Part shown: in pieces, positions 1 through 42,662 of the stretch
Numbering within the stretch: position 1 is the first letter of the stretch
Layout: each line of letters opens with the position of its first letter
Assembly: GCA_029051735.1 (NCBI GenBank)
Contig: JAIDKZ010000156.1
Coordinates: 1-42,662, forward strand
Origin: Anaeroplasmataceae bacterium
GTDB lineage: Bacteria; Bacillota_I; Bacilli_A; Acholeplasmatales; Anaeroplasmataceae
Direction of reading: 5' to 3'
DNA: 42,662 bases
Notes under the pieces: model-generated
Databases searched by the model: none
Told to the model about the DNA's origin: nothing
Seen by the model: only the letters and a program-made list of their open reading frames with translations
Made by a program: the position numbers and the translations under genes

Positions 1-1200
1 ATGTTAGGTTTGAGCTTGGCAAGCTGTGGAGGAAAAGAAGCAGGGAGCAATGTGATAAAATTAGAATATTCAGGTGCTGCTTCTACCAAAGAGTTTACTA
101 TGAAATTATTTGATGATTTTAAGGCGGCAAGAAAGGCTGCAGGTGATAATAAGGAATATCAAATCACTTATGTAGAGCATGGTGCTGACTTAGTCGATAG
201 TGAGGTTCAAGACTGGATTGTTGGACCAGATGTTTATGAGTTTGCATCTGATAAAATTACAGCATTATATGAGAAGGGTGCTTTAGCAAAAGTTACAGGA
301 GCTAATGCAACTTTTATTTCTGAAAATAATAGTGAATTGGGTAAGTCTTTAGCAACTTTTAATGATACATACTATGCTTATCCATATACAGGTGATAATA
401 CATATTACTTACAGTATGATAAATCTGTATTTACTTCTGAGGATGTTAAATCCATTGAAAGAATGTTAGAGGTTGCAGCTGCAGCTGGAAAAAAGATAGG
501 GTATAACTTAAAAGAAGCCTTCTGGGGTGCAGGTGCTCTATTTACTTTTGGTGCAGATTATAAAATGACTTTTGATGAAGATGGTGCAGTTGTAAATGTA
601 GAAGCAGATTTCAATTCAGAAAAAGGATTAAAGGCTGCTAAAGCTATTTTGAATATAGTAAATAACCCAGCATGGTCTAATGATATGGAAGCTCCAACAC
701 CAACAAATGGATTGGCTGCTTGCGTTGCTGGTACTTGGGATATTAAAACTTATAAAGAAGCGTTAGGTGAGAATTATGGATGTGCTCCAATGCCTACTGT
801 TACAATTGATGGAGAAACAAAAAATCTTGGTGCTTTCTTGGGTGGTAAATTATTTGGAGTTAATCCACAAAGAGCACAAGGAAATACTGAAAGATTAGTT
901 GCTGCACATCAATTAGCAGTTTTCTTGTCTGGAAAAGAATGCCAATTAAAGAGATTTGATGATCAAGGTGTTGCTCCTTGTAATTTAGAAGCTGCAAAAG
1001 AACAAAGAGTGCTTGATAGTGAAAATGTGGCTGTATTAGTAGAACAAGCAAAATTTGCACATGCTCAAACAGCAGTACCAGCAAATTTCTGGACAGCTCC
1101 TATTACTTTAATTACTGGTATGACGGATGGAACGATTTCTTTAGATAACCTTCAAGAAGCTATTGAAACATTAAATACAAGTATAAAAAATAGTAAATAA
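1..1200 (+). CDS. Maltose/maltodextrin-type ABC transporter substrate-binding lipoprotein (5' end probably cut by the window edge)
   Basis: Lipobox LSLASC right at the N-terminus without a charged n-region, suggesting the true start lies upstream; SBP-like sequence (VAGTWDIKTYKEALGENYGCAPMPTV); followed by MalF/MalG-type permeases. Confidence 0.85.
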   Translation: MLGLSLASCGGKEAGSNVIKLEYSGAASTKEFTMKLFDDFKAARKAAGDNKEYQITYVEHGADLVDSEVQDWIVGPDVYEFASDKITALYEKGALAKVTGANATFISENNSELGKSLATFNDTYYAYPYTGDNTYYLQYDKSVFTSEDVKSIERMLEVAAAAGKKIGYNLKEAFWGAGALFTFGADYKMTFDEDGAVVNVEADFNSEKGLKAAKAILNIVNNPAWSNDMEAPTPTNGLAACVAGTWDIKTYKEALGENYGCAPMPTVTIDGETKNLGAFLGGKLFGVNPQRAQGNTERLVAAHQLAVFLSGKECQLKRFDDQGVAPCNLEAAKEQRVLDSENVAVLVEQAKFAHAQTAVPANFWTAPITLITGMTDGTISLDNLQEAIETLNTSIKNSK

Positions 1201-1221
1201 AAAACGTAAAATTAAAATCTA

Positions 1222-1254
1222 AAGTACAGACTATTATTATAGTAGTCTGTACTT
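1222..1254 (+). promoter_or_regulatory. Perfect 12-bp stem-loop between SBP and permease genes (mRNA stabiliser or partial terminator)
   Basis: AAGTACAGACTA - 9 nt loop - TAGTCTGTACTT, only a weak T tail. Confidence 0.65.
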
Positions 1255-1281
1255 AAAGTTTTTATGTAAAGGGGTGGTTAT

Positions 1282-2823
1282 ATGACTACGATTGAATATC
1301 TTGCACTTCCCACTTATAAAAGAATTCTATATAAAATTTTAGCTTTTTTTGTGGCTATACCAAAAGTGATTTGGAATTTTATTTCAGTAACCATTGTTCG
1401 GTTTTTCACAAAGATTGGTAGAGGAATTGCGAATTATTTTATTGATACCTATGAAATTTTTGTTGGTGGAGATTGGAAGACAAGACTTTCCTATATAATT
1501 ATGGGATTTGGACATATTTATCGTAAATCTTATATAAAAGGCTTTTTATATTTGTTGTATGAAATCATATTTATCTATTTTATGATTTCTGTTGGCGGAC
1601 CTGCTATGATGCGAATAGGTTCGTTTGGCTATGTAGCACAAACAACGTATATGCATCCTATTTATGGGATAGAAGTATCTGATTTTAAAGATGATAGTTT
1701 GTTGATTCTTTTAAATTTTGTAATTTCTTTGATTTTTATTGCAATCTTAATTTTTCTTTGGTCTGTTCAAGTTCGTGAAAATCGTCAATTAGAAAATTTA
1801 AAAAAGATTGGTAAAAGAATTGGAGATAAAGAAACCGTTCAAGGTTTAGTAGGAAAAAATTTCCATAAAGTATTGTTGGCTTTTCCTACTTTTGGTGTTG
1901 TAATGTTTACCATTATTCCATTATTTTTAATGATTATTGTTGGGTTTACCAATTATTCTTCAACATATCAAAATCCAAAAGAATTATTTGATTGGGTTGG
2001 AGCATACAATTTTCAAAAGTTATTTGGTTTAACAGGAGATAATGGATATCAATTTGCTGCTGTTTTTGGACAAATATTATTGTGGACACTCATTTGGGCA
2101 ATTTTTGCAACCTTTACGAATTATTTTTTAGGAATGATTGTTGCTATGCTCATAAACAAAAAGGGAATCAAACTTAAGAAACTTTGGCGAACCATTTTAA
2201 TTACTACGATTGCTGTCCCTCAATTTATTTCCTTATTATTCTTATCTAAGTTTTTAAATACAGATTTAGGTGCTATGAATGTTATACTTAAAAATTTAGG
2301 TTTAATTAGTGAGAATATTAAATTTTTTGATGATGGTCTAATCGCAAAAATAACGATTATTGTTGTAAATATGTGGATTGGTATTCCATATACCATGCTA
2401 ATGTGTTCAGGTATATTAATGAATATTCCACAAGATTTATATGAATCTGCAAAAATTGATGGAGCAAGTCCTATAAAGATGTATATGAAAATTACATTAC
2501 CATATATGTTATTTGTTACAGGACCTTATTTGATTTCAACTTTTGTAGGAAATATTAATAACTTTAATGTCATTTACTTGTTGTCAGGAGGTAATCCAGT
2601 ATTTACAAATGTAAATGGAGTTCCATTAAATACTGAAGTTTATGGTGCTGGACAAACGGATTTGTTAATTACTTGGTTGTATAAAATTGCAATGACACAA
2701 GCAACAAAGGATTATGGTGTGGCTTCTGTAATTGGAATAGTAGTATTTGTTGTGGTGGCCTCCATATCTCTAATTTTCTATAATAGAACAAATGCTGTAA
2801 AGAATGAAGGTGATTTCCAATGA
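1282..2823 (+). CDS. malF: Maltodextrin ABC transporter permease, MalF type, with extended N-terminal membrane region
   Basis: EAA-loop-like DLYESAKIDGASPIKMYMKITLP; 513 aa; SD aaaggggtgg upstream; overlaps the next gene by 4 bp. Confidence 0.88.
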   Translation: MTTIEYLALPTYKRILYKILAFFVAIPKVIWNFISVTIVRFFTKIGRGIANYFIDTYEIFVGGDWKTRLSYIIMGFGHIYRKSYIKGFLYLLYEIIFIYFMISVGGPAMMRIGSFGYVAQTTYMHPIYGIEVSDFKDDSLLILLNFVISLIFIAILIFLWSVQVRENRQLENLKKIGKRIGDKETVQGLVGKNFHKVLLAFPTFGVVMFTIIPLFLMIIVGFTNYSSTYQNPKELFDWVGAYNFQKLFGLTGDNGYQFAAVFGQILLWTLIWAIFATFTNYFLGMIVAMLINKKGIKLKKLWRTILITTIAVPQFISLLFLSKFLNTDLGAMNVILKNLGLISENIKFFDDGLIAKITIIVVNMWIGIPYTMLMCSGILMNIPQDLYESAKIDGASPIKMYMKITLPYMLFVTGPYLISTFVGNINNFNVIYLLSGGNPVFTNVNGVPLNTEVYGAGQTDLLITWLYKIAMTQATKDYGVASVIGIVVFVVVASISLIFYNRTNAVKNEGDFQ

Positions 2824-3713
2824 TTGGGAAAAAATTTAGTATTTTTGCAACTTCTAAAATGACTGGTGGTAAAAGAGCTAAGGAAAAGGTTAGTAAAATT
2901 GTCATCTATGTTATCCTTACCATTATTTCTATTATTTGGATCTTGCCATTCTTATATCTTTTGATACAGTCTTTTGCAGTAAAATATGAAGCTAATTTAA
3001 TTATTCCTAAGGAATGGACACTTCGTAATTATACAAATTTAGTTACAAATAAAGTTTATCCATTTTGGAGATGGTATTTAAATACACTTATTATTGCGCT
3101 AATTGTTTCTGTTTTAAATACAGTTCTAACACTAATTAGTGCTTATGCATTTTCAAGATTACGTTTTAAGATAAGAAAAGGGTATATGAAAATTATTCTT
3201 ATCATTGGTATGTTTCCAGGTTTCTTAGGAATGATTGTTACATATTATATGCTTCAAAAAATTCATTTAGCAAATGGCATGCCTGGATTATTTGGATTGA
3301 TATTAGTCTATATCTCTGGTTGTGTTATGAATTATTATGTAGCAAAAGGATTTTTTGATACGATATCAAAATCTCTAGATGAAGCTGCAATGATTGATGG
3401 TGCTAATAAGAATACGATTTTTTGGAGAGTAATTATGCCACTTTCTAAACCAATTGTTGTTTATACAGTTTTACTTGCATTTACTGCTCCATGGGGCGAT
3501 TATATGCTTGCTAGTGTTATGGCTGGTGGTCATTCTGAACTTTATAATGTTGCGGTTGGTTTACAACAGATGCTTGCAAAAGAAGCAGGAACACAGTATT
3601 TTCCAATCTTCTGTGCAGCAGGTGTAGTGGTTTCAATTCCAATTATGATTTTATTCTTCTTATTACAAGGATATTATGTTGAAGGTGTAACAGGAGGAGC
3701 AGTAAAAGGATAG
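2820..3713 (+). CDS. malG: Maltodextrin ABC transporter permease, MalG type
   Basis: EAA loop SLDEAAMIDGANKNTIFWRVIMPLSKP; C-terminal VEGVTGGAVKG typical of MalG. Confidence 0.9.
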   Translation: MIGKKFSIFATSKMTGGKRAKEKVSKIVIYVILTIISIIWILPFLYLLIQSFAVKYEANLIIPKEWTLRNYTNLVTNKVYPFWRWYLNTLIIALIVSVLNTVLTLISAYAFSRLRFKIRKGYMKIILIIGMFPGFLGMIVTYYMLQKIHLANGMPGLFGLILVYISGCVMNYYVAKGFFDTISKSLDEAAMIDGANKNTIFWRVIMPLSKPIVVYTVLLAFTAPWGDYMLASVMAGGHSELYNVAVGLQQMLAKEAGTQYFPIFCAAGVVVSIPIMILFFLLQGYYVEGVTGGAVKG

Positions 3714-3714
3714 T

Positions 3715-5334
3715 ATGAAACATTTAAGAAAAGTTTTTTTGATTATGTGTTTGGTTATTTTAGGTTTAAGTATGGGTTGTACTGAAAAAAATGGTGCATA
3801 TGGAAAACGGATAACAGAAGATTTGAACACAACAAATATTATAGAAGATAATTATCGAAATTATTATGAAATCTTTGTAAGATCATTTTATGATTCCAAT
3901 GGAGATGGTATTGGAGATTTACAAGGTGTAATCAAGAAATTGGATTATATTAAAGACTTAGGATTTAATGGAATTTGGCTTATGCCAATTAATGAATCTA
4001 GTTCTTATCATAAATATGATGTGAATGATTATTATGCAATAGATTCTAAATATGGTACTATGGAAGATTTAGAACAATTAATTGAGGAATGCCATAAGCG
4101 TGATATAAAACTTATCATTGACTTAGTTTTAAATCATTCTAGTAGTACAAATGCTATGTTTACAAAGGCAAAAAGAGCACATGAAAAATATTTGGCAGGT
4201 GCTACTTTAACAGAGGAAGAAGAAAATTATAAAGATTTTTATTGTTTTTATGATAACAAAAGTGATGTTCCTTCTGTTAAGACAGTCTGTCAAGTTCCAG
4301 GTAAAGGATATTACTATGAAGCTAATTTCAGTTCAAATATGCCAGAATTTAATTGTGACAATCCCGCAGTTCGTGAAGAATTTAAAAAGATTATTAAATT
4401 CTATTTAGATAAGGGGATTGATGGATTCCGTTTAGATGCTGTAAAGTATTATTACTATGAGAGTATTACAAAAAGTATAGAACTTTTATCACAAATCAAT
4501 CAATGGGTAAAAGAAATTAATCCACAGGCTTATGTGGTTGGAGAATGCTGGGATAACAGTGAAATCATTGAAAAGTATTATGAAAGTGGAATTGATTCAT
4601 TTTTTAACTTCTCAACAAGTGTAAGTGATCCAGCAGGTAGTATAGTGAACTCTCTAAATTTAGAGGGGAAAATGTTAAATCGCTATTATGAAGGATTGCT
4701 TTCTAATGTGAGTATGGCAAAAAGTGGTATTCCTGCTCCATTTTTATGTAATCATGATATGTCTAGATTTACATCAAGTGCTAGTGAAAATAAAACAAAA
4801 TTTTTATATGCATTACTTTCTATGATGAATGGTTCAACCTTTACATATTATGGTGATGAGGTTGGAATGATAGGTTCAAATGCAGGGAATAAACCTGATC
4901 AAAATGTTCGTATTCCTATGTTATGGGGAGAAGGTACTGGGGATTGTGCAGAACTTGCAGGTGCAACTGAGGCAAGTTATCCATATGGAACAGTATTAAA
5001 TCAAATGAATGATCCTAACTCTCTATATAATTTTTATAAGAAATGTTTACTCATCCGAAATCAAAATCCTGAAATTGCTAGAGGAACAGTTTCTTTATTA
5101 GAAATGGATCGAGATGAGACCAAATTATTGTTTATTCAAAAAGAATATAATGGAAGTAAGATTGGAATTATATTTAACTTTTCACCTTATGATAATTTAA
5201 ATGTTGATTATTTGTCCAAAGGGTTTAATCAGGTGGTAGGTCAAATTGTGACAAATAGCAAAGAACAATATATTGGATTACAAAAAGATAAATGTATATT
5301 ATTGCCACCATATAGTATTGCAATTGTTAAGTAA
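3715..5334 (+). CDS. GH13 family alpha-amylase/alpha-glucosidase-type lipoprotein
   Basis: Lipobox GLSMGC; YEIFVRSFYDSNGDGIGDLQGV; catalytic motifs GIDGFRLDAVK, VVGECWD, FLCNHDMSR. Confidence 0.9.
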   Translation: MKHLRKVFLIMCLVILGLSMGCTEKNGAYGKRITEDLNTTNIIEDNYRNYYEIFVRSFYDSNGDGIGDLQGVIKKLDYIKDLGFNGIWLMPINESSSYHKYDVNDYYAIDSKYGTMEDLEQLIEECHKRDIKLIIDLVLNHSSSTNAMFTKAKRAHEKYLAGATLTEEEENYKDFYCFYDNKSDVPSVKTVCQVPGKGYYYEANFSSNMPEFNCDNPAVREEFKKIIKFYLDKGIDGFRLDAVKYYYYESITKSIELLSQINQWVKEINPQAYVVGECWDNSEIIEKYYESGIDSFFNFSTSVSDPAGSIVNSLNLEGKMLNRYYEGLLSNVSMAKSGIPAPFLCNHDMSRFTSSASENKTKFLYALLSMMNGSTFTYYGDEVGMIGSNAGNKPDQNVRIPMLWGEGTGDCAELAGATEASYPYGTVLNQMNDPNSLYNFYKKCLLIRNQNPEIARGTVSLLEMDRDETKLLFIQKEYNGSKIGIIFNFSPYDNLNVDYLSKGFNQVVGQIVTNSKEQYIGLQKDKCILLPPYSIAIVK

Positions 5335-5348
5335 AGGAGAATTATATT

Positions 5349-7895
5349 ATGGCTGGATTAAGATTAGAGCATATTTATAAGGTTTATCCAAATGGAACTA
5401 AAGCAGTTTCAGATTTTACAATGGAAATCAAAGATCAGGAGTTCATTGTATTTGTAGGGCCTTCAGGATGTGGTAAATCTACAACTTTAAGAATGATTGC
5501 TGGATTAGAAGATATTAGTGCTGGCGAATTATACATTGGTGATAGAATCGTAAACGATGTAGAACCAAAGGATAGAGATATTGCAATGGTTTTTCAAAAT
5601 TATGCACTATATCCTCATATGACAGTATATGAAAATATGGCATTTGGTTTAAAACTAAGACATGTACCAAATGCAGAAATCCATGAAAGAGTTTTATGGG
5701 CAGCTCAAATACTTGATTTGACAGAGTATTTGGATCGTAAACCAAAAGCAATGTCTGGTGGACAACGTCAAAGAGTTGCACTAGGTAGAGCAATTTTAAG
5801 AAATCCTAAGGTTATGCTTTTAGACGAACCGTTATCTAATTTGGATGCAAAACTTAGAGCTCAAATGCGTAGTGAAATTGCAAAATTACATAGTCAATTA
5901 CAAACCACTTTTATCTATGTTACACATGATCAAGTAGAAGCAATGACATTAGGTACACGTGTCGTTGTAATGCGTTTAGGTAGAATCATGCAAATTGATA
6001 GTCCTAAAAATTTATATGATTATCCTAATAACTTATTTGTTGCTGGATTTATTGGAACACCACAAATGAATTTTTTCCATGCAGTTTTAGAAAAAAAGAA
6101 AGAAGATATTTTTGTGGATTTTAAATGGAGTGATGAATCCGTTTATATTCCACAGGCACTTCTTGCTAAGGTTAAACCACAGTATATTGATGGGAAAACT
6201 GAGGTAATAGTAGGAATTCGTTGTGAACATCTATCTTTAGAACCAGAAATTGTTGAAAAGTCAAAATATACAATTAATGTTCGAATTTCTCATTTTGAGG
6301 AATTAGGAAATGAAACTTTAATTTATGCGGATATCAATAAAGATGGAGATGGTTTTAAGGAAACCTCTACAAGAGTTATTATTAAAGGAAGCTCAACTTA
6401 TGGTTTAGTTAAAGGTCAAATGGCTAAAATGGCAATTGATGTTACTAAAATTCATATGTTTGATAAAGATACAGAAGATACGATTAATCCACGTATTCCA
6501 AGTGATAATTTAATTACTGCAGAAGTGAAAGGGACGACTTTGAAACTAGGTGAAGTTTCTTATAGCATTCCAAATGCGATTCATTTAGAGAATGGAATAT
6601 ATGATGTTTTAATTCCAACATCTGCAATGACTTTAACAAAGGATTCTGATAAAAATATTGTAGAAGTTGTTTCTTTTGAAACAATTGAAGATAAAAATGT
6701 GGTTGGTATTCAATTGAAGAATCAATTATTATTTACAACGATAAAGGATACTGTTTCAGTTAAGGACAAGTTATCTTTGGAATTAGATTTTACACAATTA
6801 GAGTTCAAGCAAAATGGTGAAATTGTTCAAAAAGCAATTTATGAATATGATCGTTTAAATGCGATATTTTTAAATTATGCTACAGCAAAAAGCTTTGTTG
6901 GAGATCAGTATGAAGAAGTTTTACAACAAAGAATTGAAGCAGTAGAACAAAAATATAAACCTATGCTTTCTTCTTTAGAAGAAGAATATCAAAAGAATTG
7001 CGTAGAAGCAAGTAAAGTGGATTCTAAAAGCGTTCAAGCTAAAAATCTTCCTTTAATTGCAGAGAAAAAACAAATTTTAAATTCTTCTATGAAAAAATTA
7101 AAAGAAGAATTTATTAAAAATTCTAAAAAACTTTCAAATGAGCATAAACAAAATTTAGATCGTATTACAAATGATGTTAATGCTTCTTATACCAAGATAA
7201 AAAATGATGAATTAGAAGCTTTTGAAAACTTCAAGAAAATCAATAAAGATAAAGATGCTTATCGTAGAAGGAATCAAGAAATTCGTGAATTTAAAGCCAA
7301 TTTTGGTTTAGAAAAGAAGAATGAACTTGAAAAGCAAATTAATTTAGAATCTATACGATACGAAAGTGATTTAAATGCTTTAAAGGGGATTTATAAGCGT
7401 ACAGTAGAAGGTATAAAAAAGGATTATAAAGATTTTATTAATTCTTGTAATGCAGAAAGTAATCCATTAAAAGTATTAACTAAAAATTATAAAAAACAAG
7501 TAAAGGAAATACGAAAAGAGTATCAACAAGAAAGAACTCTAGCAGAAATCATATTCTTTTTGAAAATAAACAATTTGATTACGCTATGTACAGACGAAAT
7601 CTCTAACAAGATGGTTCAAAGTTTAGGTGTAAAGGTGTTTACAAAACAATACATTATTGATATACCTCATACGGCTTATGTAGAAGATGAGAATGGATTA
7701 GAATTAGAAGTTTTAGAAGTTTTAGATTTTGGAAAACAAAAGTATTTGCATTGTCAAGTAGATGATGGTGCTGGTTTAAAAGAGATTTATATGGAAACTT
7801 CTTCTACAATAGTAGAGAAGGAAAAAATTAAGGTTTCTTTTGATGTTTCAAAAATTCATATTACTGAAAAATCAATGGAGATTAAGATTTATTAA
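5349..7895 (+). CDS. Sugar ABC transporter ATP-binding protein (MsmX/UgpC/MalK type) with ~470-aa C-terminal extension including a long coiled coil
   Basis: Walker A GPSGCGKST, signature MSGGQRQRVALGRA, Walker B VMLLDEP, TOBE-like end MAIDVTKIHMFDKDTEDTI; reading frame continues to residue 848. Confidence 0.92.
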   Translation: MAGLRLEHIYKVYPNGTKAVSDFTMEIKDQEFIVFVGPSGCGKSTTLRMIAGLEDISAGELYIGDRIVNDVEPKDRDIAMVFQNYALYPHMTVYENMAFGLKLRHVPNAEIHERVLWAAQILDLTEYLDRKPKAMSGGQRQRVALGRAILRNPKVMLLDEPLSNLDAKLRAQMRSEIAKLHSQLQTTFIYVTHDQVEAMTLGTRVVVMRLGRIMQIDSPKNLYDYPNNLFVAGFIGTPQMNFFHAVLEKKKEDIFVDFKWSDESVYIPQALLAKVKPQYIDGKTEVIVGIRCEHLSLEPEIVEKSKYTINVRISHFEELGNETLIYADINKDGDGFKETSTRVIIKGSSTYGLVKGQMAKMAIDVTKIHMFDKDTEDTINPRIPSDNLITAEVKGTTLKLGEVSYSIPNAIHLENGIYDVLIPTSAMTLTKDSDKNIVEVVSFETIEDKNVVGIQLKNQLLFTTIKDTVSVKDKLSLELDFTQLEFKQNGEIVQKAIYEYDRLNAIFLNYATAKSFVGDQYEEVLQQRIEAVEQKYKPMLSSLEEEYQKNCVEASKVDSKSVQAKNLPLIAEKKQILNSSMKKLKEEFIKNSKKLSNEHKQNLDRITNDVNASYTKIKNDELEAFENFKKINKDKDAYRRRNQEIREFKANFGLEKKNELEKQINLESIRYESDLNALKGIYKRTVEGIKKDYKDFINSCNAESNPLKVLTKNYKKQVKEIRKEYQQERTLAEIIFFLKINNLITLCTDEISNKMVQSLGVKVFTKQYIIDIPHTAYVEDENGLELEVLEVLDFGKQKYLHCQVDDGAGLKEIYMETSSTIVEKEKIKVSFDVSKIHITEKSMEIKIY

Positions 7896-7924
7896 AAATA
7901 CCAATGAAGAAAAGGAGGTAAAGT

Positions 7925-8572
7925 ATGAAAAGAAAAATAATTTTTACACTACTTAGTATTGCTGCTTTCTTTATGGTTGTCTTGTGTGGATGTAGTGATC
8001 AAAAAACTCCTATGAAGGGGTATATTGATGAAACTGAATTGACAGAAATTATCAATGGATTTGATTCTAGTATCATACCAACAAAGTATTCTTATGAGGG
8101 ATTTTTAAATTATTTTGATTATTCTGAGGAACTTGTTCCTAGAAGTATAAGAAAGATAGATGTTGATTTTATTGATTCAAAAGATATATATAGTGATCAA
8201 TGTTCATCATATTATTTGAGATTGCCTTTACATATAACTTTAGAAAATTGGAACTCATCTGAATTAAATAATTCAGGTCTATCCCTTTCTACTAGATATC
8301 AATTAGAGTCTAAAATTTATAGACCGGCTAGTTTGGATAAGGTCTATTACTATAGAAGTGAAGATGGTGGTTTCATCATTAAAACTTTTGGTGCAAACAA
8401 GCCACTAATTATTAAAAGACCAAGTGATATAACTTGTCGTGGAAAATGGAATATTGAGATTGAATATGATAAAAATGGATATTTAATAAGAGAGACTTTT
8501 GCAACAATAAATAGTAGTGAAAAAAATAAAAGTGAGTGTTGCTATGGTGAAGCAAAGTATACATATGCATAG
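7925..8572 (+). CDS. Orphan lipoprotein
   Basis: Signal peptide and lipobox MVVLCGC; SD aaaggagg; no family recognised. Confidence 0.7.
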   Translation: MKRKIIFTLLSIAAFFMVVLCGCSDQKTPMKGYIDETELTEIINGFDSSIIPTKYSYEGFLNYFDYSEELVPRSIRKIDVDFIDSKDIYSDQCSSYYLRLPLHITLENWNSSELNNSGLSLSTRYQLESKIYRPASLDKVYYYRSEDGGFIIKTFGANKPLIIKRPSDITCRGKWNIEIEYDKNGYLIRETFATINSSEKNKSECCYGEAKYTYA

Positions 8573-9311
8573 AAGTTTACTAGTATTTTTCTTTGGGGTA
8601 ATGGTAATGCTTTTATCCAGCTGTACTGTAAAAATACCAGAAGGAGATATAAAAGATTTTGTTGAGCAGTTTGATTATGATTTAGCTTATCAATGGGTTC
8701 AGACTGGGAAAAGTGTAATTACTGTTACTTATTCTGTAGAGGGTAAGGAAGACGGTAAAGTTTGTTCTACAACTTTGATTGATAAAAGTGGGTTGGAATA
8801 TCATTATATGAATACAGATGTTTCTGGAAGTTATTATGGTACAACATCTGGAAAATATAATTACTTTAATCAACAAATCTTAAGCTATATGAATGAAGAT
8901 GAGACAGCATCTGCTTTTCAACTTACAGATGGTGCGTTAGAAGACATTTCATATCGACCAGAAGATGTTACTATTTCTGTTCATAATTTTTTCTACACAG
9001 AATTGGAGGCTGGTTACCATAGAGGTGGAGTTTATTATGGTGACTATATCCTTGCAAATTGCGGAAGATACTATTCTTGTTTTTCTCTAAATGAAGCAAA
9101 AACAGAGTTAACTTATCAAGTGAATACCTCCACTAAAAATAGTGATGGAGATGAGATTTTAACGTTACATCATTTTGTGGTAAATGAATATGGAATGATT
9201 TTATCGTTATCTTCAAAATCAATTATTATAGAAAAAGATATTATTATAGAAACAACGATTGCATGTGAGTATAATTTGCTTTTTGATAAAAAAGTTGAAC
9301 TTATAATATGA
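8544..9311 (+). CDS. Orphan lipoprotein (the ORF track starts at GTG 8517; ATG 8544 or 8565 is more likely)
   Basis: Signal peptide MHRSLLVFFFGVMVMLLSSC with lipobox; overlaps the previous gene, suggesting translational coupling. Confidence 0.7.
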   Translation: MVKQSIHMHRSLLVFFFGVMVMLLSSCTVKIPEGDIKDFVEQFDYDLAYQWVQTGKSVITVTYSVEGKEDGKVCSTTLIDKSGLEYHYMNTDVSGSYYGTTSGKYNYFNQQILSYMNEDETASAFQLTDGALEDISYRPEDVTISVHNFFYTELEAGYHRGGVYYGDYILANCGRYYSCFSLNEAKTELTYQVNTSTKNSDGDEILTLHHFVVNEYGMILSLSSKSIIIEKDIIIETTIACEYNLLFDKKVELII

Positions 9312-12010
9312 AAGGATTAACAAAAATGAAAAAAATAATTTTAAGTATCCTATTGCTTACTATACTAAGTATAACTTTGGCATCATGTCAGAATAAAACT
9401 CCTTCCCTTCCACCAGAAAAACCAGGTGTTGAGGATACTCCAAATTTACCAGAAACTGATGAAAACTTAGGTTTTGCTATTCATTATGATCAGACCTCTC
9501 AAACTTCTGGTAAGTATAAATGGAATTTATGGTTATGGGAAGATGGAAAAGATGGAAAAGATTATCAGTTCAATGCTGAAGATAGCTATGGTGTAGTTGC
9601 TAGATATAAATGGGAAGATTTTTCTAATACCGCATTTGAACATGGACTTTGGTTTATTGTTAAAGAAAATAAAACATGGGCTGAGAATGCAGTGAAAGAT
9701 GGGGATAGTGACCGTTTTATTGATTTTTCTTCTTTAGAAATTGATAAATATGGATATTATAATGTCTATCTTAAAAATGGAGATGCAAATATTTATATCA
9801 ATGCATCAGGAGAAATGAATGAAATGATTAAGAGTTTTGATCTTGCTTATAATAGCGTGAAAGGATTCCAAATTTGGTTCCAAACAAATAAAGCATTTAG
9901 CTCTTATAAGATTACACTTGGTGATGAGATAATTTTTTCAGATGAAATCACTACATCTGATCAAATTGATTCTAAAACAGAGACAAGAATGGTATTTAAT
10001 TTAGGTAAAGAAATGCCTAGCATTTTAAGTGAATATTCATTGAGTGTTACATTCCAACCAAGTGGAAAAACGTTGACAAAAATAGCAGATTTATCTGTTC
10101 TATATAAGACAGAGGCATTTGAAGAAAAGTATACATATACAGGAGAATTAGGAGCTATTTATTCTAAAACGAGTACAACTTTTAGAGTATGGTCACCAGT
10201 TTCTACAGCAATGAAAGTTAGAGTATATGATATAGGAACTCCAACAACTTTAGGTGGAAATAATGTGCATCAAGAATACACAATGCGACCAGGGGAAAAA
10301 GGAACTTGGGAATTTACAGTGAATGGTGATTTAGAAGGAAAATATTACACATTTGTTGTAACAAACTCAACCTATCAAAATCAAGAAATTGTAGATCCAT
10401 ATGCTAAATCAACAGGAATAAATGGATTACGTGGTATGATTGTTGATTTCTCTAAAACAAATCCAAATGGATGGGAAAATGTTGTTGTAAACAATTATAG
10501 TTCTACAGAACTAACTGTTTATGAAACACATATTGCAGATTTGACAAGTAGTTCTACATGGGGTGGGACACCATCAAACGCAAAACTTTATAATGGTTTT
10601 TATGAGGCAGGAACAACTTACACACAAGAAGGCATTACTGTAAAAACAGGTTTTGATCATATAAAAGAATTAGGTGTAAATGCAGTTCAACTTCTTCCAA
10701 TATTTGATCAAGCAAATGATGAGCGAGTTGCTAACCGAGTATTTAACTGGGGATATAATCCGCTAAACTATAATGCATTAGAAGGAATTTATTCTAGTGA
10801 TCCTACAGATGGTTATGTAAAGATTAGAGAATTTAAAAATCTTGTTAAAGCTTATAATGAAGCTGGTATAAATATTATTATGGATGTGGTTTATAATCAT
10901 GTTGCAGGATTAGATAAATCTAATTTTGATGTTTTAATGCCTAAGTATTATTTTAGATATACATCTGCTGGTGCATCTAATGGTTCTGGTTGTGGTAATG
11001 AAACAGCTTCTGAAATGGCTATGTTTAGAAAGTTTATGATTGACTCTACAGAATTTTGGGCTTCTGAATATAAGCTTGGAGGATTCCGCTTTGATTTGAT
11101 GGGAATTCATGATATTAAAACGATGAATGAGTTAGCAAGCAATTTACATGAGAATGTGAATGAAGCAATTACCATTTATGGAGAGCCTTGGGCTGCTGGA
11201 ACAATTGCTTTAGGAAGTGGAAATACAGCAGCAGCACAAGTATCTATGAATAAGTATGAGGGGTATGGATGTTTCAATGACCATTTAAGAGATGCTTTAA
11301 TTAAGGGTGGATTAAATGCTGTTACTAGCAAAGGATGGATTACAAATAACAAATCAGTATCTTCAGCTGATGTGACAAATATTAAAGCTGGTTTGACAGG
11401 ATTGGTGCTAGCTACAAATACTACACTAGAACCAAAAAATTGTATAAATTATGTTACTTGTCATGATAACTATACACTATATGATCGTATTAAAGCATCA
11501 GGAGTAACAGATGCAAAAACGATTAAAGAAATGGCTATGCTTGCAAATTCTATTGTGTTTACTTCACAAGGTGTAAGTTTTATGCTTGCAGGAGAAGAAT
11601 TTTTAAGAACTAAAGGAGGCAATTCCAATTCTTATAATGCTTCTTATAAGGTAAATGAATTAAATTATGCATTAAAAATAAAAAATTTAGATTTATTTAA
11701 TAATTATCAAAAATTAATAGCATTAAAACAAAATAAAAATATTTTTGGTAAGAGTGGATCAGAATGTAAGGAAATTGTAGTTAATACAAATTCAAATGGA
11801 AGTTTAATATATTATGATTTAGTAGATACAGTAAATCATATCAGTTATCGTATCATTCATAGTAATGGTGTTTCTGCAGAAGATAAGAAGGTCGATTTAT
11901 CTGGCTACACATTATATTTAGATACTTTAAATTTAGATGATTTTACTTTAACTGCTGCAACTTCAATTGAAGCATATCAGACAGTTATTGCATATAAATC
12001 TTTAAGTTAG
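9308..12010 (+). CDS. pulA: Type I pullulanase lipoprotein with N-terminal CBM41/PUD-like domain (GH13); likely start ATG 9326
   Basis: Lipobox ITLASC; CBM41-like NLWLWEDGKDGKDYQF; FNWGYNPLNYNALEG; FRFDLMGIHD; IYGEPWAAG; YVTCHDNYTLYDRI. Confidence 0.9.
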   Translation: MKGLTKMKKIILSILLLTILSITLASCQNKTPSLPPEKPGVEDTPNLPETDENLGFAIHYDQTSQTSGKYKWNLWLWEDGKDGKDYQFNAEDSYGVVARYKWEDFSNTAFEHGLWFIVKENKTWAENAVKDGDSDRFIDFSSLEIDKYGYYNVYLKNGDANIYINASGEMNEMIKSFDLAYNSVKGFQIWFQTNKAFSSYKITLGDEIIFSDEITTSDQIDSKTETRMVFNLGKEMPSILSEYSLSVTFQPSGKTLTKIADLSVLYKTEAFEEKYTYTGELGAIYSKTSTTFRVWSPVSTAMKVRVYDIGTPTTLGGNNVHQEYTMRPGEKGTWEFTVNGDLEGKYYTFVVTNSTYQNQEIVDPYAKSTGINGLRGMIVDFSKTNPNGWENVVVNNYSSTELTVYETHIADLTSSSTWGGTPSNAKLYNGFYEAGTTYTQEGITVKTGFDHIKELGVNAVQLLPIFDQANDERVANRVFNWGYNPLNYNALEGIYSSDPTDGYVKIREFKNLVKAYNEAGINIIMDVVYNHVAGLDKSNFDVLMPKYYFRYTSAGASNGSGCGNETASEMAMFRKFMIDSTEFWASEYKLGGFRFDLMGIHDIKTMNELASNLHENVNEAITIYGEPWAAGTIALGSGNTAAAQVSMNKYEGYGCFNDHLRDALIKGGLNAVTSKGWITNNKSVSSADVTNIKAGLTGLVLATNTTLEPKNCINYVTCHDNYTLYDRIKASGVTDAKTIKEMAMLANSIVFTSQGVSFMLAGEEFLRTKGGNSNSYNASYKVNELNYALKIKNLDLFNNYQKLIALKQNKNIFGKSGSECKEIVVNTNSNGSLIYYDLVDTVNHISYRIIHSNGVSAEDKKVDLSGYTLYLDTLNLDDFTLTAATSIEAYQTVIAYKSLS

Positions 12011-12055
12011 CGATTTTATCTGGCTTCAAATTGGAAGTTTAGATTGAATCATAAA

Positions 12056-12073
12056 AGCAAAGAATTCTTTGCT
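12056..12073. repeat. 18-bp perfect palindrome AGCAAAGAATTCTTTGCT
   Basis: Direct reading; lies in the 172-bp pulA-CBM lipoprotein intergenic region. Confidence 0.8.
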
Positions 12074-12111
12074 AAAAACAACTTTGCTCAATATAGAGAA
12101 AAGCTGTTGAA

Positions 12112-12163
12112 AGGTTTTAAGGGTAAACCTATAGCCTAAAAAGCATACCCTAAATCTTTTTAA
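12112..12163 (+). promoter_or_regulatory. Two overlapping, mutually exclusive hairpins (attenuator-like)
   Basis: AGGTTT(12112-12117)/AAACCT(12125-12130) competes with GGGTA(12121-12125)/TACCC(12146-12150); the second stem is followed by TAAATCTTTTT. Confidence 0.4.
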
Positions 12164-12182
12164 GTATTACAAGGAGGAAAAA

Positions 12183-13436
12183 ATGAAAAAGATATTTAAA
12201 GGATTAATGTTTGCCATTGTTGGTCTATTTGGAGTAGTTGCACTTGCTTCATGCACTACTAAAGAAAAACACAAATGGACATGGGAAAATGATGCTACAA
12301 AGCACAGACAGGTTTGCAGTGATTGTAGTGAAAAAACAGAATGGGAAGCACATGTTTGGGGAGAATGGAAAGTAACTGAGGAAGCTACTGAAGATAAAAA
12401 AGGTTCTAAAGAACATACTTGTACAGTATGTAATTATACAGCTACAGAGGCAATAGCTGAATTGGCTCCTGAACTTGGTGTATCTACTCAGATTACAGCA
12501 GTTTATGCACAAGTTCCTGCTACTTGGGAAACTGTATATATTTATTATTGGAACAATCTTACTGGTGAAGATAATACTCTTGAAGAGGGATATAATGTAG
12601 CTTGGCCAGGTGTTGAAATGACTTTAATTAATGCAGATACACATATGTATGGATACAAAATTCCAGCTGGTGTAAATATGGTTATTTTTAATAATGGTTC
12701 TGCTCAAACAGTAGATATTCCATTTGCAACTGGAAAGAATTTATATGTATTAAATTCAGATGTGAATAGTGAAAGTAAATATGAAATTGTTTATAGATCT
12801 TATACTGCACAAACTACAGATCCAGAGTTATCAGATCCTGTTTCTAGTGTAGTTGAAAAGTTAGATGTATATGTAAAAGCTCCTACTACATGGGAGACTG
12901 TTTGTATTCACTATTTTGGTGGAGCATTAGAAACTAGCTGGCCAGGAGAAACAATGGAGCTTGTAAACGCAGATGAGAATATTTATAAATTTAATGTACC
13001 AGCAGGATCTACATTTATCATAAATAATAATGCTGGTTCTCAAACAAGTAATTTACAATTTATTGAAAATGTAAATGCATATATCATTGATGAATATAAT
13101 TCTATTTCTTATGGAAAATATGAAAATGGAGTACTTACTCCAGTTGAAGTGCATATTATCCCTGTTTATTATTTCTGCGGAGGACCAACAAACTGGGCTT
13201 TCTCAGATGAAAATAAGTTAGTAGTTGATGGAACAACTGCATCAATCACTGTAGAATTAAAAGCAGGCGAAGAGTTTAAGGTTTGTACAACTGCTTGGGA
13301 TTCTCCACAATATGGAGATTTCTGTGAGGGAATCAGTGTTTCTTCTAATATTGTAGCTGATACAGCAGGAACTTATGTACTTACTGTTCTTGACTATGAT
13401 ACAGCACCTGTATTAACAATTACTCGTCAAGCTTAA
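12183..13436 (+). CDS. Surface lipoprotein with N-terminal His/Cys (CxxC) repeats and tandem CBM26-like starch-binding modules plus a third beta domain
   Basis: Lipobox VALASC; HKWTW..HRQVCSDC..HVWGEW..HTCTVC; VYAQVPATWETVYIYYWNN..AWPGVEM and VYVKAPTTWETVCIHYFGG..SWPGETM repeats; SD AGGAGG 12172-12177. Confidence 0.8.
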   Translation: MKKIFKGLMFAIVGLFGVVALASCTTKEKHKWTWENDATKHRQVCSDCSEKTEWEAHVWGEWKVTEEATEDKKGSKEHTCTVCNYTATEAIAELAPELGVSTQITAVYAQVPATWETVYIYYWNNLTGEDNTLEEGYNVAWPGVEMTLINADTHMYGYKIPAGVNMVIFNNGSAQTVDIPFATGKNLYVLNSDVNSESKYEIVYRSYTAQTTDPELSDPVSSVVEKLDVYVKAPTTWETVCIHYFGGALETSWPGETMELVNADENIYKFNVPAGSTFIINNNAGSQTSNLQFIENVNAYIIDEYNSISYGKYENGVLTPVEVHIIPVYYFCGGPTNWAFSDENKLVVDGTTASITVELKAGEEFKVCTTAWDSPQYGDFCEGISVSSNIVADTAGTYVLTVLDYDTAPVLTITRQA

Positions 13437-13458
13437 ATAAAAAAAGTTGATTTATAAA

Positions 13459-13517
13459 ACAAGTCCAATTTTCATCTTAAGTAAAATTAAGAATATAAAA
13501 TTGGATTTGTTTTTTTT
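13459..13517 (+). terminator. Rho-independent terminator after the CBM lipoprotein
   Basis: AAGTCCAATTTT ... AAAATTGGATTTGTTTTTTTT, with inner CTTAA/TTAAG. Confidence 0.8.
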
Positions 13518-13533
13518 ATTTAATGTAGATATC

Positions 13534-13600
13534 TTTACATTGGAAAGTTATTTTAATTTTATATGGAATATGATATAATGTTTGCATTGGAAGGTTATTT
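13534..13600 (+). repeat. Two ~20-bp direct repeats flanking the asnA promoter
   Basis: TTTACATTGGAAAGTTATTT (13534-13553) and TTTGCATTGGAAGGTTATTT (13581-13600), 18/20 identical. Confidence 0.75.
13571..13579 (+). promoter_or_regulatory. Extended -10 promoter of asnA
   Basis: TGATATAAT, 21 nt upstream of the ATG. Confidence 0.6.
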
Positions 13601-14608
13601 ATGAAAAGATTATATTTAAAAGAAAACTATAATTCAATATTAAATTTAATGGAAACGGAGATTGCAATTAAATTTGTAAAAGATCATTTTGAAAAGGAAT
13701 TAGCGACAGCTTTACATTTGACTAGAGTTTCTGCTCCTTTATTTGTTTTACCTTCTACAGGGTTAAATGATGAGTTGAATGGTACAGAACGAAGAGTAAA
13801 CTTTGAAATTCATGGAATTGAAGAACCTGTTGAAATCATACAAAGTCTTGCAAAGTGGAAAAGAAACGCTTTAGCAAAGTATAACTTTCAGGTAGAAAGT
13901 GGCTTATATACAGATATGAATGCAATTCGAAGAGATGAAGAATTAGATAGTTTGCATTCTGCTTATGTAGATCAATGGGATTGGGAAAAAATCATTTTAA
14001 AAGAAGAAAGAACTATAGAATATTTAAAAAATACAGTTCATGATATTTATAATGTTTTACTTCATATAGAACATAAGGTTCATAAAGAATTTCCTCAATT
14101 AAAATGTGTGTTACCAAAAGACATATTTTTTATTACTACAAAAGAATTAGAAGCCTTATATCCAAATTTGTCTTCCATAGAACGAGAAAGAGAAATTTGT
14201 AAAGAAAAGGGTGCTGTATTTTTAATGCAAATTGGAGTTCCCTTATCAAATGGTCTTCCACATGATGGGAGAGCTTCAGATTATGATGATTGGGAATTAA
14301 ATGGAGATTTGCTTGTATATTATGAGGAATTGGATATCGCTTTAGAATTATCTTCTATGGGAATTCGTGTTGATGAGGAGTCCATTCAAAAACAAATAGA
14401 GTATAAACATGAGGGATATAAATTAAATAATCCTTATGTGAAAAATATAATCAACAAAAACTTACCTTACACCATTGGTGGGGGAATTGGTCAATCTCGA
14501 ATTTGTATGTTTTTTTTGAAAAAGGTTCATATTGGAGAGGTGCAATCTGCAATATGGCCAGAAGAAGATTTGAAAGAATTACAAAATAAAAACATTCATC
14601 TTTTGTAA
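13601..14608 (+). CDS. asnA: Aspartate--ammonia ligase
   Basis: LTRVSAPLFVLPSTGLNDELNGTERRVNFEI, LNSLHSAYVDQWDWE-like DSLHSAYVDQWDWEK, GGGIGQSRICMFFL. Confidence 0.95.
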   Translation: MKRLYLKENYNSILNLMETEIAIKFVKDHFEKELATALHLTRVSAPLFVLPSTGLNDELNGTERRVNFEIHGIEEPVEIIQSLAKWKRNALAKYNFQVESGLYTDMNAIRRDEELDSLHSAYVDQWDWEKIILKEERTIEYLKNTVHDIYNVLLHIEHKVHKEFPQLKCVLPKDIFFITTKELEALYPNLSSIEREREICKEKGAVFLMQIGVPLSNGLPHDGRASDYDDWELNGDLLVYYEELDIALELSSMGIRVDEESIQKQIEYKHEGYKLNNPYVKNIINKNLPYTIGGGIGQSRICMFFLKKVHIGEVQSAIWPEEDLKELQNKNIHLL

Positions 14609-14662
14609 TTTTTTTACAAATTATGTATTAGAAAAGTTTTATAATGAATTGAAGGTGAGAAC

Positions 14663-15673
14663 TTGTTAGTACTTGGTGTGGAAAGTAGCTGTGATGAAAC
14701 ATCTGTTGCGGTTGTAAGGGATGGAAAAGAGGTGCTTTCCAATGTTATAAATTCACAAATTGATATTCATAAACGATTTGGAGGAGTAGTTCCAGAAGTG
14801 GCATCCAGACATCATGTTTATCAAGTGTCAATGATTTTTGAAGAAGCATTACAAAAAGCAAATGTAAAGCCTGAAGATATTGATTTGGTAGCTGTTACAA
14901 TAGGACCCGGACTTATTGGTTCTTTGTTGGTTGGTGTGAATGCTGCAAAAACATTTGCTTTACTTTACCATAAACCAATCATTGGAGTTCATCATTTGGC
15001 AGGACATATTTATGCTAATGCAATAGAACATGAGATGCACTTCCCAGCAGTTGCTCTTTTGGTTTCTGGGGGAAATACAGAACTGATTTATATGAAAGAT
15101 CACTTTTGTTTTGAAATTGTTGGAGAAACTTTAGATGATGCAGTTGGAGAAGCTTATGATAAGGTTGCAAGAGTGGTTGGACTTCCTTATCCAGGAGGTC
15201 CCGCTGTAGACAAGCTTGCTCATTTAGGTAAGGATACTTATGCATTGCCAAGAGTTTATTTAGAAGAAGGATCTTATAATTTTTCCTTTTCAGGATTAAA
15301 AAGTGCAGTAATTAATTTAGTGCACAATGCTCATCAAAGAAATGAAGAAATTAATAGTGAAAATCTTTGTGCTTCTTTTCAGGCTTCTGTCAGTGAAGTT
15401 TTGGTTGCAAAAACCTTGAAACTTGCTAAGGAAAGAAATGTTCGGCAAATTATTGTAGCTGGTGGTGTTTCTGCCAATCAGGGTTTAAAGGAACGATTTT
15501 TGAAGGAAAATATGGATTTTGAACTGTGCATTCCTTCTATTAGGTATTGTACAGATAATGCAGCAATGATTGCAGTTGCAGGGTATTATCAATTTAAAAA
15601 ATATAAAAAAGAAGATGATTTAAGCCTAAATGCTTATGCATCTTTAGATTTGGAGGATATGTATGAAGTTTAA
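14663..15673 (+). CDS. tsaD: tRNA N6-adenosine threonylcarbamoyltransferase (TTG start)
   Basis: [53 protein letters not shown]. Confidence 0.96.
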
Positions 15674-17351
15674 GGATTTTAAATATGAAAGACCTGATGT
15701 TCAGGTAATTGCTTCTAAAATAGAAGAAGAGGCACTACGTTTAAAGGCTGCAAAAAGTTTAGATGAGGCTAAAGAGATTGTGGCGAATGTAATTGAAATT
15801 GGAGATCATTATGGAACAATGGCAACAATTTGTTCTATACGAAATAGTATTAATACAGTAGATGAATTCTATGAAAAGGAAACAGAATATTTTGATGAAA
15901 GCACTCCAATATTTTTGAATGCTACTCATAAATTTTCAGTTTCTTTAGTTAATAGTTCTTATCGTAAAGAATTAGAAAAAATTTTTACTAAGCAATTTTT
16001 TATTAAAAATGAACTAGGTTTAAAGTCTTTTGATGAAAAAATCATGACAGATTTGACAGAAGAAGCAAAACTTTGTACAGAATATTCTAAATTGCTTGCT
16101 TCTGCTAAAATTGAATTTGATGGTAAGATTAATAATTTGAGTCAAATGACTGCATATGCCAATAGTTTGGACCGCGAAGTCCGTAAGGCAGCTGAGTATA
16201 AGAGAGTAGAGTTTATGGAATCTATTGAAAAACAGATTGATGATATCTATGATAAACTTGTTGCTGTTAGAACGAGAATGGCTAAAAAGCTTGGATATGA
16301 TAATTATGTTGATTTTGGTTATTTGCGTTTAGAAAGAAGTGACTATAATAGCAAAGATGTGGAAAATTATCGTAAGCAAGTGTTAGAATATGTAGTTCCT
16401 TTAGCAAGTAAGATTATAGAAAAGCAAGCCAAACGAATTCAAATTGAAAGTATAAAAAATTATGATTTGCCAATTTTTTATTTGGATGGGAATCCAAATC
16501 ATGGAAAAAATAAAGATATGCTAGTAGAAAGTGCATCCTTATTTTATTCAGAATTGTCAAATGAGACTAAAGAGTTTTTTACATTTATGAAAGAAAATGA
16601 GTTAATGGATTTAGACACAAAGCCTAACAAAGCAGGTGGCGGTTACTGTACAATGATTGCAGATTATCAGGCTCCTTTCATATTTTCAAATTTTAATGGC
16701 ACAATGGGAGATGTTGATGTATTAACCCATGAGGCAGGACATGCATTTGAGGTTTATACAGCCGCTAAAATTTTACCTGTATCTGATGTGTATTGGCCTA
16801 CGTTAGAAGCCTGTGAGATTCATTCTATGAGTATGGAGTTTTTTGCTTATCCATATATGAATTTGTTTTTTGATAAGGATGCAAAAAAATATCGTTTCAA
16901 ACATTTAAGTGAAGCAATTACTTTTATACCTTATGGTGTTTGTGTAGATGAATTCCAGCATTATGTTTATGAAAATCCTTTGGCTACTCCAAAGATGAGA
17001 AAAGATAAGTGGCGAGAATTAGAACAAAAGTATACTCCTTGGAAAAACTATGATGGTATAAGCTATTATGAGGCTGGAAATTATTGGCATCGTCAGGGTC
17101 ATATTTTTTCTAATGCATTTTATTATATTGATTATACACTTGCTCAAGTTTGTGCTTTCCAATTTCTTTTGATGGATAGACAAAACCATGAGAATGCTTG
17201 GAATAAATATTTGAATTTATGTAAGTTGGGTGGTTCAAAATCTTTTGTTGAACTTTTAAAAGCAGTGGATTTAAAAAATCCATTTGAACCAGGATCTTTA
17301 AAAGATATTATGCCTCGATTAGAGGAAGTTTTAAAAGACCTGGAGGTTTAA
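15663..17351 (+). CDS. M3 family oligoendopeptidase (PepF-like)
   Basis: Zinc motif [24 protein letters not shown]; overlaps tsaD by 11 bp. Confidence 0.92.
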
Positions 17352-17352
17352 A

Positions 17353-18234
17353 ATGGAAGCAATATGGAATATAATAAAAATAGTTTTATTTGGTATTGTT
17401 GAGGGAGTTACAGAATGGCTTCCTATCAGCAGTACAGGTCATATGATCATTTTAGAAGAACTGTTAGGTGCAAAAGAGATTTTTGATGGTGGTAAAGCAT
17501 TTTGGGATTTCTTTTTGGTTGCGATTCAGTTAGGTGCAATAATAGCTGTCATTGTTTGTTTCTTTAATAAATTAAATCCTTTTTTTGGGAAATCTTTAAA
17601 TGACCCTACTGTAGAAAAATCAAAAGAAGAGAAAAAAGGAATTTGGCTATTATGGGCAAAGGTTTTGGTTGCTTGCGTTCCAGCAGCAGTCATTGGACTT
17701 TTATTAGATGATTGGCTAGATAGTGTATTTTATAATTCTATCACTGTTGCTGTGACATTAATCTTATATGGTATTTTATTTATTGTAATGGAAATATGGA
17801 ATAAGAAACGCAATTTTAAAGTCACAGATGTTCGCAATTTGACATTTAGAACGGCTTTAATTATTGGTGTGATTCAGTTACTTGCTTTGATACCTGGAAC
17901 CTCTAGAAGTGGTGTTACAATATTGGGAGCTATGCTCATATTATGTAATCGAGAAGTGGCTTGTGAGTTTTCTTTCTTTTTGTCAATTCCAGTTATGTTT
18001 GGGGCTTCTTTATTAAAAGGAGCAAAATACATTATGCAAGCAGAAGAGATTAGTTCAAATGATTTGGCTTTATTAGCTGTAGGGGCGATTGTTGCTTTTG
18101 CTGTTTCTATGTTTATTATTAAGTTCTTAATGAGTTTTATTAAAAAGCATGATTTTAAATCATTTGGTATTTATCGTATTGTTTTGGGAGTATTATTAAT
18201 TATTTTATTTGTTTGCGGAGTTATGTCTATATAA
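17353..18234 (+). CDS. uppP: Undecaprenyl-diphosphatase (BacA/UppP family)
   Basis: GIVEGVTEWLPISSTGHMI and LIPGTSRSGVTILGAM. Confidence 0.96.
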   Translation: MEAIWNIIKIVLFGIVEGVTEWLPISSTGHMIILEELLGAKEIFDGGKAFWDFFLVAIQLGAIIAVIVCFFNKLNPFFGKSLNDPTVEKSKEEKKGIWLLWAKVLVACVPAAVIGLLLDDWLDSVFYNSITVAVTLILYGILFIVMEIWNKKRNFKVTDVRNLTFRTALIIGVIQLLALIPGTSRSGVTILGAMLILCNREVACEFSFFLSIPVMFGASLLKGAKYIMQAEEISSNDLALLAVGAIVAFAVSMFIIKFLMSFIKKHDFKSFGIYRIVLGVLLIILFVCGVMSI

Positions 18235-18268
18235 ATTTAAAATAAAAATAGTATTAGAAATTAAATAA

Positions 18269-18277
18269 TGTTATAAT
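18269..18277 (+). promoter_or_regulatory. Extended -10 promoter for the DUF1576 operon
   Basis: TGTTATAAT followed by AAAGGAGGT SD. Confidence 0.5.
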
Positions 18278-18299
18278 ACTAAAAAGGAGGTGGAAAAGG

Positions 18300-19628
18300 A
18301 TGCGTAAGTTTTTTGCGTATTTACATGAACATTTCTATTTAGAGGTTATAGCATTATTTTTTTTCTTACTTGCTTTTTTTATTGAACCTATTCTATCTTT
18401 ATCCTCTGGAAATGGATTTGTTTTTGATCCAATCCATCAGATATTCAAAGGGTACTTTAAGATTATAACTTCCCCCTCTATTTTAATTACAGATTATGTT
18501 TTTATTTCAAGTTTAGGAGCAACTTTTTTTAATGTAGCAACCATTTTGTTGATTAATTTAATTTTGTTAAAAATTTTGAAATTAAAAATGAATGGTCCTA
18601 TTTATGCGGGTGTTATAATGATTTGTGGCTTTTCCTTTTTTGGAAAAAATATATTCAACACAATTCCAATTTATTTTGGAATCTATTTATTCTCATTATT
18701 TAAAAAGATTCCTTATAAGACTTTTATTATCACGATTTTATTTTCAACAGGAATTTCTCCTTTGGTAAGCTATACTATATTTGGGTTGGGAATTCATATG
18801 GGTATCTCCATTCCTTTAGGAATCTTGTGTGGCATGATTGTTGGGTTTATCATTCCAGCTTTTGCAGCTCATACGATTGTTTTTCATGAGGGATATAATC
18901 TATATAATACAGGTTTTGCATTAGGTGTTATTTCTGCTATTTTTTATGGAATTTATCAATTATGTAATTTAAAAGTAGAAGCAGTTCATCTTTATGATTA
19001 TTCTACATCTACAGTATTTTATTTTATTTTACCTATTTTATCTATTATATCAATTATTTTAGCTTTTATAGGTGACGCAAGAGTTTATAAACGTTATTTT
19101 GCACTATTGAAAACGAGTGGAAGATTGATAAGTGATTATGCATATGAATTTAAGAAAGAAGCAGTCTTATTAAATTTTGGGGTTTTAGGATTAGTCTTAT
19201 TTTTTATATGTTTAATCTTTAGAGTTCCAATGAATGGTGTGATTTTTGGTAGCATTCTTTCTATTTTGGGGTTTGCAGGATATGGATTGCATATTCGTAA
19301 TGTTTTACCTGTCTGGGTAGGAGCAGGACTAACCATTTTTATAAGTATGGTTATCAACCAAAATTATGAATTGAGTATTTCAAATATTATCACATTTGTC
19401 TTTGCTTCTGGACTGGCTCCTATTGCTGGAAGATATGGAATCGTTTATGGTCTTTTTGCAGGAGTATTGCATATTATATTAACTCCTCTAATGTTAAATT
19501 TTCAAGGAGGATTCGATTTGTACAATAATGGACTTTCCGCAGGGTTTGAGGCAGCCATACTCACAGTACTTGCAGAGAAGGTTTTTGTAAGGAGGGAACA
19601 TCATGGTAGAAAATCAAAAGATTTGTAG
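18300..19628 (+). CDS. DUF1576-type polytopic membrane protein with internal duplication
   Basis: Many hydrophobic helices; GFSFFGKNIFNTIPIYFG and HEGYNLYNTGFALG recur as GFAGYGLHIRNVLPVWVG and QGGFDLYNNGLSAG. Confidence 0.75.
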   Translation: MRKFFAYLHEHFYLEVIALFFFLLAFFIEPILSLSSGNGFVFDPIHQIFKGYFKIITSPSILITDYVFISSLGATFFNVATILLINLILLKILKLKMNGPIYAGVIMICGFSFFGKNIFNTIPIYFGIYLFSLFKKIPYKTFIITILFSTGISPLVSYTIFGLGIHMGISIPLGILCGMIVGFIIPAFAAHTIVFHEGYNLYNTGFALGVISAIFYGIYQLCNLKVEAVHLYDYSTSTVFYFILPILSIISIILAFIGDARVYKRYFALLKTSGRLISDYAYEFKKEAVLLNFGVLGLVLFFICLIFRVPMNGVIFGSILSILGFAGYGLHIRNVLPVWVGAGLTIFISMVINQNYELSISNIITFVFASGLAPIAGRYGIVYGLFAGVLHIILTPLMLNFQGGFDLYNNGLSAGFEAAILTVLAEKVFVRREHHGRKSKDL

Positions 19629-19941
19629 AATTGTTGAAGAATTTAGTTTATATCTTCTAGAGAAGAATGCTTTTGATTTAAATATAAAAGTAAAAAAATC
19701 AGAAGAAAAAACATCTATATATTTTGATTGTTCTTTAATAGATAAGAAATACTTAAATGAATTAGAACAGATATTTAAGCATAAAAGGCAGAAAGAATTT
19801 GAAATTTATGGCTGGGAACTGATTGGTCAGGGAGATGCTGATAACGAATTGGTGTTAGTTTCAAATTTGATTAATCATTTTATGTATTACATTAAAGATG
19901 AAAGGATATATTTTAGTTTGGTGAGATATGAAGAACTTTAA
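19603..19941 (+). CDS. Small soluble hypothetical protein, translationally coupled to the DUF1576 gene
   Basis: SD GGAGGG 19591-19596; overlaps both neighbours. Confidence 0.7.
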   Translation: MVENQKICRIVEEFSLYLLEKNAFDLNIKVKKSEEKTSIYFDCSLIDKKYLNELEQIFKHKRQKEFEIYGWELIGQGDADNELVLVSNLINHFMYYIKDERIYFSLVRYEEL

Positions 19942-20623
19942 TTGGAAAAACTGGATTAAGGTGATTGGGGTTGTTGGATGTGTAATTACATTCATTACCT
20001 TGACGATTATGATTTATTTAAATCATCTTGAGCCATTAAAAGTTGATATTTGGATGCGTGATTTATGTTATAATATTCGTGGGAAAAAATATGGATTTGG
20101 CTTTTGGTTTTTTAGATTGATTACAGAATTTGGTAATTTATATATTATTGCAATCATTATCATTTTGACTATTTTATTGACAAAATGTGATTATAGAGCA
20201 ATTATTCTTTCTATTGGAATGCTTGCGGCTGTGTTATTGAATGTGGGATTGAAGGAACTTTATTTGCGGGAACGACCACTTGCTGATATGAGGTGGATGG
20301 CAGAGGATTCTACTAGTTTTCCTTCAGGGCATTCTACAGCTGTTGGTTTCTTATATCCATTTATAATTTATATCATTTATCATACAAATTTAAAAAAAAT
20401 ATATAAGAATATAATTTATATTTCATGTTCTATTATCATACCACTAGTTATGTTTTCAAGATTGATTTTAGGAGTTCATTATTTTACTGATGTTCTTGCT
20501 GGAGTAAGTGTTGGTATCATGGTTTCTTGTTTTTGTATGTTAATGTATAAACTTTGTGAGAAGTATGATTTTATGACAGAGGGATTATTTGATAAAATAA
20601 GAAAAAATAAAAATAAAGATTGA
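19928..20623 (+). CDS. PAP2 superfamily membrane phosphatase
   Basis: KELYLRERPL, FPSGHSTAVGF, SRLILGVHYFTDVLAG. Confidence 0.92.
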   Translation: MKNFNWKNWIKVIGVVGCVITFITLTIMIYLNHLEPLKVDIWMRDLCYNIRGKKYGFGFWFFRLITEFGNLYIIAIIIILTILLTKCDYRAIILSIGMLAAVLLNVGLKELYLRERPLADMRWMAEDSTSFPSGHSTAVGFLYPFIIYIIYHTNLKKIYKNIIYISCSIIIPLVMFSRLILGVHYFTDVLAGVSVGIMVSCFCMLMYKLCEKYDFMTEGLFDKIRKNKNKD

Positions 20624-20630
20624 GATTTTT

Positions 20631-20664
20631 AAGTCTGTAGATCAAAGCTTACAGACTTTTTTTT
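20631..20664 (+). terminator. Rho-independent terminator after the PAP2 gene
   Basis: AAGTCTGTA-loop-TACAGACTT followed by T-run. Confidence 0.9.
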
Positions 20665-20680
20665 ACTTGTGATTTACAAT

Positions 20681-21217
20681 TTACCAATCTAAACGATAAG
20701 CATATTTTTCTAATAAGGAAAGATTGATTATGTTTAATAATTTATTGTGTTTATCAATTATTTTTTTATCTTTTAGAAACAGAAGAGTTTGTGATAGAGT
20801 TTCTTTACGTAGATTCAAAAAAATAGCGAGTTCAGCAATGGAAAAAGTAAAATAAAAGCTTTCTGTTTTTTTATTTCTATATTCAAAAAGAATATAACGA
20901 GATACTTTGATGATTGGATCTTGGATTAGAAGAAGTTCTACATGATTTTTCTTTTCTAAAAGGATTTGAGATAAAATTGAGAAGTAAGAAAAGTCAATTT
21001 CTGATTTGTCTATCCATTGTCCTGCAACTAAGTCTAAGGCAATATAGTCATCTAAAGTATAAGGGTTATAAAAGATTTGATCTAAAAATAAATAATCCTT
21101 TGGTTTATATATTTCTGTTCCTTTTTTATTTGTTATATGTCCTTTGGTGATTTGAAAGATTTGATTGATATATGTATTTTTCTTTATAATCGTTTCATTT
21201 CTAAAATAAGTTTTCAT
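20681..21217 (-). CDS. Short Crp/Fnr-like transcriptional regulator
   Basis: 178 aa; C-terminal wHTH FSIAELAIFLNLRKETLSQTLLFLKDKKIID; preceding beta-rich sensor-like half; no obvious SD. Confidence 0.7.
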   Translation of the reverse strand: MKTYFRNETIIKKNTYINQIFQITKGHITNKKGTEIYKPKDYLFLDQIFYNPYTLDDYIALDLVAGQWIDKSEIDFSYFSILSQILLEKKNHVELLLIQDPIIKVSRYILFEYRNKKTESFYFTFSIAELAIFLNLRKETLSQTLLFLKDKKIIDKHNKLLNIINLSLLEKYAYRLDW

Positions 21218-21221
21218 AAAT

Positions 21222-21252
21222 AAAAAAGCTAAGCCTTTATTTACAGCTTAGC
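21222..21252 (-). terminator. Rho-independent terminator of the dehydratase-like operon, overlapping its stop codon
   Basis: Minus strand GCTAAGC-TGTAAATAAAG-GCTTAGC-TTTTTT. Confidence 0.85.
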
Positions 21253-22515
21253 GTCCTCGTTTTCTTTAATTTTCTCTCTTGCAATGGCAAGCATCAGTTT
21301 GATTCGATTTTCTTGATTAACTTTAGTAGCAGAAGGATCGTAATCAATTGCAACTATATTTGCTTCTGGATGAAGGCTTTTTATTTTTTTCATAACGCCT
21401 TTTCCACAAATGTGATTTGGTAAGCATCCAAATGGTTGAGTACATACAATATTTTCATATCCAATTTCAACTAGTTCCATCATTTCAGCAGTAAGTAGCC
21501 AACCTTCTCCCATCTTAGTTCCATGGGATAAAATTCCTTCTGATAAATCTTTTGTATGGGAGAAATATTTCATTGGTGTAATTTTTGTAGGCTGAATACT
21601 TTTTATCATCAATGTTTCTCTACGTTTCAAATACCAAATTAATATTTTTGATAGAAATTTTTTCTTCTTACCATGACCATAAAATTGATTATCATAGATA
21701 GAATTATACAAACAATAAAGAATAAATCCATATAATCCTGGAACCATAACTTCAGCATGTTCACTTACTAAAAACTCTTCTAAATGGTTATTTCCAAGTG
21801 CGGCATATTTAACATAAATTTCTCCAACAATTCCAACTTTAGGTAGTGCTTGAGATAAGTCTAAGGATAATGCATCAAAACTTTTTGCAATTGCATTTAA
21901 GTTTTTCTTTAATGCATGATACGAAACACCTTTTTTATTTTCAAATTGCTTTCCAATTGTTTCTACCCATTCATAGGCTAGTTTTTTAGCACTTTCAGGT
22001 TCTACTTCATAAGATCTTGTTTTATTATATAAATACATAATCTCATCCCCATAGGTCATTGCGGCAGCAACCTTTTTAATTAAAGAATAGGTAAGACGTA
22101 ATCCACTATCCTTTTCTAGATTAGATGCGTTTAATGATACGACAGGAATATAACCATATCCAGCTTTATCTAAAGCTTTTCTGAGGAGATGTATATAATT
22201 AGAGGCTCTGCATCCACCACCAGTTTGAGTGATAAGAAGAACAACTTTATCTAAATCATCTCGGTGATTCAGGTTATCTATGAATTGACCAATGACAAGC
22301 AGTGCAGGATAACAAGTATCATTATGTACATATTTTAATCCTTCAGTTACGACATCTGGGCCTTCATTGGTCATGATTTCTACTTTATACCCAGAGCAAA
22401 TTAATGCTTTTTCAAATAAAGCCATGTGAAAAGGAAGCATGGATGGAATTAAAATGGTATGAGTTTTACGCATGGATGCGACAAACTTAGGATAATCTTT
22501 TACTTCTGATTCCAT
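21241..22515 (-). CDS. 2-hydroxyacyl-CoA dehydratase component D-like protein (HgdB/FldB/YjiM superfamily)
   Basis: HNDTCYPALLVIGQ, TQTGGGCRASNYIHLLRKAL, TQPFGCLPNHICGKG; own SD AAAGGAGG. Confidence 0.8.
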   Translation of the reverse strand: MESEVKDYPKFVASMRKTHTILIPSMLPFHMALFEKALICSGYKVEIMTNEGPDVVTEGLKYVHNDTCYPALLVIGQFIDNLNHRDDLDKVVLLITQTGGGCRASNYIHLLRKALDKAGYGYIPVVSLNASNLEKDSGLRLTYSLIKKVAAAMTYGDEIMYLYNKTRSYEVEPESAKKLAYEWVETIGKQFENKKGVSYHALKKNLNAIAKSFDALSLDLSQALPKVGIVGEIYVKYAALGNNHLEEFLVSEHAEVMVPGLYGFILYCLYNSIYDNQFYGHGKKKKFLSKILIWYLKRRETLMIKSIQPTKITPMKYFSHTKDLSEGILSHGTKMGEGWLLTAEMMELVEIGYENIVCTQPFGCLPNHICGKGVMKKIKSLHPEANIVAIDYDPSATKVNQENRIKLMLAIAREKIKENEDAKL

Positions 22516-22517
22516 AT

Positions 22518-25421
22518 TTAATCCTCCTTTTGTTCTAAAGCAGCAAATAAACTTCTTAAACGAATTTTTACTGCACCTAAATTTGTAATTTCATCTATTT
22601 TGATTTGAGTATAGATTTTGTTATGATTTTCAAGAATCGTTTTACATTCATCTGTTGTTACTGCATCTAATCCACAACCAAAACTTACAAGTTGAACAAG
22701 ATTCATATCTTTTTGGGTGGTACAGAATTTTGCTGCAGCGTAAAGTCTAGCATGATAGGTCCACTGATTTAGTACACCCACCTTGAATTTAGGGATAAGA
22801 TGGGAAATTGATTCTTCCGTTACTACTGCAACATTAAAGCCATGAATTAATTTATCAATTCCATGATTTACCTGTGGATCTACATGATATGGTCTTCCAG
22901 CTAATACAATAATTTGTTTATGTTCATCTCTAGCTTGTTTAATAATTCTATCAGCTTGGTTTCTTAGATCCATAAGATGTTGATCATATTCGTTGTAAGC
23001 AGCAGAAGAAGCCTCTTTAATCTCTTTTTTTGATATTTTATAGCTTTTTAGTATTTCACTCATTTTTTCTTCAAATATTTTCTTATCATGAATACTTATA
23101 AATGGATGAATGAAATTAATATTTTGTACGTCTTTTACGTTATTTTCTATAGTTTGTGGATAGTAAGCTACAATTGGACAATTGAAATGATTATCTCCTT
23201 TTCCTTCATCAATATTGTAACTCATGCATGGATAGAAGATAGTTTGAATATCTTCTTGCATCAGTTTTGCAATATGTCCATGAACAAGTTTAGCTGGATA
23301 GCAAACTGTATCAGAAGGTATAGTGTGTTGTCCTAAGGTGTAAATTTTTTCATTAGAAAATCCACTATGAATCACTTCATATCCAAGTTTAGTAAAGAAA
23401 GTATACCAAAAAGGCCATAATTCATAATTGTTTAGAACAAGTGGAATTCCTAACTTTCCTCTTGTTCCTGGTTTACTTTTGTAACTTAGTAGCTTATTTC
23501 TTATATATTCATATAAATTAGAATTTTCATTTGTTGTCTTTTTGGTTAAAGGCTTTTCACAACGATTTCCACTGATGAAACGATTTTGATTACTTCCAAA
23601 TGTATTTACAGAAAGTAAGCAATGATTATTACATAATTGACAATTGAAATTTTTGACCTCATGCTTAAAAGTTTTTAATTCTTCCTTAGTTATCGTTTTT
23701 GAGTGTTCAAGTTTTAATGATTTTGCATATAAAGCAGCTCCATAGGCTCCCATTAATCCAGAGATATTTGGACAAACCACATTTAAGTTTAATTCTTTTT
23801 CAAATGCTCTTAACACAGCTTCATTATGGAATGTTCCACCTTGTACAACAATGTTATTACCTAATTGTGAACTTGTTGTTGCACGAATAACTTTATATAA
23901 TGCATTTTTTACAACAGAAATAGAAAGCCCTGCAGATATGTTTTCTATAGTAGCACCATCTTTTTGTGCTTGCTTTACTGAGGAATTCATAAATACAGTA
24001 CATCTAGAACCTAAATCTACAGGTTTATCAGCCATAAGTCCTAACTTTGCAAATTCCTCTATCTTATATCCTAACGCATTTGCGAAAGTTTGTAAGAATG
24101 AACCACATCCAGAAGAGCATGCTTCATTTAAAAATATATTAGCAATTGCATTGTTTTCAATTTTAAAACATTTTATATCTTGTCCGCCAATATCTATAAT
24201 AAAATCTACATTTGGTTTGAATTTTGCAGCAGCACGATAATGGGCCATAGTTTCAACTAATCCTGCATCTAAATTAAAAGCATTTTTTGCAAGATCTTCT
24301 CCATAACCAGTAGAAGCAGAACCAGCAATATTTAAATTTGGATATTTTTCATATAATTCATTAAAAATAGTTTGAATAACCTCAACTGGATTACCTTTAT
24401 TTTGTTGGTAACGTTCAAAGCGAATATTTTCTTCTTCATCAATTATAACAAATTTTAAAGTAGTTGAACCACTATCTATTCCAATATATAGCTTTCCTTC
24501 ATAATTTTCTAATGGATAAGAAGGTATATAGGCTTTTTTATGTCGTTCTCTAAATTCTTTGAGTTCCTGTTCATCAGCAAACAATGGTTGATTGAAAGCA
24601 TAAGTGGCTTGATTTGTATATGTTAATAAGTTTTTGATAACACTTGGTATGTTTAAAACTTCTTTAGCACATAAAGCGGCACCTATAGCTACATAATATA
24701 AAGAATTTTCAGGGCAAATCCCTTTTACATTTAAGGCAGAATCAAAACTTGCCTTTAGTTCAGATAGGAAAGTAAGAGGACCTCCTAAATAAGCAACATT
24801 TCCTGTGATTTCTCTTCCTTGTGCCAATCCTCCTATGGTTTGGTTTACCACTGCATTAAATATGGAAGCAGCTATGTCTGATTTTGATGCACCTTGATTT
24901 AATAATGGCTGAATATCTGATTTTGCAAAAACACCACATCGAGATGCGATAGCATATAGTTTTTGATGATTCGTTGCTAATCCATTAATTTCAGTAATAT
25001 CTACATTTAAAAGTGTAGCCATTTGATCAATGAAAGCACCAGTACCACCAGCACAAGATCCATTCATTCGAACCTCCATGCCATCTGTTAAAAATAAAAT
25101 TTTGGCATCTTCTCCACCTAATTCAATTATACAGTCAGTACCAGGGATTAAAGTATTAGCTGCAATACGAGTAGCATACACTTCTTGTACAAAAGGAATA
25201 TTTACTCCTTCAGCAAGTCCCATTCCAGCAGATCCTGATATAGCTAAGGTTGCCTCATTATCAATAATTTTATCAGAAATTAATTGTTCTAATTTTTGTA
25301 TTATATTATCTTTTATATGTGAGTAATGACGTTTATAGTCAGTATATATAATCTTATTTGTTTCATCAAGTACAACACATTTTATGGTTGTAGATCCTAC
25401 ATCTAGTCCTATTTTTTTCAT
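22518..25421 (-). CDS. Acyl-CoA dehydratase activase: two BadF/BadG/BcrA/BcrD ATPase domains plus DUF2229-like region
   Basis: GLDVGSTTIKCVVLDE and GIDSGSTTLKFVIIDEE (duplicated ASKHA domains), GSCAGGTGAFIDQMA, EACSSGCGSFLQTFA, GGPLTFLSEL, GRPYHVDPQVNHGID. Confidence 0.88.
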   Translation of the reverse strand: MKKIGLDVGSTTIKCVVLDETNKIIYTDYKRHYSHIKDNIIQKLEQLISDKIIDNEATLAISGSAGMGLAEGVNIPFVQEVYATRIAANTLIPGTDCIIELGGEDAKILFLTDGMEVRMNGSCAGGTGAFIDQMATLLNVDITEINGLATNHQKLYAIASRCGVFAKSDIQPLLNQGASKSDIAASIFNAVVNQTIGGLAQGREITGNVAYLGGPLTFLSELKASFDSALNVKGICPENSLYYVAIGAALCAKEVLNIPSVIKNLLTYTNQATYAFNQPLFADEQELKEFRERHKKAYIPSYPLENYEGKLYIGIDSGSTTLKFVIIDEEENIRFERYQQNKGNPVEVIQTIFNELYEKYPNLNIAGSASTGYGEDLAKNAFNLDAGLVETMAHYRAAAKFKPNVDFIIDIGGQDIKCFKIENNAIANIFLNEACSSGCGSFLQTFANALGYKIEEFAKLGLMADKPVDLGSRCTVFMNSSVKQAQKDGATIENISAGLSISVVKNALYKVIRATTSSQLGNNIVVQGGTFHNEAVLRAFEKELNLNVVCPNISGLMGAYGAALYAKSLKLEHSKTITKEELKTFKHEVKNFNCQLCNNHCLLSVNTFGSNQNRFISGNRCEKPLTKKTTNENSNLYEYIRNKLLSYKSKPGTRGKLGIPLVLNNYELWPFWYTFFTKLGYEVIHSGFSNEKIYTLGQHTIPSDTVCYPAKLVHGHIAKLMQEDIQTIFYPCMSYNIDEGKGDNHFNCPIVAYYPQTIENNVKDVQNINFIHPFISIHDKKIFEEKMSEILKSYKISKKEIKEASSAAYNEYDQHLMDLRNQADRIIKQARDEHKQIIVLAGRPYHVDPQVNHGIDKLIHGFNVAVVTEESISHLIPKFKVGVLNQWTYHARLYAAAKFCTTQKDMNLVQLVSFGCGLDAVTTDECKTILENHNKIYTQIKIDEITNLGAVKIRLRSLFAALEQKED

Positions 25422-25460
25422 TGAAACACCTCCAAAAAAAGTTTGGCAATACTAAAATTT

Positions 25461-25489
25461 ATTATATTATAAATAATATAACAAGTCAA
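25461..25489 (-). promoter_or_regulatory. Sigma-A-type promoter for the activase operon
   Basis: Minus strand TTGACT - 17 nt - TATAAT. Confidence 0.75.
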
Positions 25490-25572
25490 TTATCAAAAAT
25501 GCTTCCATTTTTTTACAAATGTTTAAAAAAACAAAAAATAATAGATAATCTTGATTTTAAATGATATTTTTC

Positions 25573-25601
25573 TTGATACATAAAGAGTTTTACGATATAA
25601 T
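25573..25601 (+). promoter_or_regulatory. Sigma-A-type promoter for the GLUG-like lipoprotein
   Basis: TTGATA - 17 nt - TATAAT; lies inside the ORF-track extension, supporting ATG 25648 as the start. Confidence 0.8.
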
Positions 25602-25647
25602 ATTTAAGAGATTCAAAAAAAATATAAGTGTAAAGGATTTAGGTATT

Positions 25648-27270
25648 ATGAAACGACTTATTATGATATGTTCTACGCTTTGTTTAGGGGTATTACTTTT
25701 ATTAACAGGGTGTTCAAAGAATAATTTACCAAATATAGATGGTAGTTTAAAAATTGTTAATGGTAAAACAAATTTAAGCGTAACAGCTAATTTTACAGAT
25801 TCAGATGATCATGCATTATTTAATGGTAATGTAAGTTCATATATTGTATTGAACAATACAAAAGAAGAAAAAGAGATTACTCGTAAATCTGTTACAATTA
25901 AAAAAGAAAGTGGAGAAGAACCTACACAAACTTTAACAAGCAATAGTTTGGATTTTACTGGTTTGACTGCTGATACAAGTTATACTTTAAAATTGATAAT
26001 TTCAGCTAAAGGAAAACAACGTACAATTTCCACTTCAACAGTTAAAACGATTAACAATGGAGCTTCAGCAGACGATCCTATTAAAATTGAGGATTTAGAT
26101 GGATTGTTAAATATGAATAATGGGAATGATTCATATTATATATTAGAAAAAGATATTGACTTAGGTGGAGAAAAATTGACATCTATATTCAATTCTAGTA
26201 CTTATTTTAAAGGAGTATTTAATGGAAACAATCATATGATTTCAAATTTCTCTTTAGAAAGTAATCAGTATAATGGTTTATTTGGTTATATGTCTAATGC
26301 AGTAGTTGAAAATCTAACATTATCCAATGTTTCTTATGATGCAAACCGTTCAGACACATATTTAGGTGCTTTATCTGGTTATGCTAAGAATTGTACAATA
26401 CGTAATGTTACAATTGATGGATTGAATTTTGTTCATTCAGGTCAAACAACAAGAATGAACTATGTTGGTGGTTTAATTGGTAAAGCCGAGAATTCAACTA
26501 TTGAAAATTGTACAATCAATGGGTTGAAAATTAATATTTCTAGAGCACAATTATATGTATATACAGGTGGCTTTATTGGAGAAAATGAAAATACATTGAT
26601 TACAGATTGTAGTGTTTCAGGAAGCATAGAAGCAACAATTGCATATACTTCTAATGATAATGGTTGTTTATTTTTAGGTGGATTTGTTGGTGCAAATTGT
26701 TCTAACAAAGGTATAAAAAATTGTTACTCTATTGTTGATATTAAAGTTTTAGAGCCAACTTCTGTTACTAGTAGCGGAACAAAAACACATCAAGTACATG
26801 TTGGTGGATTTGCAGGAAGTAATTTCCATGATGGTGCATATTATGATAATTGTGCTGGCGTTGGACAATTAGATGTTACAGTTGCATATTCAACTTATGT
26901 TTGTATTGGTGGATTTGCTGGTAGTACTTTTGCTAAAAATAAAGGAGAAGTAGAGGTAAATACTTCTCGTATGATTAACTGCATTTATGTACCTACAGGA
27001 AAAGGTTTAACTGTTACTTTGATGACGCAAGGTGAGGCAAAAGAAGGTGAAACTGCTCCTTTTACAACACAGGAGGCTTATGTTTCTTTAACAGTTGGTC
27101 GCTATGGTAGTAAAACTGAGCAATCTATGGATAATGTAATTTGTTATTCTAGAAATTTAGTTGTAACGAATACACATGATAATTATAAAGAAACACCATC
27201 TGTAGTTTCTACTATAATCACTGCGTTTAGTCAGACAATTCAAAATGTAATTATTCGTGCAACAGCATAA
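25648..27270 (+). CDS. Lipoprotein with GLUG-like/beta-helix repeats (putative surface adhesin)
   Basis: MKRLIMICSTLCLGVLLLLTGC lipobox; repeats GGLIGKAENSTIENCTING, GGFIGENENTLITDCSVSG, GGFVGANCSNKGIKNCYS, GGFAGSNFHDGAYYDNCAG. Confidence 0.82.
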   Translation: MKRLIMICSTLCLGVLLLLTGCSKNNLPNIDGSLKIVNGKTNLSVTANFTDSDDHALFNGNVSSYIVLNNTKEEKEITRKSVTIKKESGEEPTQTLTSNSLDFTGLTADTSYTLKLIISAKGKQRTISTSTVKTINNGASADDPIKIEDLDGLLNMNNGNDSYYILEKDIDLGGEKLTSIFNSSTYFKGVFNGNNHMISNFSLESNQYNGLFGYMSNAVVENLTLSNVSYDANRSDTYLGALSGYAKNCTIRNVTIDGLNFVHSGQTTRMNYVGGLIGKAENSTIENCTINGLKINISRAQLYVYTGGFIGENENTLITDCSVSGSIEATIAYTSNDNGCLFLGGFVGANCSNKGIKNCYSIVDIKVLEPTSVTSSGTKTHQVHVGGFAGSNFHDGAYYDNCAGVGQLDVTVAYSTYVCIGGFAGSTFAKNKGEVEVNTSRMINCIYVPTGKGLTVTLMTQGEAKEGETAPFTTQEAYVSLTVGRYGSKTEQSMDNVICYSRNLVVTNTHDNYKETPSVVSTIITAFSQTIQNVIIRATA

Positions 27271-27293
27271 TTCTTATTGTAATGTATAATATT

Positions 27294-27312
27294 GGAGCTT
27301 AAGCTCCTTTTT
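27294..27312 (+). terminator. Rho-independent terminator upstream of cysS
   Basis: GGAGCTTAAGCTCC + TTTTT. Confidence 0.75.
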
Positions 27313-27335
27313 ATGCTAGTTAAGGAGATGAAAAA

Positions 27336-28664
27336 ATGGGGCTTAAAATTTATAATTCTTTAACAAATCAACTTGAAGAATTTCAAGCCATTCGTTCTAA
27401 AAAAGTGAATATGTATGTTTGTGGCCCTACGGTATATAATTATTGCCATATTGGCAACATGCGTCCAGTTGTATTTTATGATATGCTAAAAAATTATTTA
27501 GAATATTTGGGTTATGAGGTTACTTATGCTTCTAATATAACAGATGTAGATGATAAAATTATTCAAAAGGCAATTGAAGAACATAAATCAGAAAAAGAGA
27601 TTGCAGAATTTTATGAGAAAGCATATTTTGAAGATGCGAAGAAGCTAGGTAGTAAAAAACCAAATATTATTCCTCATGCCACAGAATATATTGATGATAT
27701 GATTTCTTTTATTAAGGAATTAGTGGATAAAGGGTATGCCTATGAGGTTGATGGGGATGTGTTTTTTAGAGTAAACCGCATTATGGATTATGGATGCTTA
27801 TCCAATCAGGTAAGTGAGGATTTAGAACAGGGGGCTAGAATTTCTGTTAATGAAAAAAAAGAAAATCCATTAGATTTTTCTTTGTGGAAAAAGACAGAAG
27901 AGGGCATAAAATGGAATTCTCCTTTTGGTGAAGGAAGACCTGGATGGCATACAGAATGTGTAGTTATGAATCATAAAATCTTTCAAGACCAAATTGATAT
28001 TCATGGTGGAGGGATGGATTTGAAATTTCCACATCATGAAAATGAAATTGCGCAAAGCAAAGCACTTTACCATCATCATCTGGCTAAGTACTGGATGCAT
28101 GTTGGAAGAATGGATTTTGAAGGGCAAAAAATGTCTAAATCCAAAGGTAATGTTATTTTTGTGCATGATTTAGCAAATAATAAGGTGGGAATGATTCTTC
28201 GTATGATATTGGTTTTTACACCATACCGCAATAATTTTTCCTACTCTAATTTAGTATATGAACAATATGAAGCCACTTTTGCTAAATGGCAAAGAGCATA
28301 CAAGCAAGGACTTTATGAATTACAGTTAGCAGATTTTAAAGAAGAATCTTATAGTAAAGAAACTATGAAATTGTTTGAAGATTATATGAATCAGGATTTA
28401 AATGTTCAAAATGTTATGACTTTGCTTGAGGGGTTAATTAAGGAATTGAACGCTTATATTCGGGTAAAAGATTTAAAGCAAATTAGTGTAAAGTTAAATA
28501 CAATTCGCAAAATATTAGATGTTTTAGGAATTGATTTGTTTGTAAATCCAATGAAAGAACATGAATTAGATGTTTATAAGAAATGGATCAATGCTAGAAA
28601 TGCTAAGGATTACACAGCAGCAGATCAATATCGTAAACAACTTGTAGAATGGGAAATAGTTTAA
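27336..28664 (+). CDS. cysS: Cysteinyl-tRNA synthetase
   Basis: MYVCGPTVYNYCHIGNMRP, FGEGRPGWHTECVVM, GGGMDLKFPHHENEIAQS, KMSKSKGN. Confidence 0.97.
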   Translation: MGLKIYNSLTNQLEEFQAIRSKKVNMYVCGPTVYNYCHIGNMRPVVFYDMLKNYLEYLGYEVTYASNITDVDDKIIQKAIEEHKSEKEIAEFYEKAYFEDAKKLGSKKPNIIPHATEYIDDMISFIKELVDKGYAYEVDGDVFFRVNRIMDYGCLSNQVSEDLEQGARISVNEKKENPLDFSLWKKTEEGIKWNSPFGEGRPGWHTECVVMNHKIFQDQIDIHGGGMDLKFPHHENEIAQSKALYHHHLAKYWMHVGRMDFEGQKMSKSKGNVIFVHDLANNKVGMILRMILVFTPYRNNFSYSNLVYEQYEATFAKWQRAYKQGLYELQLADFKEESYSKETMKLFEDYMNQDLNVQNVMTLLEGLIKELNAYIRVKDLKQISVKLNTIRKILDVLGIDLFVNPMKEHELDVYKKWINARNAKDYTAADQYRKQLVEWEIV

Positions 28665-29041
28665 TGGATGCTGTATTATTAAATGGTTTAACATTAGCTT
28701 ATATTGGAGATGCAGTATATGAAATATATATTCGCCAGTATGCATTAAATTTAAATTTAACCAAGGTAAATGATTTACATAAAAAAGCAATTCAATATAC
28801 AAATGCTTCTTTTCAAGCTAAGGCGATTCATTATTTAATAGATAATCACTTTTTAGAAGAGGATGAAATAAAAATTTATAAAAGAGGAAGAAATTCTCAT
28901 GTTCATACCGCAAGAAAAAATGTTGATTTATCTGAATATTTGGATGCTACAGGATTTGAAGCATTGATAGGATATTTATATTTAAATGATCAAAAAAATC
29001 GATTGGAAAAAATTATTGAAATTTCTATTGATTTAGATTAG
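28649..29041 (+). CDS. mrnC: Mini-ribonuclease 3
   Basis: LAYIGDAVYEIYIRQY, KRGRNSHVHTARKN, ATGFEALIGYLYL; directly after cysS. Confidence 0.93.
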   Translation: MGNSLMDAVLLNGLTLAYIGDAVYEIYIRQYALNLNLTKVNDLHKKAIQYTNASFQAKAIHYLIDNHFLEEDEIKIYKRGRNSHVHTARKNVDLSEYLDATGFEALIGYLYLNDQKNRLEKIIEISIDLD

Positions 29042-29050
29042 GAGGTAACT

Positions 29051-32000
29051 ATGGCAACTTTTGATGATAAAAGTATATTTGGTAAAAAAGAAGATACTGA
29101 AGAAAAAGTTAAAGAAGAAGAGTCAGAAGAAGCTTTAGAGGAGACAGCAGAAGAACTTATAGAAGAGGAAACTGCTGAAGAAATAGCTGAAGATGAAAAT
29201 GAAGATGCTATTGTCATTGGAGAAGAAGTTATTGAAAGTGACAAGGTTCGGAAAAAAAGAGAAAAACGCGAGGCTAAAGAGCAAAAAATTGCTGATAAGC
29301 AATATGCTAAAATGGTAAAAAAGCATCGTAAAGAAATGAAAAATAATCCTGAAAATATCAAAAGATATAATACAGATGCTGATAAAGGATTGCCAGATGA
29401 AGTAGTTGAAAAGCGTATTTTAGATGATTTGGTAAATGTTACTAAAAAAGGATCTTCTAAATCTCGTAAAATGATTGTAATTTCTAACATCTTTACTTTC
29501 TTCAATATTTTAACATTATCTATTGCAATATGGTTGATGACCATCCAAGCATGGACAGATTTGGTATTTTTAGTAATTGTTACTGCTAATACTGTAATTG
29601 GAATTTATCAGGAATTAAAAGCAAAGAAGACCATTGATCGATTATCTTTACTTTCTGCACCAAGTGCTGTAGTAGTTCGTGGTGGAGTGACCAAAGAAAT
29701 CAATGTGGTTGATGTTGTTTTAGATGATTTGATTATTTTAAATTCTGGTAATCAGATCTGTGCAGATAGTGTTGTTGTTGATGGGTCAGTAGAAGTTAAT
29801 GAATCTTTGCTTACTGGTGAAAGTAATGCAATTATAAAAAAACCAGGTGACTTGTTATTTTCTGGTTCATATGTAGTGTCTGGAAAATGTCGTGCTCGAG
29901 TTGATAAGGTTGGTAAGGATAATTATATTGAAAAACTTTCTGATCAGGCTAAAAAATATCAAAAGCCAAACTCTGAATTATTAAAATCATTAAAATGGAT
30001 TATATATGCAATGGCATTTTTGATTGTGCCAATTGGTGTAGCTTTATTTTGCTTACAGTTATTCAACAGTGGTATTCCTTATGTTACAGCTGTAAGAAAG
30101 ACAGCAGGTGCCATGGTGGGTATGATTCCATCAGGATTATGGTTATTAACATCTGTAGCTTTATTTGTTGGTGTAATCAAATTATCTCAGAGGAATGTAT
30201 TAGTTCAAGAATTATATTGCATTGAAATGCTAGCTAGAATTAATGTTTTATGTTTGGATAAGACAGGTACAATAACGGATGGAACAATGAGTGTGAAGAA
30301 TGTCATTGATTATAATACGTTATATGGGATGACAACAAAGAATATAATTTCAGCAATGTTAAATGCGCTCAATGAACATAATTTAACCTCAAAGGCTTTA
30401 GAAGAAGAATTTGGATTGAATAAACGTATAAAGCATACAGCAACAATTCCGTTTAGTTCACAAAGAAAGTTTAATGCAGTTACCTTTGATAAAATGGGGA
30501 CTTTTGCGTTAGGAGCTCCAGAATTTGTTTTAAAGAAGAATTTTGATCAGATTAGTAAAGAAGTAAATAAATATGCTGGAATGGGGTATCGTGTACTTTG
30601 TTTGGCACATTTTAACGGTACAATTAATGATAATCAACTTCCTGCTTCAGAACCAGAGGTTATATCATTGATTTTAATAGAGGATAATATTCGTCCAGAT
30701 GCGATTAACACAATCAATTATTTTAAAGAAAGTGGAGTATCTGTAAGAGTAATATCTGGAGATAATCCAATTACTGTATCCAAAATTTCAGAGCGTGCAG
30801 GAATAGAAAATGCAGATCAGTATATCTCTTTAGATGGTCTTTCTGATGCAGAAGTCGAAAGAGCAGCATTAAAGTATACAGTGTTTGGGCGTGTTTCTCC
30901 TTCTCAAAAGAAGCTTTTAGTTACTACGTTAAAGAAGTCTGGTAAGAAAGTAGCAATGACAGGTGATGGTGTTAACGATATCCTTGCTTTAAGAGAAGCA
31001 GATTGTTCTATTGCTATCGCATCTGGTAGTGAGGCTGCTCGTAATGTTAGTCATTTAGTTCTTTTGGATTCTAATTTTGATTCTATGCCTAAAGTAGTTT
31101 CAGAGGGTAGAAGAGTAATCAACAATGTTACAAGTGTTGCTTCCTTATTTTTAACTAAAACAATTTTCTCATTACTTTTAGCAATTCAAGCTATGATTAA
31201 TGGTGGTGCATATCCTATATCTACAAATCAGTTGATCATGATTGATTTGTTTGCAATTGGTATTCCATCATTCTTCTTAGCATTAGAACCAAACAATAAA
31301 GAAGTTGAAGGAAATTTCTTAGGAAATATTTTAAAAGGTGCCTTGCCTGGTGCTTTGACAATTATGATGATTTCTTTGCTGATTTTTGGATTATCTAATA
31401 GTTTAAGTTTGGATACAATTTCCATTCAAACAATTATTGTTATTGCGGCTACTCATACTTGTTTAATGGTATTATTTAAAGTATCAAAACCATTTAATAC
31501 TTTGCGAAGAACATTATGTATTTGTTGTTATGGAGCTTTCCTAATTATTGCATTCTTGTTGCCTCAGTTCTTAGAATTTAGGCCAGTTGTTCCTTTTTCA
31601 GAATATTATTCAAGCAGTATTCGTGAGGATAGACTGATGTTTACACCTCAAATAGAGATTAGTAAAGATTATTATTATGTGTTTGATGGAAAGGTAACAA
31701 AATATCAAAAAGTTTCATCAGAAAACAATATAAATATATCTTGTTTTCATGATTTATCTTTAGACAAATATTTTTATGTATTTAATGGTACTAATATTAA
31801 AGAGGAAGTTGTAATTCCTAATATCAGTTTTATGTCAGATGGAAGTGTTGTATTGGGCGGAACAACAGTTTTCTATGAAGAAGAAGTTGATGGCGTTAGT
31901 CAAAAGAAAAGTATTATGTATGAACCTGGTTTTGAATCTAAATTTAAAGTCAAATCAGATGGTAAATTAGAATATAATGGTAAACCAGTTATGAGAACAT

Positions 32001-32857
32001 TAACTGCTACAGATGAATATTATGGTTTTTATAACAAATATGGAAAAAATCAGACTTTGGATATTCAAATTTGTATTATGCCTACAGTGGAACTTAAAAA
32101 TGATCAGTTGACTGTAACACCTCGTATTTCTAATATCAATTCTGCTCAGGATTCTACTACAAAAACTTATAAGATAAATATTTCATCAAAGGAAAATTTA
32201 AAATTATCAATTGATGAAAATACTTTAGAATTACTAGTCAATGGGCAAAAACTTGGTAATATGTTAGAAGATGGATCTATTTCTTCTAATACATATAAGG
32301 TAGAATTACCAACAGTATCTTTTGACAAGGATAGAAATATTATTATCAATGGATTAGATACAGAGATTAATGCTTCTTTATTTGATGTGGAGGTTAAGGA
32401 TGGATTGGTTTCCAATTCATCTAATATAAAGGTATTACCTTATGATGCTTCTTATTATCTTGTAGATAAGAATACTTCAACAGTAAGTGCTGGAATGAAT
32501 ACTTCAATTCGTTTATCCAATCCATTAATATGTCCAGATGTTACAACTACAGTTAGTGGTAATTATATTATTGATGGTTATTATACAGATTTTGCAGTTA
32601 CATCTAATACTCCAGATCCAAAAATAGATGGAGATTATAACTTGATTTTAGGTGGTGTAGTCACAGATTATAGGATTTCTCCTAATCTAGTGTCTACAAA
32701 TACAAGTGGCATTGTTAAGCAATTAACAATTCAAGCTAAAATATTTTTATTAATGTTATGCTTGCTTGCAGTTCCATCAATGAATTTATTACAGGCTATA
32801 GTTCCTTGGATTAAAAGACAAATTGCATTGATTCAAAAAATATTATCTAAATTTTAA
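29051..32857 (+). CDS. Cation-translocating P-type ATPase with acidic N-terminus and large extracytoplasmic-type insert before the last TM helix
   Basis: TGES, DKTGTITDG, MTGDGVNDILALREADCSIA; 1268 aa; SD AGGAGGT. Confidence 0.9.
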   Translation: MATFDDKSIFGKKEDTEEKVKEEESEEALEETAEELIEEETAEEIAEDENEDAIVIGEEVIESDKVRKKREKREAKEQKIADKQYAKMVKKHRKEMKNNPENIKRYNTDADKGLPDEVVEKRILDDLVNVTKKGSSKSRKMIVISNIFTFFNILTLSIAIWLMTIQAWTDLVFLVIVTANTVIGIYQELKAKKTIDRLSLLSAPSAVVVRGGVTKEINVVDVVLDDLIILNSGNQICADSVVVDGSVEVNESLLTGESNAIIKKPGDLLFSGSYVVSGKCRARVDKVGKDNYIEKLSDQAKKYQKPNSELLKSLKWIIYAMAFLIVPIGVALFCLQLFNSGIPYVTAVRKTAGAMVGMIPSGLWLLTSVALFVGVIKLSQRNVLVQELYCIEMLARINVLCLDKTGTITDGTMSVKNVIDYNTLYGMTTKNIISAMLNALNEHNLTSKALEEEFGLNKRIKHTATIPFSSQRKFNAVTFDKMGTFALGAPEFVLKKNFDQISKEVNKYAGMGYRVLCLAHFNGTINDNQLPASEPEVISLILIEDNIRPDAINTINYFKESGVSVRVISGDNPITVSKISERAGIENADQYISLDGLSDAEVERAALKYTVFGRVSPSQKKLLVTTLKKSGKKVAMTGDGVNDILALREADCSIAIASGSEAARNVSHLVLLDSNFDSMPKVVSEGRRVINNVTSVASLFLTKTIFSLLLAIQAMINGGAYPISTNQLIMIDLFAIGIPSFFLALEPNNKEVEGNFLGNILKGALPGALTIMMISLLIFGLSNSLSLDTISIQTIIVIAATHTCLMVLFKVSKPFNTLRRTLCICCYGAFLIIAFLLPQFLEFRPVVPFSEYYSSSIREDRLMFTPQIEISKDYYYVFDGKVTKYQKVSSENNINISCFHDLSLDKYFYVFNGTNIKEEVVIPNISFMSDGSVVLGGTTVFYEEEVDGVSQKKSIMYEPGFESKFKVKSDGKLEYNGKPVMRTLTATDEYYGFYNKYGKNQTLDIQICIMPTVELKNDQLTVTPRISNINSAQDSTTKTYKINISSKENLKLSIDENTLELLVNGQKLGNMLEDGSISSNTYKVELPTVSFDKDRNIIINGLDTEINASLFDVEVKDGLVSNSSNIKVLPYDASYYLVDKNTSTVSAGMNTSIRLSNPLICPDVTTTVSGNYIIDGYYTDFAVTSNTPDPKIDGDYNLILGGVVTDYRISPNLVSTNTSGIVKQLTIQAKIFLLMLCLLAVPSMNLLQAIVPWIKRQIALIQKILSKF

Positions 32858-32902
32858 TACATTATTTTGTCAAATTTTGTCCATACTAAATTTGGTGATG
32901 GT

Positions 32903-33055
32903 ATGCAAGACAATTTTGATGATAAAAAATTTAAAAATACGAGTTATTTTCTTCAACGATGTGTTAAGGTAGAAGAATTCTATGATTATGAATTTGGAAC
33001 TGAATTTTTTGTTACAGCACCTGTTGAAGTAAATGATATGTATAATCAAAATTAA
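32903..33055 (+). CDS. Doubtful small ORF (start uncertain: TTG 32867 or ATG 32903)
   Basis: Open frame MQDNFDDKKFKNTSYFLQRCVKVEEFYDYEFG...; no SD visible. Confidence 0.3.
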   Translation: MQDNFDDKKFKNTSYFLQRCVKVEEFYDYEFGTEFFVTAPVEVNDMYNQN

Positions 33056-33059
33056 TAAT

Positions 33060-33097
33060 TACCTCTATGAAGAATTTTCATAGAGGTATTTTATTTT
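33060..33097 (+). terminator. Rho-independent terminator upstream of rlmB
   Basis: TACCTCTATGAA-GAATT-TTCATAGAGGTA + T-rich tail. Confidence 0.9.
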
Positions 33098-33108
33098 ATC
33101 TGATATTT

Positions 33109-33117
33109 TGGTATAAT
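33109..33117 (+). promoter_or_regulatory. Extended -10 promoter of the rlmB operon
   Basis: TGGTATAAT. Confidence 0.6.
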
Positions 33118-33146
33118 ATGAACTAGAACAATATGGTGGTGTACAG

Positions 33147-33866
33147 ATGATTAAAATCTATGGTAAAAATTGTATCTATGAAGCTATTCGTGCAAAAAGC
33201 AGAATCAAAAAGATTTATTTATCCTTTGAGGTATCAAAAAAAGATTCAAAGTTTTTATGTATGTTAAATGATAAAAAGATTTCATATGACATCGTAGATA
33301 AAAAACAAATGGATCAAATTTTTGGGAATGGACATCAGGGATATGGTGCATATCGTGAGGAGTATAAGATTTATAATGAGGGGATTATAGATGAGATTGT
33401 TGGAACCTCTAAACGATTGTTACTACTGGATGGTATTATGGATCCGCATAATCTAGGAGCAATTATACGTAGTGTGGATGCTTTTGGATATGATGCAGTA
33501 ATTTTACCTAAAAATAGAAGCTGTAGTATAACTGAAGCAGTTGCACATGTTTCTACTGGAGCGATAGAACATGTAAAAATTGCCTATGTAAATAGCCTTT
33601 CCACCTTTGCTTTAAAACTTAAGGAAAAGGGATACTGGCTTTGTGGTACAGATGCTTCAGGTAATGATTCTTTGGAATCTCTAGATTTATCCTTAGATTT
33701 AGCTGTTATTATTGGATCAGAGGGCTTTGGAATGAATAAAACCTTATTAAAAATGGTGGATTATTTAATATCTATTCCTATGATAGGACATGTAAACAGT
33801 TTAAATGCTTCTGTAAGTACAGGTATTGTTCTATATAGGACAAGAAAAAATGGAAGGATATTATAA
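33147..33866 (+). CDS. rlmB: 23S rRNA (guanosine-2'-O-)-methyltransferase, TrmH/SpoU family
   Basis: LLLDGIMDPHNLGAIIRSVDAFG, VIIGSEGFGMNKTLL, SIPMIGHVNSLNASVSTGIVLY. Confidence 0.94.
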   Translation: MIKIYGKNCIYEAIRAKSRIKKIYLSFEVSKKDSKFLCMLNDKKISYDIVDKKQMDQIFGNGHQGYGAYREEYKIYNEGIIDEIVGTSKRLLLLDGIMDPHNLGAIIRSVDAFGYDAVILPKNRSCSITEAVAHVSTGAIEHVKIAYVNSLSTFALKLKEKGYWLCGTDASGNDSLESLDLSLDLAVIIGSEGFGMNKTLLKMVDYLISIPMIGHVNSLNASVSTGIVLYRTRKNGRIL

Positions 33867-34407
33867 AGAAAACGATAACGAATTAATTTATTTAATAAAA
33901 GATGGCAGTAATGCTGCTAGAAAAGTTTTATATGAGAAGTATACGTATTTAATTAAGAAATTTTACTTTACTTATTTTTCTTCTGCCAAAATTTTGTTTA
34001 CTGATTTTTTACAAGAGGGACTGATGCTATTAGAGCGTTCGATATATTGTTATCGTTCAGAAGTTTCTACATTCTATTCTTTTTATTCAGTTTCTCTTAG
34101 AAATTTATCTTTTAAATTTTTAAGTAGAACCAAGAGTGCAGTCTATTTAAGAGAAAACCCACAACATTATATAAACAATCAAGATTATATAGATGAAAAT
34201 AGTAAAAGTTATTTATTTAAGGTGATTCAAAAAGAATTTGAAAAGGAAGAAGAGATATTAAAAGTCATACTTGATTTTTGTATTATTGAGAATGGCACAC
34301 TTTCTGCTTTATCAAAGAAGTTGAATATATCTTATAATAAACTCTATATTAAATATAAAAAAGCAAAAGAAAAGGTAGAAAAAATATTGACTAATCTTAA
34401 GGGATGA
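33850..34407 (+). CDS. Sigma-70 family-like protein in the sigH position (track start 33826; ATG 33850 preferred)
   Basis: NELIYLIKDGSNAARKVLYEKYTYLIKKF, DFLQEGLMLLERSIYCYRSE, C-terminal HTH-like region; located between rlmB and rpmG-secE-nusG. Confidence 0.65.
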   Translation: MEGYYKENDNELIYLIKDGSNAARKVLYEKYTYLIKKFYFTYFSSAKILFTDFLQEGLMLLERSIYCYRSEVSTFYSFYSVSLRNLSFKFLSRTKSAVYLRENPQHYINNQDYIDENSKSYLFKVIQKEFEKEEEILKVILDFCIIENGTLSALSKKLNISYNKLYIKYKKAKEKVEKILTNLKG

Positions 34408-34463
34408 GTTAAAATATGAATAAGCCTTTTAAGGTTTTTTATTTTGCGATAAATAGGAGGAAG

Positions 34464-34619
34464 ATGAAATTGCGTACTAAAGTTATACTTGTTTGTGAGG
34501 AATGCTTATCTCGCAATTACACGACTTCTAAAAATCCTCAAAAAACCCCACAAAGAATTGAAATGAAAAAATATTGTAAGAATTGTGATAAATATACAAT
34601 TCATAAAGAAACTAAGTAA
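34464..34619 (+). CDS. rpmG: 50S ribosomal protein L33 (true start ATG 34464)
   Basis: [24 protein letters not shown]...[23 protein letters not shown] 34455-34460. Confidence 0.95.
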
Positions 34620-34631
34620 GGAGCTAGAACT

Positions 34632-35042
34632 ATGGCTATAAAAGAAAAAGAAAATGATAAGCCTTCAAGAATTTGGCAATATTTAAAGGAATCACACAAA
34701 TGGGAAAATTATGTATTTTTAATTTTTTCTGTTTTGGTTTTGATATTAGGATTATTAATTTTAACAGGAGCTTTAGCTGTTAAAAATAATATTTGGTTAA
34801 TTGGTGATCATCCAAAGGCTTTTGGATGGATTTTAGTAGTGATATCTGGTTTATTTACAGTGTATGGTTTATACCCTTTCTTTAAACCAGCTTTTCCAGA
34901 ATTTAAGAAGGTTACATGGTTAACTTTAGGAAAGTTTATTGGTAATTCTTTCCGTGTATTACTATTCATTGTAATTTTTGCATTATTGTTCTTCTTATAT
35001 GATTCATTCATAACTCAAATATTATCAAGAATCTTGGATTAG
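34632..35042 (+). CDS. secE: Preprotein translocase subunit SecE with extra N-terminal TM helices
   Basis: FPEFKKVTWLTLGKFIGNSFRVLLFIVIFALLFFLYDSFITQIL between rpmG and nusG. Confidence 0.9.
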   Translation: MAIKEKENDKPSRIWQYLKESHKWENYVFLIFSVLVLILGLLILTGALAVKNNIWLIGDHPKAFGWILVVISGLFTVYGLYPFFKPAFPEFKKVTWLTLGKFIGNSFRVLLFIVIFALLFFLYDSFITQILSRILD

Positions 35043-35052
35043 GAGAATCTAT

Positions 35053-35598
35053 ATGAGAAGATGGTATATTGTTGGTACTTATTCAGGTTATGAAAATGCT
35101 GTTAAACAGGATTTAGAACGTCGTAGAGAAAGTATGAATATGACAGATAAAATTTATCAAGTCATGGTTCCTGAAGAAACAGTGGAAGTTACTGATAAAA
35201 AGGGCAAGAAGAAACTTAAAGTCAATAAATTATTTCCTGGTTATGTTTTTGTAGAGATGGAAGTAGAAGGCGAAATGGATGAAAAAGCTTGGTTTATGAT
35301 TCGTAATACACCAAAGGTTACTGGATTTTTAGGTTCTAGTGGTGGTGGTACAAAGCCAGTTCCAGTTCCAATTGATGAAATGAATCGAATTTTAATCTCT
35401 TTAGGTGTTGTTGAAAAACCTGTTGTTGATTTTAATGTTGGAGATAAAATCGAAGTTGTTGAGGGACCTTTTGCAGGTAGAATTTGTGATATAGCCGCTG
35501 TAAATGCTGAAGCTGAAGAAATTATTGTTTTGGTAGAAATGTTTGGTGGTAGATCTACTCAAATGACTTTCAAGTTTAGTGAAATTAAAAAAATATAG
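35053..35598 (+). CDS. nusG: Transcription termination/antitermination protein NusG
   Basis: RRWYIVGTYSGYENAVKQDLERR, LFPGYVFVEM, VVEGPFAGRICDIAAVN. Confidence 0.96.
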   Translation: MRRWYIVGTYSGYENAVKQDLERRRESMNMTDKIYQVMVPEETVEVTDKKGKKKLKVNKLFPGYVFVEMEVEGEMDEKAWFMIRNTPKVTGFLGSSGGGTKPVPVPIDEMNRILISLGVVEKPVVDFNVGDKIEVVEGPFAGRICDIAAVNAEAEEIIVLVEMFGGRSTQMTFKFSEIKKI

Positions 35599-35601
35599 AA
35601 A

Positions 35602-35635
35602 AATAAGCTGTGTTTTTGATGACACAGCTTATTTT
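35602..35635 (+). terminator. Rho-independent terminator after nusG
   Basis: AATAAGCTGTGT-loop-ACACAGCTTATT + T-rich tail. Confidence 0.88.
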
Positions 35636-35670
35636 AATTTTAATTTTTATTATAAAAAAATGTTTTTCAC

Positions 35671-35699
35671 TTGCAATTATTGGTGTATTATGTTAGAAT
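35671..35699 (+). promoter_or_regulatory. rpmE promoter
   Basis: TTGCAA - 17 nt - TAGAAT. Confidence 0.65.
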
Positions 35700-35752
35700 A
35701 ACGGAGGTAAAACTTTCTATGACAATTCGTCATGGCGGAAGGAGAAGAAGAC

Positions 35753-35965
35753 ATGAAAAAAGGTATACATCCAGACTATAAGACTGTAAAGGTTACTTGT
35801 ACTACATGTGGTAGCGTATTTGAATCTGGTTCTGTTTTAGGCGAGATTCGTGTTGATACATGTTCAAATTGTCATCCATTCTATACTGGTAAGCAAGCAT
35901 TTACTCAGGCAGATGGTAGAGTTGAGAAGTTCAACAAACGTTATGGTATGAAAGAAAATAAATAA
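35753..35965 (+). CDS. rpmE: 50S ribosomal protein L31 (true start ATG 35753)
   Basis: [27 protein letters not shown]...[25 protein letters not shown]. Confidence 0.96.
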
Positions 35966-35973
35966 GGATAAGG

Positions 35974-35999
35974 AAGCTCACTTAAAGATGAGCTTTTTT
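35974..35999 (+). terminator. Rho-independent terminator after rpmE
   Basis: AAGCTCA-CTTAAAGA-TGAGCTT-TTTT. Confidence 0.85.
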
Positions 36000-36025
36000 A
36001 TTGTAAAAATTGTAGGAGAAGAAAT

Positions 36026-36604
36026 ATGAGATATTATAATGATAAGCCGGGTTGGATTGAAGTAATTTGTGGACCAATGTTTGCAGGAAAAACAGAAGAA
36101 TTAATTCGTAGAGTAGTACGTATGGATTTTGCTAAAAAGAAATATTTGATTTTTAAACCAACAATTGATAATCGTTATTCATTTTGTGAGGTCGTATCTC
36201 ATAGTAAAAGATCTGCAAAAGCGATTAACATAAGTGCTTCTAAGGAGATATTTGATCATATTCATGAGGAAATAGAAGCTGTTATTATTGATGAAGTTCA
36301 GTTTTTTGATGATGATATAATTGAAATTTGTAGAAATCTTGCAAATCAGGGATTGCGAGTAATCTGTGCAGGTCTAGATTGTGATTTTAGAGGAAATCCG
36401 TTTCCTGTAGTTGCGAATCTATTGGCAATGGCAGAAAGTATACATAAGTTAACTGCAATTTGTGTTTGTTGTGGCATGGAAGCAACAAAGACACAACGAA
36501 TTATCAATGGCAAACCTGCAAAGTATAATGATCCTACTATTTTGGTTGGAGAAAAGGAATCTTATGAGCCAAGATGTAGAAAATGTCATGTGGTGTTACA
36601 ATGA
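36026..36604 (+). CDS. tdk: Thymidine kinase
   Basis: [37 protein letters not shown], zinc-binding CVCCG...CRKC. Confidence 0.95.
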
Positions 36605-37050
36605 CATCAGAGTATTTTATGAAGGAAGCATTAAAGGAAGCGCAAAAAGCATATAAAAAGAAAGAAACACCAATTGGAGCGGTTGCAGTATATCACAATA
36701 AAATTATTGCTAGAGCGCATAACCAAAGAGAAACAAAGCGTAATGCTATTTCTCATGCAGAAGTATTGGTTATCAATCGTGCTTGTAAGAAATTGAAAAG
36801 TTGGCGTTTAGATGAAGTTATCATTTATGTCACATTAGAACCTTGTATTATGTGTGCTGGTGCTATGATTCAAGCAAGAATAAAAGAAGTTGTCTATGGC
36901 GCAAAAAATTTAAGGTTTGGAGCTCATACAGGGCCACTCAATTTATTTAATGCAGAATATAATCACTTTGTTCAAATTCAAAGTGGAGTTCTTGAGTCAG
37001 AATGTAAAACGATATTATCTAATTTCTTTAAAGAGTTAAGGAATAAGTAA
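36601..37050 (+). CDS. tadA: tRNA-specific adenosine deaminase (true start ATG 36601, ATGA overlap with tdk)
   Basis: [49 protein letters not shown]. Confidence 0.94.
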
Positions 37051-37053
37051 TGC

Positions 37054-37082
37054 TTGATTTTAAATTTGAAATATGCTATTAT
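37054..37082 (+). promoter_or_regulatory. SRP RNA promoter
   Basis: TTGATT - 17 nt - TATTAT, ending 8 nt before the RNA 5' stem. Confidence 0.7.
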
Positions 37083-37090
37083 TAAAAAGT

Positions 37091-37168
37091 CCTTAATCAA
37101 TTATTTACGGTGAACCAGGTCAGGATCGGAAGGTAGCAGCCTTAAGCTAGTAAGTAATGTGGTTAAGG
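37091..37168 (+). ncRNA. ffs: Small bacterial SRP RNA (4.5S type), followed by T-run 37171-37177
   Basis: Core ACCAGGTCAGGATCGGAAGGTAGCAGCC; terminal stem CCTTAATCAATTATTTAC/GTAAGTAATGTGGTTAAGG. Confidence 0.95.
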
Positions 37169-37206
37169 CGTTTTTTTATGCCAAAAAATAAAGCAGCATT
37201 TGCTGC

Positions 37207-38985
37207 TTATATTGCTTTTGTATATTCTTTTAACCATTCTTTTTCTTCATTTGTTAAATAAGGTTCTAAGGTTTCAAAAACTTTTTCATGGTATTGATTG
37301 AGCCATTTCTTTTCATCAGAAGTTAAAAGCTTTTTTTCAATAGCATCTAAATCAATAGGAGCATAGGTTATGGTTTCAAATCCTAAAAATTCACCAAACT
37401 CATTTGAATCCTTTTCAACACATAGTAATTCATTTTCTATGCGTATACCATATTTGTTTTCTAAATATATTCCAGGTTCATTTGTTGTAATCATACCTGG
37501 AACAAGAATTGCTGAATCATTTCGTTCTGGGACAGTTTTCCACCGAAATCCATTAGGTGCTTCATGAACAGATAATAGGTAACCTACACCATGACCAGTA
37601 CCACATTTATAATCCATTAGAAGCTTCCATATTGGACCACGAGCTAAAATATCTAAATTCATACCTCTAGTTCCTTTTAAGAAAACTGCTTCTGATAATG
37701 CAATCACAGATTTTAATACAGTGGTAAAATGAAGTTTTTGTGTTGAGGTGAGTGAACCTAAGGCCAATGTTCTTGTTATATCTGTAGTTCCATCTAAATA
37801 ATGACCTCCTGAATCAATTAATAATAAATCTTCAGGTTTTAAAGTGGCATTTGTGGCTGGAGTGGCAGAGTAATGCATCATTGCCGCATGCTCTTTATAT
37901 GCACATATTGTATTAAAAGAAACATCAACAAATCCTTCTTGATTTTCTCTTTGTTTTTGTAAATATTCTGATACTGAAATTTCAGACATAGAAGAGGAAG
38001 TCTGAATATTATTTTTAAGATAATACATAAACTTTGTAAATGCCACACCATCCTTAATGTGTGCTGAGATAATATTTTTGATTTCTGTTTCATTTTTTAT
38101 AGCCTTCATTAATAAGGAAGGATTTGAAAAGTTCATTAAAGTATTTTCAGAAATAATATTTAAATAAGTAGAATAATTGATTATATTATAATCTACTAAA
38201 ATATTTTGATTATTTAAATTTTTTATAAATTCATAGAAATAAAAATAAGTATTTAATATGATCTTATTTTCTTTTAAATAGGATTCTAACATTTTATCTA
38301 ATTTGCGTTGGTCTAAAAATAGATAGCAATCTTCATAGGTTATAATTGTATAAGCTAGAAAAACGGGAGTATGTTCTATATCATTTGCTCGTAAATTATA
38401 TAGCCAAGCTTGATCTTCTAGACTAGTCAAAATATGAACTGTAGCATTTTTTTGTTTCATTTCTTCTCGAATTAAATTAATCTTTTCTTGAAATGATTTC
38501 CCTGTAAAAAATGTCTCTAATTTATAGATAAAGGAAAAAGGAAGATTAGGACGATCTGACCAAACTTCTTGCAAAATATCTTCATCAGCTTTAATTTTAA
38601 TATTAGGTAAATTTTTTATTAATTCTAATACCATGTTTGCAGATAATACTTTCCCATCAAATGCTAATGTATCACCTTCTATTAAATAATTAGATAAAAA
38701 TTCTGTAATTGTAGGTACACCTGGATTCCCTTGTTTCATAAGAACGATAGGTCGATTTTCAATTTGTTTTGCAGCTTGAATATGATATCTACCATCTGTC
38801 CATAAATAAGCTTTATCTTGTGTGATGATTAAAGTACCAGCAGAACCAGTAAATCCAGTTAAAAATGCTCTTCCTTTAAAATATGAAGAAACATATTCAC
38901 TATTATGATAATCTGAGGTTGGAATTATATAAGCTTTAATTTGTTTTCTTCCTAAAATTTTTTGAAAATTTCTAATTTTATCCAT
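37207..38985 (-). CDS. M24 family Xaa-Pro aminopeptidase (track start 39021; ATG 38985 or 38997 fits the AAAGGA SD better)
   Basis: LLIDSGGHYLDGTTDITRTLALG, CGTGHGVGYLLSVHEAP, TTNEPGIYLENKYGIRIENELL. Confidence 0.93.
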   Translation of the reverse strand: MDKIRNFQKILGRKQIKAYIIPTSDYHNSEYVSSYFKGRAFLTGFTGSAGTLIITQDKAYLWTDGRYHIQAAKQIENRPIVLMKQGNPGVPTITEFLSNYLIEGDTLAFDGKVLSANMVLELIKNLPNIKIKADEDILQEVWSDRPNLPFSFIYKLETFFTGKSFQEKINLIREEMKQKNATVHILTSLEDQAWLYNLRANDIEHTPVFLAYTIITYEDCYLFLDQRKLDKMLESYLKENKIILNTYFYFYEFIKNLNNQNILVDYNIINYSTYLNIISENTLMNFSNPSLLMKAIKNETEIKNIISAHIKDGVAFTKFMYYLKNNIQTSSSMSEISVSEYLQKQRENQEGFVDVSFNTICAYKEHAAMMHYSATPATNATLKPEDLLLIDSGGHYLDGTTDITRTLALGSLTSTQKLHFTTVLKSVIALSEAVFLKGTRGMNLDILARGPIWKLLMDYKCGTGHGVGYLLSVHEAPNGFRWKTVPERNDSAILVPGMITTNEPGIYLENKYGIRIENELLCVEKDSNEFGEFLGFETITYAPIDLDAIEKKLLTSDEKKWLNQYHEKVFETLEPYLTNEEKEWLKEYTKAI

Positions 38986-39065
38986 GATGTTTTTCATCCT
39001 TTCCTTTTTAACATTATACAACTTTTTTAAAACAAATAAAATCCTTTTGAATAAAATGAAATTTA

Positions 39066-39074
39066 TGTTATAAT
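39066..39074 (+). promoter_or_regulatory. Extended -10 promoter of the cvpA-like gene
   Basis: TGTTATAAT. Confidence 0.55.
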
Positions 39075-39107
39075 ATTTTTCATAAGGAGATAGGATGTGA
39101 TATCAAA

Positions 39108-39839
39108 ATGGATTTGAAAATTTGTGGTATTTTAGATATAGTTTTTATACTATTATTATTGCTATCTTTGTTTATTGGGTATAAAAAGGGGTTTTTGAAA
39201 AAGGCAGTAGGAATGGTTGGTCTTTTTTCAGGACTAATTGTAGCTTTTGTTTTTTGTACTCAGTTTGCGGAATGGTTGGAAAAAACAGGTTTAATCTATG
39301 ATGACTTATATGCTAAGATTCATGGAAATGTTTTGTCGTCTAAGTTGTTTCAGGATAATTTTTTGAATCTTACAGATGCAACAGTATCTGAAGTTCTTCA
39401 AAGTATAGGAGTTCCTAAGTTTTTTGCTTCTTTATTTGCAGGGCATATAAAAGAAAGTGTTCAGATTGATGTATTAGCGCATAACATTTCTCATTTTTTT
39501 GCACATACATTGATGGTTATTATTAGTTTTTTAATTTTATTTATAGGAATTTTTCTTTTAGCTTTAGTATTAAAGATTGTTATTAATCTTTTACGTGGCA
39601 ATAAAATAATACGTGTTTTAGATGGGATTTTAGGAATGGCATTGTATGCTTGTTTATTTCTAATTGGAATTTACATTATTTTTATGATGATGAGATTGAT
39701 GGAAAATGTTGAATTTTATCAGCCTGTAAAAAAGTTTTTAGATGTAGATATGATGCTTGCTGATTCTGAAAGATTTAGAATCACAAAATATTTTTATGAG
39801 CATAATATTTTATATGATTTAATTAGTTTGTTGTTTTAA
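39108..39839 (+). CDS. CvpA family membrane protein
   Basis: DIVFILLLLLSLFIGYKKGFLKKAVGMVGLFSGLIVAFVF; four hydrophobic segments. Confidence 0.8.
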   Translation: MDLKICGILDIVFILLLLLSLFIGYKKGFLKKAVGMVGLFSGLIVAFVFCTQFAEWLEKTGLIYDDLYAKIHGNVLSSKLFQDNFLNLTDATVSEVLQSIGVPKFFASLFAGHIKESVQIDVLAHNISHFFAHTLMVIISFLILFIGIFLLALVLKIVINLLRGNKIIRVLDGILGMALYACLFLIGIYIIFMMMRLMENVEFYQPVKKFLDVDMMLADSERFRITKYFYEHNILYDLISLLF

Positions 39840-39841
39840 AG

Positions 39842-39866
39842 AACTGTGATTTTTTTCACGGTTTTT
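39842..39866 (+). terminator. Rho-independent terminator after the cvpA-like gene
   Basis: AACTGTGA-loop-TCACGGTT-TTTC. Confidence 0.75.
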
Positions 39867-39887
39867 CTTTTAAAGATTGTAGCTCTA

Positions 39888-39896
39888 TGATATAAT
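39888..39896 (+). promoter_or_regulatory. Extended -10 promoter
   Basis: TGATATAAT. Confidence 0.55.
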
Positions 39897-39928
39897 AAAA
39901 TATGGGTTTTTAGAAAGGAATTTATGAT

Positions 39929-40636
39929 ATGAGAATTAATCCTAAGTTGTATGAGGTTGCAAATGAAGCAACACCTGTAGAAGTACAGGAATTTGATGAA
40001 AGAAAAATAGAAATATTTTTCATGGATGATTATCCAGCTGTAAAGGAAGAGTTTATTAATCAAGGGAAGTTTGCTACTTGGTCATCTATTGATGGCAAGA
40101 ATTATCGTGTATTTATAGAAACAGGTTATTATGAAGAGTTAAAAGAGTTATACACTCAGCCTGTAAATAAGATTTGGGTTGATTTTTGGGATACGTGTGA
40201 AAATATTTCAAAGAAAACAACAAGAACAGCAATTATCCCTGTAACTATATCTGCTGTTGCATTAGTATTTTTGTTTTATTTTGTTTTGCCAAAAGAAGTG
40301 CAATTCTATGTAATGCTTGCGGTTGTGGTTGTTGCGTTTGGACTAATGATGTTTTTTAATCGTTTAACTAAAAAGAAGATTTATGATGCTAATAGAAATA
40401 GTGTTGAAGAAATTAAAAAGGCAGTAGGGGGCACTAATAATTTTGACAGACTTATTGATAGACAAAAAACTTATATGGATGAATACTACGATGCTTTATA
40501 TGCAGATGAGGAATCTGATGAAGAGGAAGTAGAGTCTATTGAAGCTGAAGGTTCAAATGAAAACGCCATAGAAGCACCTGTATTGGAAGCAGAGATTGAA
40601 GAAGTAAAAGAAGAAAAGGTTGATCAAAATGAGTAA
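39929..40636 (+). CDS. Hypothetical protein with a two-helix membrane hairpin and acidic C-terminal tail
   Basis: RTAIIPVTISAVALVFLFYFVLPKEVQFYVMLAVVVVAFGLMMFF; tail rich in E/D; overlaps tkt. Confidence 0.75.
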   Translation: MRINPKLYEVANEATPVEVQEFDERKIEIFFMDDYPAVKEEFINQGKFATWSSIDGKNYRVFIETGYYEELKELYTQPVNKIWVDFWDTCENISKKTTRTAIIPVTISAVALVFLFYFVLPKEVQFYVMLAVVVVAFGLMMFFNRLTKKKIYDANRNSVEEIKKAVGGTNNFDRLIDRQKTYMDEYYDALYADEESDEEEVESIEAEGSNENAIEAPVLEAEIEEVKEEKVDQNE

Positions 40637-42605
40637 TTATATTGATGATTTGTGCATTAAATCCTTACGTGTTTTAGGAGCAGAAATTATTACCAAAGCG
40701 AAGAGTGGGCATCCAGGTATTGTGTTAGGTGCTGCTCCAATTGCACATACTTTATTTACTAGACATTTAAATATTGATTCTAATGATGAAAAGTGGTTTA
40801 ACCGTGATCGGTTTATTTTGTCAGCTGGACATGGTTCTGTATTATTATATATGATGCTTCATTTTTCTGGATTTGGCATTACGATTAATGATTTAACTGA
40901 ATTTAGACAAAAAGGAAGTTTAACTCCAGGTCACCCTGAATATGGACATACACCAGGTGTTGAAATGACAACAGGTCCATTAGGACAGGGTTTTGCATCT
41001 GCAGTAGGAATGGCTATTGCAGAGTCTCATTTGGCTGCAAAATTTAATAAACCAAATCTAGATATTGTAGACCATAATACTTATGTTTTATGCGGTGATG
41101 GAGATTTACAAGAAGGTGTTGCTATGGAGGCTGCATCTTTAGCAGGTCATTTGAAGTTGAACAAACTAATTGTATTGTATGATTCTAATGATATTCAGTT
41201 AGATGGTGTGGTATCTTTGGCTAATACAGAAAGCATTGAAAATAAATTTAAGGCAATGAATTGGAATTATATTAGAGTAGAAGATGGAAATGATGTAGAA
41301 GAAATTGATGAGGCAATAAAAAAAGCTAAAAATTCTAAGAGTCAGCCTACTTTAATTGAAGTGAAAACTATTATTGGATATGGAGCTCCAACAAGTGGGG
41401 AGTGTAGTGTTCATGGTAAGCCATTGTCAGATGAAGAAGTCCAAATATTGAAAAATAATTTGGATTATAACCAAATGTCTTTTGCAGTCCCTCAAGAAGT
41501 AAGAGAGTTCTATAAGAATAATGTAAAAGAACGTGGAAGTCAAGCAAATTCCAATTGGAACTTTATTATGGCACAATTTGCAAAAAAATATAATGAAGAA
41601 TATGAACTGCTCAATCATTATATGTTTGATGATTTTAGAATTGAAGATTATGATGATTTACCTGAATTTGAAGTTGGAAGTAGTGTTTCAACTAGAACTG
41701 TAATGGGGAAAGTAATGGATTGGGCTTCATCTAAACTTCCTAATTTAATTGGTGGTTCTGCAGATTTATCCTCCTCTACTATGATTAAGGGAGCCGGAGG
41801 CATATATGGAGGCGTAAATCTAATAGGAAGAAATATAAAATTTGGTGTAAGAGAGCATGCAATGGGAGCTATCGCAAATGGTATTACATTACATGGAGGT
41901 CTTAGAGGATTCTGTTCTGGATTCTTTGTATTTAGTGACTATTTGAAACCAGCAATAAGATTAGCTGCGATTATGAAGATTCCAACAATGTTCTTATTTT
42001 CCCATGATTCTTTGTGTGTTGGAGAAGATGGTCCTACACATCAGCCAGTTGAACAGTTAGCTATGTTTCGTAGCATGCCAAACATCAATGTCTTCCGTCC
42101 AGCTGATGCAAAAGAAATGGCTTCAGCTATGATTTTAACTTTAGAAAATAAAGAAAATCCTACAATTATTGTTTCTACAAGACAAAATTTACCTGTTTTA
42201 GATTGTACTAATCTAGAGGGGGTTTCAAAAGGAGCATATATTGTTTTTGAACCTAAGGGAACTCCAGGATCTTTATTAATAACTTGTGGTAGTGAATTGG
42301 ATCTTTGCATTTCAGTTGCAAAAAAATTAGAAGAAGAAAATATTTTTACTAGAGTAGTTTCCATGCCTTCTATGGATTTGTTTGAGCGTCAAAGTGAGGA
42401 GTATAAAAATAAAGTAATGCCAAAGCGTATTACAAAGCGAATGGCTGTTGAAATGGGAGCAAGCATGCCGTGGTATAAATATGCTTCTGTCGTTCATGGA
42501 ATAGATGAATTTGGTAAATCTATGCCTTTAAAATATATTGCAGAAGAATATGGATTTACAATTGATGTAATCTATAAAGAATTTTTAGAAATGTATAATA
42601 AATAA
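40629..42605 (+). CDS. tkt: Transketolase (ATG 40629)
   Basis: AKSGHPGIVLGAAPIAHTLF, GHGSVLLYMMLHFSGF, GPLGQGFASAVGMAIAE, CGDGDLQEGVAMEAASLAGHL, FGVREHAMGAIANGI. Confidence 0.97.
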   Translation: MSNYIDDLCIKSLRVLGAEIITKAKSGHPGIVLGAAPIAHTLFTRHLNIDSNDEKWFNRDRFILSAGHGSVLLYMMLHFSGFGITINDLTEFRQKGSLTPGHPEYGHTPGVEMTTGPLGQGFASAVGMAIAESHLAAKFNKPNLDIVDHNTYVLCGDGDLQEGVAMEAASLAGHLKLNKLIVLYDSNDIQLDGVVSLANTESIENKFKAMNWNYIRVEDGNDVEEIDEAIKKAKNSKSQPTLIEVKTIIGYGAPTSGECSVHGKPLSDEEVQILKNNLDYNQMSFAVPQEVREFYKNNVKERGSQANSNWNFIMAQFAKKYNEEYELLNHYMFDDFRIEDYDDLPEFEVGSSVSTRTVMGKVMDWASSKLPNLIGGSADLSSSTMIKGAGGIYGGVNLIGRNIKFGVREHAMGAIANGITLHGGLRGFCSGFFVFSDYLKPAIRLAAIMKIPTMFLFSHDSLCVGEDGPTHQPVEQLAMFRSMPNINVFRPADAKEMASAMILTLENKENPTIIVSTRQNLPVLDCTNLEGVSKGAYIVFEPKGTPGSLLITCGSELDLCISVAKKLEEENIFTRVVSMPSMDLFERQSEEYKNKVMPKRITKRMAVEMGASMPWYKYASVVHGIDEFGKSMPLKYIAEEYGFTIDVIYKEFLEMYNK

Positions 42606-42613
42606 TTTATTGA

Positions 42614-42642
42614 CATCAAGCTCATTTGAGCTTGATTTTTTT
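42614..42642 (+). terminator. Rho-independent terminator after tkt
   Basis: ATCAAGCTCATTTGAGCTTGAT + TTTTTTT. Confidence 0.88.
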
Positions 42643-42662
42643 TATCTTAAGTTTCTTTATTT

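Follow-up and report, generated by a model that had tools for sequence, protein, structure and literature searches.

A beta-hairpin repeat domain, predicted to lie outside the cell, in the M9-M10 loop of a P-type ATPase of Anaeroplasmataceae

A P-type ATPase of an Anaeroplasmataceae bacterium carries, between its last two membrane helices, a large domain of tandem beta-hairpin units which is predicted to face the outside of the cell. The gene lies in a stretch of 42,662 nucleotides, here called the window. The anatomy of the domain, its repeat nature, its pattern of conservation, its apparent single gain and one replacement between species were established computationally; a role at the cell surface is what we infer. 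Tentatively, and a little short of calling it probable, we read the protein as a CtpE/P6-like pump to which a surface-protein module has been joined, the module having a conserved base at the membrane, a variable part outside and no role in ion chemistry.

The identification as a P-type ATPase, proposed in a first-pass annotation, is borne out. The protein possesses the DKTGT, TGES and GDGVND motifs (Table 1), scores far above the Pfam cut-offs for the E1-E2_ATPase and Hydrolase (HAD) domains and exceeds the cut-off of TIGR01494; it belongs to the P-type ATPase superfamily. All sequence strings quoted in that annotation sit where it had placed them. All scores against the NCBIfam equivalogs for Ca, Mg, H, K and heavy-metal P-type ATPases are far below cut-off. 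The nearest solved sequence in the PDB is LMCA1, the Ca-ATPase of L. monocytogenes. The M4 Glu of Ca-pumps is replaced by Ser (S361), as in 51 of 52 orthologues, and by alignment with LMCA1 the M6 Asp is replaced by Ile (I736; Ile in 45 of 52 orthologues). For the P6 family, M4 is described with the motif PEGL and M6 with an Ile (PMC10654040); the window pump has the Ile but not the PEGL. Judged by sequence it may be described as CtpE/P6-like. The invariance of the M5 lysine K703 may bear on which ion is moved. N-terminal tails resembling the acidic tail of the window pump are found in insert-free relatives. An antisense open frame of 168 aa (window 29038-29544, minus strand) lies over this acidic region and is probably spurious.

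Table 1. Positions of the pump gene, its parts and its neighbours in the window.
Feature	Positions	Strand	Basis or remark
P-type ATPase gene, predicted outer domain in loop M9-M10	29051..32857	+	1268 aa; PF00122/PF00702, motifs, best PDB match LMCA1
N-terminal cytoplasmic tail, acidic, Lys/Glu-rich, residues 1-120	29051..29410	+	composition
TGES actuator motif, residues 255-258	29813..29824	+	
M4 motif GMIPSGLWLLTS, residues 357-368	30119..30154	+	PSGL instead of PEGL
DKTGT phosphorylation motif, residues 403-407	30257..30271	+	
GDGVND hinge motif, residues 638-643	30962..30979	+	
M5 Lys K703	31157..31159	+	invariant in 52/52 orthologues and 6/6 paralogues
Helix M9, ~residues 822-840	31514..31570	+	hydropathy, AlphaFold2 model
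Predicted outer domain, ~residues 845-1226, tandem beta-hairpin units	31583..32728	+	AlphaFold2, repeat comparison
Conserved membrane-proximal part, first units, residues 845-941	31583..31873	+	pairwise identity 0.22-0.43; length near-constant except unit 2
Variable middle of domain, residues 942-1160	31874..32530	+	pairwise identity 0.11-0.34; most indels
Last units with exit strand, conserved, membrane-proximal, residues 1161-1226	32531..32728	+	pairwise identity 0.39-0.49; length almost constant
Helix M10, residues 1229-1250; basic cytoplasmic tail after	32735..32800	+	hydropathy, AlphaFold2 model
mrnC (Mini-ribonuclease III, by-eye reading), upstream neighbour	28649..29041	+	same order in most related loci
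rlmB (rRNA methyltransferase, by-eye reading), downstream neighbour	33147..33866	+	same order in most related loci

Hydropathy resolves ten membrane segments, M1 to M10, and an AlphaFold2 model of residues 120-1268 (pLDDT 75.9, pTM 0.53) contains the same ten helices. Ca-ATPase structures match this model. About 375 residues separate M9 from M10, and here the model has an all-beta stretch. This agrees with the beta-rich insert between the last two helices that had been read from the sequence; of its proposed limits, 31582-32730, the first lies one base out of frame, 31583 being the position in frame. In ten-helix P-type ATPases the M9-M10 loop usually lies outside. From this topology, together with basic residues after M8 and M10 of the window pump, the loop is predicted to be outside the cell and not in the cytoplasm, in line with what had first been supposed.

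Modelled by itself the insert is all beta with a recurring strand-turn-strand pattern (mean pLDDT 88.7, pTM 0.81; built from 33 sequences, the five models spanning 70 to 88.7 pLDDT). About ten hairpin units were counted by eye on the DSSP string. A single profile comparison of the first with the last unit pair indicates homology (98% probability, E 1.7e-13). What had been described as 'degenerate beta-like units' are true homologous repeats. The confident all-beta fold has no confident match in the PDB: Foldseek against the PDB and viral models yielded none at E <= 0.001, with TM about 0.1, and a PDB search with the insert sequence alone yielded no match. The insert profile gave weak matches to propellers and sialidases (best E 0.011). 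Propellers also appear among the weak Foldseek matches, but a beta-propeller fold was rejected on the TM-scores of about 0.1. In Pfam and NCBIfam matches of the insert were below threshold, and none was to a metal-binding family. A characterised homologue with the same domain was not found, nor did literature searches of partial coverage reveal any account of it.

Other Bacilli have lipoproteins with similar units: one carries SH3 and NlpC/P60 domains, others are collagen-like. The similarity is weak: in a search of 392 genomes, E values were 1e-4 to 5e-4 per genome, where about 0.4 chance matches are expected at 1e-3. Because of this weakness a common origin of the insert units and the lipoprotein repeats is likely, not proven. 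In one genome, G021, the nucleotide-binding domain of an ABC transporter (L115:2132-4282, minus strand) is longer by about 92 residues, placed between 'RFYE' and 'GYIFIDD', and two units similar to those of the pump are among them. The insertion would lie in the cytoplasm, and orthologues of about 612-617 aa in other genomes are devoid of the insertion. A widespread in-frame mobile element was considered and rejected: the ABC-transporter insertion is limited to this genome, and other lax unit matches, when inspected, were weak or due to chance.

The pump core is present in 151 of 160 genomes of Acholeplasmatales. Many orthologues outside Anaeroplasmataceae share 60-63% core identity with the window pump, and their frames are mostly ~780-950 aa long. 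Two longer insert-free frames were inspected. The extra length is a long N-terminal tail in one; the other, from a small-genome relative (L117, G101), continues into rlmB as a single open frame of 1065 aa. The insert profile matches 49 of the 160 genomes, all Anaeroplasmataceae. Leaving aside the ABC transporter of G021, the insert resides in the pump of 48 genomes from six genera, among them the cultured Anaeroplasma bactoclasticum ATCC 27112. A sample of 395 genomes of the class gave 18 matches, again all within Anaeroplasmataceae; neither the rest of this sample nor the remaining families of the order gave any. The insert is thus confined to one family and, as had been suspected, atypical of bacterial P-type ATPases in that related pumps of the order lack it. 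In Anaeroplasmataceae without a match the gene is mostly broken at contig ends or missing from the assembly; G054 has a complete pump of 901 aa without insert. A core tree unites every insert-bearing row in a single clade (support 100/100). The sole insert-free row inside this clade (L046) is cut by a contig end just past the insert start. Apparently, a single gain explains the distribution.

In the window, cysS precedes mrnC, and rlmB is followed by a sigma-like gene, secE and nusG (names from reading the sequences). The order cysS-mrnC-pump-rlmB-secE-nusG is common to insert-free relatives, which indicates that a resident pump gained the domain. Upstream of cysS a probable lipoprotein with GLUG motifs (PF07581) is encoded (window 25561-27270, plus strand). 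Some family members possess a paralogous pump (L049-L054; ~39% identity, 870-900 aa), whose M9-M10 loop has about 45 residues and by eye is unrelated to the insert.

The domain is conserved at both ends and variable in its middle (Table 1), and its length varies from 287 to 491 aa among homologues. In close pairs, dN/dS is ~0.12-0.13 for the insert compared to ~0.01-0.03 for the core. The insert is under purifying selection, yet several times looser than the pump core; values well below 1 do not point to strong diversifying selection.

In one pair of genomes, G002 and G003 (loci L022/L023 and L071/L073), the insert has a dS of 0.018 and the core a dS of 0.52; the domain is 99% identical. Across 8.15 kb identity is mostly 84-97%, whereas it is 96-100% at ~5.1-6.6 kb, approximately from M7 to M10, and the near-identical tract is confined to ~1.5 kb. 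This is best read as a replacement of the domain-coding segment between species by recombination. The evidence comes from one pair of metagenome assemblies, for which an assembly artefact is unlikely but possible. The broader idea of a new class of pump-borne ectodomain, in which a bacterial pump anchors an exchangeable, modular surface domain in the membrane and descends vertically while the ectodomain recombines between species, is for the time being speculative.

We propose that the resident CtpE/P6-like cation pump of Acholeplasmatales would have acquired the module in a single event, in the common ancestor of those Anaeroplasmataceae that bear it, and that the module, some ten beta-hairpin units in tandem, would derive from a repeat family of bacterial surface lipoproteins. 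The ends of the domain, adjoining M9 and M10 at the membrane, would constitute the conserved base, and the middle, variable between species, would face outward. The domain is probably outside ion binding and ATP chemistry. Most likely it would be a surface module for contact, shielding or recognition with the pump as its membrane anchor; the conserved base may also steady the pump.

The main rival, possible though doubtful in our view, takes the domain for a fused cap which resembles a beta subunit. Both readings predict an outside domain. The fixed position next to M9 and M10, a single gain with almost no loss, purifying selection and a base conserved at both ends are in keeping with a cap, and near-universal retention fits a structural role for the pump as well. 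Elsewhere among P-type ATPases, KdpC and beta subunits act as extracellular partners (PMC10654040). Yet close orthologues manage without the domain throughout the order, hence the pump does not need it, and neither the range of lengths nor the poorly conserved middle is what one would expect of such a cap. Less probable is a largely neutral insertion, i.e., a repeat module tolerated in a permissive loop. Rapid change and indels, and the similar two-unit stretch which interrupts the ABC transporter of G021, agree with it; retention of the open frame across six genera (48 genomes), a dN/dS of about 0.12 and a confident fold argue against it. Slightly more improbable still is an extracellular cation buffer or sensor which feeds or regulates the pump, as the first-pass annotation had considered. 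The acidic character is real, since net charge is negative in 33 of 33 homologues examined (-11 to -35). Conserved ligands, however, are not evident: position 1206 is the only conserved acidic one, Cys and His are conserved nowhere, and metal-binding families gave no match. The cell-wall anchor also suggested there is very improbable and, as a shared role, contradicted: penicillin-binding transpeptidases are found in the window's own genus, but many insert-bearing genomes, Anaeroplasma bactoclasticum and the nearly complete G011 (98% complete), G015, G019, G027, G041, G042 and G044 included, have no match to them, and insert-free G054 has two. Several genomes without wall enzymes keep the insert, so peptidoglycan anchoring is not what the domain is shared for. 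A published survey likewise describes Anaeroplasmataceae as a mixture of genomes with and without peptidoglycan genes (PMC10868615).

Anaeroplasmataceae are gut and rumen bacteria, and the outer domain is kept almost everywhere in the family. The large outer parts known for P-type ATPases are mainly separate subunits. A natural fusion limited to one lineage, with close orthologues at the same locus that lack the insert, allows a clean comparison of before and after, in which the effect of the outer domain on the pump, or the value of the pump as an anchor, can be addressed. Interspecies exchange would show a housekeeping pump to be capable of bearing a variable surface module, which would be relevant to surface construction in wall-poor gut bacteria.

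How does the window pump compare with known systems? CtpE and P6 ATPases, homologues of which are reported in Tenericutes, share with it ten helices and the Ile at the M6 site (Palmgren 2023, PMC10654040; Gupta 2017, PMC5615198). They differ in M4, PEGL versus PSGL, and M. smegmatis CtpE with 791 aa is too short for an outer domain of this kind. The best solved relatives, the Ca-ATPases LMCA1 and SPCA1, have the core fold and catalytic motifs in common with the window pump; identity, however, is ~20%, the M4 and M6 Ca ligands are replaced in the window pump, and the solved chains of ~880 aa are without a large M9-M10 domain. The hairpin repeats of surface lipoproteins ('GYW.IDG..T', near DUF4988 and collagen-flanked repeats) resemble the insert in unit pattern and tandem arrangement, and their own Pfam matches are also below cut-off; they sit on lipoproteins, whereas the insert units are within a membrane pump. 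To KdpC, the Na,K-ATPase beta subunit and Cdc50 the insert has no match in the PDB, either by sequence or by Foldseek at E <= 0.001. These partners nevertheless place, as the window pump is predicted to do, a large outer domain beside the pump; they are separate subunits, whereas the outer domain of the window pump is part of the same chain.
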